NCBI GenBank assembly: GCA_944325305.1
Contig: CALUZO010000005.1
Coordinates: 1-64,000, forward strand
Reading direction: 5' to 3'
Length of the DNA: 64,000 nucleotides
Source of the DNA: an uncultured Rikenellaceae bacterium
GTDB lineage: Bacteria; Bacteroidota; Bacteroidia; Bacteroidales; Rikenellaceae
A program made the translations under genes and the position numbers. Of this stretch, positions 1 to 64,000 are shown one piece after another. Under the pieces are notes generated by a model, which was not told where the DNA came from, ran no database searches, and saw only the letters and a program-made list of their open reading frames with translations. Within the stretch, counting starts at the first letter, position 1. Every line of letters starts with the position of its first letter.

Positions 1-137
1 GCGATTTAAATTATTGTAATTTTACGCTCGTCGGGACGGGTGGTCCCGCCCCTTGGCGCTGGCCGTTCCCCGACCGATGAGTTTTATAGAGAAAAATAAT
101 GCGTGACACAGTTTATTTTACACGACCTTATTATACG

Positions 138-962
138 ATGACAGCGAACCAAATCTTCGAACAGATACAGAAAAAACGCAGTTTTCTGTGCGTGGGACTC
201 GATACGGATATCCGTAAGACTCCGGCATGCCTTGCCGGTTCGGACGATCCCCAATTCGAATTCAACAGGGCCATAATAGACACCACGGCCGAATATACAG
301 TGTGTTATAAACCCAACCTCGCATTTTACGAGGAGAACGGAGAGAAAGGATGGCAAAGTTTCGAAAAAACATGCCGTTATATCAGAGAGAAATATCCCGA
401 CATATTTATCATTGCCGATGCGAAACGCGGCGATATAGGCAATACGTCCAACATGTATGCCCGTGCCTTTTTTGAAACAGGAGAGGTCGATGCCGTGACA
501 CTCTCTCCCTATATGGGTCGTGACACGGTCGAGCCTTTTCTTCGTTACGATGGCAAATGGGCTGTAATCCTCGCTTTGACATCCAATCCTTCGTCGGACG
601 ATTTCGAGATGAAAAAACTCGAGGGCGGCCGCAGAGTATATGAAGAGGTACTCGAAGTTTCATCGCGTTGGGGATCGTCCGATAATACTATGTATGTGGT
701 CGGCGCTACAAAGGCTTTCATGCTCGACAGTATCCGGAAGATAGTCCCGGATCATTTTCTGCTCGTTCCCGGCGTCGGCGCCCAGGGCGGAAGTCTGCAC
801 GACGTAGCGGCATATGGCATGAACAAACGCTGCGGTCTGCTCGTGAATTCTTCCCGCGGGATAATATATGCCGATTCAACTGACCGGTTTGCGGAAGTGG
901 CCGGGGAGAAAGCTCGCGAGGTGCGGAACGAAATGGACAATCTACTCAAAGCATATCTTTAG
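138..962 (+). CDS. pyrF: orotidine-5'-phosphate decarboxylase
   Basis: PyrF decarboxylates orotidine monophosphate to UMP, the last step of de novo pyrimidine synthesis, in the cytosol. The 274-residue protein is of the longer type-2 (about 270 residue) class. The active-site D-x-K-R-x-D pattern is visible as ADAKRGDIG around residues 93-101, and the N-terminal VGLDTD strand fits the family. An upstream in-frame ATG at 99 would add 13 residues, but the family normally begins just before the [12 protein letters not shown] segment, so the ATG at 138 is preferred. The gene stands alone, with a GH115 gene 200 bases downstream that looks separately transcribed. I could not assign a clear promoter. 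Confidence 0.93.
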
Positions 963-1095
963 AAAACAGAGCGAGTATACCACCCGATTTTTTCTTTGAT
1001 CGCTGCTTTTAGAATCTGAGGAAATAGTGCCGGTATTGTCTGTCTTGGCTAATTAGGCCAAACCGCACGGCTTAGGCACACGGGTAACAACTCAT

Positions 1096-1117
1096 CGCAT
1101 GAAAGTTGTGTCATGCG
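1096..1117. repeat. short hairpin upstream of the GH115 gene
   Basis: A 7-base inverted repeat (CGCATGA / TCATGCG, arms 1096-1102 and 1111-1117, 8-base loop) lies between pyrF and the GH115 gene, about 45 bases before the chosen start. It has no T tract, so it is more likely a leader structure or operator than a terminator. Confidence 0.35.
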
Positions 1118-1162
1118 GTTATGGAACTTGAACGAAAACCTGAAACAAATAATTCAAACACA

Positions 1163-4111
1163 ATGAAAAGGACATTATTTATCATCTGTACCCTCCTAAT
1201 AGGGTTCGTTACAGTGAATGCGCAGGTGACATTGGCCGATAAGGGATCGAAAGATACCTTCCCGTTGGTCACACCGTCGGCAAATGCGGTGGTATGTTAT
1301 GATGCGGACGATGCGAAAGTCGTAGGTACGAGCGTGGCTCTTTTTGTGGACGATGTGGAAAGGGTGACGGGAAAAAGAATCGAATCGACAACCGACAATC
1401 TCCCCCGTGGCGCCAAATATGCGGTAATCGTGGGAACCATCGGTAAAAGCAAATGGATAGACGAACTTGTCGCTGAAGACAAGATTGACGTGAAGCCGAT
1501 CGAGGGCGGCTGGGAACGCTACATTATCAAAGAAGTGGACCGTCCCGGATCGGGCCTGCGTAAAGCTATTGTAGTTGCGGGCAGCGACCGCCGTGGAACC
1601 GCATTCGGACTCCTTTCGATATCGAGAGCTATCGGCGTATCGCCATGGTACTGGTGGGCCGACGTGCCTGTTGCAAAACATGACCAGGTAGCTCTTGACG
1701 TCGACGATTTCGTTTCGAAAGAGCCATCGGTAAAATACCGCGGTATTTTTATCAACGACGAAGACTGGGGAATATATCGCTGGTCTAAGGAAAATTTCGA
1801 AAAGGAACTCGGTAATATGGGCCCCAAGACCTATGCCAAGATGTGCGAACTTTTGCTCCGTCTGAACGCCAACCACCTGGCCCCCGCCATGCACAATAAA
1901 ACAATGGCTTTCCACAAGATTCCGGAAAACAGGATCGTGGCCGATAGTTTCGCCATAGTCATGGGATCGTCGCATTGCGAGCCATTGCTTCTGAATACGG
2001 CGAGCGAATGGGACAAGAAAACCATGGGCGAGTGGGATTATGTCAATAACAAAGAGGGCGTCGACAGGGTATTGTGTCAGAGGGTGATGGAGGCGGCTCC
2101 GTATGAAAATGTCTATACGCTCGCTCTTCGCGGCCTGCACGATACCGCCATGAAGGGCAGCGAAGATATGGAACAACGTAAGAAGACCATGCAGGAAGCA
2201 CTGTATGCACAGCGGCAAATGCTTGTGGACCAGATCGGAAAACCTGCCGAAGAAATACCGCAGGCCTTCACTCCATACAAGGAGGTACTCGACGTCTATA
2301 ACGAAGGACTCGATCTGCCGGATGACGTGACCATTATATGGCCCGACGATAACTACGGATACATGAAACGCCTCAGCGGACCCAAGGAACAGCAGCGTTC
2401 GGGACGTTCCGGAGTCTATTACCACGTCTCTTATCTCGGCAAACCGCACAGCTATCTCTGGATGAACACTACCTCGCCGACGCTGATGTACGAGGAGCTC
2501 AGCAAGGCTTACGACATGACTGCCGACAGAATCTGGCTGCTCAATTCGGGCGACCTCAAGGCAGCCGAGTTCGCTGTGGATTTCTTCCTCGCAATGGCAT
2601 ACGATATCGAATCGTTCAGCTACGAACGTGCTGCTCAGTATCAGGTAGAATGGTTCTGCAATATGTTCGGCGAGAAGTACCGTGACGATTTTGCCGACAT
2701 ATCCAACACCTTCTATCATCAGGCATTTATCCGCAAACCGGAGTTCATGGGTTGGGGATACCAGTTCAATTCCAATAAATTCGAGTACGAACGCAATACG
2801 GATACCGACTTCTCTTTCGTGAACTACCGTGAGGTGGAAGACAGGCTGGCTGACTACGCCCGCATCTCCGCCAAAGTGGAACGTATTATGAACGAACTGC
2901 CAGAAGAGAGCAAACCAGCTTTCTATCAGTTGGTATATTACCCGGTTAAAGGTTGCGAACTTATGAGCAGAATGACTCTCGCCGGCCAGAAGAACCGCTG
3001 GTATGCGATCCAGCAGCGTGCCGCAACGCAGATGTATGCCGACATTGCCAAAGAAAGTTTCGATAGCCTCGCCATCATAACCAAAGGTTACAACTCGCTG
3101 CTCGACGGCAAATGGAACCATATCATCATGATGGAACAGGGTGCCGGCCAGAATTATTTCAAACTTCCCGTAACGCGCAAGGCAGAGCTGGCCGACGGCG
3201 TTGCAATGGGTATAATGTGCGAAGGAGAAGATATCCTTAAGGGAGCCAAAAGTTTCCATTCGTTGCCGGCATTCAACACATATCTGCGCAAATCTTACTT
3301 TGTGGATGTGTTCAGCAAGGGAAGCGAACCGTTGAAATGGAGCGCTGAAACGAGCGATAACTGGATAGTGCTGAGCAAGAAAGAAGGCACTACAACAACC
3401 GAAGACCGAATGGAGGTATCGGTAGATTGGAATCAGGTTCCTGCCGGTGAACGCGTATTCGGTATTATCGAGATCATTGCAGATAACGGCCAGAATGAAT
3501 TGGTTTTTGTCTCGGTATTCAACCCCTCGTCACCGACAAAAGAGGAGATGGCCGGACTTTATGTCGAAGATAACGGTTGTATCTCGATCGACGCCGCCGG
3601 ATTCCACCGCAAGGTCGAGAACGATCAGATCAAGATGAGAATAGTGCCGAATCTCGGAATAGAAAATACATGCGTTCAGCTCGGAGATCCTACCATGCCC
3701 AAACAAACTCTGAAACGTTCCGACGTGCCACGTTTGGAGTATGACTTCTACACATACGAGCAAGGTTCCGTCGACGTTTATACCTACGTTCTGCCTACAT
3801 TCGTTATCAGTGCCGACAGGGGATATGCAGGACACGAACAGACCAACCTCGAAACTCAATACGGCGTTATGATAGATGACGGTCCGGTCATGATACCCTC
3901 GACATCCTCGATAGAGTATGCTCAGATCTGGTACGAGAGCGCCCTCAAAAATTGCAGGGTCAACAAGACTACATTGCATATCGACAAGCCGGGCAAACAT
4001 ACCGTGAAGATCTTGTGCGGTGATGCAGGAACCGTCGTACAGAAGATAGTACTCGATTTCGGCGGTCTGAAACGTTCATATACGGGTCCGAGACCTACCA
4101 GGGTGAATTAG
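1163..4111 (+). CDS. secreted GH115 alpha-glucuronidase
   Basis: A 982-residue glycoside hydrolase of family GH115, enzymes that release (4-O-methyl)-glucuronic acid from glucuronoxylan side chains. Residues 1-20 form a signal peptide (KR, hydrophobic core, cleavage near NAQ), so the product is exported to periplasm or surface. The N-terminal GH115 domain is recognisable (WYWWADVP near residue 170, KYRGIFINDEDWG around 185-200, HCEP near 270, DDNYGYMKRLS around 400), followed by the C-terminal beta-sandwich extension usual in the family. The start at 1163 is chosen because it gives a clean signal peptide; an earlier in-frame ATG at 1106 adds 19 polar residues. No SusC/SusD pair or other xylanase lies nearby, so it is a stand-alone CAZyme here. 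A strong hairpin terminator follows. Confidence 0.9.
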   Translation: MKRTLFIICTLLIGFVTVNAQVTLADKGSKDTFPLVTPSANAVVCYDADDAKVVGTSVALFVDDVERVTGKRIESTTDNLPRGAKYAVIVGTIGKSKWIDELVAEDKIDVKPIEGGWERYIIKEVDRPGSGLRKAIVVAGSDRRGTAFGLLSISRAIGVSPWYWWADVPVAKHDQVALDVDDFVSKEPSVKYRGIFINDEDWGIYRWSKENFEKELGNMGPKTYAKMCELLLRLNANHLAPAMHNKTMAFHKIPENRIVADSFAIVMGSSHCEPLLLNTASEWDKKTMGEWDYVNNKEGVDRVLCQRVMEAAPYENVYTLALRGLHDTAMKGSEDMEQRKKTMQEALYAQRQMLVDQIGKPAEEIPQAFTPYKEVLDVYNEGLDLPDDVTIIWPDDNYGYMKRLSGPKEQQRSGRSGVYYHVSYLGKPHSYLWMNTTSPTLMYEELSKAYDMTADRIWLLNSGDLKAAEFAVDFFLAMAYDIESFSYERAAQYQVEWFCNMFGEKYRDDFADISNTFYHQAFIRKPEFMGWGYQFNSNKFEYERNTDTDFSFVNYREVEDRLADYARISAKVERIMNELPEESKPAFYQLVYYPVKGCELMSRMTLAGQKNRWYAIQQRAATQMYADIAKESFDSLAIITKGYNSLLDGKWNHIIMMEQGAGQNYFKLPVTRKAELADGVAMGIMCEGEDILKGAKSFHSLPAFNTYLRKSYFVDVFSKGSEPLKWSAETSDNWIVLSKKEGTTTTEDRMEVSVDWNQVPAGERVFGIIEIIADNGQNELVFVSVFNPSSPTKEEMAGLYVEDNGCISIDAAGFHRKVENDQIKMRIVPNLGIENTCVQLGDPTMPKQTLKRSDVPRLEYDFYTYEQGSVDVYTYVLPTFVISADRGYAGHEQTNLETQYGVMIDDGPVMIPSTSSIEYAQIWYESALKNCRVNKTTLHIDKPGKHTVKILCGDAGTVVQKIVLDFGGLKRSYTGPRPTRVN

Positions 4112-4140
4112 AATGATGCAGAACGACAAACAGGACGGTT

Positions 4141-4186
4141 AAAACAGATACGACACCTTGGAACCACGGGTGTCGTATCTGTTTTT
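4141..4186 (+). terminator. intrinsic terminator after GH115 gene
   Basis: A perfect 17-base-pair stem (4141-4157 with 4169-4185, 11-base loop) is followed by a T run. It closes the GH115 transcript. The rest of the gap to 4452 holds only a second hairpin and a short tandem duplication. Confidence 0.85.
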
Positions 4187-4361
4187 TATGATTGGTGTTT
4201 GCGGAATCTCCGAATAATTTAAAAATACGACCGTGTGTCCGATTCTTCATTCAGTCGGTGTGGAATGTAAAGACGTTTCCGACTTATGAACCTGCTTCAG
4301 ATCGGGGTTATATAACTGTCTGATGTGGATATGTATTGAAACGGGTCGGGGCGAACTGGCG

Positions 4362-4391
4362 GTTCTGTGGCTCTAATTAGAGTCACAGAAC
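4362..4391 (+). terminator. hairpin between GH115 gene and xerD
   Basis: A 15-base-pair inverted repeat (arms 4362-4376 and 4377-4391, almost no spacer). The one non-Watson-Crick position is a G-U in the plus transcript and would be A-C in the minus transcript. It lies about 60 bases past the xerD stop and may terminate transcription from either side. Confidence 0.5.
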
Positions 4392-4412
4392 ATGATTCAG
4401 CATATACATTTT

Positions 4413-4436
4413 TGGCCGAGTCTCTGGCCGAGTCTT
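4413..4436. repeat. 12-base tandem duplication
   Basis: Two adjacent copies of TGGCCGAGTCTY (4413-4424 and 4425-4436) lie just beyond the xerD stop codon. It looks like a simple slippage duplication. Confidence 0.6.
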
Positions 4437-4452
4437 TGCACAATGTACTCGA

Positions 4453-5361
4453 TCAACCGAGAGGGTGGTGCTTTTCAATGGTTTCGCGCAGATGCGTACG
4501 GTCGAGATGTGTATATATTTCGGTTGTCAGAATGGATTCGTGTCCGAGAAGCTCCTGGACCTGGCGTATGCTTGCACCGCCTTCCAGCAGATGTGTGGCA
4601 AAAGAGTGTCGGAAAGTATGGGGACTGACCTCTTTTCTTATTCCCGCCGCTTCCGCCCCGTTTTTTACGATTGTGAATATCATCGCCCGAGTAAGTTTGC
4701 GGCCGTTGCGATTGAGGAATACGATATCGGCGCTTTTGGGATCCGGTTTCATATGACGCCGCTGTTCTAACCAAATCTCTATATTCTTGCGTGCCGTGGC
4801 GCTGAGGGGAACGAGACGCTGTTTGTCTCCTTTGCCGGTTACACGTATGAATCCTTCGTCGAGAAAGAGATCTCCGAGTTTCAAGGATATGAGCTCGGAT
4901 ACGCGCAGCCCGCAACTGTACATCGTTTCGATCATGGCCTTGTTGCGGTGTCCCTGCGGTGATGAAAGGTCTATCGAGGATATTATGGCATCTATCTCTT
5001 GAACCGACAGTACGTCAGGAAGTTTGCGTCCCTTTTTTGGTGCATCTACGAACTCGACGGGAGATGTTTCGACGATCCCCTCGAGTTTAAGAAAATTGAA
5101 GAAACTTTTGAGTCCGCTGAGCAGACGTGCCTGTGATGCCGTATCCAAACCTTTGTCATACACCTCTGACATCAGTCCCTCTATATGGGCGGATTCAACC
5201 TCGCTCGGAAGAAGACTGCCGCATGAGTTCATGTAGTGACGCAACAACTCCAGATCATGGGTGTAACTTTCGACTGTATTTGCCGAAAGGTTCTTCTCGA
5301 ATCTAAGCCATGAGATGTATTTCTCGGAGAGCGTCTCCCAATCTGTTGCGTAACCCGGCAT
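4453..5361 (-). CDS. xerD: site-specific tyrosine recombinase XerD
   Basis: A 302-residue chromosome-dimer-resolution recombinase acting at dif with XerC. The N-terminal SAM-like core-binding domain spans about residues 8-95 and the catalytic domain about 115-300. All catalytic residues are visible: R153 (CGLRVSEL), K177 (TGKGDK), H248 and R251 ([12 protein letters not shown]), H274 (LGHES) and Y283 (EIYTHLD). An upstream ATG at 5406 would add 15 hydrophobic residues, but a -7 promoter box lies between the two, which favours the start at 5361. Intact length and catalytic set argue for the housekeeping XerD rather than a phage integrase. XerC versus XerD assignment is by overall resemblance. 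Confidence 0.88.
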
Positions 5362-5377
5362 AATGATCGCATTTGCA

Positions 5378-5386
5378 ACAAAAATA
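5378..5386 (-). promoter_or_regulatory. -7 promoter box for xerD
   Basis: On the minus strand this reads TATTTTTGT, an exact match to TAnnTTTGY, ending about 17 bases before the chosen xerD ATG. It supports the shorter start. Confidence 0.5.
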
Positions 5387-5612
5387 CTAATTTCTCGCGA
5401 CACCATAATCCGAAATTTCGGGTCGAGTGGCGATGTCGTGGAGTTTTCAGCGTGCGCTCAACGGCTGGAAATAAAATTGGGCGTGAATGTTTTGCCACTT
5501 TACGAGATTCATAATCTCAGAACATGTTTTGTGTGTTTGATCCAGGCGCAGAAAAAAGATAAAAATGTTGCATGGACGAGAAATGTATGTGATTTAAGTC
5601 TTTCGTTTTGCC

Positions 5613-5621
5613 TACTTTTGT
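5613..5621 (+). promoter_or_regulatory. -7 promoter box for prmA
   Basis: TACTTTTGT matches TAnnTTTGY exactly, 20 bases upstream of the prmA ATG, predicting a leader of roughly 15 bases. Confidence 0.55.
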
Positions 5622-5641
5622 ATATGATATAAACAAAATTC

Positions 5642-6472
5642 ATGATGGTGGATTATATTGAATTGTCGGTCCCCGTGAGCGATGCCGAACAGGCTGAAAT
5701 ACTGATAGCGGAACTGGCTGAATTCCCTTTCGAGAGTTTTCAGCAGGAAGAGACACAGTTGAAGGCATATATAAGGGAAGATGAACTGGAAAAATGCCGT
5801 GGAGATGTTGCCGAGTTTCTTACGGGTAGGCTGATACGTGGAACTTATACGCGCATCGAAACGGTCAACTGGAATGCCGAGTGGGAAGCCGGGTTCGAAC
5901 CTGTCGATGTCGACGGGAGGTGTCTTATACGGGCGCCGTTCCACGATCGGGCACCGGAAGACTGTCTCGATGTGGTTATAATGCCTAAAATGTCGTTCGG
6001 TACAGGGCATCACGCTACGACATGGCTTATGACGTCGGCATTGTTAGGACATGACTTCAGCGGAATGACCGGTTTGGATATGGGCAGCGGGACAGGTGTA
6101 CTGGCAATAATCGCCGTTATGCGTGGTGCCGTGCATGTCGATGCGGTCGACATCGACGAGTGGTCCTATGAGAATTGTACGGAGAATATTCGTGAAAATG
6201 GCGTGGAACAGCGTATACGTCCGATTCTTGGCGATGCTTCGGCAATAGGCGACGCAAAATATGATTTCATTCTTGCCAACATAAACCGTAATATCCTGTT
6301 GACCGACATGGGCGCTTACGTCGATGCGCTGAACGGCGGCGGGCTGTTGATAATGAGCGGAATACTTGAGGCCGATATTCCTATAATTACCGATAAGGCC
6401 GTCTCGCTGGGTCTGAAACCCCTCGAACAGCACTTGAAAGATGGCTGGGCAGCGTTGGAATTCGGGAAATAG
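5642..6472 (+). CDS. prmA: ribosomal protein L11 methyltransferase
   Basis: PrmA transfers methyl groups from S-adenosylmethionine to ribosomal protein L11. The 276-residue sequence has the small N-terminal substrate-recognition domain (to about residue 95, ending in the WNAEWEAGFEPV signature), the MSFGTGHHATT motif (117-127) typical of PrmA, the SAM-binding motif GLDMGSGTGVLAI (144-156) and the catalytic-loop motif LANINRNIL (211-219). The next codon after the start is also ATG, so the start could be three bases later. It is transcribed divergently from xerD and followed by nadB, which has its own promoter box. Confidence 0.92.
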   Translation: MMVDYIELSVPVSDAEQAEILIAELAEFPFESFQQEETQLKAYIREDELEKCRGDVAEFLTGRLIRGTYTRIETVNWNAEWEAGFEPVDVDGRCLIRAPFHDRAPEDCLDVVIMPKMSFGTGHHATTWLMTSALLGHDFSGMTGLDMGSGTGVLAIIAVMRGAVHVDAVDIDEWSYENCTENIRENGVEQRIRPILGDASAIGDAKYDFILANINRNILLTDMGAYVDALNGGGLLIMSGILEADIPIITDKAVSLGLKPLEQHLKDGWAALEFGK

Positions 6473-6570
6473 CACCCATAGATTACATTCCGGGAACTGT
6501 AATGCATTTTTATGAAGGTGTAATTTGGTGTAATATGGACGGAATGTTTAATATACTCCCAAAAAATCGC

Positions 6571-6579
6571 TAATTTTGC
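6571..6579 (+). promoter_or_regulatory. -7 promoter box for nadB
   Basis: TAATTTTGC matches TAnnTTTGY exactly, about 40 bases upstream of the nadB ATG. Confidence 0.55.
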
Positions 6580-6619
6580 GTGGTTTTACGGCCTTCACGA
6601 CCGTGGTAAATATATTCTG

Positions 6620-8200
6620 ATGAACAGAGAGACTGATTTTCTGGTTATAGGCAGCGGGATAGCTGGTCTGAGCTATGCACTCAAGGCTGCAGAAAGCGGC
6701 CACGTAACGGTCGTTACAAAGGGAGAAATGCAGGAATGCAACACCAATTATGCACAGGGGGGAATATGTTGTGTTACCTATCCGCCCGATAATTTCGAAA
6801 AACATATACACGATACGCTGGTGTGCGGTGCCGGACAGTGCGATCCCGGAGCCGTAGAGTTGGTGGTCACACATGCCCCGGAAGCCATAAAGGAACTTGT
6901 CAAACAAGGTGCACGCTTCGATAAGACTATCGAGGGTAAATATGAACTTGCACGCGAAGGCGGACATTCGGAAAGCAGAATTCTCCACCATAAAGATATT
7001 ACCGGAGCCGAAATCGAACGCGCCCTGATTTCACAGGTAAAACGACATCCCAATATCGAGGTTCTGGAGCACCATTTTGCAGTCGATATACTTACGCAGC
7101 ATCATCTTGGAGAACTCGTGACCAAACATACTCCCGACATCAAGTGTTTCGGAGCGTATGTACTCGATATAAAAAAAGGTGTTGTCGGCAAGATTCTGGC
7201 CAAGGTTACGGTGCTTGCAACCGGCGGTGTGGGGAATATATATCATACCACGACCAATCCGAGTGTATCTACAGGCGACGGTATAGCCATGGTGCATCGC
7301 GCCAAAGGCGTAACAGAGAATATGGAATTCATACAGTTCCATCCAACGGCGCTGTATAATCCGGGGGAACGTCCGAATTTCCTTATCAGCGAGGCGATGC
7401 GCGGTTTCGGTGCGATACTCAAGCTCAGGAACGGCAAGGAGTTCATGCACAAGTATCACCACATGGGTTCGCTTGCGCCGCGTGATGTCGTGGCCCGCAG
7501 CATCGATAACGAGCTGAAGATAAGCGGCGAGGACTATGTATACCTCGATATCACCCATCGCGACCCGCAGGACGTTATCAACCATTTCCCGAACATATAT
7601 AAAAAGTGCCTCTCCATTGGCATAGATATAACCAAGGAGATGATACCTGTAACGCCGGCGGCACATTATTGTTGTGGAGGTGTCAAGGTCGATTATAACG
7701 GGCTTTCGTCCATAGACAGGCTTTATGTGCTTGGCGAAACCTCATGTACCGGTCTTCACGGGGCTAACCGACTGGCATCCAATTCGCTGATCGAAGCGGC
7801 AGTGTATGCTGCGCAGGCTGCACGTCACTCTATACCGCGTATCGCGGATATAGAACTCGAACGCAGGATCCCCGATTGGGACTACGAGGGAACGAGCAAC
7901 CCGGAAGAGATGGTACTCATAATCCAGAACTATAAGGAGATGCAGCAGATAATGAGCAACTATGTCGGAATTGTGCGTTCGAACCTGCGTCTGGAGAGGG
8001 CTTTCAAACGCCTCGAAATACTGTATCAGGAGACTGAGGATATGTATCTGAAACTGACGCTGAGCAGAGATCTTTGCGAATTGCGTAACATGATTACGGT
8101 AGGTTACCTCATAATCAAGCAGGCAAAACAGATGAGAAAGAGCGTAGGTCTGCACTACTCGCTCGATTATCCGATGGCTGAACCTATCGGTGAGATGTAA
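6620..8200 (+). CDS. nadB: L-aspartate oxidase
   Basis: NadB is the FAD-dependent enzyme that oxidises L-aspartate to iminoaspartate for quinolinate and NAD synthesis. The 526-residue protein begins with the FAD dinucleotide-binding motif GSGIAG (12-17), has the family TNYAQGGI segment, the ELAREGGHSESRILH active-site stretch around residues 112-126, and the GANRLASNSLIEA flavin motif near 378-390, followed by the helical C-terminal domain with the succinate-dehydrogenase-type fold. nadA and nadC are not in the window. It is monocistronic, ending in a very strong hairpin. Confidence 0.95.
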   Translation: MNRETDFLVIGSGIAGLSYALKAAESGHVTVVTKGEMQECNTNYAQGGICCVTYPPDNFEKHIHDTLVCGAGQCDPGAVELVVTHAPEAIKELVKQGARFDKTIEGKYELAREGGHSESRILHHKDITGAEIERALISQVKRHPNIEVLEHHFAVDILTQHHLGELVTKHTPDIKCFGAYVLDIKKGVVGKILAKVTVLATGGVGNIYHTTTNPSVSTGDGIAMVHRAKGVTENMEFIQFHPTALYNPGERPNFLISEAMRGFGAILKLRNGKEFMHKYHHMGSLAPRDVVARSIDNELKISGEDYVYLDITHRDPQDVINHFPNIYKKCLSIGIDITKEMIPVTPAAHYCCGGVKVDYNGLSSIDRLYVLGETSCTGLHGANRLASNSLIEAAVYAAQAARHSIPRIADIELERRIPDWDYEGTSNPEEMVLIIQNYKEMQQIMSNYVGIVRSNLRLERAFKRLEILYQETEDMYLKLTLSRDLCELRNMITVGYLIIKQAKQMRKSVGLHYSLDYPMAEPIGEM

Positions 8201-8291
8201 AATGTTTCTCTGTCGGGCCTGGTATGAGAAAAGGTGGGAATGCGGATCCTAAGGGAACAAGTTCTCAATAGATACTTTCACAGATGGCTTT

Positions 8292-8333
8292 TAATAAAAC
8301 AGGGATACCTATATAGGTATCCCTGTTTTATTA
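8292..8333. terminator. bidirectional terminator after nadB
   Basis: A perfect 19-base-pair stem (8292-8310 with 8315-8333) around a 4-base loop, with A and T tracts at the base on both strands. It closes nadB and could also stop leftward transcription through the kdsC operon end. Confidence 0.85.
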
Positions 8334-8485
8334 GTGTGTTATTCGGCACTAAACGGATAATTAGTGACTTCCAAGACATAAAGTAACGGCAAGCTGAACT
8401 CTATGCATATTTATTTTTTCCTCTCCTCCTCAAGTGCGTTTTTTGCTGAAAAGTCGAGGACCTGAAGATGCGAGACCGACATGCC

Positions 8486-8590
8486 GTCGTTTTTCGTCGG
8501 TATGTTCCGGATGTCCGTTCCCATTACCGTGGCGAGAACCTCGAATTGCGTTTCAAGATGCTGGACCTCATTGATTAATTCCACAACGGT
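8486..8590 (+). pseudogene. inverted relic of kdsC
   Basis: Within the 530-base gap between nadB and kdsC, positions 8528-8564 match the complement of the intact kdsC at 9044-9080 at 36 of 37 bases. Similarity continues leftward through an apparent 10-base deletion (CCATTA then CCGTGGCG, where kdsC has ten extra bases) and fades by about 8490. In frame it still reads RGENLELRFKML beside the intact RGESLELRFKML before a stop. The relic runs on the plus strand, opposite to kdsC, so it is a decayed inverted partial duplicate. The right boundary is uncertain. The rest of the gap holds nothing recognisable. Confidence 0.7.
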
Positions 8591-8732
8591 TTACGTAAGA
8601 TATGGATATTGTGCTGAAGCTGAAGCATCCAGTGCAGACTGCCCCATGGATTGTGACATGCGGCAGACCGGATAGTTGGCCGGTGGCATTTGTATTTGCA
8701 ATAGTGATTCTGCCCTCGTTATGATGGTTGAG

Positions 8733-9269
8733 CTACAATGACTTTACTGTGTGGAGTCCTTTCGTGTTTTTTGCCCATTTGTCGTGTGCCCGGAGGACCT
8801 GCTCGATGACATCTCGTACGCATCCCTGCCCACCTTTGAACTGCGAAACATACCGTGATGCTTCGAGTATCTCGCTGACAGCATCTGCCGGACATACCGG
8901 TATTCCGACATGTTTCATCGCGTCGAGATCGGGTATGTCGTCACCCATATACATAACCTCATCCGGACTCAGCGACAGTTCGTCCATGAATTCTTTCAGG
9001 CAAGAGAGTTTGTCCGCAATGTTGGGGTAGTATCTCGTGACACCCAGCATCTTGAAACGCAATTCGAGGCTCTCGCCACGGCCACCTGTGATAATGGCCA
9101 CGTGATATCCGCTACGTATGGCGTAGGTGACGGCATAGCCATCTTTTGAGTTGTATTGTCTGATGAAATCGCCGTTTGTCAGAGGTATGATGCCGCCGTC
9201 GGTAAAAACCCCGTCCACATCGAATACGAATGCCTTTACTTTTGCGATGTCTTCTTTGAAGTTTCCCAT
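8733..9269 (-). CDS. kdsC: 3-deoxy-D-manno-octulosonate 8-phosphate phosphatase (KdsC)
   Basis: KdsC dephosphorylates KDO-8-phosphate in the pathway that makes KDO for lipopolysaccharide. The 178-residue HAD-family protein has motif I DVDGV with nucleophile and acid at D17 and D19, motif II threonine at T61 (IITGGRGES), motif III lysine at K87, and motif IV GDDIPDL around 109-115. It is the normal length for the small C0-type (cap-less, tetrameric) KdsC. Its start lies 34 bases inside the upstream DUF2520 gene, implying translational coupling. lpxB elsewhere in the window belongs to the same envelope pathway. Confidence 0.9.
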   Translation of the reverse strand: MGNFKEDIAKVKAFVFDVDGVFTDGGIIPLTNGDFIRQYNSKDGYAVTYAIRSGYHVAIITGGRGESLELRFKMLGVTRYYPNIADKLSCLKEFMDELSLSPDEVMYMGDDIPDLDAMKHVGIPVCPADAVSEILEASRYVSQFKGGQGCVRDVIEQVLRAHDKWAKNTKGLHTVKSL

Positions 9270-10030
9270 ATGCTTTTGCTAAGATTTATGTATATATTTT
9301 TCAGATCTGGTTTTTCTGTGAGTAATTCGCAATGGCGCGATTTGGTCTGGAAGTCGTTCCTTATGGCAGGGCCGGTCTGTGTCGATAGAGGAGAGTCGGC
9401 CGTGAGGGCTTTCTCGGTGGTTTGACGGATGAGTGGCTTGAGTACCTCGAAATCCATTCCGGCATCTTTGGCCAACAGTTCGCCTATGGCATACATGTGA
9501 TTGGTGAAATTGCTGGCGAAAACGGCTGCTACGTGTATCATGGCGCGTTGTTTCGATGCCACTTCTAGTACATTGTCCGAGAGCATCCGGGCTGTTTTCG
9601 TTACGGTATCCAGTGCTTTGGGTGTAGTGCCCTCGACCATGATCGGAACAGTGCGGAAATCGACTTTATATCCTTTGGTGAATGTTTGAAGCGGGTAGAG
9701 TACTGCTTTGTTTATGATATTCGGCGACAGTGCGTCTATGGGGGTGCAGCCTGATGTATGCGCTACCACCGCGTCGCCGAAGTTAATAGAGCCAGAAACG
9801 GATGCGATAGCCTTGTCGCTTACCGCTATGATGTACAGGTCTGCCGGTTTGATAAAGGCCGGATCGTTCGTGAATTTGCATTGGCATCTTGCAGCTATTC
9901 TCGTACCTTCGTTTCGGTTGCGGGCGAATATCTGGATCGGCGGATTGCCTGCCTTGTCCAGTGCCAGGGCCAAAGCTTCGGCAACGTTTCCGCTGCCGAT
10001 TATTACAATGTTTTCCTCTTTTGTTTGCAT
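9236..10030 (-). CDS. DUF2520-family Rossmann oxidoreductase
   Basis: A 264-residue cytosolic protein with an N-terminal NAD(P)-binding Rossmann fold (VIIGSGNVAEAL, residues 9-20) of the F420-dependent NADP reductase type and a C-terminal helical DUF2520 domain (around 125-250, with HVAAVFASNFTNHMYAIGE). The overall build resembles ketopantoate or pyrroline-5-carboxylate reductases, but the substrate is unknown. In many Bacteroidota this gene sits in front of kdsC and maf; here it overlaps kdsC by 34 bases, and maf lies at 36 kb instead. The start gives the MQTKEENIVIIG opening. Confidence 0.85.
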   Translation of the reverse strand: MQTKEENIVIIGSGNVAEALALALDKAGNPPIQIFARNRNEGTRIAARCQCKFTNDPAFIKPADLYIIAVSDKAIASVSGSINFGDAVVAHTSGCTPIDALSPNIINKAVLYPLQTFTKGYKVDFRTVPIMVEGTTPKALDTVTKTARMLSDNVLEVASKQRAMIHVAAVFASNFTNHMYAIGELLAKDAGMDFEVLKPLIRQTTEKALTADSPLSTQTGPAIRNDFQTKSRHCELLTEKPDLKNIYINLSKSIWETSKKTSQK

Positions 10031-10092
10031 GTTGTGTTGCTTTCCATCAGTTTGTCGCTATAGACGCGATGTTGTCGTTGTATGGTCGGTAG

Positions 10093-11454
10093 TTATTTTT
10101 TCGGGTTTGATTTGGCAGCCGGTTTCGATTCGCATACCTTGGGGATGTCTTTCATGAGCTCGACCAAAGGCCTGTTAAGCAAAGAGTTGGCTCCTGTGAG
10201 TTTAAATTCTTCCATGGCTTTCTCTATGGCTTGCAAATCCTTGTTGGTGGAGAAGTCGAGTTCGGAGTGTGGCATGTCGTCGATACTCTGGATGATTTCG
10301 AATGCGGTGATTCCGTTTATATCTTGCGCCGGTATATATTTGTTGACCTTGTCGTCGGTGTCGTTTTTTACTGCAGCGACCATTCCTGCGTTTTCCAGAT
10401 CGAATACGACGTCGCGAACTATTCTCAGCGGCATATTCAGTTCTGTCGATATGGTTTCCGAATCGACGGGCTTTTTCTGTTCCACGAAGTGTCTGACAAT
10501 GGTCATCATAGTGGCCAGCAATACTTTGCGCCGTTCGTTATGACTCATGTTTTCTGCATTTCGCTCCATCTCGAATCGTTCGATGTTTTGGTAAGCGAAT
10601 GAGAGTTCCGCACCGAACAACAGTATCTGCCAACTGGTCTGCAGCCAGATAAAGAACAGGGGAATTGCCGCTAAAGTACCGTATACGGCATTGTAGGATG
10701 TCATGTAGCCCTGCAACCAAACGTAGGCCCACTGGAAGATCTGGAACGATGTCCCGGCTATTACGCCGGCAATGAACGCTCCTTTCAGCTTGACCTTGGT
10801 ATTGGGAAGAACTATGTATATGAACGTAAACATCAGCCATATGGCTATGATTGAGATAAGAGTGAAAAGAAAGTCGCCGATCCATGTCCCGGTAAAATCC
10901 GTAACTCTGTTGCGGATGTATACTATCATACTGTTGGAGATGATCCATAGTATCGGAGCTACGAAGATCACTGCCACATAATCGGTGAATTTACGGGAGA
11001 AAGGACGCTGTTTTTTGATTTCCCATATATTGTTGAACACTCTTTCAACGTTGCTGAAGACCATGATGACGGACCATAGCAGGAATATGAAACCGGCCGA
11101 GGCGACAATGCCGCCCCTTGCCTGGTTGAGTTTGTTTATGGCGATCTGAATAAATCCGTCGATAGTGCCATTGTCGTTCGGAATAAGAGTGTGGATATAT
11201 TCCAGCAGACTGTCATACAGTCCGAAACCTTTCATCAACCCGAAAACCATGGCTGCGATGGGAACGAGAGAGGTCAGCGTGTAAAAAGAGAGGGCAGAGG
11301 CATTGATGGTGATATTATGCCTCCCCATACCTTTGGCGGTAAGAATGATGATCTTGAACGGACGCAAAAGCCAGCCCCATTTCTTCTCTTTGACAGTCTC
11401 TTCGTCGGTTTCCCAGACGCCGTTTTTTATGAAGTCGGTGATCTTTTTTATCAT
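10093..11454 (-). CDS. YihY/BrkB-family inner-membrane protein
   Basis: A 453-residue membrane protein of the YihY/BrkB (formerly ribonuclease BN) family. Residues 1-45 are cytosolic, about six hydrophobic segments follow between roughly 50 and 290, including the family pattern SALSFYTLTSLVPI near residue 55 and GAELSFAY at the end of the core. A soluble C-terminal tail of about 140 residues contains a winged-helix-like stretch (RRKVLLATMMTIVRHF to VFDLENAGMV). Function is unproven; transporter or envelope roles have been proposed for the family. It is in the same orientation as the methyltransferase gene 55 bases upstream and the DUF2520 gene downstream. Confidence 0.85.
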   Translation of the reverse strand: MIKKITDFIKNGVWETDEETVKEKKWGWLLRPFKIIILTAKGMGRHNITINASALSFYTLTSLVPIAAMVFGLMKGFGLYDSLLEYIHTLIPNDNGTIDGFIQIAINKLNQARGGIVASAGFIFLLWSVIMVFSNVERVFNNIWEIKKQRPFSRKFTDYVAVIFVAPILWIISNSMIVYIRNRVTDFTGTWIGDFLFTLISIIAIWLMFTFIYIVLPNTKVKLKGAFIAGVIAGTSFQIFQWAYVWLQGYMTSYNAVYGTLAAIPLFFIWLQTSWQILLFGAELSFAYQNIERFEMERNAENMSHNERRKVLLATMMTIVRHFVEQKKPVDSETISTELNMPLRIVRDVVFDLENAGMVAAVKNDTDDKVNKYIPAQDINGITAFEIIQSIDDMPHSELDFSTNKDLQAIEKAMEEFKLTGANSLLNRPLVELMKDIPKVCESKPAAKSNPKK

Positions 11455-11508
11455 CCTCGTGAGTTGAATCTGATTAATGAAATTATTCTTTACTCTTGGC
11501 GGATATGT

Positions 11509-12687
11509 CTATTTCAAGAATATTGCCCATTTCTTGTCGGCTATGGTTGTGAACGCTATGTATTTCGTGCCACCCTCGGCAACTCCGAGTTCTTTGGTGA
11601 TTTTTTCGGTGGAATAGGGGAATTCGTGTTTCATTACGTTTATTTTTTTGATCTTCATTCCTGCGAGTTTTTGCCGAAGATTTTTAGGCGAATATTTTTC
11701 GATAGATTCTATTTCGAAAACCTTGCCAACTTTTTCTTTCGGCAAGATATCCGAGAAGGCATAGGAGTTGTCTGTTTCGATGTAGGCATTCATGTCTGAG
11801 AAATATCTCTTTGCAAGCCGTGCTTTGGCAAGCGCTACGTCCGGAACTATCAGGTAGCGTGAAGTGGGCATGTGTGGTGCTGTATCTGCTTTGTCGGATG
11901 GTTGGTTTTTGTCGTATGGGTATTCGACCTCGTAGTGTCCGACTCCCGATGCCTTGATTGTCGGATGCTCGATTCTGTCGTCGATTTCGACCAGTACCTC
12001 TTTGCATTCGCCGTCGACTGAAACAACGTCGATAATTACATGTGAACCGAATATTCTGAAGGCTTCGTCTATGTCGAACATGGGCGAAAGTTTTATGACC
12101 ACCTTGGGGGCTATCTTTTTGATTCTAGGTAATAACTTGGTGATATCCGGGGAGCAATCCTCGAGTGTTATTTTTTTTCTCCCGTCGCTCCCGCGACGGT
12201 CCGGGTCTAAGAATACGAGATCGGCCGAAAGTTCAGGGTATTGTTCGAGTGCTTCCTCGATATTCATTTTTACGACAGAGATGTTGCGTCTTCCCAGCAA
12301 GTCGAAATTGGCCCTGGCTATCTCGGTCAGGAGAGGATCCTGTTCGATGCTCATTATTCTGTCGAAACGTTTGGACAGGTATAGGGAATCTACTCCCAGA
12401 CCGCTGCCCATGTCTATGCAGAATTCGCCTTTGTAGTGGCGGTGTGAAGCTGCCGCCTCGCTGCTGCATTGTTCGTAAGCTTTAGCCGATATGATGCATT
12501 GTGCCTTGTAGTAACTCGGTAGTTTTTTGCGTGCTTTTTGCAGATATTTGACTTGAGTTGCTACAAGCTGGGCATAAGGTATGTTTTTATCGAGTGCTAT
12601 CTTGGCCGGATCGGAGGATATGTGCTCCCTGACAGCTTCTCGCAATGGTTTGGTAAGCAACAAATCAAGTTCTTTTAAAGTCAGCAT
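11509..12687 (-). CDS. class I methyltransferase with THUMP-like domain
   Basis: A 392-residue protein with a class I SAM-dependent methyltransferase core: GEFCIDMGSGLGVDS around residues 87-101 is the SAM loop, IEQDP follows strand 2, and LVFLDPDRRG near 157-166 resembles an N6-adenine or rRNA methyltransferase catalytic motif. The C-terminal part (about 280-392, from SRYLIVPDVALAKARLAKRYF onward) matches the THUMP-like domain found in Bacteroidota members. The probable substrate is RNA, which is inference. The gene heads a leftward run with brkB. Confidence 0.8.
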   Translation of the reverse strand: MLTLKELDLLLTKPLREAVREHISSDPAKIALDKNIPYAQLVATQVKYLQKARKKLPSYYKAQCIISAKAYEQCSSEAAASHRHYKGEFCIDMGSGLGVDSLYLSKRFDRIMSIEQDPLLTEIARANFDLLGRRNISVVKMNIEEALEQYPELSADLVFLDPDRRGSDGRKKITLEDCSPDITKLLPRIKKIAPKVVIKLSPMFDIDEAFRIFGSHVIIDVVSVDGECKEVLVEIDDRIEHPTIKASGVGHYEVEYPYDKNQPSDKADTAPHMPTSRYLIVPDVALAKARLAKRYFSDMNAYIETDNSYAFSDILPKEKVGKVFEIESIEKYSPKNLRQKLAGMKIKKINVMKHEFPYSTEKITKELGVAEGGTKYIAFTTIADKKWAIFLK

Positions 12688-12793
12688 GATATGTGATCCC
12701 CTTATTTTAATGTTTCTGATAGTTTCTTCTGTTGATGTCGTGTTGGGGTTTGTTGTATGTATTGCAAAAATTATGCCTTTCTTGTTGTGGGTG

Positions 12794-14317
12794 TTAAAAT
12801 TTTGAACGCTTTGTGACGTTTTGTGATATTGTCGTGTAATGCCTTGTACTGCAAATGGTTATATATGAGATGACGAGCACTGCATAGCATAAAAAGACAC
12901 CTGCGAGGGAGATGTGTCCTTCAAATATTGCCCATTGTTGTGCTGCGCTCCATTCTACTATTCGGTTCTGAAGATTGGCGGCGGTGTCGAGTATGACGGA
13001 GAACGTATTTTGAAGAATACCGATTGGCGCGATAATCCATATCATGCCAAGCAGTACGATCACGTAGGCCGTCATGATTACGAGAGGTCCTGTAAGGATG
13101 CCGATGATGGGTGAGTTGCCGAACCAGTACGAAACTAACGGAGCCGTTCCGACTGTGGCCGCGAAGCCCACGATTATGGCGCCAGTCACGATATTGAGGA
13201 GTTTGCGTCGTGAGCGCAACGGATCGAACAAATGTCTGTAAAAGATTACGATTGCCAGTACGGCCGAAAACGAAAGCAGAAAACTTGGATCGGAGAGATA
13301 GTTGGGGTTGAGAGCGAGCATGACTACGGCTGTGCCGAGTATTATGTTCATTGTGTTCCGTTGTGACGATGTGGCAAGAGCCAGTTGTGCAAAGCTGGCC
13401 ATGGTTGCCGCGCGTATTACGGAAGGTGACATGCCGGTTGTCAAGGCGTAGAGCCAGATACACAGAATCGCCATTGAATTTTTGACTATGTGTCCGTAAC
13501 GGAACGTAGGTAGCAGGTAGAGCAACAGGTTGATAAGCAGAAACACTATCCCGACGTGGAGTCCCGAGACGGCAAGAATGTGAGCAGAGCCAGATTTGTT
13601 GTATGTCTGACGCATTTCGTTGCTGATGAACCGACGGTCGCCTATGACCATGGCCGATACGACTGCGTGCGATTCGTTGTCCAGAGTCAGGCGGTCGAGG
13701 CGTTGTGCGGCTTTTGAGTGGAGTTGCGAAGCGTAATATACCGGTGTAGTCGATACGTATTGTGCCTCTTTCAGCATGTTGCCGGGTGTGAGGTAGAGGC
13801 GTCTGTGGAATCCGCGCCTGCGCATGAGATTGCCGTAGGACGATCCTGTCGTATCTATGGCGTTCATCCACCCGCGGAATGCTATCTGCATTCCTTGATG
13901 TACGATGTAGCATGTGTCCACATAAAGTTGAATGCTTTCATCGGCGCTCAACCATGGTGCGTTGTCGTCTTTTGCCGTTTTGTAGTAACCGACGGTGGCT
14001 GAAGTACGCTGCCAGCGGCCACGTACGGATGGCTGTTCGTCGATTTGGGCGACGGCGGTAACATACTCGCCGTAAGGAAGCCGGCTTTTGGGAGTTGCGG
14101 CTTCGGATATGGTGAAAAAGAATAATAGAATGCTTGCCCATGCGAGTATGCTTCCGGCCTCATGCTTTTGAAGTATCCACGCCGCAGCCATTGTCGCAAG
14201 ACATGCTGACCCTGTGATGAAGGGATTCGTGTCGAAGAATGCCGACAATGCCAGTCCTGCCATTGCTGGCAGTATTATTTTTACGAACGGAGCCGGAGAG
14301 GTCTCATGGCTATTCAT
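12794..14317 (-). CDS. comEC: ComEC/Rec2 DNA-uptake channel protein
   Basis: A 507-residue polytopic inner-membrane protein of the ComEC/Rec2 family, which moves single-stranded DNA across the cytoplasmic membrane during natural transformation. The N-terminal DUF4131 segment (about 25-180) is followed by the Competence domain (about 210-490) with the signature SGSAHILAVSGLHVGI near 243-258 and SPSVIRAATMASF near 300. The C-terminal metallo-beta-lactamase domain of longer homologues is absent, as in many Bacteroidota versions. A housekeeping dprA is not present nearby; the DprA-like genes at 58-62 kb are on the island. Confidence 0.87.
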   Translation of the reverse strand: MNSHETSPAPFVKIILPAMAGLALSAFFDTNPFITGSACLATMAAAWILQKHEAGSILAWASILLFFFTISEAATPKSRLPYGEYVTAVAQIDEQPSVRGRWQRTSATVGYYKTAKDDNAPWLSADESIQLYVDTCYIVHQGMQIAFRGWMNAIDTTGSSYGNLMRRRGFHRRLYLTPGNMLKEAQYVSTTPVYYASQLHSKAAQRLDRLTLDNESHAVVSAMVIGDRRFISNEMRQTYNKSGSAHILAVSGLHVGIVFLLINLLLYLLPTFRYGHIVKNSMAILCIWLYALTTGMSPSVIRAATMASFAQLALATSSQRNTMNIILGTAVVMLALNPNYLSDPSFLLSFSAVLAIVIFYRHLFDPLRSRRKLLNIVTGAIIVGFAATVGTAPLVSYWFGNSPIIGILTGPLVIMTAYVIVLLGMIWIIAPIGILQNTFSVILDTAANLQNRIVEWSAAQQWAIFEGHISLAGVFLCYAVLVISYITICSTRHYTTISQNVTKRSKF

Positions 14318-14348
14318 TTTCAGGCATGCGGTTTTATTGTTGAGATGA

Positions 14349-14357
14349 ACAAAGATA
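14349..14357 (-). promoter_or_regulatory. -7 promoter box for comEC
   Basis: On the minus strand this reads TATCTTTGT, an exact TAnnTTTGY match about 30 bases upstream of the comEC ATG. Confidence 0.5.
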
Positions 14358-14489
14358 GTGTAAAAAAGTCGTTTGGTGATGCCTTAAGTCGTCATCAATG
14401 TCGGGAATAGTTATGTCGGATTGGTTTGCGTGTAGTGTTCAAACGGATAATTTTGAATGTCGTGTTTCCCGTTGTATCGTATAATTTCG

Positions 14490-14498
14490 TACCTTTGT
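14490..14498 (+). promoter_or_regulatory. -7 promoter box for rarA
   Basis: TACCTTTGT, an exact TAnnTTTGY match only 9 bases before the rarA ATG, predicting a transcript with a leader of about 5-8 bases. Confidence 0.5.
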
Positions 14499-14507
14499 TT
14501 TGCGACT

Positions 14508-15818
14508 ATGAATAATAATCAGAATATGCAGCCCCAGAGCGAACCTCAGAGTTTTATACCATTGGCTGAAAGGCTCAGGCCGTCCAAACTCGAGGAGTAT
14601 GTAGGTCAATCGCATCTTGTCGGGCCGGGCGGAGTCTTCCGACGGTTTCTCGAGACGGGCAATGTGCCTTCGTTTATTTTGTGGGGTCCTCCTGGAGTAG
14701 GGAAAACGACCTTGGCCAGGATGGTGGCAGCTTCGCTCGAACGACCGTTTTATACCTTGTCGGCAATCAATTCGGGGGTTAAGGAGGTGCGCGATGTCAT
14801 CGAACAGGCAAAAAAACAGAGATTCTTCAGCGCAGCACCGCCATTTCTTTTCATAGACGAGATACATCGCTTTAATAAATCGCAGCAGGACTCGCTGTTG
14901 GGTGCCGTAGAACAAGGCATAGTGACGCTCATAGGCGCCACGACCGAGAATCCTTCATTCGAAGTAATATCTCCGCTGCTTTCGAGGTGTCAGGTGTATG
15001 TCCTGAAGGCACTCGAGGAGCCTGAATTGCAGACTTTGCTCGATCGCGCGCTCGCCACTGATCTGGAGCTCAAATCGCGTAATCCTAAGGTGGAGCAGAC
15101 CAATGCGCTGTTCAGGTTTTCGGGAGGTGACGCCCGGAAATTGCTCAATATTCTCGATATACTTCTCGGTGCGACAGAGGGGCAGCTGGTTATAAACGAC
15201 AAGACTGTTACGGATGCCCTCCAGCAGAATATAGCCCTGTACGACAAGAACGGCGAACAACATTACGACCTCATATCGGCCTTTATCAAGAGCGTGAGGG
15301 GAAGTGATCCCAATGCGGCACTGTATTACCTTGCCCGTATGCTTGCCGGTGGCGAAGATGTGAAGTTTATAGCCCGTCGTCTTGTGATACTCGCTGCCGA
15401 GGATATAGGTTTGGCCAATCCGAATGCCATGCTGTTGGCCAATGCGTGTTTCGATACGGTGCATAAAATAGGAATGCCCGAGGCGCAGATACCGCTTTCG
15501 GAGACCACCATCTATCTTGCTTCGAGTCCCAAAAGCAATTCGGCATATATGGCCATTGCAAAAGCCATGGACCTCGTTCATAAGGATACGACAAACCGTC
15601 CGGTGCCACTGCACATACGAAATGCGCCTACGAGCCTTATGAAAGAGCTCTCGTACGGGAAGAACTATAAGTACGCACACGATTACAAGGATAATTTTGT
15701 CGAGCAGGAGTTTTTTCCCGAAGGCCTCGAAGGTACCAAATTCTACACTCCCGGCGACAACGCTCAGGAGAATGCAATATCGGAAAGAATAAAGGCCCGG
15801 TGGAAAGATAAATATTGA
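14508..15818 (+). CDS. rarA: replication-associated recombination protein A (AAA+ ATPase)
   Basis: RarA/MgsA is an AAA+ ATPase related to clamp-loader subunits and RuvB that acts at stalled replication forks. The 436-residue protein has Walker A GPPGVGKTT (60-68), Walker B FLFIDEIHRF near 115-124, sensor and arginine-finger regions, and the C-terminal tetramerisation domain with the family stretch SAFIKSVRGSDPNAALYYLARML and the closing YAHDYKDNFVEQEFFPE. The in-frame ATG at 14457 would put 17 hydrophobic residues upstream of a promoter box, so 14508 is chosen. It is transcribed divergently from comEC. Confidence 0.93.
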   Translation: MNNNQNMQPQSEPQSFIPLAERLRPSKLEEYVGQSHLVGPGGVFRRFLETGNVPSFILWGPPGVGKTTLARMVAASLERPFYTLSAINSGVKEVRDVIEQAKKQRFFSAAPPFLFIDEIHRFNKSQQDSLLGAVEQGIVTLIGATTENPSFEVISPLLSRCQVYVLKALEEPELQTLLDRALATDLELKSRNPKVEQTNALFRFSGGDARKLLNILDILLGATEGQLVINDKTVTDALQQNIALYDKNGEQHYDLISAFIKSVRGSDPNAALYYLARMLAGGEDVKFIARRLVILAAEDIGLANPNAMLLANACFDTVHKIGMPEAQIPLSETTIYLASSPKSNSAYMAIAKAMDLVHKDTTNRPVPLHIRNAPTSLMKELSYGKNYKYAHDYKDNFVEQEFFPEGLEGTKFYTPGDNAQENAISERIKARWKDKY

Positions 15819-15884
15819 TGTTCTGTTCCTGTGTGGTTTGCCCGAATTTACTGTTTTTTGCTGGGAAAATAGGATCAGTTTTCT

Positions 15885-15893
15885 TATTTTTGT
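15885..15893 (+). promoter_or_regulatory. -7 promoter box for plsY
   Basis: TATTTTTGT matches TAnnTTTGY exactly, with a TTTTTTG run 24 bases upstream. The leader to the plsY start is about 80 bases. Confidence 0.45.
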
Positions 15894-15978
15894 AGAGCTA
15901 ATAAAGGTGCCGGCATACTCATAGCCGGCATGTTTGTATGTCAGCCCATTCTTAAAGAGAAATCAAAAAAACAATGGT

Positions 15979-16614
15979 ATGATTGTTACAGTATTGCTCG
16001 TCGTCGTAGCTTATTTGTTAGGGTCTATCCCCAGCGCCGTATGGATCGGGAAGCGTTTTTATGGAGTGGACGTGCGTGAGCACGGTAGCAGAAATGCCGG
16101 TGCGACCAATACTCTTCGCGTCCTTGGAAGGAGGGCTGCCACTCCGGTACTGTTGCTCGACATGGCTAAAGGATTCGCTGCGGTCATGCTTTTTCATTTG
16201 TCGCCTTACAAAGGTACCGATTTCGAGTTTTATCTGAAACTTATACTGATAGTAGCTGTCGTGTTGGGACATATCTTCCCGTTGTTTGCCGGCTTCAAGG
16301 GAGGAAAGGGCGTGGCAACTATGACGGGTGCCGTATTGGGAATGTATCCTCCGGCAGTTTTTTTGTGCCTTTTGACGTTTCTGTTGGTTCTCGCCATATC
16401 GCATTATGTGTCGCTGAGCTCCATGACTGCTGGGGTTATGTTTCCGGTATATCTGGTACTGGTGTTCGGAGAGACCTATTTGCCCCTTATAATATTTGCG
16501 TGTGTTGTGGCGGTGGTGCTGATCATTACGCACAGAAAGAATATCAGACGTCTCATTAACGGAACCGAGTCCAAAATATATCTCTGGAAACCCAAATCAC
16601 GCTCCGAAGAGTAG
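15979..16614 (+). CDS. plsY: acyl-phosphate:glycerol-3-phosphate acyltransferase
   Basis: PlsY transfers an acyl group from acyl-phosphate to glycerol-3-phosphate, the first committed step of phospholipid synthesis, in the inner membrane. The 211-residue protein has the usual hydrophobic segments and the three loop motifs: GSIPSAVW near residue 14 and GSRNAGATNTLRVLG (about 35-49), GHIFPLFAGFKGGKGVAT (about 101-118), and a third region near HYVSLSSMTAGV. An upstream in-frame ATG at 15934 adds 15 charged residues that the family lacks, so 15979 is preferred. An out-of-frame ATG lies at 15974. Confidence 0.92.
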   Translation: MIVTVLLVVVAYLLGSIPSAVWIGKRFYGVDVREHGSRNAGATNTLRVLGRRAATPVLLLDMAKGFAAVMLFHLSPYKGTDFEFYLKLILIVAVVLGHIFPLFAGFKGGKGVATMTGAVLGMYPPAVFLCLLTFLLVLAISHYVSLSSMTAGVMFPVYLVLVFGETYLPLIIFACVVAVVLIITHRKNIRRLINGTESKIYLWKPKSRSEE

Positions 16615-17047
16615 GGTTGTTCTGTTTGCTTTGTTTTTTTGCTTTGTGTGGGTCTGTCGCATGCACTCTTCTCCGATTTGACGGTGTATGTCGTTTTTTT
16701 GTTGTCTCGGGTTTTCTGATAACGGTCGATTCATGACCCTTTTATTGGCATCTTGCGTGACGTATGTAGTGTGGTCGGATGTCTTTGTTACGGATAAATA
16801 CAGGTCTCCTTTTCCCGTGTCTGTATGTAGTATTATCGCTGCTTGTATCTTAATTTGGACTTAGTATTTTATATTAGTGTATATTTCTGATAATTAATGT
16901 TGTATGTGTCTGTTGGCGTTTTTTCGATAGCGTAAAATTTGTAAAATTGTTTAGATTCTTCGTATATTTGACTCTGTAATTCATCGTCAATCGGTCCCTT
17001 TGTTGGTGCCCGGCAAATATAATAACAGAACTAACCCGTTGTAAATA
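16615..17047. other. 433-base gene-free gap
   Basis: Between plsY and the acyl-CoA synthetase no coding frame with family character is visible on either strand. It is T-rich on the plus strand and contains the synthetase promoter near its right end. Confidence 0.6.
16939..16971 (+). promoter_or_regulatory. promoter for acyl-CoA synthetase
   Basis: TTG at 16939-16941 and TATATTTG at 16963-16970 are separated by 21 bases, close to the Bacteroidota -33/-7 arrangement. The leader to the ATG at 17048 would be about 70 bases. Confidence 0.5.
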
Positions 17048-18712
17048 ATGTTGGATCAGAATCTTATAAGGATGTATGAGAAAAGTTTCCGCGAGAATGC
17101 GGAACTTCCGGCACTTACTGATTATTTCAAACGGAATGATGTTTTCTCTTATTTGGATATGGCCGCAGAGATAGCTAAACTTCACATGCTTTTCGAAAAG
17201 TGCGGCATAGAAAAGGGAGATAAAATATCGCTGATAGGACGCAATAATACTCGTTGGTGCATAACATACGTTGCTACCATTACCTACGGGGCGGTAATTG
17301 TGCCGATACTTCAGGATTTCCCGGCTAACGATTTGCATCATATTATCAACCACTCCGAATCTAAACTTCTGTTTTGCGGCGACCGTATTTGGGATAGTGT
17401 CGAGACTGACCAGATAGAACGGGTTATTGCCGTGATAAATCTCGTGGACTTCGGTTGCCTTTTTGATCGCACCGAAGGCGAAAGCATAAGGGAATTTCAG
17501 GACAATGTGCAGACCCATTTCAAAGAACGTTATCCGGCAGGCTTCAAAACACAGGATATTAAATACTGTGACGTCCGGAATGATGATGTAATAGTTCTCA
17601 ACTATACTTCTGGCACGACCGGTTTCAGCAAGGGAGCGATGCTTACATGCAACAATATTACGGGTAACGTACAATTCTGCATAGATCTCGGAGTCAGGCT
17701 TAAATATGATCGGGTGCTCTCTCTTCTTCCGCTCGCGCACGTATACGGGTGTACCGTAGATTTTCTGCTTTCTTTGGCTGTAGGTGCTCATGTGACGCTG
17801 TTGGGTAAAACTCCATCGCCAAAACTTCTGATAGAGGCAATGCGGAATGTCAAGCCACAGGTGGTATGTTGTGTTCCGCTTATATTGGAGAAGATATGCC
17901 GCAAACAGGTATTCCCGATTTTAGGCAAAGGTTTTATGCGGTTGGCACTTCAGATTCCTCTTCTCGACAATAAAATATACGGCAGGATAAGACATGACCT
18001 GATTAATATTTTCGGGGGCGAGGTGCGTCAGGTCATTGTGGGAGGAGCGCCTTTCAACCATGAGGTAGAAGAGATGTTGCTTAAGATAAAATTTCCGGTC
18101 ACGGTGGCATACGGCATGACCGAATGCGCTCCGCTGATAAGCTATGCACATTGGTATAATTTCAAGCCTGGCTCATGCGGACAGGTGTTGCACGGTTATA
18201 TGCAGGTCAAGATAGATTCGTCAGATCCGTATAATGTTCCGGGCGAGATCATGACGCGTGGAGAAAACGTAATGAAGGGGTATTACAAGAATGCGAAAGC
18301 TACCGAAGCGATAATCGACAAGGATGGATGGCTGCATACGGGTGATATTGGTACGATTGATGCGGACGGGACACTCTTCATAAGGGGACGTTGCAAAAGC
18401 ATGGTACTCGGGGCCAATGGCCAGAATATATATCCGGAAGAGATCGAAGCCAAACTTAATAACCTCTATTGCGTTATGGAGTCGTTGGTGCTGGAACGCG
18501 ACGGCAAGTTGGTAGCTCTTGTTTATCCCGATTATGAACGGGCAGATGCAGATAAGGTCAATGGCAATTTGGCGGATGTTATGAAAAAGAATCTCGAGGA
18601 ACTCAACACCTTGGTGGCCCCGTATGAGAAGGTTTCCGATATAATTCTTTTCCCTAACGAGTTTGAGAAGACACCTAAAAAGAGCATAAAACGATATTTG
18701 TATAACGTATAG
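17048..18712 (+). CDS. AMP-forming acyl-CoA synthetase
   Basis: A 554-residue ANL-superfamily ligase that would activate a carboxylic acid, probably a long-chain fatty acid, via an acyl-adenylate to the CoA thioester. The AMP-binding P-loop is [16 protein letters not shown] around residues 182-197, the YGMTE adenylate motif is near 357, and HTGDIG with the following RGRCKSMV hinge marks the move to the C-terminal domain; the catalytic lysine lies near the end in KTPKKSIKR. The closing SIKRYLYNV is as in fadD-like Bacteroidota proteins. Substrate is not determined. It is monocistronic with its own promoter and terminator. Confidence 0.85.
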   Translation: MLDQNLIRMYEKSFRENAELPALTDYFKRNDVFSYLDMAAEIAKLHMLFEKCGIEKGDKISLIGRNNTRWCITYVATITYGAVIVPILQDFPANDLHHIINHSESKLLFCGDRIWDSVETDQIERVIAVINLVDFGCLFDRTEGESIREFQDNVQTHFKERYPAGFKTQDIKYCDVRNDDVIVLNYTSGTTGFSKGAMLTCNNITGNVQFCIDLGVRLKYDRVLSLLPLAHVYGCTVDFLLSLAVGAHVTLLGKTPSPKLLIEAMRNVKPQVVCCVPLILEKICRKQVFPILGKGFMRLALQIPLLDNKIYGRIRHDLINIFGGEVRQVIVGGAPFNHEVEEMLLKIKFPVTVAYGMTECAPLISYAHWYNFKPGSCGQVLHGYMQVKIDSSDPYNVPGEIMTRGENVMKGYYKNAKATEAIIDKDGWLHTGDIGTIDADGTLFIRGRCKSMVLGANGQNIYPEEIEAKLNNLYCVMESLVLERDGKLVALVYPDYERADADKVNGNLADVMKKNLEELNTLVAPYEKVSDIILFPNEFEKTPKKSIKRYLYNV

Positions 18713-18735
18713 AATACGTTGAGTCTTTTACAGTT

Positions 18736-18768
18736 AAGAGAGGGGGAAGAAGATCCCCCCCCTCTCTT
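18736..18768 (+). terminator. terminator after acyl-CoA synthetase
   Basis: An 11-base-pair GC-rich stem (18736-18746 with 18758-18768) about 25 bases after the stop codon. No long T tract follows. Confidence 0.6.
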
Positions 18769-18940
18769 TGTTCCGTAATGTCGGACTAATTGACATATAT
18801 GCGAAAAACCATTGGCTCTTTATGACATATCGTGGTATAAAACAGGTACGGAACCAGACGCATTATGGAGAGGGCGTGAAAGAGTGACGCATAGGCGTCA
18901 TGAGCCTTGCCATGTGTATGAATTATGACTTCTCGACCTG

Positions 18941-20032
18941 TTATTGCAGATAGTGTGGCCCGCGTATTTTCGTTTCTCTCCGTGTGGCGGATATGGAGCC
19001 GATATCTGTGAAAGACTTAAGTATGGTTGTCAACGGACGCAGGGACATGTATTTTCGCATCTGACGCAAAGACTCTCTGCCAAGAGCCCTCAGTCCATGT
19101 ATGAAGGCTTTTGATGCGGGTCGTGTTATGTCGCACGCGAGAGGAAGGAATATGGAATTGTAACTTCTGTTTAACGCATGATGCAGTGTCTCGTCGGTAC
19201 GTTCGCCTCTGTCGTGTACCGCTTTGACCCAAGGGCAGATGCCGGCTTTCAATCCGTGGAATGAAAGCCGGTCGAGAAAATTGTAATCTTCTCCGTAGTG
19301 TGTGAATATGGGGGCGAAGCCTCCGATGTCTCTTATGGCTTTTTGTGAAACCAGCCAGTGTGCGGCCATGACTTTGTTCACGTCGTAAACCTCATCGAGT
19401 TTTTCCCCGGCGCTCAGATCCGCAATGTAATTGGGGCAATTTTCGCTGCTGGTGCAACGTGCGAAGTTGGTGTCCGGGGTCGATAAGTCGGCCTGCATCT
19501 GCATCGGACTAAGTACGCCGTAGTCTGGATGATTTGCGTGTATGGAGGCCAGTCTGAAAATATCGTGCAGCTCTATCCATGCGTCTTGATTGAGGAGGTA
19601 GGCGTAGTCGCATCCACTGTCGAGAGCATGTTTTAGACCGATATTGTTAGCTCGCCCGAAGCCGAGATTCTGGTCGGATTCTATGAGATTTACTTCCGGC
19701 CATTTTTCCCGGATTGTCTCGGGAGTACTGTCGGATGAAGCGTTGTCCACTACAATTATATCCAGGTGTTTATCCTTGCCATAGAGTTTCCCTATGCATT
19801 TGTCGAGCCATTTTCGACCGTTATGCGTGACGATAATTACGGAGATTTTTGGTGTGGTTGCTTCCGGTTTTTTGTGCATGCGCTGTGTTTCCGGCGAGGG
19901 ATCGTATATTTTCGCTTCAGTTGGACGCATAGGTTTTTGTGTTGTCGGACCAACTGCCTGGACACTTTTCTGGTTGCTTGTTGTGTCCGGCGTTATTGTG
20001 TGTGCGGAAGGTGTATTTGGCGAATGCTCCAT
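18941..20032 (-). CDS. family 2 glycosyltransferase
   Basis: A 363-residue GT-A fold glycosyltransferase of the WbbL/rhamnosyltransferase-like GT2 branch, likely adding a sugar to a surface polysaccharide. The GT2 domain starts at about residue 62 with KISVIIVTHNG; VDNASSDST follows, and LLNQDAW near 166 takes the place of the DxD motif. Residues 1-60 are a Pro/Thr/Gln-rich low-complexity extension, unusual for the family. The frame is open upstream to 20191, but that would add 53 Arg-rich residues; the ATG at 20032, preceded by an AT-rich stretch, is preferred. The gene sits alone beside secA rather than in a capsule locus. Confidence 0.8.
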   Translation of the reverse strand: MEHSPNTPSAHTITPDTTSNQKSVQAVGPTTQKPMRPTEAKIYDPSPETQRMHKKPEATTPKISVIIVTHNGRKWLDKCIGKLYGKDKHLDIIVVDNASSDSTPETIREKWPEVNLIESDQNLGFGRANNIGLKHALDSGCDYAYLLNQDAWIELHDIFRLASIHANHPDYGVLSPMQMQADLSTPDTNFARCTSSENCPNYIADLSAGEKLDEVYDVNKVMAAHWLVSQKAIRDIGGFAPIFTHYGEDYNFLDRLSFHGLKAGICPWVKAVHDRGERTDETLHHALNRSYNSIFLPLACDITRPASKAFIHGLRALGRESLRQMRKYMSLRPLTTILKSFTDIGSISATRRETKIRGPHYLQ

Positions 20033-20212
20033 TATTTTTATGATCCTGTTTGTCGGCCGACTTTCCTGCGCCGACAGTTTGTGTCGGAAAATTCTACCTT
20101 TTGGGAGCTTCGGCCGTGCGTCCCGGAAAAAGCGCACGGCTGAAGCCAAAATGCTTACATACCGCGACCGGGTGTGTCTGTAAAGATACATCCGGTAAAG
20201 GTCTCGGGACTG

Positions 20213-23200
20213 TTATAAACCGCGGCCATGGCATTGTTTGTATTTTTTGCCGCTTCCGCATGGGCATGGGTCGTTTCGGCCCACTTTGGGTTGTGCCTGT
20301 ATGGGGGCGGTTTTTCCGCGATCGCCGGCTCCTGCATTGCGGGCGGCCTCCATACGTGATTCCTGCAACTTGCTCATGTCGGTTTTGCGTCTTTGTTCTC
20401 TTTGCCGCATCATCTCTTCTTCTGCTGCGTTGCGGATCGGTATGAACCCTTTGTTCAGTACGGAGAGTACCTCGCGGTTTATCTTGTCGAGCATCTTGCT
20501 GAACAGCTCGAATGATTCGAATTTGTAGATCAGGAGAGGGTCTTTCTGCTCGTACGTAGCGTTCTGAACACTTTGGCGGAGGTCGTCCATTTCACGCAGA
20601 TGCTCTCTCCAGTTGTCGTCTATGGTGGTGAGCATCACTATCTTGCTGAAAACCTTGTATATCTCTGTGCAATCCGATTCGGCACATTTCTTCAATTCGA
20701 CAGGAACGTTGTATCCCAGTTTGCCGTCAGTTATCGGAATATAGATGTTCTCGTACTGTGTTCCCTGTTCCTTGTATATCCTGTCGATAGTCGGTTTTGC
20801 TGTGGCTGCCACCTGCTGGGCACGGCGTTTATAGGCTTCGCGCAGGTCGTTGGCGATGGCATCGACGAATTCTTCCCTGTGTTTTTTCATTCCCTCGAAT
20901 TGCTCTTCGGTGAATGAGGGTTGTATTGCGACCAGACGGATGAGTTCGAGCGACATATTCTCGAAATTATCGTCGAGGTAGTCATTTGCAAACGATTCGG
21001 CGAAATCCATCACGATATTGTTTAGGTCGATTTCGACACGCTCGCCGTAGAGTGCGTGGCGTCGGCGGGTATATATGACCTCCCTTTGTGAGTTCATCAC
21101 GTCGTCGTATTCGAGCAGACGTTTACGGATGCCGAAGTTGTTCTCTTCTACTTTTTTCTGGGCTCGTTCGATGGCTTTGCTCATCATGTTTGCCTGAATC
21201 GACTCGCCTTCTTTTATTCCCATGCGGTCCATCATGGTCGAGATGCGTTCGGAGCCGAACAGGCGCATCAGGTCGTCTTCGAGAGAGACGAAGAACTGAG
21301 AAGAACCCGGATCGCCCTGACGTCCTGCACGTCCGCGCAACTGGCGGTCCACACGGCGCGATTCGTGACGTTCGGTGCCTATGATAGCCAGACCTCCGGC
21401 TTCTTTCACTTCGGGAGTGAGCTTGATATCGGTACCGCGGCCAGCCATATTGGTTGCTATGGTTACCTGTCCGGCGCGACCTGCTTCGGCCACGACCTGT
21501 GCTTCGAGCTGGTGCTGCTTGGCGTTGAGAACGTTATGTTTGATGCCCTTGAGTTTGAGCATACGGCTCAGAAGCTCCGATATCTCAACAGAGGTGGTCC
21601 CTACAAGTACCGGACGACCCTGACTCACAAGGTTTTCTATCTCGTCGATAACCGCGGAATATTTTTCGCGTTTTGTTTTGTATATAAGGTCGTTGCGGTC
21701 GTCGCGTATAACGGGTTTGTTGGTCGGGATGACAACCACGTCGAGTTTGTAGATGCTCCAGAATTCGCTTGCCTCCGTTTCTGCCGTACCTGTCATACCG
21801 GCAAGCTTGTGATACATGCGGAAGTAGTTTTGCAGCGTTACAGTTGCAAAGGTCTGGGTGGCTGCTTCGACCTTGACACGTTCTTTGGCTTCGATAGCCT
21901 GGTGCAAACCGTCCGAATAACGGCGCCCCTCCATGATACGTCCTGTCTGTTCGTCAACGATCATCACCTTGTTGTCGATAACGACGTATTCGACATCTTT
22001 CTCGAACATGCTGTATGCCTTGAGAAGCTGATTTACAGTGTGTACCCGTTCGCTTTTTACTGCATAATCGTTGATGACGGCATCTTTTTTTGCTGCTTTT
22101 TCTTCGGGGTTTTCGTCCGATTTTTCGAGTTCGGCTATTGTGGCTCCGATGTCGGGAAGTACGAAGAAACCGTCTTCCCCGAAGCTCTTCGATAATGTTT
22201 CGTGACCTTTGTCGGTGAGTTCGACTGAGTTGAGTTTCTCATCTATTACGAAGAACAGATCGTCCGTAATTTCGGGCATGCGGCGATTGTTGTCCTGCAT
22301 ATAGGTGTTTTCCACCTTTTGCATGAGGGTCTTTATGCCGGGTTCGCTGAGGAACTTGATGAGAGGCTTGTATTTCGGGAATCCTTTGTGGGCACGGAAG
22401 AGCAATATGCCGCCTTCGTCGTTTTTGCCTTCGCTGATCAGTTTGCGTGAGTCGGCCACAAGTTGGGTCACAAAGTTGCGCTGCATGTTGAACAGCTGCT
22501 CTATTGCTGGGCGGTATTGTTCGAACATCTGGTCGTCGCCTTTGGGGACAGGCCCGGATATTATAAGCGGCGTACGGGCATCGTCTATCAAGACCGAGTC
22601 TACTTCGTCGACGATGGCGAAGTGGTGTTTGCGCTGCACGAGGTCGTCTTTCGAAATCGACATGTTGTCGCGCAGGTAGTCGAAACCGAATTCGTTGTTC
22701 GTACCGAACGTTATATCGGCGTTATATGCATTTCGGCGGGCTTCTGTGTTTGGTTTGTGCTTGTCGATGCAGTCTACTGAAAGTCCGTGGAACATATACA
22801 TCGGTCCCATCCATTCCGAGTCGCGGCGGGCGAGGTAGTCGTTGACGGTCACTACGTGTACGCCTTTGCCTGCGAGGGCGTTGAGGAATACGGGGAGTGT
22901 CGCAACGAGGGTCTTGCCTTCACCGGTTGCCATTTCTGCGATCTTGCCTTTGTGGAGAACGACGCCGCCGAACAGCTGTACGTCATAATGTACCATATCC
23001 CATGTGACGAGGTTGCCGCCTGCCGTCCAACTGTTCTTATAGAGGGCTTTGTCTCCTTCGATTGTGACGAAATCTTTTGTAGCCGCGAGGTCGCGGTCGA
23101 AATTCGTGGCGGTTACCTCCACAATTTCGTTCTCTTTGAAACGGCGGGCCGTATCCTTCATTATGGCGAAGGCTTCGGGGAGTATTTCGTCGAGTTTTTT

Positions 23201-23509
23201 CTCTATGTCGTTATCTATCTTCTCGGTGAGTTTGTCGATCTCTTTCGAGATACGTTCTTTCTCGTCGAGAGATATTTCGGGCAGTTCAAGTTGGACTTTG
23301 AGTTCTGCTATGCGGGCTTCGTCTGGTGCAATGGTGTCGGCTATGGCTTTACGCAGTGCTTGTGCACGTTCGCGCAATTCATCATTCGTGAGCTTCTCAA
23401 TTTGGGGATAGATCTCGATAATCCTGTTAACATAAGGTTCGATCTCCTTGCGGTCTTTATCGCTCTTCGTTCCGAAGAACAGTTTTAGCAATCCTGATAC
23501 TATATCCAT
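20213..23509 (-). CDS. secA: preprotein translocase ATPase SecA
   Basis: SecA is the motor ATPase that drives unfolded preproteins through SecYEG. At 1098 residues it is longer than the E. coli protein, as is usual for Bacteroidota because of insertions in the helicase region (the stretch around 330-440 and the acidic [17 protein letters not shown] segment). Walker A is [14 protein letters not shown] near 190-203, Walker B is [14 protein letters not shown] near 300, the second helicase domain shows [12 protein letters not shown], and the C-terminus carries the SecB/lipid-binding zinc motif [14 protein letters not shown]. It appears to be a single-gene transcript. Confidence 0.96.
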
Positions 23510-24121
23510 TGTGTCGTATTAATTCAGAGTGAATTTATAGAAGTCGTAAAAATAGTAAAATTCAGAAGAAACTTAAAGGGTTTTGCTGAATAATTGATGT
23601 TAAGTTAATATACTGCGAATCTGCGGGGGAAGTCTGTATGTCTGCAGAATCGCCTTGCAGGCTTGGTTTGCGCTGTGACGGACGGAATCCGTGGTGGGGA
23701 TGACTCCGAAATATTTTGGAGAATATTTCAAAGGTAGTTTTCTGATGGTCGGGTCCGTAGCGAATATATTGAGCGTTATTAAGATTTTGGACCGTGCATT
23801 TTTTTGCCCGATCTTTTATCTATTGTAGATTTTATTCTCCGAACGTTTTTGTATGTCTAAAATATTGGGTACTTCCATGCTGTATATTTTCATATGGGTT
23901 TGTTTCTGCACGTCCATTTTTTTGTGTGGGATGACAGTGCTTGGCGTGTCGTTTTGTGTTTCAGTCAGGGATGTATGCGTTTATGTCATCTTGCATTGCG
24001 TCGTCTTGTGTGATCTTCGTGATGCAAGGTGTCGTTCGGAGTTGACGGGGAGTGCGGGTTTCCCTTTCCGGAAGAATTGTATATGTCCTGTAAAACGATT
24101 CGAATCAGGTTTCCAGGCGGT
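23510..24121. other. 612-base gene-free gap
   Basis: Between secA and the DUF2851 gene, which both point left. The first 200 bases are the AT-rich secA upstream region. The remainder has one 90-codon plus-strand frame (23853-24125) rich in Cys, Val and Phe without family character, which I regard as chance. No promoter box, RNA gene or repeat was recognised. Confidence 0.55.
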
Positions 24122-25438
24122 TTAGTATGTTATTGACGGGTCCTTTGCTGTAAGTTTGCGAAGCACGTATCTGCAAACGGGACATTGCCAGCATAACTCT
24201 TTGCGGCAGAATTCGTTGTTAAGCTGAAGCATAGCCTGTGAATCGAAAGCGCTCTCCATGATCACACCGCCTGCTCGCCATGCGTTGATGAATCTGTTGT
24301 CTTCGCAGTTGATTTTCTCCAACAGATCGAGTGCTGTTTCCTTGAGTTTTTCTTCGCCCGTGTAGTCGGCATAGGCGAACATCATCGGAACAGTCAGATT
24401 TATGCCTAACAGCGAGGCCTTGAAATGGCCTATGCGTTTCGGGTGTTCGTAGGAAGGATGTGAAGGGATGTAATGTGTCGACCAGTATTGCGAGGCTTCT
24501 GTACGGAACATGCGGTGGATGTCCTCCACCGTACGGCATTTTATCATATGGTCGAAAAGAAATTCTCTGGTGGACAGGAACATTGCCATTTGGGCTATTC
24601 TCAGTACCGGATGGTTGTTTGGGTTGGTGCGGGAAATAATCCAATATCCTGCTTCCATGGGGACGATGGAATATTTCTGGCGCAGGTAGTTGAACGTGGT
24701 TTTCAGGTCGCGTATATAGCTGTCGTCATCGTACATTTCCAAAAGCCCGGATGCCCCCAACAGCATTGCTTCGACGTAGACTATCGAATTGCGTTCGCGA
24801 GAGATGGCTGTATAGCGCACCCTTCTTGCGAGTTCGGTAAAAGCCTCCTTGTTTTTGCTGTCTCCCATGGTACGCATCAGCATGACGTACATCGTTTCGT
24901 TCCAGTTCTGGTCGTGTTCGTTGTATATGTTTCTGATGTCGCGGCATTTGCGAGCCATGCGATCTGCCAGCAGGCGAGTGTACATGGCAATCCGCTCGTG
25001 GCTCTCCATGCTGGCGATATGGCGTGCACAATGATATTCTCCGGCTCCGTCGCGGAGCCTTTCGTATGCGGTCAACTGCTTAGGGTCAATGGGCAGTATG
25101 GCTTGTGTGACCGGTTCGCCGTTGCTTTTGAGTATTACTGGAGATGGTTCCAGAACGATTTGCAGAATGGTGTTTATGTGATTGTTGGGATTGCGAGTGT
25201 ATTCCGGATTGTTTGTGCCAGTTTTACCGTTGCAGGCACTCTCGCTGCCCGTAATTATGTCGCCGTAATAGATTGTTCCGTCGATGTTTATTTCTGCGCC
25301 CGAGAATTTGCCGGTTGTCGTATCGTATTCGCCGGACGAACAGATGCATATTGTTTCGCCCGAAAGGGATGTAAGTTTGCTGCTGGGATGCAGATGCCAA
25401 ACGGCTTTAAGAAATTCGTTACCGTATCGGGATCCCAT
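24122..25438 (-). CDS. DUF2851 family protein
   Basis: A 438-residue cytosolic protein matching the Bacteroidota DUF2851 family by its layout: an N-terminal FLKAVWHLHPSSKLTSLSGE segment, a KFSGAEINIDGTIYYGDI strand pair, HARHIASME-like middle, MLLGASGLLEMYDDDSYI around 225-242, and a C-terminal ELCWQCPVCRYVLRKL cysteine cluster that could bind metal. The function is unknown. It is shorter in its first 100 residues than the usual family pattern. No operon partner is close: the biotin-carboxylase-type genes lie 240 bases upstream behind a terminator. Confidence 0.8.
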   Translation of the reverse strand: MGSRYGNEFLKAVWHLHPSSKLTSLSGETICICSSGEYDTTTGKFSGAEINIDGTIYYGDIITGSESACNGKTGTNNPEYTRNPNNHINTILQIVLEPSPVILKSNGEPVTQAILPIDPKQLTAYERLRDGAGEYHCARHIASMESHERIAMYTRLLADRMARKCRDIRNIYNEHDQNWNETMYVMLMRTMGDSKNKEAFTELARRVRYTAISRERNSIVYVEAMLLGASGLLEMYDDDSYIRDLKTTFNYLRQKYSIVPMEAGYWIISRTNPNNHPVLRIAQMAMFLSTREFLFDHMIKCRTVEDIHRMFRTEASQYWSTHYIPSHPSYEHPKRIGHFKASLLGINLTVPMMFAYADYTGEEKLKETALDLLEKINCEDNRFINAWRAGGVIMESAFDSQAMLQLNNEFCRKELCWQCPVCRYVLRKLTAKDPSITY

Positions 25439-25623
25439 GAATTTGTTGTTTTAGATTTTATCCACTAATGTAGGGTTTTTTGAGGGTTTATGCAAAAAAC
25501 GGTTTGCGAATTAATGCTTGCCGATCTAATTCATGATGGTATTGATCACGTGTGTACAACAAGAATGTTTTAGCGATTGTCTGGATTTTCCCGTATGCGC
25601 GCACCCGGATATATAATGTGAAA

Positions 25624-25652
25624 AAAAGAGCGGACTGAAAGTCCGCTCTTTT
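25624..25652 (-). terminator. terminator after the carboxylase pair
   Basis: A 12-base-pair stem (25624-25635 with 25641-25652, 5-base loop). On the minus strand it is followed by seven T residues, a typical intrinsic terminator for the mmdA operon. Confidence 0.8.
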
Positions 25653-25677
25653 CGTTGTAAATTTGTATGTGTCTCTG

Positions 25678-25995
25678 TTATGCAACCGTTACCATCAAGG
25701 CGTTCTTCGGAATGTTGTCGCCTTTTTTGACATTGATGCTTTTGACCTTGCCGTCTATTGGCGAAAGGATTTTGTTGTTCATCTTCATGGCTCGGAAGAT
25801 TATCAGTACGTCGCCTTGACGCACGCTGTCGCCTTCCTTGACTTTGATGTCTTCGACAGTTCCGGGCATGAACGAAAATACGGTTCCCTTTTCGACGCAT
25901 ATCCAGTTTTCCTGTTTTATGTACTTGAATTTTGCAGACTTGTCTCCGCTTTTTTCGGCTGGAACCTTACTCGATGTTTTTGTTGTATCTGACAT
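25678..25995 (-). CDS. biotinyl carrier protein of acyl-CoA carboxylase/decarboxylase
   Basis: A 105-residue biotin-carrier protein. The biotinylation motif AMKM is at residues 69-72 with K71 as the modified lysine, and the flanking beta-hairpin pattern (MPGTVEDIKVKEGDSVRQGDVL, then SPIDGKVKSINVKKGD) is the lipoyl/biotinyl fold. The N-terminal 25 residues are a charged linker. It carries CO2 between a biotin carboxylase (or membrane decarboxylase) and the carboxyltransferase encoded 15 bases upstream. The long Ala/Pro linker of many decarboxylase gamma subunits is missing. Confidence 0.88.
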   Translation of the reverse strand: MSDTTKTSSKVPAEKSGDKSAKFKYIKQENWICVEKGTVFSFMPGTVEDIKVKEGDSVRQGDVLIIFRAMKMNNKILSPIDGKVKSINVKKGDNIPKNALMVTVA

Positions 25996-26010
25996 AGTTT
26001 CGTGTGATTT

Positions 26011-27555
26011 TTAAAATGGCGGAAGTCCGTGTTTTTTCTTGGGACGGCCAGTGTTTTTAGTAGATGCTACGCTGAGTGCCTGTTCTACGAATTTGCGTGT
26101 GTCTGCCGGTGCTATTACTGCGTCTATATAGCCTTTGGAGGCAGCGACGTAAGGGTTGGCAAACTTGTCTTTGTATTCCTGTATCTTGAGTTCGCGCATC
26201 TTTTTCGGATCTTCTGCTTCGGAGATTTCCTTGCGGAAGATGATGTTTGCCGCGCCTTCGGCACCCATTACCGCTATCTCGGCCGATGGCCATGCAAATA
26301 CGAAGTCTGAACGAAGGTGACGCGATCCCATGGCGATGTAACCGCCGCCGTATGCTTTGCGCAGTACGATGGTGATTTTGGCCACGGTGCTTTCGCTGTA
26401 TGCGTAAAGAATTTTTGCTCCGTGACGGATAACGCCTGCGTGTTCCTGGTCTATGCCGGGGAGGTAACCCGGAAGGTCCTCGAGGGTGATGATCGGAATA
26501 TTGAACGAGTCGCAGAAGCGGATGAAACGTGCGATTTTGTCCGACGAGTCGCAGTCGAGCACGCCTGCCATCACGAGAGGCTGGTTGCAGACGAAACCTA
26601 CTGTCTCGCCGTTAACGCGGCCGAATCCGATGACGGCGTTTGCTGCGAAGTGTTCCATCACTTCCATAAAGTCGCTGTCGTCTACTATCGCCCTGATAAC
26701 GTCCCGCACGTCATAAGGTTCCGACGGATCCGAGGGAACTATTTTGGTGATGTCGTATTTCTTGAGCGGCTTCGAGGGGACTACTTTTTGGGCTTTCGTA
26801 GTGTTGTTTGCCGGAATCATCGAAATGAGACGACGGATCTGTCCGAAGCATTCGTCTTCGCTTTCGGCGAAGAAGTGGGCGTTGCCGCTGATTTCGGCAT
26901 GTACCTTTGCGCCTCCAAGGTCCTCTGCCGAGATATCCTCGCCGAGAACGGTCTTGATGACTTCGGGTCCGGTGATGAACATTTTCGATATTTTGTCAAC
27001 CACGAAAACGAAGTCGGTCAGTGCGGGTGAATAAACCGCACCTCCGGCACACGGACCGAGTATTACGGAAATCTGCGGTATGACTCCGCTGGAAAGGGTG
27101 TTGCGGAAAAATATTTCGCCGTAACCGGCCAAAGCATTGACGCCTTCCTGAATACGTGCTCCGCCCGAGTCGTTTATACCGATCAGCGGGATTCGCATAT
27201 TCAGCGCATAGTCCATCATTTTGGTAATCTTGCGTGCATGGGCGAAACCGAGCGAGCCCCCTGCCACGGTGAAGTCCTGTGCATAGATTGCGATAGGATT
27301 GCCCAGGATGTATCCGGTTCCTATGATAACTCCGTCGCCGGGAAGATCCTTGCCCTGCATTCCGAAGTCGGTATTGCTGTGCTGAACAAAAATGTCGTAT
27401 TCCTGAAAAGTGTCTTTGTCCAGCAGGGCGATGATACGCTCGCGTGCAGTGAGTTTGCCCATCGCCTTTTGTTTTTCAATAGCTTTCGCTCCTCCGCCGC
27501 CATAGATCTTCTCCATGCGCTGCTTGAGGTCGAGAACTTTCTTGTCTTCTGACAT
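26011..27555 (-). CDS. mmdA: acyl-CoA carboxyltransferase subunit (propionyl/methylmalonyl-CoA)
   Basis: A 514-residue carboxyltransferase of the biotin-dependent acyl-CoA carboxylase beta-subunit type, interconverting propionyl-CoA and methylmalonyl-CoA with carboxybiotin. Both crotonase-like halves are present: GSLGFAHARKITKMMDYAL and NDSGGARIQEGVNAL in the N-half, and GVIRHGAKILYAYSESTVAKITIVLRKAYGGGYIAMGSRHLRSDFVFAWPSAEIAVMGAEGA in the C-half. In Bacteroidota this protein usually acts as methylmalonyl-CoA decarboxylase alpha subunit in succinate-to-propionate fermentation. Only the biotin carrier follows; neither a membrane beta subunit nor a methylmalonyl-CoA epimerase is in the window, so the symbol is tentative. 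Confidence 0.88.
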   Translation of the reverse strand: MSEDKKVLDLKQRMEKIYGGGGAKAIEKQKAMGKLTARERIIALLDKDTFQEYDIFVQHSNTDFGMQGKDLPGDGVIIGTGYILGNPIAIYAQDFTVAGGSLGFAHARKITKMMDYALNMRIPLIGINDSGGARIQEGVNALAGYGEIFFRNTLSSGVIPQISVILGPCAGGAVYSPALTDFVFVVDKISKMFITGPEVIKTVLGEDISAEDLGGAKVHAEISGNAHFFAESEDECFGQIRRLISMIPANNTTKAQKVVPSKPLKKYDITKIVPSDPSEPYDVRDVIRAIVDDSDFMEVMEHFAANAVIGFGRVNGETVGFVCNQPLVMAGVLDCDSSDKIARFIRFCDSFNIPIITLEDLPGYLPGIDQEHAGVIRHGAKILYAYSESTVAKITIVLRKAYGGGYIAMGSRHLRSDFVFAWPSAEIAVMGAEGAANIIFRKEISEAEDPKKMRELKIQEYKDKFANPYVAASKGYIDAVIAPADTRKFVEQALSVASTKNTGRPKKKHGLPPF

Positions 27556-27686
27556 ACAATGTTTATTTAGATTAGTCTTTTAGGCCAGATATGTCGTGTT
27601 TGCCGAACTCCATATCTGTAAACGGACACAAGTTTAACAATTATTTTTTAAAAAACGTCCATATTCTATTCCAAAAGAGTCAAATA

Positions 27687-28511
27687 CTATGCAATAAACT
27701 CCTGGTGTAGAAAAGCATCGGGGAATTGAACCGATATGTGCGACGGCTGTTTGTCGAATATGCCGTAAATTGCTGACCCAGACCCGGACATGGACGCGTA
27801 GATGGCTCCGAGCGAATATAATTTTTCTTTGATGGCAGCCAGATCGGGATGAACTCCGAAAATATTTTCCTCGAAGCCGTTGACTACACGATCCTTCCAT
27901 GTAGCGATATCGCCGGCGAGCCGCTCGGCAAGTTGCAGAGTCTGAGTGAGTGGGTGTACGCCGGAATAGGCTTCGGCCGTGGAGATGTTTATTCCGGATG
28001 GTTTTACGATAACGAGAGTTTTGCCGGAAAGCGACATGGCGAGCGGAGTGAGTTTTTCTCCGCGACCTTGTGCGAGCTGCGGTGTGTCGCGTATGAAGAA
28101 TGCGGTGTCGCTGCCCAGTTCGGCTGCGAGCGATTCCATGGCTGCCGTGTCGAGTCCCAGACCGAACAGTTGGTTGAGACCTCTTATGGTGAAAGCCGCA
28201 TCGGCCGAACCTCCGCCGAGGCCAGCACCGAATGGTATTATCTTGTGCAGGTGCATCCTGACGCCGCCTATGCCGAATCTCGAAGCCATCAGTTTGTATG
28301 CCTTTACGCAAAGATTCTTGTCTGCCGGGCAGTCCACGGCCAGGCCGCTTGTCGTGAATTCAATTCCGAGGCCTTCCTGTTTCACCATTTCCACGATGTC
28401 GCATAGTCCGTGGACCGGGAACATCGCTGTTTCGATCTCGTGGAACCCGTCGGCCCGGCGATACAGTATGTCGAGCCCGATATTTATTTTGCAATAGGGG
28501 AAAAGTACCAT
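27687..28511 (-). CDS. ispE: 4-diphosphocytidyl-2-C-methyl-D-erythritol kinase
   Basis: IspE phosphorylates CDP-methylerythritol in the MEP isoprenoid pathway. The 274-residue GHMP kinase has the N-terminal CKINIGLDIL motif (7-16), the ATP-binding loop PFGAGLGGGSADAA around 93-106, the GSDTAFFI segment, and the C-terminal motif ASMSGSGSAIYGIF near 243-256. Length fits the family. It is divergent from the GSCFA gene, and their promoter boxes overlap. Confidence 0.93.
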   Translation of the reverse strand: MVLFPYCKINIGLDILYRRADGFHEIETAMFPVHGLCDIVEMVKQEGLGIEFTTSGLAVDCPADKNLCVKAYKLMASRFGIGGVRMHLHKIIPFGAGLGGGSADAAFTIRGLNQLFGLGLDTAAMESLAAELGSDTAFFIRDTPQLAQGRGEKLTPLAMSLSGKTLVIVKPSGINISTAEAYSGVHPLTQTLQLAERLAGDIATWKDRVVNGFEENIFGVHPDLAAIKEKLYSLGAIYASMSGSGSAIYGIFDKQPSHISVQFPDAFLHQEFIA

Positions 28512-28532
28512 TTAAAAAATCATAGATGTAGT

Positions 28533-28563
28533 ACAAATGTAGCGGAAATTAATATCTTTGCAA
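28533..28563. promoter_or_regulatory. overlapping divergent promoters of ispE and GSCFA gene
   Basis: Minus strand: TACATTTGT (28533-28541) matches TAnnTTTGY, with TTG (complement of 28561-28563) 19 bases upstream, serving ispE. Plus strand: TATCTTTGC (28553-28561) matches the same box, serving the GSCFA gene. The ispE -33 element falls on the last base of the opposing -7 box, so the two promoters share DNA. Confidence 0.55.
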
Positions 28564-28571
28564 TGAAAGCT

Positions 28572-29609
28572 ATGGAATTCCGAACTAAAGTAAACCTCAA
28601 GCCTTTCAGGTGGAAGATAGACTACTCGATGAACGGGTTGTCCATTGGTTCGTGTTTTGCCGAGAATATCGCGGCAAAGCTCCGGATGGCCAAATTTCCG
28701 ATAGTGAGCAATCCCTTCGGAGTTCTCTATAATCCTTACACTGTGGCCGATACGATCGACGCTTTGAACAGGGCGAGAGTTTTTACGGAAGAAGATCTGG
28801 TCAGAGAGGGTGATCTGTGGAGTTGTTTTTCGTTTCACGGCAGTTTTTCCTCTACCGATAAGGAGAGAGCTCTGGAGGCAATGAACAATGCCGTTGCTCA
28901 AGGACGCGAAGCCCTCGCCAAAGCCGATTACGTAATACTTACTTTCGGTACGGCATGGGTATATGAACTTAACCCCGATTATGGAGCGAAGGACGATGAC
29001 GGCGAGAATCTCATAATGCGTGCCAAACGTATCGTGCGCGAGATGGCAAGACCGAGAATAGTGGCGAACTGCCATAAATTTCCGGCGAAGGCGTTTTCCC
29101 GGCGAAGGCTTTCCGTCGGTGAGATCGTCGACATATATTCAATCCTGTTCGATACCGTATTGAGAGATAAATTGGTTCTTCTGAGCGTCAGTCCGGTCCG
29201 TCATATAAAGGACGGCCTCGAAGAGAACAATCTGAGCAAATCCACTCTGTTGCTTGCTGCGGCCGAGCTTGCGGCCAAATACGAAAACGTCAATTATTTC
29301 CCCGCCTTCGAGATAGTTAACGATGAACTGCGCGATTACAGGTTCTACAAGGAAGACATGGTGCATCCTTCGGATCAGGCGGTCGAGTATGTTTGGGACA
29401 TATTCGGTGAAGCGCTTTTCACAAAGAAAACCGCAGAAACGGTCGAAGAAGTGCGGCATATAGTGATGGCTGCAGCACACCGCCCCCTTAATCCCGAAAG
29501 CGCTTCATACCGCAGATTCCTGCGCTCGATGCTCAGAAAAGCCGAGGCACTTCAGAAAAAACACCCCACGATCGACCTTTCACGGGAGATAGAATATTTC
29601 GGTTCATAA
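28572..29609 (+). CDS. GSCFA-domain protein
   Basis: A 345-residue protein of the GSCFA family, named for the motif seen here as GSCFAEN near residue 20. The fold is related to SGNH hydrolases: the GSCFAE serine block, GTAWVYE around 125, SVSPVRH near 205 and DMVHPSDQAVEYVW near 258-271 correspond to the conserved blocks. Substrate and role are unknown; it is assumed cytosolic since no signal peptide is seen. ATGs occur at 28563 and 28572; the first would precede the transcript start predicted from the -7 box at 28553-28561, and MEFRTKVNL is the family's usual opening, so 28572 is chosen. Confidence 0.82.
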   Translation: MEFRTKVNLKPFRWKIDYSMNGLSIGSCFAENIAAKLRMAKFPIVSNPFGVLYNPYTVADTIDALNRARVFTEEDLVREGDLWSCFSFHGSFSSTDKERALEAMNNAVAQGREALAKADYVILTFGTAWVYELNPDYGAKDDDGENLIMRAKRIVREMARPRIVANCHKFPAKAFSRRRLSVGEIVDIYSILFDTVLRDKLVLLSVSPVRHIKDGLEENNLSKSTLLLAAAELAAKYENVNYFPAFEIVNDELRDYRFYKEDMVHPSDQAVEYVWDIFGEALFTKKTAETVEEVRHIVMAAAHRPLNPESASYRRFLRSMLRKAEALQKKHPTIDLSREIEYFGS

Positions 29610-29644
29610 TGAGGGAAACGCAATAAAGACACTGAAAAAAGTGT

Positions 29645-29653
29645 TATCTTTGC
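29645..29653 (+). promoter_or_regulatory. -7 promoter box for the PafA-like gene
   Basis: TATCTTTGC matches TAnnTTTGY exactly and lies 18 bases upstream of the ATG at 29671. Confidence 0.5.
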
Positions 29654-29670
29654 GTGTTTTAAATTGTCCC

Positions 29671-31284
29671 ATGAAACGAATAGTTTTCTTTTTCGTATTT
29701 TTTGCTGTGTCTGTTTTGTGCGTGCAGGCGGCACCGCCCAAAGCAGTGGTCACTATAGTAATTAGCCAGGCGCGTTACGACAATATGGTGCGGTTTGTTC
29801 AAAATATGCCCGAAGGCGGCATTCGCAAACTCATGAACGAAGGTGCGGTTTTTCTCGATGCACGCTACAATTTCATGCAAACAATCACTCCCGCTACGCT
29901 GGCTACCCTCACTACCGGCGCCGATCCCTCGATGCACGGTGTTGTGGCCACCCAATGGATCGACTATACCACAAACAATACCGTCAAACTCATAGATGAT
30001 CCCGCGGCTGTGGGACTCGACAGCGACGAGGGGAAAGGTAAATATTCGAATATCAATATCACTACTCCCACGCTTGGTGACCGTCTGTCTGAAGAGAGCC
30101 CCGAGAGCAAGGTCGTCACCATAGCCGCCAGCCCTTTGTCGGCAGTTGTCATGGGCGGCGAGCATTCCGACGTCTATTGGCTCGATGAGACGAGGGGCAA
30201 CTGGGTGTCTTCTACCGCCTACATGCAAGAGCTGCCCCAATGGGTGAAGGATTACAATGATCTTCGTATCGCCAAGCAATATCTCGATTACGTATGGGAA
30301 CCCATAATGCCGCTTGCCGAATATGTGAATACAGGTTACCTGGTGATTGATGAGTGCAAAAACGAAAAACGGATGCATCGGATTGAGGATATGGGATACC
30401 AGAGACAGGAAGATTTGACTATAGACTATCCGTGGATCCTCTATACACCGGCAGGAAATTCGCTTGTCACGGAATTCGCCAAACAGGCTGTAATAGGCAT
30501 GGGCATAGGAACAGACGACAAGGTCGATCTTGTCAATATTTGTTACGATGCGCCGCGTATTGCAGGAGAATATTTCGGTCCGGAATCGGTAGAGGTTGAA
30601 GACATGTTCTACCGTCTCGACAGGGATATAGCAGGACTAATCGAGTTTATGGAGGGAATAACGGGGAAAGGCAATGTCGTATTCGTACTCACTTCGGATC
30701 ACGGTTCGAGCGACTCTTTCGATGCCGGACGTGGCCAACGTCAGAGGTTCAATACTTCGCAATTCAAAGTCATCGTGAACGGTTTTATGAATGCACAGTA
30801 CGGGGTGGGAGACTGGGTCGTCGACTACTGCGATCGTCAGCTCTACCTGAACCGCAACCAGATCTACATGTCCAACCTCAGTCTCGAAGAGGTGCAGAAT
30901 CGCGTTGCGGCATTTGTCTTGCAATTCAGAGGCGTGTCGCACGTTCTGACCTCGACGGCGATGTCGAACAGTTTCTTCAGCGGAAGCTATGCCGAAAAGA
31001 TGCAGAACAGTTTCTACCCGAGGCGTTCGGGAGACCTCACCATCAACCTTATGCCTGGATGGATCGAAGAGATTCCGGGCAAGAGGGCCGGTTCCGGGTC
31101 TATGTACGAGTACGATACGCATGTGCCTCTCGTCATATTCGGCACTCAAGTCTACGGGGAACGTATCTCACGATCTGTGAATATGCGCGACGTGGCACCG
31201 ACACTTGCCAAGATAATGGGCATAAGCCGTCCGATGGCATCGGAAGGCGAAGAGATAGACGAAATAACCAAATTTTACGAATAA
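29671..31284 (+). CDS. PafA-like alkaline-phosphatase-superfamily protein, probable pseudoenzyme
   Basis: A 537-residue exported protein (signal peptide 1-20, VQA/AP) clearly built like the periplasmic phosphatase PafA: GGIRKLMNEGAVF, SMHGVVATQWID, STAYMQELPQWVKDYN, FGPESVEVEDMFYRLDRDIA and TSDHGSS all have counterparts. Aligned from memory with Elizabethkingia PafA, most catalytic positions differ: metal ligand D38 is S32, N100 is T94, K162 and R164 are Pro and Ser, and the D305/H309 ligand pair is Arg and Glu (PRIAGEYFGP). The nucleophile threonine (T73), the TSDHG pair and the late histidine (YDTHVPL) remain. It may bind rather than hydrolyse phosphate esters. A GTG at 29641 is out-competed by the signal-peptide start. 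Genes for sufE and a DUF59 protein follow closely. Confidence 0.82.
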   Translation: MKRIVFFFVFFAVSVLCVQAAPPKAVVTIVISQARYDNMVRFVQNMPEGGIRKLMNEGAVFLDARYNFMQTITPATLATLTTGADPSMHGVVATQWIDYTTNNTVKLIDDPAAVGLDSDEGKGKYSNINITTPTLGDRLSEESPESKVVTIAASPLSAVVMGGEHSDVYWLDETRGNWVSSTAYMQELPQWVKDYNDLRIAKQYLDYVWEPIMPLAEYVNTGYLVIDECKNEKRMHRIEDMGYQRQEDLTIDYPWILYTPAGNSLVTEFAKQAVIGMGIGTDDKVDLVNICYDAPRIAGEYFGPESVEVEDMFYRLDRDIAGLIEFMEGITGKGNVVFVLTSDHGSSDSFDAGRGQRQRFNTSQFKVIVNGFMNAQYGVGDWVVDYCDRQLYLNRNQIYMSNLSLEEVQNRVAAFVLQFRGVSHVLTSTAMSNSFFSGSYAEKMQNSFYPRRSGDLTINLMPGWIEEIPGKRAGSGSMYEYDTHVPLVIFGTQVYGERISRSVNMRDVAPTLAKIMGISRPMASEGEEIDEITKFYE

Positions 31285-31296
31285 ACACTTAGAGCG

Positions 31297-31725
31297 ATGA
31301 ATACCGATCCGAGACAGGACGAGATTATCGAAGAGTTTTCGGTTTTCGACGATTGGTTGGATAAATATAACTACCTTATAGAATTGGGCAACGGACTTCA
31401 GCCTATGGATCCGGCCCATCGCAACGAACGATATCTTATACAGGGATGCCAGTCGCGTGTGTGGGTCGACGCAAGGCTTGAAGATGGCAGGGTGTATTAC
31501 GGGGCCGACAGCGATGCCATAATAACGAAAGGAATAATAGCGTTATTGATACGTGTATTGAACGGGCGAACACCTAAGGAGATACTCGATACGGAACTTT
31601 ATTTCGTAGATAGCATCGGATTGCGCGAGAACCTGTCGCCGACGAGATCTAACGGGCTTTTGCAAATGATAAAACAGATGAGACTGTTTGCGTTGGCATT
31701 TGCGAGCAAAGAGGAGGAAAAATAA
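31297..31725 (+). CDS. sufE: SufE-family sulfur-transfer protein
   Basis: SufE accepts persulfide sulfur from the cysteine desulfurase SufS and passes it to the SufBCD scaffold for Fe-S cluster assembly. The 142-residue protein is the normal size, with the active cysteine at C51 in YLIQGCQSRVW and the family tail LSPTRSNGLLQMIKQMR. It starts 12 bases after the PafA-like gene and stops 3 bases before the DUF59 gene, so the latter two form one unit. sufBCDS are not in the window. Confidence 0.93.
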   Translation: MNTDPRQDEIIEEFSVFDDWLDKYNYLIELGNGLQPMDPAHRNERYLIQGCQSRVWVDARLEDGRVYYGADSDAIITKGIIALLIRVLNGRTPKEILDTELYFVDSIGLRENLSPTRSNGLLQMIKQMRLFALAFASKEEEK

Positions 31726-31728
31726 CAG

Positions 31729-32055
31729 ATGGCAGTAACACCGCAGGAAATACTGAGAATAGAGCAGGACATTGTCCGTGTGCTCAAAAATATTTACGAT
31801 CCCGAGATACCGGTGAACATATACGATCTCGGATTGATATATGAGATTGATGTGGAACCGGACGGGATAACCACCATCCGCATGACGCTCACGGCACCTA
31901 CTTGTCCCATGGCCGAACAACTTGTAGAGGATGTCAATAAACAGGTCGGGAAGGTCAAGGGTGTGACCGAGGTGAACGTGATACTCACTTTTGACCCGCC
32001 GTGGGACAGGAATATGATAAGCGAAGAGGCACAGCTCGAACTGGGCCTTATGTAG
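31729..32055 (+). CDS. DUF59/MIP18-family Fe-S assembly factor
   Basis: A 108-residue protein of the DUF59 (MIP18/SufT-like) family that assists Fe-S cluster maturation. The family pattern is clear: LKNIYDPEIPVNIYDLGLIYEI (18-39), then MTLTAPTCPMAEQLVEDV (around 60-77) with the conserved reactive cysteine, and VILTFDPPWDRNMISEEAQLELGL at the end. It begins 3 bases after sufE, supporting the functional call. A terminator hairpin follows. Confidence 0.9.
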   Translation: MAVTPQEILRIEQDIVRVLKNIYDPEIPVNIYDLGLIYEIDVEPDGITTIRMTLTAPTCPMAEQLVEDVNKQVGKVKGVTEVNVILTFDPPWDRNMISEEAQLELGLM

Positions 32056-32082
32056 TTGCCTCAAGTCGATGATGATATTTTT

Positions 32083-32108
32083 AAGCGGAACCTTCGCGGT
32101 CCGCTTTT
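32083..32108 (+). terminator. terminator after the sufE/DUF59 unit
   Basis: AAGCGGA pairs with TCCGCTT around a short loop, directly followed by a seven-base T run. The 350 bases from here to the next gene contain no coding frame I can support and hold a promoter at about 32311. Confidence 0.75.
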
Positions 32109-32310
32109 TTTGTTAGATTGAGAGCATCAGTGGCTGATTGACAAGTCTTTCGTAAAAATACGTTGTAAAATGTCCATGTCGGTGTAATGAGAATATTTTT
32201 GTGATTTGGTACAGACAAATTGGTGTCATTACTTTTTACTATTCTCATTATAAGATGCTCCGGGCAACAAACTTTCGAGCGAGGCCCAACGTTTGTCGCC
32301 AGGCTTTTCT

Positions 32311-32319
32311 TATATTTGC
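32311..32319 (+). promoter_or_regulatory. -7 promoter box for MBL hydrolase operon
   Basis: TATATTTGC matches TAnnTTTGY exactly. It would give a leader of about 135 bases before the MBL-fold gene, longer than others in this window. Confidence 0.45.
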
Positions 32320-32460
32320 AGAAAACCGGTTCGAGATCCGGAAAAATTGCACCAACCGAAGGCTGTATGCCTGCACACTTCGTATGTGAAATAGATAATC
32401 GTAGGACCGCAAAGTGTACTATTGTCACTTGCGACCATACACCGAATAATAAAAGAATAT

Positions 32461-33129
32461 ATGGCAGAAATAGCGATCTTTGTCTTCAATCCTTTTCAGG
32501 AAAATACATATGTCGTTTCGGACGACACACGACAGTGCATAATCATAGACGCGGGTAATTATTCCGCACTCGAGGATAAAAAACTTTCGGAATATATCGA
32601 GCGCAAGGGATTGAAACCGGTTATGGCAGTCAATACTCACGGACACGTCGATCATATACTCGGAGTACAGTACGTCAAGGATACATATAACATCCCATTC
32701 GCACTGCATGGCGAAGATAAATTTCTCGTGGACTCCTGTCGCGAGCACGGGCGGCTTTACGGATTTCAGATAGACGGGACTCCCGTCGTCGATGTCAACC
32801 TGGCCGATCACGACGAAGTGAAATTCGGCGATACTGTGCTTAGGGTAATTCATACTCCCGGTCATAGCCCGGGGCATATATGTCTGTACGATCCCAGAGG
32901 GAAAACACTCTTCAGCGGTGATACGCTTTTCAAAGAGAGTATAGGTCGTACCGATCTTCCGGGAGGCGATTACAGTTGGATAATGAAGAGCATCTTGCAT
33001 AAGATACTTCCGCTCGGGGGCGATGTCACCTTCTATCCGGGACACGGACCACAGAGCACATTGGCTCATGAAGCCATGTATAATCCGTTTATAACGGAAG
33101 TAATCAACGACGAAGTATCGTACGAATAA
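32461..33129 (+). CDS. MBL-fold metallo-hydrolase (glyoxalase II-like)
   Basis: A 222-residue cytosolic metallo-beta-lactamase-fold hydrolase. The metal motif THGHVDH is near residues 58-64, a second histidine in [13 protein letters not shown] near 137-149, the bridging aspartate in LFSGDTLF near 160, and the last histidine in YPGHGPQST near 199. This resembles the short glyoxalase-II-like or thioesterase-like branch; the substrate cannot be read from sequence. The in-frame ATG at 32422 adds 13 residues not typical of the family. trmD starts 23 bases downstream. Confidence 0.85.
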
Positions 33130-33152
33130 CATACAACCGAAAACTTCCCGCG

Positions 33153-33836
33153 ATGAGGATAGATATTCTGACCGTACTTCCCGAACTTCTTGCTTCGCCA
33201 CTGAACGAGTCGATATTGAAACGCGCTCAGCAAAAGGGGCTGGCCGAAATAAGGGTACACAACATCCGTGATTATACGACTGATAAACACCGCCAGGTAG
33301 ATGATTATCCGTTCGGCGGAGAGGCCGGCATGGTCATGAAACCGGAACCGGTGTTCCGTTGTATAGAAGGACTGAAAGCGGAACGCAGTTACGACGAAGT
33401 GATCTATACCTCGCCGGATGGCATTCGCTATGATCAGCATGAGGCCAACAGACTCTCGACATTGGAGAATATCATAATCTTGTGCGGACATTACAAAGGT
33501 CTCGATTATCGGATAAGGGAGCATCTGGTAACATGCGAAATTTCCATCGGCGATTACGTGCTGACTGGCGGAGAACTGGCGGCAGCCGTGATAGTGGACA
33601 GCGTGGTGAGAATAATTCCGGGCGCAATCGGAGATGAAGCCTCGGCGCTTACAGATTGTTTCCAGGACAACCTGCTGGCACCGCCCGTCTACACACGCCC
33701 GGCCGAATTCAACGGTTGGAGAGTGCCGGAAATATTGCTCTCGGGAAACTTCGCCGAGATAGACAAATGGCGTGAAGACCAGGCCTTCGAACGCACCAGA
33801 AGACTCAGACCAGATTTGTTGACGGAAGAAGAGTAG
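33153..33836 (+). CDS. trmD: tRNA (guanine37-N1)-methyltransferase
   Basis: TrmD methylates G37 of tRNAs reading CNN codons, preventing +1 frameshifting. The 227-residue SPOUT-fold enzyme has the N-terminal DILTVLPEL, the [18 protein letters not shown] motif (about 49-66), the trefoil-knot SAM-binding loop [16 protein letters not shown] (about 109-124) and [16 protein letters not shown] (about 128-143), and [15 protein letters not shown] near the end. It appears cotranscribed with the MBL hydrolase and possibly lpxB; the usual partners rpsP/rimM/rplS are absent, which is normal in Bacteroidota. Confidence 0.95.
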
Positions 33837-33952
33837 TCGCGTTCGTGCGATCGGTTACTGGACCTGAGATTATTTCGGTTGGATATGCGGCCGGCCGATA
33901 CGGCAGTTTCAGGATTTATTCGTAAATATTGAACTTAGAAAGATATTTTTTT

Positions 33953-35104
33953 ATGAGATATTACCTTATTGCAGGCGAGGCTTCGGGCGATATGCACGGT
34001 GCAAACTTGATGAAGGGCATTCTGAAGGCCGATCCCGAAGCCGAGTTCCGTTTCTGGGGCGGCGATAAAATGGCAGAAGTGGGAGGAAAACAAAACCTCG
34101 GACGACACTATAGGACAACTTCGTTTTTCGGGCTGGCCGAGATAGTTGCCAACGCGCGTACGATACTGCGCCAGATCGAGGAGTGCAAACAGGATGTCGT
34201 GGCGTACCGTCCCGATGTTCTGATACTCATCGACTATCCGGGGTTCAATTTCCGGATAGCTAAGTATGCACATGACAGAGGCATAAGAACGTATTATTAT
34301 ATCTCGCCGAAAGTGTGGGCGTGGAACGAATCGCGCGTGAAACGTATCAGAAAAGACGTGGACCGGCTGTTTATCATATTCTCGTTCGAGATCGAGTATT
34401 TCCGCAAGAAAGGCATAGAGACGGTTTTCGAAGGCAATCCGCTTGTAGACGTGTTGGAAGAGGAAAAACGGAACATGGTGTCTCGCGAAGAGTTTTTTGC
34501 GCAAAATGCCATCCCGGCCGACAGACCTTTGGTAGCACTTCTGGCCGGAAGCCGCAAATCGGAACTGAAATACAACCTGCCGTTTATGGTCGAACTGGCG
34601 AGGTTGAATCCGGAATACTCTTTTGTTGTCGGAGGTGTGAAGTGGCTCGACCGCTCGCTCTACGACAGTATAATAGAGGACGGACCGGTCAAATATATTT
34701 GCGACCAGACCTATCCGCTGGTGCGTTATGCCGATGCGGCAGTGGTGACATCGGGCACTGCAACTCTCGAAACCGCATTGTTAGGTACTCCCGAGGTGGT
34801 GTGTTACAGAAAGGATAAACTCTCGATGAACATAGGAAAACATCTGGTGAAGGTACCGTTCATATCGCTGGTCAATCTGATCATGGGACGTGAGACGGTG
34901 CGTGAATTGATACAGTGGGACATGACCTTGCCAAACGCGCAACAGGAACTCATGGCTATCATGCCAGGTGGCGGCAAACGCCAGAAAATGCTTGACGATT
35001 TCGATCGGTTGCGTGAAATTGTTGGCGGTCCGGGGGCTTCGGACAGATTCGGGGGACGCATGGTTGAATTGCTGAAAAAAGATATTGATTGCCATAAGGC
35101 ATGA
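33953..35104 (+). CDS. lpxB: lipid-A-disaccharide synthase
   Basis: LpxB condenses UDP-diacylglucosamine with lipid X to form the lipid A disaccharide on the inner face of the membrane. The 383-residue GT19 protein begins YLIAGEASGDMHGANLM, has LIDYPGFNFRIAKYAH near 88-103, YYISPKVWAWNESRVKRIRKDVDR around 112-135, LLAGSRKSELKYNLP near 190, and the C-terminal VTSGTATLETALLGTPEVVCY region. The upstream in-frame ATG at 33929 adds eight residues; 33953 gives the family start. Together with kdsC it indicates a standard Gram-negative outer membrane. Confidence 0.94.
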   Translation: MRYYLIAGEASGDMHGANLMKGILKADPEAEFRFWGGDKMAEVGGKQNLGRHYRTTSFFGLAEIVANARTILRQIEECKQDVVAYRPDVLILIDYPGFNFRIAKYAHDRGIRTYYYISPKVWAWNESRVKRIRKDVDRLFIIFSFEIEYFRKKGIETVFEGNPLVDVLEEEKRNMVSREEFFAQNAIPADRPLVALLAGSRKSELKYNLPFMVELARLNPEYSFVVGGVKWLDRSLYDSIIEDGPVKYICDQTYPLVRYADAAVVTSGTATLETALLGTPEVVCYRKDKLSMNIGKHLVKVPFISLVNLIMGRETVRELIQWDMTLPNAQQELMAIMPGGGKRQKMLDDFDRLREIVGGPGASDRFGGRMVELLKKDIDCHKA

Positions 35105-35334
35105 CCCTCAGAAATTCTGACAGGATATGCAGCATTGTTGAAAAAATGTTGCATTATTGCAATGTCTTGGCTGGCGGCCGGCACTGTTATGTCGGCGATT
35201 AGGGATTGCCCATGCAGTGGAGCCGGGCCGATATCCCGTCCGGACAGGATGCCTGATCGAAACATAATTGGCAAAACATTCGTGCATGACATGCAAAAAG
35301 TTTTGTAGGATATTTTAGACATTATATAAGCGTT

Positions 35335-35958
35335 ATGAAGATAATTTGCATCGGACGCAATTACGTGGAGCATCTGGGTGAGTTGGACCATCCACAGGAA
35401 AAACCCGAAAAACCTCTTTTCTTTTGCAAACCGGACACGGCGCTGCTTCGCAACAACGAAGCGTTCTATGTTCCCGATTTCAGCCGCGAAGTACATTACG
35501 AAACAGAACTTGTGGTGAAAATAAACCGTGTCGCAAAGTCGATCGACGAGAAATTTGCCTACCGGTGTTATGATGAGGTGGGGCTTGGCATCGACTTCAC
35601 GGCACGCGACATCCAAAACGTCTGTGTCGCAAAGGGCCTTCCGTGGGAGATATGCAAGGGGTTTGACCATTCGGCGGCTTTGTCTCCACGCTTTCTGAAA
35701 CTCGGCGATCTGGGAGGTGATATACAAAATCTGCATTTCGATATGGACCTTAACGGCCGGCGCCGCCAAAACGGCGATACGTCAATGATGATATTCGGCG
35801 TGAACAGGATAATCGCATACGTGTCGAGATTCATGACATTGAAGATAGGTGATCTCATATTTACGGGTACGCCTGCCGGGGTGGGACCTGTGGCTCCGGG
35901 AGACCACCTGACAGCGAGACTCGAAGGCCAGACTCTCCTGGATTTCGATATAAAATAG
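35335..35958 (+). CDS. fumarylacetoacetate hydrolase family protein
   Basis: A 207-residue protein of the FAH superfamily (YcgM/FAHD1-like), which cleaves or decarboxylates beta-diketo or oxaloacetate-type acids using a divalent metal. The metal-binding residues lie in HYETELVVKIN near 54-64 and the helix GLGIDFTARDIQN near 83-95; the C-terminal TGTPAGVGPVAPGD is the standard family signature. The usual conserved lysine-bearing stretch KGLPWEICKGFDHSAALSP is present. Actual substrate unknown. The gene is followed by maf about 85 bases later. Confidence 0.85.
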   Translation: MKIICIGRNYVEHLGELDHPQEKPEKPLFFCKPDTALLRNNEAFYVPDFSREVHYETELVVKINRVAKSIDEKFAYRCYDEVGLGIDFTARDIQNVCVAKGLPWEICKGFDHSAALSPRFLKLGDLGGDIQNLHFDMDLNGRRRQNGDTSMMIFGVNRIIAYVSRFMTLKIGDLIFTGTPAGVGPVAPGDHLTARLEGQTLLDFDIK

Positions 35959-36044
35959 CGGTGGGTTGCCGTGTGCAGCCTGTGGCAGATTGTCGGCACG
36001 GTTTGGAAGCTGCTCCCGCGGGCCGTTTGTAAAAAGATATAACT

Positions 36045-36644
36045 ATGCTGTTGTACGAAAAACTGAAAGGAAAAACGCTGATTCTCGGGAGCAGGTCTCC
36101 GCGTCGGAAACAATTGTTGGCCGGGACAGGACTTCATTTTATAACTGCCGACAGTTACGAGGTCGCGGAAGAATATCCTGCAGGCATGCCGACTGTCGAG
36201 GTGCCGGAATATCTCGCACAACTGAAATCTCATGCTTATCCGGCGGAACTCGGCGGTAATGATATATTGGTTACGGCGGATACTGTCGTTATCGTGGATG
36301 GCAGGATCCTCGGGAAACCCGACGGCAGAGAGGAGGCCATAACGATGATAGAGAGTCTGTCGGGAAGGCGACATACTGTAGTAACAGGTGTTGCCATGCG
36401 TAATTTCTGCCGTTGCGAATCGTTCAGTGTAGCGAGTGAGGTCTATATGCGCGAACTTCGTCGGGAGGAGGTGGAATATTACGTCGATACTTATAAACCG
36501 TATGACAAGGCCGGTGCTTACGGTATTCAGGAATGGATAGGGTATGTCGGGGTAGAACGTATAGAGGGCTCGTTCTATAACGTTATGGGACTGCCAATAC
36601 AGGCATTGTATGTGAGGTTGGAACGTTTTCTGGAGATCGGCTGA
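36045..36644 (+). CDS. maf: Maf-family nucleoside triphosphate pyrophosphatase
   Basis: A 199-residue Maf protein, a house-cleaning pyrophosphatase acting on dTTP, UTP or modified nucleotides. Conserved blocks: LGSRSPRRKQLLAGTGL (14-30), VTADTVVIVDGRILGKP around 69-85 with the catalytic aspartate, and YDKAGAYGIQEW around 155-166. In many Bacteroidota maf follows kdsC; here it sits with a FAH-family gene, which fits a rearrangement near the kdsC relic. It is closed by a terminator at 36720. Confidence 0.9.
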   Translation: MLLYEKLKGKTLILGSRSPRRKQLLAGTGLHFITADSYEVAEEYPAGMPTVEVPEYLAQLKSHAYPAELGGNDILVTADTVVIVDGRILGKPDGREEAITMIESLSGRRHTVVTGVAMRNFCRCESFSVASEVYMRELRREEVEYYVDTYKPYDKAGAYGIQEWIGYVGVERIEGSFYNVMGLPIQALYVRLERFLEIG

Positions 36645-36719
36645 ATCGGAATGTATCGACACTGCGGGCGCATAATGACTCTACGTAAAGGATAGCGGCC
36701 ACGGCAAATAAGTTAATTG

Positions 36720-36757
36720 AAAACTCTCTGAAGGATTGATTGCAGAGAGTTTTTGTT
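36720..36757 (+). terminator. terminator after maf
   Basis: An 11-base-pair stem (36720-36730 with 36743-36753) followed by a T-rich tract, 75 bases after the maf stop. Confidence 0.8.
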
Positions 36758-36799
36758 TCTGTTGCCGGGCCATGGCGATAGTAAATCAACTGTAATGCT

Positions 36800-36859
36800 T
36801 CTGAAATATCGAAAATGGAGACTCCCCGGAAAGAGAGTCTCCATTTTCGATATTTCAGA
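36800..36859. repeat. 24-bp perfect inverted repeat between maf and pfkA
   Basis: Arms 36800-36823 and 36836-36859 are perfectly complementary around a 12-base loop. It sits between two converging genes but lacks a T tract on either side and is 160 bases from the pfkA stop, so it is not a classic terminator for either. Confidence 0.8.
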
Positions 36860-37021
36860 TCAAAAGATTGCGATCTATCTTTATAGATTATTTGCTTGCG
36901 GTATTGTCTTTTACAGTCCGTTAAGCGATCGGGTCACGACAAATCAGCGAAACTGTTTTTTTGTCCGTTAATCGTACATCGTGCCTGGTGGATGGGCGGG
37001 AATGATATCCCAACTTATTAG

Positions 37022-38002
37022 TTAGATAGATAACACTTTGACGGTATTGAGCAGGTCACGGTTAATGGGTTTGTCGTTGCGGATGGCCTTCGAGAACGGG
37101 ACATACACAAGTTCGTCGTTGTCTATGCCTATCATTACGTTGCGCTGGTCCTCCATGAGAGCGATGATGGCTGCTTCACCCATACGGGTGGCGAGAATAC
37201 GGTCCGATGCCGAGGGCGATCCGCCGCGTTGTATATGCCCGAGGATTGTAACACGAACGTCATATTGAGGATATTCTTTCTTGACGCGTTCGGCCAGTCC
37301 CAATGCGCCTCCAGTGAGTTCGCTTTCGGCAACTAATACGATACTGCTGTTCTTGCTCTTGCGGAAACCGTTCTGGATCAGTTCGGCCAACTGGTCGACT
37401 TCGGTGGCGATCTCTGGAATGATAGCCGCTTCTGCTCCGGTAGCTATGGCTCCGTTAAGGGCAAGGAATCCTGCGTTGCGCCCCATTACCTCGATGAAGA
37501 ACAGACGTTCGTGCGATGTGGCGGTATCGCGGATCTTGTCGACGGCTTCCATTATTGTATTCAGGGCCGTATCGTAGCCTATGGTCGTATCGGTACCGTA
37601 AAGGTCGTTGTCTATAGTTCCCGGAAGTCCTACTATCGGGATATTGAATTCCTGCGCGAATATGCGGGCTCCGGTGAGCGAACCGTCGCCGCCTATGACC
37701 ACGAGTGCATCTATACCCTCCTTACGCATGTTGTCGTAAGCCAGTTGGCGACCTTCGGGTGTCATGAATTCGGCGCTTCGGGCCGTTTTGAGTATGGTTC
37801 CGCCCTGTTGTATTATGTTGCTGACGTTCTGTGTCTGAAATGGAACGATCTCGCCTGTTATCAGGCCTTTGTAACCACGCATTATGCCTTTCACCGTGTA
37901 GCCGTGATAGATGGCTGCACGTGTCACCGCCCTGATTGCCGCGTTCATGCCGGGAGAGTCGCCGCCGGATGTCAGAATACCGATGCAATTGATCTTTTCC
38001 AT
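37022..38002 (-). CDS. pfkA: ATP-dependent 6-phosphofructokinase
   Basis: PfkA phosphorylates fructose-6-phosphate to fructose-1,6-bisphosphate, the committed glycolytic step. The 326-residue protein has [18 protein letters not shown] (8-25), [15 protein letters not shown] near 101-115 with the ATP-binding [25 protein letters not shown] near 129-148 with catalytic D in TIDND, and [11 protein letters not shown] near 171-181. GGDGS with the glycine after D indicates the ATP-using class rather than the PPi-using one. Length is standard. Confidence 0.95.
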
Positions 38003-38031
38003 AATTCTTACTCTATATTAAGTGGTGAGCC

Positions 38032-38040
38032 ACAAAGTTA
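38032..38040 (-). promoter_or_regulatory. -7 promoter box for pfkA
   Basis: The minus strand reads TAACTTTGT, an exact TAnnTTTGY match about 30 bases upstream of the pfkA ATG. Confidence 0.5.
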
Positions 38041-38282
38041 AGCATAAATAGCGCATTTTGGGCTCGTGGTCCGATTAAAATTAACGGTTTATTAGCAAAC
38101 CTTGTGCCGTACGAAAGTTCGTTGCGACATGACATCGGAAAGTAGGAAAGTAGAAAGATATCTGGAGTATCAGTTAATTCCGGCTTTATTTTGCAATATT
38201 ATGTACAAAATATTTTTGATGAAGATGAATTGAAAAATATACATATTAGCATTGAATATTGTAGTTCATATTTTTAATTCTC

Positions 38283-38879
38283 ATGATTATGAGAAAAATT
38301 TTACGCACGAGTGTTGTCTTGTCTATGTTTTCGTATCTTTATTAGCATCTTGCAGTGTGGATGACGACAGGTTTGCCGGAATGGATCCGGCTGCCAAATC
38401 GCATTTCAAGAGCGAAATAAGACACATCAAGGAGAGCGGAATTCCCGAGGGTATAATTCCGTTGGTTCTCGAGAGCGAGGCGGAGTTGGATGGATTGTTG
38501 AAGTGGCTCGATAATGTGAAACCGAATGCTGTCAATGAAGCAGATGCACGGCGTCCGCGAATGTCGCTCCTAAAAACAAGGTCAGAGGGTCCGGATAGTT
38601 ATTCCCATCTTTCTACATTTGATTTTTTTGGGAAGTACCTATGATGTAATGATAACTTTGGCATGGGCCGAAGTGGGAGAAATTCAGGTTGCCTCGACAA
38701 ATGCGAGGACGTGGTTTTTTTCGGAGTGGCAACAAAATACTGGTGTCGCAACCTGGAACGGCAACCATAGGATAGATTATAATGTTACAGGCACAGTTAA
38801 GGTTTATGCAGTTGTAAAGTTTGAGTTTATTGAGATTGCAAGACAGCAAGTGACTATATCGGGGTATGTTAATGTCTAA
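38283..38879 (+). pseudogene. small lipoprotein gene with two compensating frameshifts
   Basis: The frame from ATG 38283 or 38289 (MRKILRTSVVLSMF) stops after 20 codons, but one extra T in the TTTT run at 38328-38331 would join it to FVSLLASCSVDDDRF in the next frame, making a textbook lipoprotein signal peptide with lipobox LASC. That frame ends at 38644, just after a run of seven Ts at 38623-38629; removing one T joins it to GSTYDVMITLAWAEVG and on to 38879. The two shifts cancel, so signal and tail share a frame. The roughly 198-residue product is not recognised. It is either a decayed or phase-variable surface lipoprotein or carries homopolymer sequencing errors. Confidence 0.65.
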
Positions 38880-38891
38880 AATATTGAAAAT

Positions 38892-39149
38892 ATGGGAGAA
38901 AGCGTAGTTACTATTCTCGGGGAAAGTCCAAATTTCCCTTGGCATATAGTCCTGAATACTCTAAGTATAGGGCTTTTTGTAGTCGGATTGATCGTAGCGC
39001 TCGCCTCCAAGAAAGACAGCGCTAATGTGAAACTAATCAACACGATAATAGTCATATTTCTGCCTTTAGGCAGCCTCTATGTCTTGGGACGATTGCTGTA
39101 TCTGCACCACAAAAGACAGAAACAATGTGATGCTTGTTTGGCGGAATAG
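38892..39149 (+). CDS. small membrane protein, two TM segments
   Basis: An 85-residue protein starting 12 bases after the lipoprotein gene, so probably cotranscribed. It has hydrophobic segments at about 19-38 (VLNTLSIGLFVVGLIVALAS) and 49-69, with KKDS in between and a basic, Cys-containing tail (HHKRQKQCDACLAE). The second segment vaguely recalls PLDc_N-type small membrane domains, but I do not assign a function. Coding status is supported by size, frame and position only. Confidence 0.5.
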   Translation: MGESVVTILGESPNFPWHIVLNTLSIGLFVVGLIVALASKKDSANVKLINTIIVIFLPLGSLYVLGRLLYLHHKRQKQCDACLAE

Positions 39150-39304
39150 ATTTATTGGACCTTTGGCGAGCCATGCCGTATGCGTCAGGACTCGGAAAAC
39201 TTAAGCGTGTGCAAAACGGAACATACGGCCGGTCATTCGTTTGCTTATTCGTTTGCCTGACCGGAATAGAACATGTAAAACCGACCGATATGCGTCTTTA
39301 TAGA

Positions 39305-39332
39305 ACGACCCCGCCTCCAAAGGCGGGGTCGT
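39305..39332. terminator. hairpin between small membrane gene and proA
   Basis: A perfect 12-base-pair GC-rich stem (39305-39316 with 39321-39332, loop CCAA), followed on the plus strand by a short T run. It separates converging genes and can serve proA from the other side. Confidence 0.7.
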
Positions 39333-39349
39333 CACATTTTTAACGGACT

Positions 39350-40597
39350 TTAGGGCCTTGTCTGACCGTCGCCGTCGATGAGGTATTTGTAACTCGTGAG
39401 CTCCGGCAGTGCCATAGGCCCGCGGGCGTGGAGTTTCTGGGTGCTGATGCCTATCTCGGCTCCGAAACCGAACTGCGCTCCGTCGGAGAACGCTGTCGAA
39501 ACGTTTACATACACGCATGCTGCATCTATCTTCTTCTTGTATGTATCGGCTGCCGTTTTGTCTTCCGTGATTATCGCTTCGCTGTGCTTCGAACTGTAAC
39601 GGGTAACATGGTCGATAGCCTCGTTGATATCGCCCACCGTCTTGACAGACATTTTATAGTCCTGGTATTCGGTTCCGAAACTGTCGGCCGTGGCATGTTC
39701 GAGCAGATTTGCAGGGTATTTGCCTTCCAACGCTTTGTAAGACTCTTCGTCTGCGTAAAGTATAACGTTTTTTTCTGCCATTTTACCGACTAATGCAGGA
39801 AGGTCGCCCAATCGGCTGCGATCGATAACCAGCGAATCGAGTGCGTTGCATACGCTCACACGGCGTGTCTTGGCATTGAAGATCACATCGGCACCTTTTT
39901 TTACATCTCCCGCCTTGTCGAAATAGGCATGTACGATTCCGGCTCCGGTTTCGATCACCGGTACGCGTGAGTTGTCCCTTACGTAGTGTATGAGAGACTG
40001 GCTTCCGCGCGGGATTATGAGGTCCACATAGTCGACGGCATTGAGCAGGTCGGCCGTTGCTTCGCGGGTAGAGGGCAGTAGCGTAACGGCATCGGTCGTA
40101 ACGCCTTCTGCCTTGAGAACATCCTTGATTATCTTAACTATCGCTTCGTTCGAGTCCCTGGCATTGCTGCCGCCTTTCAGTACGGCGGCATTTGAACTTT
40201 TGAAACAAAGCGAAAAAACGTCGAAACTTACGTTCGGCCTGGCTTCGTATATAACCCCTATAACACCGAATGGTACGCGTACCTTGGTGATCCTCATGCC
40301 GTTGGGTCGCTCGGTAACGCTAAGTACCTCGCCGACGGGCGATTTGAGTGTCGCAACGTTTCTTATGTCTGCCGCTATACCTTCGATACGTTCGCGGTTC
40401 AGAAGCAATCGGTCGTACATTGGGTCGGCCTTATCCATCCTGTCGAGATCTTTGCGGTTCGCTTCCAGAATGGCATCGGTATTGGCAACAGTCGCGTCGG
40501 CCAGTTTCAGCAAAACCTCGTTTATCTTGTCTTCGCTCAGCAGATTCAGTTCACGACTGGCCTTGAGAGCGTTCTCGAACATTGTTTTCGTTTCCAT
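39350..40597 (-). CDS. proA: glutamate-5-semialdehyde dehydrogenase
   Basis: ProA reduces gamma-glutamyl phosphate to glutamate semialdehyde in proline synthesis. The 415-residue aldehyde-dehydrogenase-fold protein contains [24 protein letters not shown] near 111-134, GGSNARDSN near 141, the catalytic cysteine in [14 protein letters not shown] near 253, and the C-terminal [14 protein letters not shown] signature. It is the last gene of a leftward proC-proB-proA set, 139 bases after proB. Confidence 0.95.
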
Positions 40598-40736
40598 AAA
40601 TCGTAGTTTATTATCTGTTTTCCAGTTGGCGCCTTAATCTCGTTCGGTATTTCATCGGCAGGTCGTATTGCAGAGGCTGAAGGCATTTCCGGAGTGGTAT
40701 TCAGTGATGAGTCTTCTGCTCGACAGTCGCAGCGCA

Positions 40737-41825
40737 TCAATCAAGGTACATGTAGTCGTAATGGATCAGCGGGCGTCCTCCTTTCTTTCCTGCCATTTCA
40801 CGTGCCTTGTCGCTTCCGACGGAGACACGTCCGACACCTATATACTCGCCTCCGGGAGCAACAATATGCACTATGTCGTCTTTTTCGAACTCTCCGACTA
40901 CATTGACCACTCCCACCGGAAGAAGACTGACTGCTTCCGGTCCTGTCAGTACTTCGTAAGCGCGCTCGTTTATATGGAGCTCGCCTTTGGCGAAACCTTC
41001 GCTGTGGGCTATCCATTTCTTCACCCCCGACAGAGGCTTGGGGGCCGGAACGAACCTCGTCGAAAGGGTATCCTTGTCCGAGAGAATGAGATCGGTCAGA
41101 ATGTTGTCCCTTTTGCCGTTTGCTATAACGACCTCGACTCCCTCGCCTGCCACCTTGCAGGCTATGCGGCTTTTGGTGAGCATGCCGCCGCGTCCGAATT
41201 TCGAAAACCCGGTCCGGATATAGTTCGAAATGTCATCGATTCCGTTATGTATTTCGCGTATTACTTCTACTCCTTCATCGCCTGGAGTGCCGTTGCAGAT
41301 GCCGTCGACATTGCTGAGTATGATGAGCGCCTCGGCATCCATCATAGTGGCAAGAATGCCGGACAGTTCGTCGTTGTCGGTGAACATGAGTTCCGTAACG
41401 GAGATCGTGTCGTTTTCGTTTACGATTGGAATTACTCCGTTGGCAAGCATGACGCTCATGCAGTTTCGCTGGTTGAGGTAATGGGCGCGGGTGGAGAGAC
41501 TCTCTTTGGTCGTGAGTACCTGGCCGCATGTTATCCCGTGACTGCGGAACATGTCGTAATAGTGGTTGATAAGTTTGGCTTGTCCGACTGCCGAAAAGAG
41601 CTGGCGTGCCGACACAGAATCCATTTTGCCGACTTTTGAGCCCAGTTCGCTGCGTCCCGAAGCAACTGCCCCTGACGAAACCATGATTACCTCGATTCCG
41701 GCTTTGTAGATCTGAGACACCTGGTCGACCAGCGACGATATGCGCATCACGTCTAACATGCCGTCGTCGCGCGTAAGGACATTGCTGCCGATCTTGACGA
41801 CTATTCTTTTATATTTGTTTTTCAT
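40737..41825 (-). CDS. proB: glutamate 5-kinase
   Basis: ProB phosphorylates glutamate to start proline synthesis and is usually feedback-inhibited by proline. The 362-residue protein has an amino-acid-kinase domain (KRIVVKIGSNVLTRDDG at the start; VSSGAVASGRSEL near 50-62; PIVNENDTISV near 134-144; RGGMLTKSRIACKVAGEGVEVVIANG near 214-239) and a C-terminal PUA domain (about 275-355, with EVLTGPEAVSLLPVGV and RGL-like IGVGRVSVGSDKAREMAG). The two-domain form is the normal long ProB. Lies between proC and proA in one orientation. Confidence 0.94.
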   Translation of the reverse strand: MKNKYKRIVVKIGSNVLTRDDGMLDVMRISSLVDQVSQIYKAGIEVIMVSSGAVASGRSELGSKVGKMDSVSARQLFSAVGQAKLINHYYDMFRSHGITCGQVLTTKESLSTRAHYLNQRNCMSVMLANGVIPIVNENDTISVTELMFTDNDELSGILATMMDAEALIILSNVDGICNGTPGDEGVEVIREIHNGIDDISNYIRTGFSKFGRGGMLTKSRIACKVAGEGVEVVIANGKRDNILTDLILSDKDTLSTRFVPAPKPLSGVKKWIAHSEGFAKGELHINERAYEVLTGPEAVSLLPVGVVNVVGEFEKDDIVHIVAPGGEYIGVGRVSVGSDKAREMAGKKGGRPLIHYDYMYLD

Positions 41826-41922
41826 AAAACATTGGAATAATGGCCTCTCCGTCTGAATTGCGGGGGATCATTTTGTTTATGGTGCTTGTCCGGTAAATTT
41901 TGGGCGATGGATATTCCGGATG

Positions 41923-42711
41923 CTATTTCGTCGCCAGCAAACCCTTTATGACGGCTTCGGTAAATCCGTTCTGTTCCATTGCTTCCAGACCCTTGAGGGT
42001 TATGCCGCCCGGTGTCGTAACCTTGTCGATCTCGGTTTGAGGCATCGTGCCGTTCGTTTCGAGCAGTGCTATCGCTCCGCGCATGGTCTGCAAAACTATC
42101 TTCAACGACTCGTCACGATCCAAACCCATTTCTACCCCTCCTTTTACGGCGGCATCCATATACCTGAGTGCGTATGCTATGCCCGATGACGAGAGTGCCG
42201 TAACGGCGGTCATCTGGCCTTCTTCGACTTCGAATACCTGTCCGAGTGCGCTGAACAGCGAACGGACCATCTCGTCCTGTGATGCGGTTGTGCCGTGTTT
42301 TGCTATAAAGGTAGCGCTCTCGCCGAGAGCTATCGCCGTGTTCGGAATAACCCGGTAAAGTCCTATCGGACCGAATTTGTCAAATGAAAGATATTCTGCG
42401 AGTTGCTCGAAGGTAACTCCTGCAGCTATGGATATGAATGCCTGTTTTTTTCGGTCGAGTTTTTCTGCTATACCGCCCAATACCTCCGGTACCAGCCACG
42501 GTTTTACGGCAACGACAACCAGATCCGAGCCTTCGACAGCCGACTGATTATTAGTAGTGAAACGGATCTCCGTATTCTTTCCCAAGTCTGTGGCAAGGGA
42601 TTCGCGAGGGTCTGAGATCACCACATCGCGTCCTTTCACAACATTGTTCTTAACCGCGCCTAATGCAACGGCGCCTCCCATGTTTCCTCCTCCGATAACC
42701 GTGATCTTCAT
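41923..42711 (-). CDS. proC: pyrroline-5-carboxylate reductase
   Basis: ProC reduces pyrroline-5-carboxylate to proline. From ATG 42711 the protein is 262 residues with the Rossmann motif ITVIGGGNMGGAVALG (3-18), VAVKPWLVPEVL near 72, and the helical C-terminal domain with VTALSSSGIAYALRYMDAAVKGGVEMGL and the hallmark TTPGGITLKGLEAME. The frame is open to 42876, but those 55 extra residues have no family counterpart. With proB and proA it completes proline synthesis from glutamate, arranged in pathway-reverse order with gaps of 97 and 139 bases. Confidence 0.93.
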   Translation of the reverse strand: MKITVIGGGNMGGAVALGAVKNNVVKGRDVVISDPRESLATDLGKNTEIRFTTNNQSAVEGSDLVVVAVKPWLVPEVLGGIAEKLDRKKQAFISIAAGVTFEQLAEYLSFDKFGPIGLYRVIPNTAIALGESATFIAKHGTTASQDEMVRSLFSALGQVFEVEEGQMTAVTALSSSGIAYALRYMDAAVKGGVEMGLDRDESLKIVLQTMRGAIALLETNGTMPQTEIDKVTTPGGITLKGLEAMEQNGFTEAVIKGLLATK

Positions 42712-42949
42712 AAAATCTGAGCGTTTTTTTTGTGTGAAATTTAATATTTTGTTTATTTTTACAGCCATGTGTGCTTTCCTGAACCAGCATCCTAATATAT
42801 TCACCATTTCTGATCGGTCTGGCGCACTTTCAGGTACAGGGCGCAAGTTACTGAAAATAGGGGATAGTATTGACATGTGCCGCTAAAAATTATCGTTGGG
42901 CATCGTATTTATTTACGAACCTCTTAAATGGGTTTCGCAGCATTAAAAT

Positions 42950-42958
42950 TAAATTTGC
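42950..42958 (+). promoter_or_regulatory. -7 promoter box for the cupin regulator operon
   Basis: TAAATTTGC matches TAnnTTTGY exactly, 29 bases upstream of the regulator ATG. Confidence 0.5.
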
Positions 42959-42986
42959 ATATTAACTTAAAATAAATTTCAAAACA

Positions 42987-43553
42987 ATGTCAGATAAAAT
43001 CGGTTCCAAGATCAAGCAATTGCGCGAAGCGGCGGGTCTTACTCAGGATGACCTGGCCGAAGCCGCCGGCATCCAGTCTTCAAAAGTAGCGCTTATCGAG
43101 AGCGGTGAAGCATCACCAACTATCGCAATTTTACTAAAGATTGCTCGTCGATTGGGCGTGCGCCTTGGAACTATACTCGACGGTACCGAAGCTACAGGTC
43201 CTATCGTTACCGGTACAAAACAACTTGTATCGACAGTCAATACACAGCGCTCGGGCGAAACCGAACATCTTTCGTTCTTCTCGCTGGCAGGTCACAAAAG
43301 CGACCGCGCCATGGAACCTTTCATTGTGAAGGTTAAATACACCGAACCGATCAAGGAAAACTTCTCGACACACGAAGGAGAGGAGTTCCTTTATGTACTC
43401 GAAGGTACGATAGATGTATATTATGGTCGTGAAAAATTGACTGTTGGCGAAGGAGAAACCATCTATTACGACTCCATCGTGCCACACTGTGTTACGACAT
43501 CGGAAAAAGACGCCACAGCCAAACTGCTGGCGGTAACCTATACACCTTATTAG
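42987..43553 (+). CDS. XRE-family regulator with C-terminal cupin domain
   Basis: A 188-residue transcription factor of the HTH-XRE plus cupin type. The helix-turn-helix spans about 8-62 (IKQLREAAGLTQDDLAEAAGIQSSKVALIESGEASPTIAILLKIARRLGV). A linker leads to a cupin beta-barrel at about 115-186 (THEGEEFLYVLEGTIDVYYG, then GETIYYDSIVPHCVT), which usually binds a small ligand. The gene ends 3 bases before an acyl-CoA synthetase gene, so it probably regulates that enzyme, with an acyl compound as plausible ligand; this is inference from the operon. Confidence 0.9.
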   Translation: MSDKIGSKIKQLREAAGLTQDDLAEAAGIQSSKVALIESGEASPTIAILLKIARRLGVRLGTILDGTEATGPIVTGTKQLVSTVNTQRSGETEHLSFFSLAGHKSDRAMEPFIVKVKYTEPIKENFSTHEGEEFLYVLEGTIDVYYGREKLTVGEGETIYYDSIVPHCVTTSEKDATAKLLAVTYTPY

Positions 43554-43556
43554 TCT

Positions 43557-45221
43557 ATGGCGGCAGAACAAGTACATCTGATAGACGCCACAATGGGTGG
43601 CCTGCTCGAAAAATGGACGCGGGAAATGCCAGATCATGATTTCATGGTCTATCCAGACCGTGGTCTGAGATTCTCTTACGCCGAATTCAACGAGCGTGTG
43701 AATAATTTCGCAAAGGGCCTGATGGAGCTGGGTGTGAAAAAAGACAGCAAAGTCGGCATATGGGCAAAGAACGTTCCCGACTGGCTGACGGTATTTTTTG
43801 CAGCGGCTAAGATAGGCGCCGTTCTGGTTACGGTCAATACGAATTACAAGAGCGCCGAACTGGAATATATAATGAAGAATGCCGACATACATACGATGTG
43901 TCTGGTTAACGGCTACCGCGATAGCGATTACGTGCAGATCATGTACGATCTTGTCCCCGAGTTGAAGACACAGCAGCGCGGAAGACTCAAAAGCGAACGT
44001 TTCCCGGAATTGCGCAACGTCATATACGTAGGACAGGAGAAACAGCGCGGCATGTATAACACGGCGGAAATGCTCATCATGGGAGCCAACCTGCCGGACG
44101 AATACATCACCGAAGCAAGCAAAAATATAAGTACCCACGATGTTGTGAACATGCAGTACACATCCGGAACTACCGGATTCCCAAAAGGAGTGCTGCTCTC
44201 GCACCACAACATACTCAACTGTGGACAGGCCACGGGAGATTTTATGGAGTTCACGAAGGATGACAAGGTAGTGACTTGCGTGCCTTTGTTCCATTGCTTC
44301 GGTTGTGTGCTTTCGCTGTGCTCGGTCATCACGCACGGGTCGACCATGGTGATGGTTGAAGATTTCGACCCGCTGAGAGTGCTTGCCGCTGTCCATGCGG
44401 AAAGAGGTACCATGCTCTATGGCGTGCCGACCATGTTCATAGCGGAATTGGCTCACCCAATGTTCGACATGTTCGATCTCACATCTCTGCGTTCGGGCAT
44501 TATGGCCGGCGCCGTTTGCCCAATCGACACACTCACACAGGTGATGGACCGTATGCATTGTAACGTTATAAGCGTTTATGGTCTGACAGAATCCTCGCCC
44601 GGTATGACTGCCACGCGTGTGACTGACTCCAAAGAGGTCAGGGCAACAACCGTAGGCCGCGAATATCCGGGAGTGGAAGTGCGTGTCATAGATCCCGAAA
44701 CCGGAGAAGAGTGTCCGGTCGGAGTTCAGGGAGAAATGTGCTGCCGCGGATATAATGTAATGAAGGGGTATTACAAAAATCCCGAAGCAACGGCTGAGGT
44801 TATAGACAGTAACGGCTTCCTGCACTCGGGCGACCTGGGTGTCAAGGATAAAAACGGCAATTACTCGATAACCGGACGCATTAAGGATATGATTATACGT
44901 GGCGGTGAAAACATCTATCCGCGCGAGATCGAGAACTTCCTCTTCCAGATGCCGCAGATAGAGGCTGTCGAGGTCGCTGCTATCCCGAGCCCGAAATATG
45001 GAGAAGAGGTCGGTGCATTCATCAAACTGAAGGAAGGAGAGACTCTGACGGAAGAAGAGGTTAAGTTGTTCTGCCGAGGTCAGATTGCACGTTACAAGAT
45101 CCCTAAATATATCTTCTTCGTCAATGACTTCCCAATGACCGCAAGCGGAAAGATTCAGAAGTATCGCCTTCGCGACGTCGGTTTGAAAATGCTTAACGAT
45201 GCAGGTGTAGAAATTATTTAG
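43557..45221 (+). CDS. AMP-forming acyl-CoA synthetase paired with cupin regulator
   Basis: A 554-residue ANL-family acyl-CoA ligase. The P-loop is [17 protein letters not shown] near 198-214, the adenylate motif is YGLTESSPG near 341, [37 protein letters not shown] spans the hinge and A8 loop, and the catalytic lysine lies in [13 protein letters not shown] near the C-terminus. It resembles medium-chain or FadK-like acyl-CoA synthetases more than the 17-kb synthetase, despite the same length. Three bases separate it from its regulator. Both are likely expressed together and respond to a fatty-acid-derived ligand. Confidence 0.87.
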
Positions 45222-45268
45222 GACTATGATAATGAACCATTCTTGTCAGACTGTGTTCATTTTCTTAC

Positions 45269-45300
45269 GACAAGGCTCCGGAATTTTCCGGAGCCTTGTC
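45269..45300 (+). terminator. hairpin after acyl-CoA synthetase
   Basis: A perfect 14-base-pair stem (45269-45282 with 45287-45300, 4-base loop) about 50 bases after the stop codon. Only a weak T tract follows. The next 290 bases contain no gene I can support. Confidence 0.7.
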
Positions 45301-45588
45301 GGTTTCAGCATGCATGCCGTTCGGCCAGATTTGTTCGACAAACTATTCCGGGAAGGGTGCCTTCTTAGTGGAATTCCGCAAAAGTGACCTGGCCGTCTGT
45401 CAGGTCAAGGCACGTAGATTGTCGCAGAAAAAAACGGGCTTTGGAGGGCTATGGCGTTCTCCGTCGGTGGAATTTGCTGAGTTGGGTGTTCTCGCTCGGT
45501 TAAGGCCATTATTCTGGGATTTATAGAACGATTGAAGGTTGGTCGCACCGCGGAGTATTTATGAATGTGCTGACTGTCATTTAGCGGT

Positions 45589-45649
45589 GCCGACTTCCCA
45601 AAAAAAGAGACCCTCTCGTCGAGAGGGTCTCTTTTTTTGGGAAGTCGGC
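45589..45649. terminator. 61-base perfect palindrome at the end of the HU/SPOR gene
   Basis: Positions 45589-45618 are exactly complementary to 45620-45649 around a single T at 45619, giving a 30-base-pair inverted repeat with internal A7/T7 tracts. It abuts the stop codon of the minus-strand gene at 45650. Either strand would fold a stem with an internal U run, so bidirectional termination and mRNA 3' end protection are plausible. Confidence 0.85.
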
Positions 45650-46504
45650 TTAGTAAAGCGGCGGATATATCCAATATTCGTGCAGATCGTAGCTCCATGC
45701 CAGTTGACGACGCATGTTGAGCGTCTCGGTTGGGTTTGTCGATGAATATACCGTGACCATAGTTCGGCCGGGACGTATACCCGGATAATCGAATTTTTCC
45801 ATTGTCAGATCAGGGAATTTGCGTTTGAGTTGCTCTATGAGTTTGTCGGCATTCTCGGGAAAGTCGAATACGCCGGCAACTACATAATATCTGCCGTCCA
45901 GCGGATAATTAAGACCGTTCCCATCCGTCTGTCCGTCTGCCGGTTGTTGTTCCGGCTGGACATTCGTCGAAACGGTGTCTGGGGCCATTACAGGCTCGGC
46001 GGGTTTCTCTACATTCTCTGTTTGAGCCTGTTTTTTCTTTTTATCTTCGTTGCATGAGCGGTAGCCGAAGAAGATAAGCACCAACAACGCTGCTATGATA
46101 ACGATCCAAAGCCAAGCGGTATTTTTGCGTTTTACCACGACGGCTTGTGAACCTGGGTTGAGGATTTTTTCGAGTTCTGGTGTAGGGGTGAAGATGTCGT
46201 CTTTCAGGACGCCGGCACCTTGTATCGTGATGACATTGTCTTTGCGAGCTTCGGCCAGCCACCCGTAATATTGTTCGCGGGCCTGTTGATAGTCAATCCC
46301 TTCCGACTCGAGAATGTTGATTACGTTGCGAGCTTCGGCATGCATGTCGGGAGTATAGGCAACGACGTTGCGTGGAGCACTGACAGTTTTGTTGCCAGTA
46401 ACCTTGGCCGGTATGCTATCTATCTTGAGATATCCGACCTCTTCAAGCATCACAGACCTTCTGGCTGCGAGCTCGTCAAAGATTATCTGATCACAGGTTC
46501 TCAT
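45650..46504 (-). CDS. HU/CCDC81-type and SPOR domain membrane protein
   Basis: A 284-residue single-pass inner-membrane protein. Residues 1-115 resemble the Bacteroidota HU-CCDC81 domain pair (FDELAARRSVMLEEVGYLKI, LEKILNPGSQA), a transmembrane segment follows at about 130-147 (WLWIVIIAALLVLIFFGY), then a Lys/Glu/Gln-rich linker, and a C-terminal SPOR domain (about 202-284, YYVVAGVFDFPENADKLIEQLKRKFPDL) that binds denuded peptidoglycan at the division site. The cytoplasmic HU-like domain might contact DNA, so a role linking septum and nucleoid is possible but inferred. Its start overlaps the lgt stop by 4 bases. Confidence 0.83.
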   Translation of the reverse strand: MRTCDQIIFDELAARRSVMLEEVGYLKIDSIPAKVTGNKTVSAPRNVVAYTPDMHAEARNVINILESEGIDYQQAREQYYGWLAEARKDNVITIQGAGVLKDDIFTPTPELEKILNPGSQAVVVKRKNTAWLWIVIIAALLVLIFFGYRSCNEDKKKKQAQTENVEKPAEPVMAPDTVSTNVQPEQQPADGQTDGNGLNYPLDGRYYVVAGVFDFPENADKLIEQLKRKFPDLTMEKFDYPGIRPGRTMVTVYSSTNPTETLNMRRQLAWSYDLHEYWIYPPLY

Positions 46505-47481
46505 TTTTCTCTTTTTTTATGTGGTTTCAAGTTAGGCGAGGTGGATGTTGCGTGTGTGCTTTCTGCTTTCTTGTTTGTAGGGATTGCTCCCTTTACCGGT
46601 TCCTTTTTTTTCTGAACAGAATATTTCGAGTAGGTATATACAGGTGTGGGGGTGGAGGGAACATCTATGGCCGGTTTGCTCAGTGCCCGTATCATTATTA
46701 TTACTCCGGCAATCACAAACGGGATGCTTAGCCATTGTCCCATAAACAGTGACATGTCCATCTCGAAATCCATTTGTGGATTTTTGATGTATTCGATAAT
46801 GAAGCGGGAGAGAAATACTCCGATCAGTCCTGCACCGAACAGCAGCCCGGGGCGTTTGCGTCCCATGTCCCTGCCGTAATAGAGATACATGAGCACTCCG
46901 AATGTGACAAGGTAGCACAGTGCTTCGTATATCTGGGTCGGATGCACTGCTGGAGAACCGGCTATCCAGTTCGGATCGCGTATGAATTCGAATCCCCACG
47001 GCAGATCGGTAGGGGTTCCGTATATTTCCGAGTTCATTAAGTTGCCTATACGTACACAGGCCCCACCGATGGTGACTGGTAACATAATGCGGTCGAGAGA
47101 CCAAATGTATGGCATCTTGCTTTTCCTGGAAAATCCCCACAGGCCAATGAGAAGTCCGATGGCAGCGCCGTGGCTTGCCAATCCTCCCTGCCAGATGTAT
47201 AAGATTGTAATGGGATCCTGCAGGTAATCGTGTATGTCGTAGAAGAGTACGTGTCCCAGGCGGGCGCCTATGATGGTGGACAGCATGCACCACAGAAAGG
47301 CAGAATCAAGTAGGTTGGCCGGATAACCTTCGCGTCGGAAAAAATCGCGGAACATAAAGAGGCCTATGACAAATGTCAGTGCCCATGCAATTCCGTACCA
47401 TCTGATGGATAGGGGGCCTATATGAAAGATTTCGGGATTTACGTCCCATATCACTGATAGAAGTTGGTTGAACATACTCAA
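46501..47481 (-). CDS. lgt: prolipoprotein diacylglyceryl transferase
   Basis: Lgt transfers a diacylglyceryl group to the lipobox cysteine of prolipoproteins in the inner membrane. Of 326 residues the first 275 are the polytopic core with YIWQGGLASHGAAIG near 94-108 and the essential RIGNLMNSEIYGTPTD near 142-157. The last 50 residues are a soluble, basic Thr/Pro/Lys-rich tail (VYTYSKYSVQKKKE, KPHKKREK) beyond the usual family end. Translationally coupled to the HU/SPOR gene by a 4-base overlap. Lipoproteins in this window (NigD-like, the frameshifted one) are its substrates. Confidence 0.93.
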   Translation of the reverse strand: MSMFNQLLSVIWDVNPEIFHIGPLSIRWYGIAWALTFVIGLFMFRDFFRREGYPANLLDSAFLWCMLSTIIGARLGHVLFYDIHDYLQDPITILYIWQGGLASHGAAIGLLIGLWGFSRKSKMPYIWSLDRIMLPVTIGGACVRIGNLMNSEIYGTPTDLPWGFEFIRDPNWIAGSPAVHPTQIYEALCYLVTFGVLMYLYYGRDMGRKRPGLLFGAGLIGVFLSRFIIEYIKNPQMDFEMDMSLFMGQWLSIPFVIAGVIIMIRALSKPAIDVPSTPTPVYTYSKYSVQKKKEPVKGAIPTNKKAESTHATSTSPNLKPHKKREK

Positions 47482-48051
47482 TACACTATTGGAGGTTTGA
47501 AGCGAACCCGAATCTAATATAGCGATAGCCGAGGGGCAAACGTCTAATTTGTTCTGCAGTTAGTCCGAGGCGCATCCTATGTTTTACAAATATAGTAAAC
47601 CGAGTTTGTAAAAGCAAGTGTATTCACATGTACGGGTATTGTAAGATCGGATTGTGGGCTATGATATGTGGAAATGTGGCAGGAACGGCATTTGTTTTAT
47701 TCGTCCAACATGACACTCCTGGATATTACGAATAGATGGAGAGGTGAGATGGAGAATCTGTGCCGGCTGAGGACAGCTGGCGCCTGTCCCGAAAATGATG
47801 GAGTGTTAAAGCGTTTTTATTTGAACGGGAAGTCCGTTCACAGAACTCGGCAATTACTTGTGGAGTCAAACAGCCGTAAGCGACGTGTTGATATCGGTAG
47901 AGATGACAGTTACAGATGAGGCGCGACCGCAGCCGGGTAGAGTTGCATAGAAGAGACTGGCAATGTGATAGCGCACGCGGCGGTGTAACGCTTGTCTGAT
48001 TTTCTCTTGACGAGGTTATTCCGATGCAGTTTATTGATTGATCATGAATTG
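47482..48051. other. 570-base gene-free gap
   Basis: Contains the lgt promoter at its left end. An 83-codon plus-strand frame (47668-47919) has no family character and I regard it as chance. No repeats or RNA genes were recognised. Confidence 0.55.
47586..47617 (-). promoter_or_regulatory. promoter for lgt operon
   Basis: On the minus strand TATATTTGT (47586-47594) matches TAnnTTTGY, and TTG (complement of 47615-47617) lies 20 bases upstream. The leader to the lgt ATG is about 100 bases. Confidence 0.6.
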
Positions 48052-49095
48052 TCAGGCTTTTGTCAGCGAAAATGAGAATGTACTGCCTTTCCCGAGTTCG
48101 CTGCGCAGGGTGATTGTCTCGCCGTGGGCTTCGACTATGTGTTTGACAATGGCCAGGCCGAGTCCTGTGCCTCCCTGTTCGCGTGAGCGGCTTTTGTCGG
48201 TACGGTAGAAACGTTCGAAAACGCGGGGTATGTCGTCTTTGGCAATGCCGACTCCCGTGTCGGCTACCTCTACGAGAATCTTGTCGAACATGTCGACGAA
48301 CGAGATTCGTGTCGAACCGTCTTCGTTGCCGTAATTGATCGAGTTGATGATGAGATTTACGAATATCTGACTCACATAGTGTTTGTCGGCAACAACGTAT
48401 ATGGGGGCTAAGGGGAAGGTGCCGCCGGGAGAATTGCCGACCTTAATGGTGATGTGTTTGCGCTCGGCTTCGATTTCGAGAGTCTCGATGACTTCGCGCA
48501 CTATCTCCACAATGTCGAAACGTTCGAGATTCAGTTTCAGAATGCCGGATTCGAGTTTGGATATCTGGTCCAGGTCCTGTACTATGTTAATGAGACGGTC
48601 GATGCTTTTTTCCGCCCGTTCGAGGTATTGGCGGTTGATGCTGGGGTCTTCGAGACCGCCGTCGAGAAGCGTGGATATGTAACCCTGAACGTTGAATACC
48701 GGAGTCTTGATTTCGTGAGCCACATTGCCGACATATTCTTTGCGGAAACGCTCGTTGTCTTTTAATCGTGCTATTTCGTTGCGGTTGTGTTCTTCCCATG
48801 CCCGGATATCCACCTTGATATCATCGAGCATCTCTTCCTTGTGGGCGAGTTCGTGTTCGAGCTGACTGGTCTTGATGTTGCGCGAATGAACGATCTGATA
48901 TACCGGTTTCAACTTGTAGATCACGAATTTACGTAATACAAGGTCGCTTATGGAGTAGATTATCGTAAAAACGATTACTAATGCGGCCAGCACAACCCAC
49001 CATGCTCCGCCTGCCAGAAGAGAGAATCCCGCGGCAAGCGCACCTGCCACGGAACTCACTATATAGGAGGCGGATTTGATAGTCTTTATTTTCAC
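48052..49095 (-). CDS. PhoR-like sensor histidine kinase
   Basis: A 347-residue membrane histidine kinase. Two closely spaced transmembrane segments (about 10-28 and 32-50) leave almost no periplasmic sensor, followed by a coiled-coil linker, the HisKA domain with the phospho-acceptor in NVAHEIKTPVFNVQGYI near 123-139, and the HATPase_c domain with N box FVNLIINSINYGNED, G1 DTGVGIAKDD, F box RVFERFYRTDKSRS and G2 GGTGLGLAIVKHIV. The short sensor suggests signals from the membrane or a partner. The response regulator that normally accompanies PhoR-like kinases is not adjacent here. Confidence 0.88.
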   Translation of the reverse strand: MKIKTIKSASYIVSSVAGALAAGFSLLAGGAWWVVLAALVIVFTIIYSISDLVLRKFVIYKLKPVYQIVHSRNIKTSQLEHELAHKEEMLDDIKVDIRAWEEHNRNEIARLKDNERFRKEYVGNVAHEIKTPVFNVQGYISTLLDGGLEDPSINRQYLERAEKSIDRLINIVQDLDQISKLESGILKLNLERFDIVEIVREVIETLEIEAERKHITIKVGNSPGGTFPLAPIYVVADKHYVSQIFVNLIINSINYGNEDGSTRISFVDMFDKILVEVADTGVGIAKDDIPRVFERFYRTDKSRSREQGGTGLGLAIVKHIVEAHGETITLRSELGKGSTFSFSLTKA

Positions 49096-49178
49096 TATGC
49101 CGATTGTTTTCGAGGTTTTTGCTGGTCTTCCGACTGTCTCGGCGGCGCTGTTTGAATTTGCGGGATTCGACGTCGTAA

Positions 49179-49769
49179 TTAGCGGTAGGTCTTCATAAGT
49201 TTGGCGATGTATTTACCTACGATGTCGAATTCGAGATTTACCACGGTGCCTTTCTTGAAGGTATGGAAATTGGTGTGCTCGTAGGTGTAAGGGATGATGG
49301 CCACCTGGAATGAACCCTCCTTTGAGTTGACTACCGTGAGGCTGACACCGTTAACGGCTACCGAACCTTTTTCCACGGTGACGTTGTCGCCTGTCTGTTC
49401 GTATTCGAAGGTGTAGTACCAACTGCCGTCGGCCTCTTCGACGCTGGTGCAAACGGCTGTCTGGTCGACGTGGCCCTGTACTATGTGTCCGTCGAGAAGT
49501 GCGTCGGGTTTCATGCTTCGCTCCACGTTCACTTCGTCTCCCGGTTTGAGCAGTCCCAGATTCGATTTGAGCAACGTTTCCTTGATCGCCGTTACCGTAT
49601 ATGTATCTTCCGTAAGGTCTACGACCGTAAGGCAGACGCCATTGTGAGATACGCTCTGGTCGATCTTAAGTTCTTTTACAAAAGGGCAGGATAGGGTGAA
49701 ATGTTTGTTGCCCTGGTCTTCCTTCACTGCCACGACTTTCGCCATGGTCTCAACTATTCCTGAAAACAT
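49179..49769 (-). CDS. ribE: riboflavin synthase alpha subunit
   Basis: Riboflavin synthase dismutates two 6,7-dimethyl-8-ribityllumazine molecules to riboflavin. The 196-residue protein starts with the invariant MFSGIVE and has the two homologous lumazine-binding halves: SVSHNGVCLTVVDL near 39-52 and DGHIVQGHVDQTAVC near 92-106 in the first to second half, then KGSVAVNGVSLTVVNS in the second. No FMN-riboswitch-like conserved leader is visible upstream. The histidine kinase gene lies downstream in the same orientation at 83 bases. Confidence 0.93.
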   Translation of the reverse strand: MFSGIVETMAKVVAVKEDQGNKHFTLSCPFVKELKIDQSVSHNGVCLTVVDLTEDTYTVTAIKETLLKSNLGLLKPGDEVNVERSMKPDALLDGHIVQGHVDQTAVCTSVEEADGSWYYTFEYEQTGDNVTVEKGSVAVNGVSLTVVNSKEGSFQVAIIPYTYEHTNFHTFKKGTVVNLEFDIVGKYIAKLMKTYR

Positions 49770-49844
49770 AAAATTATAATAAACGTTAATATGACTCCAT
49801 AATTCGATATCCGGCTTCCGGTCTATTTTGTATCTCGGACACCG

Positions 49845-50474
49845 TCAGGCCGATTTGTCTATCATTACGCCCTTTATGCGGAACATGGCCTTGATTTCCG
49901 AGGAGTCTATCATCATCTCGTCGTAGTCTGCCGTATTTTTCGGTACGAGTCTTAATTTTCCATCGTTGATGCTTTTTCTTACGTAACGTATGCCGTTGAA
50001 TTTGGCACTTCTCACATAGTAGATGGCACCGGGAGTGAAATTGCCTTTCTCGATTTGTTGAAGAAAAACAATCGCACCTTTGGGTATCTCGGGTTCCATG
50101 GCATCGGCGAATGTAAAAGCTGCATAATCTGCACCCTTGAACATCGGGAAAGAGATATAATATGCGGGGTTGATCTGTTCCATCGGATCGGTAAGCGAGG
50201 TGACATCCATTTTGTAAAATGGGATGTCGTATCTTTCCCTTGCCGTTTTTCCTGGGAGCATCTCTCCTTCACCTGTCAATAGCCATGCTTTGCTTATTTG
50301 CGGGTATTTTGCCGCTATACTTTCTGCGAGGTCGCGGCTTATGCCGTTGTTTCCGCGTTTTATTTGATACAGGTTTTCGCCACGGTTCAGTCCTATTTCA
50401 CGAGCAAATGCACTAACGGAAGAGATTCCTGACCATTTGATAACCTGTTCTATGCGTTGCCAATTGTTTAGCAT
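49845..50474 (-). CDS. XRE/S24-like regulator lacking the catalytic serine
   Basis: A 209-residue regulator with an N-terminal helix-turn-helix (about 8-65: IEQVIKWSGISSVSAFAREIGLNRGENLYQIKRGNNGISRDLAESIAAKYP, then the WLLTGEG motif) and a C-terminal LexA/CI-type S24 domain (about 105-205). Where active S24 proteins have a GDSMEP-like motif this one reads ADAMEPEI, so the serine is alanine at 125, and the lysine site reads VRKS. Self-cleavage is therefore unlikely and the domain probably serves for dimerisation or ligand binding. Similar regulators are common in Bacteroidota; target genes are unknown. Its own promoter lies in the AT-rich stretch in front of tRNA-Arg. Confidence 0.8.
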   Translation of the reverse strand: MLNNWQRIEQVIKWSGISSVSAFAREIGLNRGENLYQIKRGNNGISRDLAESIAAKYPQISKAWLLTGEGEMLPGKTARERYDIPFYKMDVTSLTDPMEQINPAYYISFPMFKGADYAAFTFADAMEPEIPKGAIVFLQQIEKGNFTPGAIYYVRSAKFNGIRYVRKSINDGKLRLVPKNTADYDEMMIDSSEIKAMFRIKGVMIDKSA

Positions 50475-50491
50475 AATCTTCTTACTTTCCT

Positions 50492-50500
50492 ACAAAAATA
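50492..50500 (-). promoter_or_regulatory. -7 promoter box for the S24-like regulator
   Basis: The minus strand reads TATTTTTGT, an exact TAnnTTTGY match 18 bases upstream of the ATG. Confidence 0.5.
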
Positions 50501-50624
50501 CCCTATTTTGTCTATTAAATGACATTTTCTGGTTAAAATTAGTAATTTTATATATAATTGTCTGAAAATAAGTACGTAAAAATATAATTAAATATTGTTT
50601 CGGACAAGATTTTTATCTGTTAGT

Positions 50625-50656
50625 TTGCAATAGAGTGGAAAATAATGCAACTTTGC
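50625..50656 (+). promoter_or_regulatory. promoter for tRNA-Arg
   Basis: TTG at 50625-50627 and CAACTTTGC at 50648-50656 (one mismatch to TAnnTTTGY) are 20 bases apart, with the tRNA starting 20 bases later. Confidence 0.5.
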
Positions 50657-50675
50657 AGTCGGTCTGTGGAAGAAT

Positions 50676-50747
50676 GCTCCCGTAGTTCAATGGATAGAAT
50701 ATCAGATTCCGGTTCTGACGATATGGGTTCGATTCCCGTCGGGAGTA
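50676..50747 (+). tRNA. tRNA-Arg (anticodon CCG)
   Basis: A complete cloverleaf folds: acceptor GCTCCCG with CGGGAGT (one G-U), D stem GTTC/GAAT, anticodon stem TCAGA/TCTGA with loop TTCCGGT giving anticodon CCG, and T stem ATGGG/CCCGT with loop TTCGATT. The anticodon reads CGG arginine codons. The 3' CCA is not encoded. Its own promoter lies upstream. Arg-tRNA genes are frequent integration targets, but I did not find a repeated 3' end elsewhere in the window. Confidence 0.92.
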
Positions 50748-51170
50748 CAATGCAGAGGAAGCCGTAGGTGATAATCAAGCACTTATGGCTTTTGTTGTGT
50801 TGAGACGAATAAGGAAGTAGGATTTCCGATAGGTTTCTATTATCGTCCGATGTGGCTTATGTGCTTGATTAAAACAGCTGTGCCATGAACGGTGGATAAT
50901 AAAAATGGTTGTCGGAAAAAGTATTGTATTGACAATTGTATCTCTCTTTTTTTTGAAGAATTAGGCTTTTTCGATATTACGTATTTCTGTTAATCTGAGT
51001 ACGAATACGGAATCAGGTCGGATTTTGCCATTGACGTTTCCGAATGCTGTGGAATTGACGTGTTGATCAAGTCTCTGAGGACGATGCATGTAATATGTTT
51101 TGTTTTACATTTTGCAGATATTGGTTTGCGTCTGTGTTGATTGCAGCATTACAACGTTGAAGTTTGTATG
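50748..51170. other. gene-free stretch after tRNA-Arg with a long-range inverted repeat
   Basis: AATCAAGCAC at 50773-50782 and its complement GTGCTTGATT at 50861-50870 bracket about 78 bases that contain smaller inverted repeats (GGAA/TTCC, CGATA/TATCG), so a folded 3' trailer or small RNA is possible. No coding frame, promoter box or known RNA family was recognised in the rest. Confidence 0.4.
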
Positions 51171-51210
51171 ATGAAATGATGCCCGGCATGAATGCCGGGC
51201 ATCATTTCAT
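51171..51210. terminator. terminator of the alcohol dehydrogenase gene
   Basis: A perfect 19-base-pair stem (51171-51189 with 51192-51210) with a 2-base loop, 50 bases past the stop codon of the minus-strand gene. Confidence 0.75.
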
Positions 51211-51259
51211 ATGTCATATTGCATGTGTCCGAATTCTGTGAGACACTTTTTTTGTCGGA

Positions 51260-52408
51260 TTATTTTCTGCTTTCGAGTATCTGACGGGCGACTTTGCCTG
51301 TAACATTGCCTTCCTCTCCGTAATGCACGTCGCGTTCGTTGAACCTGCGTTCGACTTCGGCAGCGGCTTCTTCCGGGATCCCTGCTTCCGAAAGGCGTGT
51401 AGCCTGACCCAGAGAATTGAAAAAATCTACCGTTCTGGCAATTGCGAGATTTATGCGTTCGTCTTCGCCTCCTTCCGTTATATTCCAGATCCGGTCGGCA
51501 TACTGAAGCAGTTTTCCGCGTTTCTGTTCTCTCATTACCGACATCGTGCCGGGAAGTACAATGGCGAGCGAGGCTCCATGGGCTATGCCGTAGAGTGCCG
51601 TCAGTTCGTGACCTATCATGTGTGTGGCCCAATCCTCGGTCACGCCCATGCGGATCATGTCGTTGAGGGCCAGCGTCGCCGATAGCATGAAGTCGGCCAT
51701 CGTGTCGTAGTCGTGTGTGCCCGACAGGACTTTCGGGGCTATTTCGATAATGGTGTGGAGTATTCCTTCTGCCCAGCGGTCCATTACGCGTGATTGCCCG
51801 GTAGTTGTGAGGTATTGTTCCATGACGTGGACGAATACGTCAGAAAGTCCGTTGGCAAGTTGATTTTTGGGCAGCGAGTATGTGACTTCGGGGTCGAGAA
51901 TGCAGAATTGCGGATAGTCGACCGAATAGAAGGCATATTTTTCTTTTGTTTCCTTGCGTGAGATGACGCTTCCTCGATTCATCTCGGAACCGGTTGCCGG
52001 GAGTGTCATTACAGAGGCATAAGGGGTGTTGACGGGAGCGTATCCAGACAATACTATTTCCCAGGCTTCTTTGTCTGGCATGGCCAGGGCTGCGGATATG
52101 AGTTTTGTGCCGTCGAGAACAGAACCGCCCCCAACTGCCAACAGAAAGTCAATGTTCTTTTCTTTGCCCAGTTCGATTGCTTTGCGCAGTGTCTCGACTT
52201 TAGGATTCGGTTCTATACCCCAGAATTCGATTGTCTCGAAATCTTTCAGTGCGGTTTTTACCTGGTCGTATACGCCGTTGCTTTTGACGCTGCCGCCTCC
52301 GAAGGTTATCATTATTTTTTTTCCTGCGGGGATGAGTTGCGGAAGTTTCGCAATTTGACCTTTGCCGAAAACGAGTTTGGTTGGATTCTGATATATGAAA
52401 TTTTTCAT
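51260..52408 (-). CDS. iron-containing alcohol dehydrogenase (YqhD-like)
   Basis: A 382-residue type III alcohol dehydrogenase of the YqhD/butanol-dehydrogenase branch, reducing aldehydes with NADPH or NADH. The cofactor motif is GGGSVLDGTKLI near 93-104, LPATGSEMNRGSVIS near 135-149 is a family block, and metal ligands fall in LSDVFVHVMEQYL near 188-200 and GHELTALYGIAHGASLAIV near 255-273. Expected location is cytosolic. Its neighbours give no pathway hint; it appears monocistronic. Confidence 0.9.
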   Translation of the reverse strand: MKNFIYQNPTKLVFGKGQIAKLPQLIPAGKKIMITFGGGSVKSNGVYDQVKTALKDFETIEFWGIEPNPKVETLRKAIELGKEKNIDFLLAVGGGSVLDGTKLISAALAMPDKEAWEIVLSGYAPVNTPYASVMTLPATGSEMNRGSVISRKETKEKYAFYSVDYPQFCILDPEVTYSLPKNQLANGLSDVFVHVMEQYLTTTGQSRVMDRWAEGILHTIIEIAPKVLSGTHDYDTMADFMLSATLALNDMIRMGVTEDWATHMIGHELTALYGIAHGASLAIVLPGTMSVMREQKRGKLLQYADRIWNITEGGEDERINLAIARTVDFFNSLGQATRLSEAGIPEEAAAEVERRFNERDVHYGEEGNVTGKVARQILESRK

Positions 52409-52463
52409 AATGTTAGGGTATTATGTTTTGTTCCTTAAAAGTACGGATTTAGTGTCGGAAAAG

Positions 52464-52501
52464 CAAATGATCGCCCGCTCTATTCCACGGACGATCATTT
52501 G
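52464..52501 (-). terminator. hairpin after NigD-like gene
   Basis: CAAATGATCG (52464-52473) pairs with CGATCATTTG (52492-52501) 20 bases after the stop codon of the minus-strand lipoprotein gene. A T tract is weak. Confidence 0.5.
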
Positions 52502-52521
52502 GCAGAAAAAAATGGTTTTAT

Positions 52522-53373
52522 TTATTTGATAAGCAGCGGCGATGTGTAAATAGGCGAAGCCTGTCCTTCGTAGAAGGATGTGCCGATGCTGTTTGTTTGG
52601 AGCTGCTGGTTGGGATTATAACTGAACGTATAGTCTTTGTAATATTGTTCGCGTTCGCCTAATGTTGCGCCGTATTCTGTCCATATCAGTCGAATCGGGA
52701 TACTTGTCACGCCGGCCGGCAATATTGAGGTTATGTCGAAAGAGATGCTGCCCATCGTTTTTATGTATTCGCGCATGTTGGTGCCTGGCCCCGGAACTTG
52801 ATCGTAACCGTTGTGGCGCAGAGTCAGGTAAGCGGTCTTGTCATTGGGGTTTTCTGGTACCCGCGTGTTGTCCCAAACGAGATTTATCAGGTGTTGCAGG
52901 CTGGACCCGCGTTTGGTGTAGATCCAGAATTCGACCGTGAGATATTTGCCGCCCACAGTGGCGTAAGTGACTTTTATCGGGTCGTCTCCGAGGCTTTCTT
53001 CCGTTGCTTCAGGGTCTGGCGATGCATTGATTTCGGATTGGGGGATAGGGTCCTTTACCAATATCTCACTGAGACCGTAAAGAGTTATAGTGTAGATTCT
53101 TTGGTCGTCGGAGCTGGTCTGTGTGCCGAGAATGCTGTACTGGGCATATACCCTGTCGCCGTTCTCGACCTCTTCGTCGAGCACGAAATTGCGGTAAATT
53201 TGCAGTATGGTACCGTCGTCTCGAACGATATTGTATCCGTTGTTAATGTTGCCGTCAATGGCAACTATATTGCCGTAAGAGAAGTAATAACGGTATTCGT
53301 AGCTGTCGTCATCGCTACACGAAACAAATAATGTTAGAAGGGCTAATAACCCTGCTTTGACTAAGTTTTTCAT
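52522..53373 (-). CDS. NigD-like lipoprotein
   Basis: A 283-residue predicted lipoprotein: signal peptide 1-18 with lipobox FVSC, then an Asp/Ser-rich spacer (SDDDSYEYRYYF). The body matches the Bacteroidota NigD-like layout, an N-terminal OB-like domain (about 35-105, IVAIDGNINNGYNIVRDDGTILQI, EVENGDRVYAQYSIL) and a C-terminal beta-sandwich (about 130-260, VGGKYLTVEFWIYT, YLTLRHNGYD). It is likely anchored in the outer membrane or exposed at the surface. NigD is named from a nonadjacent bacteriocin-type locus, but the function of homologues is unknown. No partner gene is close. Confidence 0.8.
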   Translation of the reverse strand: MKNLVKAGLLALLTLFVSCSDDDSYEYRYYFSYGNIVAIDGNINNGYNIVRDDGTILQIYRNFVLDEEVENGDRVYAQYSILGTQTSSDDQRIYTITLYGLSEILVKDPIPQSEINASPDPEATEESLGDDPIKVTYATVGGKYLTVEFWIYTKRGSSLQHLINLVWDNTRVPENPNDKTAYLTLRHNGYDQVPGPGTNMREYIKTMGSISFDITSILPAGVTSIPIRLIWTEYGATLGEREQYYKDYTFSYNPNQQLQTNSIGTSFYEGQASPIYTSPLLIK

Positions 53374-53544
53374 ACATTAAGCGATTTAATAAAAATATAT
53401 TCTACAATATTTCTATCAAATGACATGCCGTTTTGAGATGTTATGGCAGTTTTATCTTAACGTTGATCCGTGTGTATTATTATGTTTTTTGGAGTGGCTG
53501 TTTTTCTCCGTTTTTGTCGTATTTCGTAAAAGCGGTTTGTCTGA

Positions 53545-53578
53545 TTGACTGTTTTTTCTCCGTTTTTCATAATTTTGG
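53545..53578 (+). promoter_or_regulatory. promoter for rpiB
   Basis: TTG at 53545-53547 and TAATTTTGG at 53570-53578 (last base off consensus) are 22 bases apart. The leader to the rpiB start is about 50 bases. Confidence 0.45.
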
Positions 53579-53634
53579 AACGGGAATGACACGCACCTCG
53601 TTATAGCTTAGTCGGTGTGAAAAAAAAGATTTGT

Positions 53635-54096
53635 ATGAAAAAAATAGGTATCGCCAGCGACCACGCAGGTTATGAAATGAAAGAGTTTCTTGTCGGGTAT
53701 CTCGACAGTATGGGATATGACGTGCATGATTTCGGACCGGACAGTCCGGCAAGTGTGGACTATCCCGATTATGCTCATCCGCTCGGATTCGCGATCGAGA
53801 ACGGTGAACTGCCGTGTGGAATAGCTCTTTGCGGAAGCGGTGAAGGTGTCTCGATGACGCTGAACAAGCATCAGGGTATTCGTGCGGCGTTGTGCTGGAC
53901 GCCGGAAATTGCGGTATTGGCGCGCCAGCATAACGATGCCAATGTTCTGACTCTGCCGGCTCGATTCATCGACAATGTAATGGCGGCTGAAATAGTAGAT
54001 AAATTTCTCGGAACCTCTTTCGAAGGGGGGCGCCACGTCGCACGTATTGCTAAAATACCTGTGAAAGCGTGGTGTGACATGCAGGAAAAGGAGTAG
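53635..54096 (+). CDS. rpiB: ribose-5-phosphate isomerase B
   Basis: RpiB interconverts ribose-5-phosphate and ribulose-5-phosphate in the pentose phosphate pathway. The 153-residue RpiB/LacA/LacB-fold protein begins KKIGIASDHAGYEMKEFL, has DYPDYAHPL near 40-48, the CGSGEGVSMTLNKHQGIRAALCW active-site region (about 65-87), and NDANVLTLPARF near 98-109. An in-frame ATG at 53617 would add six residues; the second ATG at 53635 gives the family start. This is the last clear housekeeping gene before the accessory region. Confidence 0.92.
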   Translation: MKKIGIASDHAGYEMKEFLVGYLDSMGYDVHDFGPDSPASVDYPDYAHPLGFAIENGELPCGIALCGSGEGVSMTLNKHQGIRAALCWTPEIAVLARQHNDANVLTLPARFIDNVMAAEIVDKFLGTSFEGGRHVARIAKIPVKAWCDMQEKE

Positions 54097-55202
54097 GTCC
54101 GGGTGTCTTGTCAGTAGGGCTTGCTTGTGAAAGATCACGGAAGTCGGTTTCTTGGAGGTTTAGCCGAGCGGGCAGGTTGCGGCTGTTTTTTTGCTGCCAG
54201 GGAGATAGCTTTTCCCTGTTGTTGCCTCATGAGGGTTTGTCATACGCCATTGATCGTACGGGAATGGGCAGCGAAGGCGGCATTTACACTTGTTTCATAA
54301 TAAGATTGTTCTGGAAATTCCGGCAGCATCCTTTGTACGGATAATTTGCAAACAGTGCCGGAAAGAATGGGGGCTGATTGAGCTGTCGCAATGTATATCA
54401 TGTGATTGGCATTGTGCCTTGTATGTGTATCTCTTTTTTTTGTGGATCCTATGAGCCGTTGTGACAATGGCTGGCCGGATCCCTGATAAACAGTCGCGTG
54501 CTCTGTAACAGGCAAACTTTGCAATGCCTTATTATGGAGCTTTTGGCAATGTGATATTTTGACCTGACGATGTAGATCGGACAATGCCTCGATATGATGA
54601 CGTACGACGATGGCGGCCGCCGTTGTGTCGGGTGCCATGTGTGATTTGCGGTGCTGCACCGACAGCATAATTTTCGAACTCTGGAGGACAATAAAAAAGC
54701 CCTGACGCAGTTAATATCATCAGATGATGTCTTGCAACCTTGGTGACGGGTGGGCTTTGATTCCGAGCCTCTGCCCCCCCACCTTGCAAGATGGGGGTTG
54801 GATTAGTGTAGTTTATTGGTTATAAGATTTTAGGCATACATCAAATAACATGCAAACTGCATGTTATTTGATGTATTGCACCTGGTAAATAATTCTATTT
54901 AATAGATAACGAGTATAGATAAGGTGTATAAATATGTTGTATTAAATATACAAATATAACTATAATTTATTATTATGCGTATAACATGTTTAATTTATTG
55001 AGTTGTTTATTGTATTCAGCCATTATTCCTTCAATGATTTCATTTACGGGCAGCAGGTTGCGGATTAGCTAACAGACCTGTCCTGTTTCGGATCGTCCTT
55101 AAAAAGACATGACAGGAGCAATAACGTATAAAACGCACGGAGATAGTGTTTTGACGAGTTTGTTTCGGAGGTAAAAGAGCGGTTCAGCCGCATGAGGAGG
55201 CA
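54097..55202. other. gene-poor left flank of the island
   Basis: No reading frame in this stretch shows family character. It contains a C/G-rich hairpin (54776-54797), an imperfect inverted pair around TCTTGCAA (54730) and TTGCAAGA (54784), and an AT-rich block at about 54880-55030. Such a profile fits a decayed or non-coding left end of an integrated element, with the island boundary somewhere inside it. Confidence 0.5.
54836..54876. repeat. 19-bp perfect inverted repeat near the integrase
   Basis: Arms 54836-54854 and 54858-54876 are perfectly complementary around AAC. The stem is AT-rich at the base with no T tract. Position 480 bases upstream of the integrase makes it a candidate att-site or recombination-associated element, or an isolated terminator. 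Confidence 0.75.
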
Positions 55203-55255
55203 AAGTTCGGAAAGAGTTGCGTTACTAGATCGTTACCGCAGCTTTTTCCGGACTT
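55203..55255 (+). terminator. 19-bp RNA hairpin upstream of the integrase
   Basis: 55203-55221 pairs with 55237-55255 over 19 positions, 16 Watson-Crick and 3 G-U wobbles that work only in the plus-strand RNA. The 15-base loop is followed by CGTTTTTAATGG. It is a leader attenuator or terminator for transcription entering the integrase gene. Confidence 0.6.
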
Positions 55256-55307
55256 CGTTTTTAATGGTTTGTTTTTCAGTTTCTTGCGCCAGATTTCACA
55301 ACAACAA

Positions 55308-55350
55308 ATAACTCTAACGAACGTATTAACAGTAAAGTTTTTAGAGTTAT
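55308..55350 (+). promoter_or_regulatory. inverted repeat overlapping the integrase start codon
   Basis: ATAACTCTAA (55308-55317) is complementary to TTAGAGTTAT (55341-55350); the right arm includes the first two bases of the integrase ATG. It could be an operator for autoregulation or an mRNA hairpin that hides the start codon. Confidence 0.5.
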
Positions 55351-56575
55351 GGCAAGAAGCACTTTCAAGGTTCTGTTCTATCTGAAACGACAGGCCGAAC
55401 AGAACGGCAAAGCACCCATCATGGGGCGCATCACCATCAACGGAACCATCTCGCAGTTCAGTTGCAAACTGTCTGTCCCTCCCAAACTGTGGGACACCAA
55501 AGCCAACAAAGCATCGGGCAAAAGCGTCGTAGCCCAGCGTATCAACGAGAAACTGGAAAACATCAAGACCAACATCGGCAAGCAGTACCAGCGTATCTGC
55601 GACCGGGATTCTTACGTCACGGCCGAGAAGGTCAGGAATGCCTGGCTGGGTTTCGGGGACGGATATCAACTCCTGTTACAAACCTTCGACGACTACCTGA
55701 AAGAGTTCGCCGAGAAGCGCGTCGGCAAAGACCGGGCAAAGGGAACCCTCGTGAACTATACCCGTGCCCGCCGTTATCTTGGCGCATTCCTGCAATACGA
55801 ATACAAGCTGGAGGATGTCCCTTTCCGGGAGTTGAAGCGTGAATTTATCGAAAAGTATGTAGTTTACCTTTCGGCTGTTCGTCATATGCTTCCCGGCAGT
55901 ATCCATACTCCGGTCAAAAAACTGAAGCTGATGACCTACACCGCTTTCAAGAACGGCTGGATCACCTCCGATCCGTTTGCCGGATTCCATATCAACGTCA
56001 CCTACCGCGACCGGCGTTTCCTTTCCGAATCGGAACTTCAGGCCGTGATGAATGTCTATGTCCCCAATTACAAGACGGCCATCGTCCGGGACATATTCGT
56101 GTTTTGCTGCTTCACGGGGCTTGCTTATGCCGATGTAAAGAAACTCACTAATGACGATATTCACACGGATGAACAGGGTGATCTGTGGATCGTGGACCAT
56201 CGCCAGAAAACGGGAACGCAGTTTCGGGTCAAGCTGCTGCCGGTGGCCAAACGGCTCGTTGAGAGGTACAGACACTTGCACTTGCCGGGAGGCTGCGTGT
56301 TTCCGGTCAAAAGTCGTAAATCCATGAATATGTCCCTACGACATGTGGCACGCCATGCCGGGTTGTCATTCAATCCGACGATGCATGAAGCAAGGCATAC
56401 CTTCTCGACCACGGTCACCCTCTCGCAGGGTGTTCCGCTGGAGACGGTCAGCAAGATGCTCGGACACAAACACATCACCACCACCCAGATCTACGCCAAA
56501 ATCACCAACGACAAGATCGGTCGTGACATGGACGCCCTAAGCCAAAAGATTGCAGAAAAATTCCCAATAGCATAA
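55349..56575 (+). CDS. int: tyrosine site-specific integrase of a Bacteroidales mobile element
   Basis: A 408-residue integrase of the type carried by Bacteroides conjugative and mobilizable elements. An N-terminal Arm-DNA-binding domain (about 1-95) and a phage-integrase SAM-like domain (about 105-205) precede the catalytic domain. K287 (RQKTG), H346/R349 (HEARHTF), H373 (LGHKH) and Y382 (IYAKI) are present; the first arginine is replaced by A259 in FTGLAYADV, a substitution known in this group (IntDOT also lacks that Arg). The protein is full length and probably active. It marks the window from about 54 kb rightward as an integrative element. Confidence 0.9.
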   Translation: MARSTFKVLFYLKRQAEQNGKAPIMGRITINGTISQFSCKLSVPPKLWDTKANKASGKSVVAQRINEKLENIKTNIGKQYQRICDRDSYVTAEKVRNAWLGFGDGYQLLLQTFDDYLKEFAEKRVGKDRAKGTLVNYTRARRYLGAFLQYEYKLEDVPFRELKREFIEKYVVYLSAVRHMLPGSIHTPVKKLKLMTYTAFKNGWITSDPFAGFHINVTYRDRRFLSESELQAVMNVYVPNYKTAIVRDIFVFCCFTGLAYADVKKLTNDDIHTDEQGDLWIVDHRQKTGTQFRVKLLPVAKRLVERYRHLHLPGGCVFPVKSRKSMNMSLRHVARHAGLSFNPTMHEARHTFSTTVTLSQGVPLETVSKMLGHKHITTTQIYAKITNDKIGRDMDALSQKIAEKFPIA

Positions 56576-56595
56576 TCCGATAAAGAGAACTGACT

Positions 56596-57021
56596 ATGAA
56601 GAAACAGATAGAAGATCTCGGTTCTATTGAGATAACCGATAACGACTAGGGGCCTTGTACGGTTGCAGTCCGACTGGTCGATGGCAATGTCTGGATGACA
56701 CAGAGCCAAATCGCACGGTTGTTCGGCGTGTACGAGGCCGCCGTCCGCAATAATCTGAGAACCGTGTTCAAAAGCGGTATGTTGCGTGAGCGGGACGTAA
56801 CCCATCCTTCCTGGAACGGTCAGAGCGGCTTCGGGACGCTGTATGGGCTCGAATCGATCATCTACATGAGTTTCCGCACCGGAACCTACCGGGCAAAGGC
56901 TTTCAGGGAATGGGTAGTGCATACTCTGAGCGAACATTACCGTCAAGGCAAACCCAAAGAACCCTCCGTGATTCTTGTATATAATTCCGGGGCGGAACGA
57001 TTCGGACAAACCGCGAGCTGA
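56596..57021 (+). pseudogene. RhuM/ORF6N-like gene interrupted by an amber codon
   Basis: Starting at ATG 56596, 20 bases after the integrase, the frame reads MKKQIEDLGSIEITDND, then TAG at 56647-56649, then continues openly as VAVRLVDGNVWMTQSQIARLFGV to 57021. The part after the stop resembles the N-terminal DNA-binding region of RhuM-like proteins (VWMTQSQIARLFGV; YGLESIIYMSFRTGTYRAKAFREWVV). Restart at ATG 56695 would give a 108-residue protein, shorter than typical RhuM. Without the stop the product is 141 residues. Whether it is dead, restarts or is read through cannot be told from sequence. Confidence 0.6.
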
Positions 57022-57047
57022 GAGAACAAGAATATTTATCTGAACGT

Positions 57048-57079
57048 GGAAGCCGGGCTATCAGTATAGCCCGGCTTCC
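57048..57079 (+). terminator. terminator after the RhuM-like gene
   Basis: A perfect 14-base-pair stem (57048-57061 with 57066-57079, loop CAGT). It closes the integrase/RhuM-like transcription unit. Confidence 0.75.
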
Positions 57080-57259
57080 CAACGTAAAAAATAGCCATAA
57101 TGGTCAAGACTTGTTCCGACAGTTGTTTTGCTATTGTACAAAAAGAGTGTCGGGTGTTTGTTACGAAGTTGCGTAACTTCCTTTAAATAGAAAGTACGGT
57201 TCGGCAAAGTTCTTTCGCGTTTCAACGTCGGAATCTTGCGAACAGTATCATGCCAGAAG

Positions 57260-57349
57260 TCAATTCCTATTGTACCCGTGCGTATGCGACAACAGAACCC
57301 GTTTCCAGTAGGTTTCCCGTTCGATAATGCTGTCGTCATCCTTTTTCAT
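57260..57349 (-). pseudogene. 29-codon remnant, possibly of an endonuclease tail
   Basis: In the 470-base gap before the ATPase gene a minus-strand frame reads MKKDDDSIIERETYWK followed by RVLLSHTHGYNRN and a stop. The RETYWK...GYNRN ending reminds me of the C-terminal tails of some Bacteroidota GIY-YIG-type proteins, but this is from memory and weak. An overlapping 92-codon frame (57061-57339) has no family character. Confidence 0.25.
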
Positions 57350-57429
57350 CGGACATCCTATTATGACACGAAAGTTCGAATGAGGTAGCCAATGCGAGTT
57401 ATGTCTTAAAAACGGTTATAATACCCGTA

Positions 57430-57473
57430 TTAGTAATAGCGTTGTTAGTAATAAAAATATTACTTATATTTGT
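57430..57473 (+). promoter_or_regulatory. promoter with direct repeats for the AAA+ ATPase gene
   Basis: TTG at 57442-57444 and TATATTTGT at 57465-57473 (exact TAnnTTTGY) are 20 bases apart. Two copies of TTAGTAATA (57430-57438 and 57445-57453) flank the -33 element with a 15-base period, a possible repressor site. Confidence 0.55.
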
Positions 57474-57495
57474 GCTGTATAACTCTTGCGCATAT

Positions 57496-58638
57496 ATGGA
57501 GAACAAACCTTTTATATTCGGCGTTGCGACCTCAGGCGATAACTTTACCGACCGGGAGAAAGAAACAGAACGCCTGCTGTTGAATTTCCGGCATGGTGTA
57601 AATACCGTGCTGATTTCACCCCGTCGCTGGGGTAAAACTTCTTTGGTGCAGAAGGTGTCTCGCCTGGCACAGTCCGATAATTTGAAAATCGTTTATATCG
57701 ACATTTTCTCGTGTCGCAGCGACCGGGATTTTTACGATGCTTTTGCGTCCGCCGTTCTCAAACAGACCTCTTCGAAGGTGGATGAATGGCTGGAGAATAT
57801 CAAACTGTTTCTTTCCCGTATCAGCCCCAGAATTTCGATGGGGCCGGACCCGATGACGGATTTTTCCATATCGCTTGAACTGAATCCCAAGAGCAGCGAC
57901 ATCGACGAAATCCTGCAGCTTCCCGAAAAGATAGCGCAGAAAAAAGGTTATAATATCGTCATCTGCATCGACGAATTTCAGCAGATCGCCGAGTTCAAGG
58001 ATTCCAAGACCTTCCAGAAGCGGCTGCGTTCCGTATGGCAGTTGCAGAAATCGGTCTCTTATTGTTTGTTCGGCAGCAAGAAACATCTGATGAACGAACT
58101 GTTCGAGAAAAAGAGCCTGCCGTTTTACAAGTTCGGCGATGCCATCTATTTGCAGAAGATCGCCACGCCGGATTGGATCGATTACATCTGCGGACGTTTC
58201 GAGGCCACGGGCAAGCAGATTTCAAGAGAACTGGCAGGAAAAATATGTCAAATAGTAGATAATCACTCTTCGTATGTACAGCAGTTGGCATGGTTGGTAT
58301 GGATTCATACTGACAAAGTCGCAACGGAGCAGGATTTCGAGGCAGCCTGTCAGGATATTATCGACCAGAACACGCCGTTGTTCGAGAAGCAGACCGAAAG
58401 CCTTACTACCTATCAGATGAATTTCCTGCGAGCTGTCATAGATGGGGTTCACAGTGGGTTTACCACGCAGGAGGTTTTGCAGAAATACCAGCTCGGCTCG
58501 TCGGCCAATGTCAGCATTGTAAAGCGGGCGTTGGTCAAGAAAGAGCTTATCGAGGTCGAGAAACGCCAGGTGGTAATTCCCGATCCGGTAATGAAAGAGT
58601 GGCTGAAGCGGGAGTTGCACGGAGTATGGGGGCATTAA
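57496..58638 (+). CDS. archaeal-type AAA+ ATPase
   Basis: A 380-residue P-loop ATPase of the archaeal ATPase_2 (STAND-related) type. Residues 5-25 (FIFGVATSGDNFTDREKE) match the family opening, Walker A is SPRRWGKTSLV (41-51), Walker B with the glutamate is IVICIDEFQQI near 151-161, and an arginine-rich sensor region follows (FGSKKHLMNELF). The last 90 residues form a winged-helix-like domain (SLTTYQMNFLRAVIDGVHSG, VSIVKRALVKKELIEVEKRQVVIPDPVMKEWL). Such proteins are frequent in mobile DNA, but their role is unknown. The ATG at 57496 is preferred over an upstream start at 57442, which lies before the promoter -7 box. Confidence 0.83.
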   Translation: MENKPFIFGVATSGDNFTDREKETERLLLNFRHGVNTVLISPRRWGKTSLVQKVSRLAQSDNLKIVYIDIFSCRSDRDFYDAFASAVLKQTSSKVDEWLENIKLFLSRISPRISMGPDPMTDFSISLELNPKSSDIDEILQLPEKIAQKKGYNIVICIDEFQQIAEFKDSKTFQKRLRSVWQLQKSVSYCLFGSKKHLMNELFEKKSLPFYKFGDAIYLQKIATPDWIDYICGRFEATGKQISRELAGKICQIVDNHSSYVQQLAWLVWIHTDKVATEQDFEAACQDIIDQNTPLFEKQTESLTTYQMNFLRAVIDGVHSGFTTQEVLQKYQLGSSANVSIVKRALVKKELIEVEKRQVVIPDPVMKEWLKRELHGVWGH

Positions 58639-58691
58639 ATATTGCCGGTTGGAATCAGCTGCGCAGGCTGGTAATTGCTTGGGTCATGTTA

Positions 58692-58719
58692 CAAAAGCCG
58701 CCATGTCGTGCGGCTTTTG
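58692..58719. terminator. bidirectional terminator between ATPase and SLOG genes
   Basis: A 10-base-pair stem (58692-58701 with 58710-58719) with AAAA and TTTT inside both arms, between converging genes. Confidence 0.65.
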
Positions 58720-58760
58720 CTTTAAACTAACTGAAAATGTGCTCTGGTATTTCCTGAGGA

Positions 58761-60104
58761 TCAGTCCCACCAGCAGAGGATATTGTCCTGCAGCAGCCGG
58801 AAGAGGATGCAGAAGGCCTTATTGAAACGGACCTCCTGTTCTTCCCCCAAGTAGAACCCTCCTCCGTGGTGTCGGACTTTGAAACGTTCCTTATTGCGGA
58901 GGTTGACACGGGCCGGTAAGCGTTCCATATCCTCGCCTTCATTCCCTTCTTTGATAATGATCTGCAGCAGCCGGCTTGCCAGTTCCAACTGGGAAAGGAC
59001 ATAGTCGCCATTCATGCAGTGCGAGAAGTGGCGCCAGTAATCGGCCATCCGGTCGATCTTAAACTGGAGAATGGGGAAAATAAATTCCCCGTCGAAGTCC
59101 GATCCGAGACCACCGTTAAAAACAAAAGTTTGCCATGCGGCCATCTCCCGGCGATAGACCAGATTTTGAAATGCCGACCAGTCGTCCTTCGACATGCCGT
59201 GCCTGCACCATAGCTTGTATTCTTGATATTCGGCTTCCATCTCTTTTTCAAAAACCTCTGCCGAGCGGTCTTCCGTAGCGGCAGACTTGTCACGCATATC
59301 GTTTGCATTTTCAGTCCGATCCCAATGAATATTGTTGGCAGCCCTGAAGGCATAGGACATTCCCTCCCTGGCGGGATGTCTGGCCCATTCTTCCATCTCT
59401 TTGGCCCGCTCCTCTGCCTGCATGCGCTGCCACTCCTCCTCCAGCTGCAGCAGGCGACGCTCATTCTCCGCCGTCATGGGTGCCGTTGCATCAAAAATAT
59501 CATCGGCACCGCCGCCCGTCAGCAGGGATTGGCAGGCCGGGCCATCGTTGCTGCCACAGGTAAAAAGCCTTTTCCCGAATTTCCGGGCGATTTTCATTGC
59601 ATACCTCGTATTGCTGCTCGGGGTATGTTGAATGACGATAATCGGATTGGCCAAAGCGACTTGCAAACGGATGCAGGCCTTCGTATGCGACGGAGAGGAC
59701 TTCCCTTCCGGCGGCTGCACGGAGAGCAACAGGCCGCCATTGCTCAGAATATCCTCGCAAAGGTATTGTTTCGTCATGGAACCTATCCGATTCAACCCGG
59801 ACGCAAGAAGGACAATGCACTTGTTGCCGCGAAGTGTGGCGCCCCGAAGCAAAGCAATGTCGGCAACCAGTCCGACCATGACATAGTCGTACGCCACACA
59901 GTTGAAGCCCATGTCGTACATCCGTACGAAATCATTCTGATCGTCCGTTCGCGCGGCTGCTACTGCCACTAACCGGGGATGTTTCAACAACCCGACATCT
60001 CCTTGTGCCCAGATTTTCTGCGGCATCTCCTTGCCCATAGCACGGAATATCCACGGATAACCCGGGTCGGAAGGTTCGAGCGTAATGATTTTATTATTTG
60101 CCAT
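58761..60104 (-). CDS. divergent DprA/SLOG-fold protein with helical C-terminal extension
   Basis: A 447-residue protein whose first 205 residues follow the DprA/SMF layout step by step: YPWIFRAMGKEMPQKIWAQGDVGLL (16-40), VAVAAARTDD at the GSR position, LRGNKCIVLLASGLNRIGS (91-109), LCEDILSNGGLLLSVQPPEG (115-134), NPIIVIQHTPSSNTRYAM (153-170) and KFGKRLFTC. The nucleotide-binding consensus is eroded: AAR replaces GSR and the SGLARGID stretch reads VAYDYVMVGLVADIAL. Residues 210-447 form a charged helical, partly coiled-coil region of no known family. It may have lost DNA or nucleotide binding as in DprA and gained another role. A promoter box lies at 60127. Confidence 0.72.
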   Translation of the reverse strand: MANNKIITLEPSDPGYPWIFRAMGKEMPQKIWAQGDVGLLKHPRLVAVAAARTDDQNDFVRMYDMGFNCVAYDYVMVGLVADIALLRGATLRGNKCIVLLASGLNRIGSMTKQYLCEDILSNGGLLLSVQPPEGKSSPSHTKACIRLQVALANPIIVIQHTPSSNTRYAMKIARKFGKRLFTCGSNDGPACQSLLTGGGADDIFDATAPMTAENERRLLQLEEEWQRMQAEERAKEMEEWARHPAREGMSYAFRAANNIHWDRTENANDMRDKSAATEDRSAEVFEKEMEAEYQEYKLWCRHGMSKDDWSAFQNLVYRREMAAWQTFVFNGGLGSDFDGEFIFPILQFKIDRMADYWRHFSHCMNGDYVLSQLELASRLLQIIIKEGNEGEDMERLPARVNLRNKERFKVRHHGGGFYLGEEQEVRFNKAFCILFRLLQDNILCWWD

Positions 60105-60126
60105 AGGTGTTGAATTTTGGTTTCCG

Positions 60127-60169
60127 ACAAAAATAACAGCCGCTTATGCTGAATTGCAGCATAAGCGGC
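60127..60169 (-). promoter_or_regulatory. promoter with 13-bp hairpin for divergent SLOG gene
   Basis: The minus strand carries TATTTTTGT (60127-60135, exact TAnnTTTGY) 20 bases before the ATG. A perfect 13-base inverted repeat (60139-60151 with 60157-60169) covers the space between -7 and -33 positions. It may terminate the DUF6557 transcript arriving from the right, act as an operator, or both. Confidence 0.5.
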
Positions 60170-60202
60170 CGGTTCTTGCATTTTCCTGTATTTTTCGCAG
60201 GT

Positions 60203-60658
60203 TCAATCGCGCAGGGAATATCCGTTGCAAGAGAACCGCTTCTTGACGTTGGCTTTTACCATCTTCTCCGAACCTCCGTAGTAGGTAATCTCCCATAGAA
60301 GTCCGGCCGTCAGTTCTTGCGGCGAAATCCGCACATCGGCATCCACGATAATCTCCATCCCCAAAATTTCGGGCCACGACGTGTGAAGCGCTACAGGGCC
60401 GATCGGGCGGTCGTCTACCTTATCACAGACGAGGCAGTTCATGTCAACCATCGGGTTGCACCCTTCCCAACGGCAATTCAGGCAGATGTAATAACCGGAC
60501 GGTTTATCGTTCAACTTCCGAATCTTATAGTAAGTTTCTCTCCATCCGTCCATGTTGATAGGGCTGGCAGATTTGGGCTCATTGTTTTGCCACAAGGCGG
60601 TAAATATCGGATAAATTTCAGCAAAATCGTATTGCATGAGTAGTTTGTGGAATGTCAT
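60203..60658 (-). CDS. DUF6557-family protein
   Basis: A 151-residue protein resembling the Bacteroidota DUF6557 family: the opening TFHKLLMQYDFAEIYPIFTALW, GWRETYYKIRKLNDKPSGYYICLN and the ending LGMEIIVDADVRISPQELTAGLLWEITYYGGSEKMV match that family's layout as I remember it. The middle has a CxxC-type pair (YYICLNCRWEGC, NCLVCDK) that could hold a metal, which ordinary members need not have. Function unknown. The frame extends to 60736, but MTFHKLL is the typical family start. It lies between the two SLOG-type genes, same strand as the left one. Confidence 0.62.
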   Translation of the reverse strand: MTFHKLLMQYDFAEIYPIFTALWQNNEPKSASPINMDGWRETYYKIRKLNDKPSGYYICLNCRWEGCNPMVDMNCLVCDKVDDRPIGPVALHTSWPEILGMEIIVDADVRISPQELTAGLLWEITYYGGSEKMVKANVKKRFSCNGYSLRD

Positions 60659-60822
60659 ACCTATTTGAATTCGATGAAAAGTTGTCTTGCAGGACAACCG
60701 GCAACACAAAGTTCGCCGCAGGATATGCCAAATCAAGGCTAAATAGAATTATAACCGGATGTGTTCTGATTTGGCAGAGGTGAAAAATACATTTGTCTTG
60801 AAGTCGTAAATTATTTGGAAAA

Positions 60823-61755
60823 ATGAATGAACGGGTAAACAAGATGAATGAACTGCAAGAGCAGCATAAGAAACGAATGGCAGAGTGGCTGGCATCCGTG
60901 CCGCATGTAGATGAATTGCTGGCTCTGCAATTGCAGGGAACTATCCCGAAGCAAATGCCGGGAGATGTTCAGACAAACGGTTATTTGAGGGAGATTGCCC
61001 AAAAATCGCGCCGCGAATTGGACAAGGCCCGATATATATTGGAAAGGCAGGCGAAAGCCGGCGTCGAGACCATTCCGTATTATGCCGATGAATATCCGCG
61101 CCATTTCTGCGGTTTGGGAAATGATGCACCTCCTCTCATCCATGTGTTGGGAAATAGGGAACTGTTGAACCGAGAAGACAATGTGATAATCATAGGCTCC
61201 CGTGCTGCAGATAGGGATGGACTGGCTGCGGCAAGCCGCATGGCCGAGCAAATAGGTGGTGCTGGACATGTCGTTATCAGCGGACTGGCCGAGGGGTGCG
61301 ATACGGCCGCTCATCGCGGCTGCCTTGATGCGGGCGGACAGACGGTTGCCATCGTGGCGTCGGGTCTGGATATCGTTTATCCCAAATCGAATAAGGCCTT
61401 GCAGGACGAAATTCTGGCAAATGGAGGGGCTGTTCTGTCGGAGCATCCCTTCGGCGTGAAAGCCAACCCGACGAGGTTGGTTGCCCGTTGCCGGATGCAG
61501 GTGGTGTTGACCCAATCCGTTATCGTGGCCCAATGTCCCGTGGTCAGCGGAACCATGTATGCCGTGCATTTTGCCCAGGAATATAACGAGTACTCCTACG
61601 ACGGATGGGAGAGCAGTATTTATGCGGTGTCGTTCGCCGAGTGGAACGAACGGAACTCCGGAAATGAATATCTGTTGGACAGCGGCCGGGCGGTTCCGAT
61701 TATTCCGGGGCAGCGGCTTGCATTGGATGACTGCAATATGCTTGTGTTGGAATAA
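60823..61755 (+). CDS. DprA-like SLOG-fold protein
   Basis: A 310-residue DprA/SMF-family protein. After a helical N-terminal region (1-80) the core is canonical: YYADEYPRHFCGLGNDAPPLIHVLG (86-110), VIIIGSRAAD (121-130), VISGLAEGCDTAAHRGCL (151-168), VAIVASGLDIVYPKSNKAL (175-193), ILANGGAVLSEHPFG (197-211). DprA loads RecA on incoming single-stranded DNA, while other SLOG proteins bind nucleotide-type ligands; the usual RNR motif before the last strands is replaced by ARCRM and the C-terminal winged helix is missing, so a non-housekeeping role is likely. ATG 60844 is an alternative start. It heads a rightward set with the 62-63 kb genes. Confidence 0.82.
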   Translation: MNERVNKMNELQEQHKKRMAEWLASVPHVDELLALQLQGTIPKQMPGDVQTNGYLREIAQKSRRELDKARYILERQAKAGVETIPYYADEYPRHFCGLGNDAPPLIHVLGNRELLNREDNVIIIGSRAADRDGLAAASRMAEQIGGAGHVVISGLAEGCDTAAHRGCLDAGGQTVAIVASGLDIVYPKSNKALQDEILANGGAVLSEHPFGVKANPTRLVARCRMQVVLTQSVIVAQCPVVSGTMYAVHFAQEYNEYSYDGWESSIYAVSFAEWNERNSGNEYLLDSGRAVPIIPGQRLALDDCNMLVLE

Positions 61756-62076
61756 CTGGAGCAGAAAACACTTGAAGAGGGATGGTACGGGTAAATTATC
61801 CCTGCCAGGAAGTACCTTATTCAACTTGAATGCGACTGACCCCGGCAGGTAATATGCAAGGGTATGAACCTCTTTCTTCTGACCGGGTTTCAGCAGAAAC
61901 ATCCATGCCGGATTACAACGCAGGCTATGGACTTTTTGTTTCTTAAAAATAAAATATACTTATGCCGAATTGCGACACAGGTATCGAAAGGACAAAACCG
62001 AATGATTAAGAATTTATTTTTATCTGCAGAGCTGTCGTTTGGCATATCCGATCGATAGATTTGCAGGAAAAAAGAA
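61756..62076. other. 321-base gap with a repeated 20-mer
   Basis: No supported gene. Two near-copies of a 20-base element, ATGCCGGATTACAACGCAGG at 61905-61924 and ATGCCGAATTGCGACACAGG at 61962-61981 (16 of 20 identical), lie 57 bases apart. The second also resembles the loop-side sequence of the hairpin at 60144 in front of the left SLOG gene (TTATGCTGAATTGCAGCA). Confidence 0.5.
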
Positions 62077-62412
62077 ATGAAGCAGACAGTTATATCCTTA
62101 GATCTGGAGGATATTTTCACAATGATGGGCGAAAGCACCACAAAATTGTTTTCCGTGTGCAGATTGTCTGCCGATACGGGAACTGACCTCTGTGCTGAAA
62201 TCCGGACACATTTTGCCAAACAAGAAATCAGGCCTTGTGGGCGTATGGCAGTGCGTATAACCTCGGCTTCGGGGTTTACACTGGATGAAATCCAACAAAT
62301 ATTAAGTACCATACGCGACCTTTGCTCGGAAGATCTGATATGGGGTTTCGAGTCGGATGATACAACCGATCGAATCACGACAGACATGCTTTTTGAGGTA
62401 GAACCATCATAA
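62077..62412 (+). CDS. small protein resembling the FtsZ C-terminal domain
   Basis: A 111-residue protein without recognised full-length family. Residues about 54-105 (CGRMAVRITSASG, TLDEIQQILSTIRDLC, EDLIWGFESDDTTD) follow the pattern of the FtsZ C-terminal subdomain, where a strand ending in NITGG is followed by a helix starting L-E-E and a strand IIFGxxxDD. The GTP-binding half is not present. It ends 9 bases before the exonuclease gene, so the two are probably cotranslated. It could be a partner or a decoy of a tubulin-like or SLOG protein, but this is speculation. Confidence 0.55.
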   Translation: MKQTVISLDLEDIFTMMGESTTKLFSVCRLSADTGTDLCAEIRTHFAKQEIRPCGRMAVRITSASGFTLDEIQQILSTIRDLCSEDLIWGFESDDTTDRITTDMLFEVEPS

Positions 62413-62421
62413 CGGAATAAC

Positions 62422-62913
62422 ATGAATGATTTTGCGGCAATAGATTTTGAAACGGCCAACAGCCACCGCGAAAGCGTATGCAGCGTTGGGATTGTAATAG
62501 TAAAAAATCAGAAGATATCGGACACGTTTTATGAGTTGATTCGCCCAGCCCCGAATTATTATTGCGACTGGACCACGGAAATTCATGGTTTGACTCATCG
62601 CGATACGGACCAGGCCGATCCTTTTCCTGTGGTATGGCAGAAAATAGCCCCGGCTCTCACGGGTTTGCCGTTGGTAGCCCATAACAGTCCGTTCGATGAA
62701 AGTTGTCTGCGGAGTGTTTTTGCATATTACAGAATGCCTTATCCTGATTATGAATTTTTCTGTACGTGCCGACAATCGCGCAAAGTATTTCCGGAACTAC
62801 CTGACCACCGACTGGATACGGTTGCCGGACACATCGGGTTCGATCTGAAGAATCACCATCACGCCTTGGCCGATGCATTGGCTTGTGCCGAAATAGCGAA
62901 AATAATTCTGTGA
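62422..62913 (+). CDS. DnaQ-like 3'-5' exonuclease
   Basis: A 163-residue DEDDh exonuclease of the DnaQ/RNase T superfamily, degrading DNA or RNA 3' ends with two metal ions. All catalytic residues are seen: D8 and E10 in AIDFETAN, D92 in AHNSPFDESCL, H147 and D151 in HHHALADALA. The EIHGLTHRD block near 53-61 is also canonical. It is a bare nuclease domain without polymerase or helicase fusion. Coupled to the FtsZ-C-like gene, downstream of the DprA-like gene. Confidence 0.87.
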   Translation: MNDFAAIDFETANSHRESVCSVGIVIVKNQKISDTFYELIRPAPNYYCDWTTEIHGLTHRDTDQADPFPVVWQKIAPALTGLPLVAHNSPFDESCLRSVFAYYRMPYPDYEFFCTCRQSRKVFPELPDHRLDTVAGHIGFDLKNHHHALADALACAEIAKIIL

Positions 62914-62995
62914 AATATATGAAAATATCAGGATAATATAAATGTCATTTGGCTGAAAAACGTTATATTGTTTAACCCATTTAATTCTCTAACCC

Positions 62996-63247
62996 ATGGC
63001 AAACTTCTATTGTGAATACTGTGGACAAAAGTTTTCCTCAGTATCGTCCCTGACCGCAACCAACTGTTCGCGACATCCTAACGGCCCATTAAAAGGCAGG
63101 CATAAACTCTATGAAGGGAGTGAGAAGAGTCGATATACCTGTAAATACTGCGGGCAATCGTTCAATAGCATTTCCTCGATGACAGCTACTAATTGTGCGC
63201 GACACCCGAATGGTCCTCTAAAGGGTCGGCATGCTCCGGCTTTGTAA
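62996..63247 (+). CDS. tandem zinc-finger miniprotein
   Basis: An 83-residue protein made of two near-identical 31-residue units joined by KLYEGSEKSR. Each has C-x2-C (C6/C9 and C49/C52), an SS/NS...TATNC stretch with a third cysteine (C24, C67) and H27/H70 in the RHPNGPLKGRH block, so each unit should bind one zinc. The repeat period is 43 residues. Similar tandem fingers occur in other Bacteroidota, with unknown function; nucleic-acid or protein binding is plausible. The gene sits 80 bases after the exonuclease and precedes a convergent terminator. Confidence 0.8.
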   Translation: MANFYCEYCGQKFSSVSSLTATNCSRHPNGPLKGRHKLYEGSEKSRYTCKYCGQSFNSISSMTATNCARHPNGPLKGRHAPAL

Positions 63248-63261
63248 CCATGTTGTAACCA

Positions 63262-63296
63262 AAGAAGAATCCGGCTTATTCAGCCGGATTCTTCTT
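63262..63296. terminator. terminator between zinc-finger gene and edge gene
   Basis: A perfect 15-base-pair stem (63262-63276 with 63282-63296, loop TATTC). It lies between converging genes and includes the stop codon of the minus-strand gene. Confidence 0.75.
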
Positions 63297-64000
63297 ATGG
63301 GATGCTTGTTCTATAAATTCCGCAAATTCCGTTTCTACTTGTGAGCAGAATTGGTCTGCCAACGATTTGCCGGAAGATTTGTCAATGTTGAAGTTGAAAC
63401 AGTAAAATCGCTTTCGATCACCATGTTCTTTTTCCATGTGTGTAGTGCGTTCTTTGTATTCCCAATCCTCGTTCATCAGATAAATGTCATACTCTGTCGA
63501 ACTACCTCCTCGATACCATTGCAGATGCAAAGAGTGGCCGTTCTTCGTATGATAGACAAAATGGATATTCAAATCGCCCCAGAATACGACATCTTTGTCA
63601 CCATATTCGTCCTTTTCTATGTCTATCTTCTTGTTCCAATCTGTGACAAGTTCTATTTTATTGTTTTTCAGCAATTCATTCAGACATTGGTCACGTTTTT
63701 CATAATTCAACATGACTCCGTATTTCCTTCCACAGTAGTATAAAGAATCATGAGGGTATCGTATGTACATATCCTGACCTTGGGAGTTATCCTTTACAAG
63801 ATGGTTGATCAAGGATTCGCTGGACAATAGCCGCAGCCGTCTGTCTAGCTTCCGCTCTGTCGAATGGCCTTCTCCCATCAACAGATGGTGAACCGGCTCT
63901 GCATATACATATTTGTTGTCTCCAACCACCTTTGTCAGAATCTGATCTTTCCAGGTATTTGCTTTACCGTTGAATATTTTGGCATCCTTATTGAATTGTG
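63276..64000 (-). CDS. unrecognised protein, 5' end beyond the window
   Basis: The frame is open from the stop at 63276 to the right edge, so the visible 241 codons are a C-terminal part. A GTG at 63929 could start a 217-residue form, but the upstream codons (reading FNGKANTWKDQILTKV) look coding, so the gene probably begins outside. Visible stretches are hydrophilic with many Asp, Glu, Lys, Tyr; no signal peptide, membrane segment or known motif is seen in this part. A Trp/Tyr-rich beta-like middle (VVFWGDLNIHFVYHTKNGHSLHLQWYRGG) suggests a folded soluble domain. Function unknown. Confidence 0.6.
   Translation of the reverse strand, partial: QFNKDAKIFNGKANTWKDQILTKVVGDNKYVYAEPVHHLLMGEGHSTERKLDRRLRLLSSESLINHLVKDNSQGQDMYIRYPHDSLYYCGRKYGVMLNYEKRDQCLNELLKNNKIELVTDWNKKIDIEKDEYGDKDVVFWGDLNIHFVYHTKNGHSLHLQWYRGGSSTEYDIYLMNEDWEYKERTTHMEKEHGDRKRFYCFNFNIDKSSGKSLADQFCSQVETEFAEFIEQASHKKNPAE

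Follow-up and report, generated by a model that had tools for sequence, protein, structure and literature searches.

An eroded DprA-type SLOG protein with a swappable C-terminal domain in WYL-associated islands of Rikenellaceae

In the genome of an uncultured Rikenellaceae bacterium, two genes for DprA-type proteins lie within 3 kb of each other on opposite strands, one with its SLOG motifs intact and the other with an eroded ligand site. Why is the eroded protein kept, and does it work with its intact neighbour? The window analysed, a stretch of 64,000 nucleotides, belongs to contig C5 (77,779 bp) of a 1.95 Mb genome that is 83% complete; the island's closest named relatives are uncultured Bacteroidales/Alistipes MAGs. 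The left gene (58761..60104, minus strand, 447 aa) and the right gene (60823..61755, plus strand, 310 aa) are divergent, with about 0.7 kb between them. Both match PF02481 (DNA_processg_A; 9.9e-15 and 1.2e-45, respectively), and the coordinates given for the pair in the preliminary description, made from the letters alone, proved exact. Their open reading frames (447 and 310 codons) exceed the longest random stop-free run, 236 codons, in sixty simulated 64-kb sequences of the same composition.

Between the two genes lies, as had been reported, a DUF6557 gene (60203..60658, minus strand, 151 aa; PF20194, 8.7e-10), and the gap separating it from the left gene harbors a terminator-like hairpin (60137..60171, minus strand) with a 15-bp stem and a T-rich tail. 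An AAA ATPase gene (ATPase_2; 57496..58638, plus strand; PF01637, 9.7e-10) converges with the left gene. Downstream of the right gene are found a probable stand-alone FtsZ C-terminal domain (62077..62412, plus strand, 111 aa), for which the evidence is weak (a match to the NCBIfam ftsZ model over profile positions 209-309 at E 0.08, and one alignment); a DnaQ-type 3'-5' exonuclease (62422..62913, plus strand; PF00929, 2.7e-19); an 83-aa protein with a duplicated C2H2 zinc finger (62996..63247, plus strand), which recurs in several such islands (homologs at L034, L035 and L063); and the 3' part of a GmrSD-like (DUF262) gene (63276..64000, minus strand; PF03235, 3.8e-17), which extends to contig position 65843 and is followed by a second GmrSD-like gene. 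No match to the Bacteroidetes-type promoter pattern was found near the genes of this stretch, nor any integron-like cassette repeats in the intergenic gaps.

The right protein matches PF02481 over residues 78-288 with 155.8 bits, against a gathering threshold of 29.6, and keeps the motifs GSR, SGLAEGCDTAAH, GLDIVYP, LSE and SGT. Neither it nor the left protein has a winged-helix Pfam match. Its earlier portrayal as an intact SLOG protein devoid of a winged helix stands; the accompanying claim that it lacks the RNR motif needs correction, the position being RCR, with the middle residue alone changed, and close intact relatives having RNR or RTR. To note, a canonical 365-aa dprA sits on contig C18 of the same genome as a third DprA-like gene, and the right gene is thus not its only dprA. 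With DprA, the island proteins share the SLOG Rossmann fold and the right protein shares GSR, SGLAxGxD and LSE. They differ from it in lacking the winged helix and in remaining below the TIGR00732 equivalog cut-off of 191.15 bits (134.6 and 47.4 bits). They also form a separate clade: in the maximum-likelihood tree the left and right proteins and the SLOGs of four further genomes (G134, G175, G184 and G197) group separately from housekeeping DprAs (UFBoot 95). Close to the right-type SLOG of G184 are ADP-ribosylglycohydrolase-like and macro-domain-like genes, named by eye (L042:1308-2360 and 5693-6094).

The left protein departs further from DprA, having lost the ligand motifs and carrying a new C-terminal domain (CTD). 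Its SLOG part (aa 1-200; 59505..60104, minus strand) matches PF02481 over residues 3-183 with 54.7 bits, above the same threshold of 29.6. In an alignment with housekeeping DprA and intact relatives, GSR is replaced by AAR, SGLAxGxD by VGLVA---D, GLDxxYP by SGLNRIGS, LSE by LSV and ARNRI by ACIRL. The loss of SGLARGID noted earlier is confirmed, and that of GSR in part, as the G and S are gone and the arginine is retained. Judged by these motifs, ligand binding would have been lost. The AlphaFold (AF2) model has a mean pLDDT of 63.5, with values mostly of 58-89 in the N-terminal domain, where a SLOG fold is still predicted; in the PDB it matches ShosA (8zva) and DprA (3uqz) best, with E-values of 1e-9 to 1e-10, in agreement with the fold outline having been kept. 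The gain of some 240 residues also holds: the CTD (aa 205-447; 58761..59492, minus strand) is predicted to be helical with modest confidence.

The same tree places the left protein and its ortholog in G179 beside the intact SLOG of G175, with split supports of 100 and 91. This indicates that the left protein descends from an intact island SLOG and not from housekeeping DprA, and an origin as an eroded housekeeping dprA copy is ruled out by it. The G179 protein, 52% identical, is the only other left-type protein (SLOG plus CTD) among the 268 genomes of the family surveyed; it is eroded differently, with GSR kept and SGLAxGxDxAxH deleted, and no separate intact island SLOG accompanies it.

Selection was estimated against locus L063 (CASGCS010000020.1), whose genes are arranged identically and whose DNA is 94-95% identical. 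Omega is 0.25 [0.14-0.44] for the left gene, 0.20 [0.05-0.57] for its eroded SLOG part, 0.07 for the CTD core (aa 300-447) and 0.14 for the right gene. Purifying selection thus acts on both genes and extends to the eroded domain, in a comparison of small numbers: a single close pair, with 15 changes in the N-terminal domain (6 nonsynonymous and 9 synonymous).

The CTD is a module that is swapped among partners: it is carried by SLOG in the left-type proteins and by an FtsK_gamma winged helix in four genomes (G032, G064, G245 and G474), and has neither partner in G173. The FtsK_gamma-CTD proteins have a CTD homologous to that of the left protein (39-41% identical); they differ in their N-terminal module, which is not a SLOG, and they adjoin a shrunken DnaE. 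Across 84,980 species genomes, scanning with the CTD returned ten loci, all in Bacteroidales-type genomes; within the order, a CTD profile applied to 393 genomes matched in only three, all at known loci. The CTD has no Pfam family and no PDB match by sequence or fold. PHROG 8579 matches its core weakly (E 0.007, 3 of 6 members); the viral contigs, phages and plasmids searched contain no CTD relatives, the phage matches (E 2-10) being at chance level and the single plasmid match, from Deinococcus, spanning the SLOG part only. The CTD loci adjoin shrunken paralogs of DnaE, FtsK, DnaB or FtsZ: the CTD protein is intact at eight loci, of which seven have a further shrunken core paralog close by, and the eighth, L063, is cut by the contig end.

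Contig C5 itself continues in this manner past the window, with the two GmrSD-like genes, WG-repeat, WYL and DUF6557 genes, a divergent FtsZ GTPase domain (PF00091, 9.9e-10; 76523-77329) and a gene reduced to the DnaB C-terminal domain (77342-77779), whose DLRESG region is eroded and which is cut short by the end of the contig. Canonical copies of FtsZ, DnaB and FtsK are encoded elsewhere in the genome. The GmrSD pair and the WYL regulator, together with a PLD-like protein recognized by eye in relatives, bear out the defence-like setting proposed in the preliminary description. WYL proteins of the island type occur in 49 of the 268 family genomes, and around their genes recur DnaE-like proteins of ~360 aa, FtsK motor fragments, stand-alone FtsK_gamma, FtsZ-like proteins and DnaB C-terminal domains. 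Shrunken core paralogs are enriched near WYL genes: they are present in 9 of 20 WYL regions (346 kb), picked by WYL similarity score alone, and in none of 20 control regions (398 kb) from related genomes (Fisher p = 0.0012), in a small comparison designed after the pattern had been noticed. In the remaining 11 WYL regions, such paralogs were undetected.

The mini-DnaEs (~360-375 aa; L036:7796-8908, L038:6530-7657 and L100-L106) usually come directly after a small FtsK_gamma gene. Ten of them align with two parts of DnaE, skipping ~200 residues of the palm, and have lost PDIDIDF; omega among the four compared pairwise is 0.11-0.15, which points to strong purifying selection. The mini-DnaEs, like the left protein, thus appear to have lost a ligand or active site while purifying selection persists. 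The FtsZ-like proteins near WYL genes (268-302 aa; the contig C5 copy, also numbered L043:16524-17330, L079:7837-8718 and L099:5969-6877) are without the GTP signature GGGTGTG, the evidence here being motif loss only, and a copy in G179 (L034, about 8386-8888) is a pseudogene adjoining the left-type gene. A further gene limited to the DnaB C-terminal domain is found at L035:4593-5495. Death is not universal among these paralogs, because the FtsK forms mostly retain Walker A and the DnaB form of G173 keeps its P-loop and looks catalytically intact.

Do the left and right proteins act together? The preliminary description had proposed a sensor plus a non-binding partner or effector, with the DUF6557 protein between them. 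In such a scheme the signal bound by the right SLOG would be a nucleic acid or a nucleotide, and this SLOG would form a hetero-oligomer with the non-binding left protein, the CTD being the effector. In both the window and L063 the two genes are intact neighbours under selection, both proteins come from the same SLOG clade, and SLOG domains often oligomerise. However, L063, some 95% identical, is the sole relative with both genes: among the 268 family genomes the left type occurs alone in G179, the right type alone in G134, G175 and G184, with a frameshifted right-type copy in G172, and elsewhere the CTD occurs with FtsK_gamma or by itself. DUF6557 is dispensable, having lost 316 bp including its start in L063, where the left and right genes are intact, and is separated from the left gene by the terminator; a left/right/DUF6557 operon is ruled out by this deletion, the terminator and the divergent genes. 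We therefore consider a fixed pair unlikely, and the right gene is best explained as an intact SLOG that belongs to the left protein's clade and was acquired separately, an independent unit rather than an obligate partner. The locus varies among close relatives: the left gene is truncated in L064, and in L071 and L072 the left, DUF6557 and right genes are all lost, leaving short remnants. The AAA ATPase gene stays in place there and is the most stable neighbour (94% in L071/L072, 88% in L064; omega 0.04). Absences may represent assembly gaps, because the MAG contigs are fragmentary. These losses, together with the frameshifted SLOG of G172, would suit functionless copies decaying in a variable region, yet the omega values (0.20-0.25 for the left gene, 0.14 for the right), the full-length reading frames in two genomes and the conservation of the CTD and mini-DnaE families make mere decay highly improbable.

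Known DprA-like defence proteins offer another comparison. In shosTA, syrTA and rqlHI, DprA homologs are antitoxins to phosphoribosyltransferase toxins (PMC9122126). The island resembles ShosA and PsyrA in its DprA-like SLOG, its defence-like context and the fold match to 8zva, which is the top PDB match of the left model; the right protein matches the PADLOC ShosA (1e-52) and PsyrA (3e-28) models. A remnant of such a toxin-antitoxin system, with DprA-like antitoxins that outlived their phosphoribosyltransferase toxin, is nonetheless very unlikely. Housekeeping DprA scores better on the same ShosA model (5.6e-58), so the profile is unspecific and does not assign the right protein to ShosTA; none of the five phosphoribosyltransferases of the genome is on contig C5, which has no PF00156 match, and the locus is not ShosTA since no such toxin is near. 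Membership by profile was rejected on both counts. The left protein differs further by its eroded ligand site and its CTD, of a kind that the ShosA match does not have, the aligned part being the SLOG. The island proteins, the left one included, could instead be induced by infection and enter mixed assemblies with the host's own replication, division or recombination complexes, which they would poison, an abortive infection with no decoy role. The shrunken paralogs lose active sites and keep interaction outlines, and WYL regulators adjoin them, as this would predict; the left SLOG is distant from housekeeping DprA, which makes mixed assembly with the latter less likely. Taken as the whole account, dominant-negative poisoning seems improbable.

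The reading that we favour, tentatively and with somewhat less than even confidence, is that the left protein is a SLOG pseudo-sensor, dead to its ligand, which acts as bait or adaptor within a WYL-regulated defence set of decoys or dominant-negative proteins, and that the right protein is independent of it. The N-terminal domain would have lost nucleotide or ssDNA binding while keeping its fold and protein surfaces, and would probably be what the helical CTD, which may be an output or assembly module, uses as its bait or adaptor. Judging by its position, the WYL protein may regulate this hypervariable Rikenellaceae island, for which we infer an anti-phage function. The dead or truncated DnaE, FtsZ, DnaB and FtsK paralogs would most likely be decoys or dominant-negative partners of phage-attacked proteins, and phage interference or induction of the island would lead the infected cell to stop. 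The loss of the left gene in the close relatives L064, L071 and L072 speaks against this bait or adaptor reading. Moreover, as the left SLOG stems from the island SLOG clade, it is not the direct housekeeping DprA copy expected by a simple decoy model.

A broader proposal would make these loci a previously undescribed class of Rikenellaceae island, in which WYL regulators control shrunken, often catalytically dead paralogs of proteins for host replication, division and recombination, some of them fused to the CTD, which serve as protein decoys and so reveal when a phage takes over the host machinery; we regard it as doubtful. Decoy logic has a nucleotide-level precedent in bacterial immunity, Panoptes, which employs decoy cyclic nucleotides (PMC12657218, PMC12409349). 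As there, the decoy would be disturbed by phage counter-defence; unlike there, the island's decoys would be proteins, a role that we infer for them. No report of protein decoys of this kind was found in the literature searched. If the dead paralogs are decoys, they would constitute a protein-level bacterial counterpart to plant immunity with its integrated decoys, and the imitated set (DnaE, FtsZ, DnaB, FtsK and a DprA-like SLOG) would mark the host targets of gut Bacteroidales phages. Even without a decoy role, a SLOG that is under selection and apparently ligand-dead, joined to a new and swappable CTD, is directly testable.

There are two minor features besides. At 55349-57021, a Bacteroidetes-type tyrosine recombinase is followed by a truncated RhuM/PDC-S05-like ORF, possibly a mobile-element edge. 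A 203-nt direct repeat, 94% identical (L043:11459-11661 and 13705-13907), duplicates part of the WYL gene.
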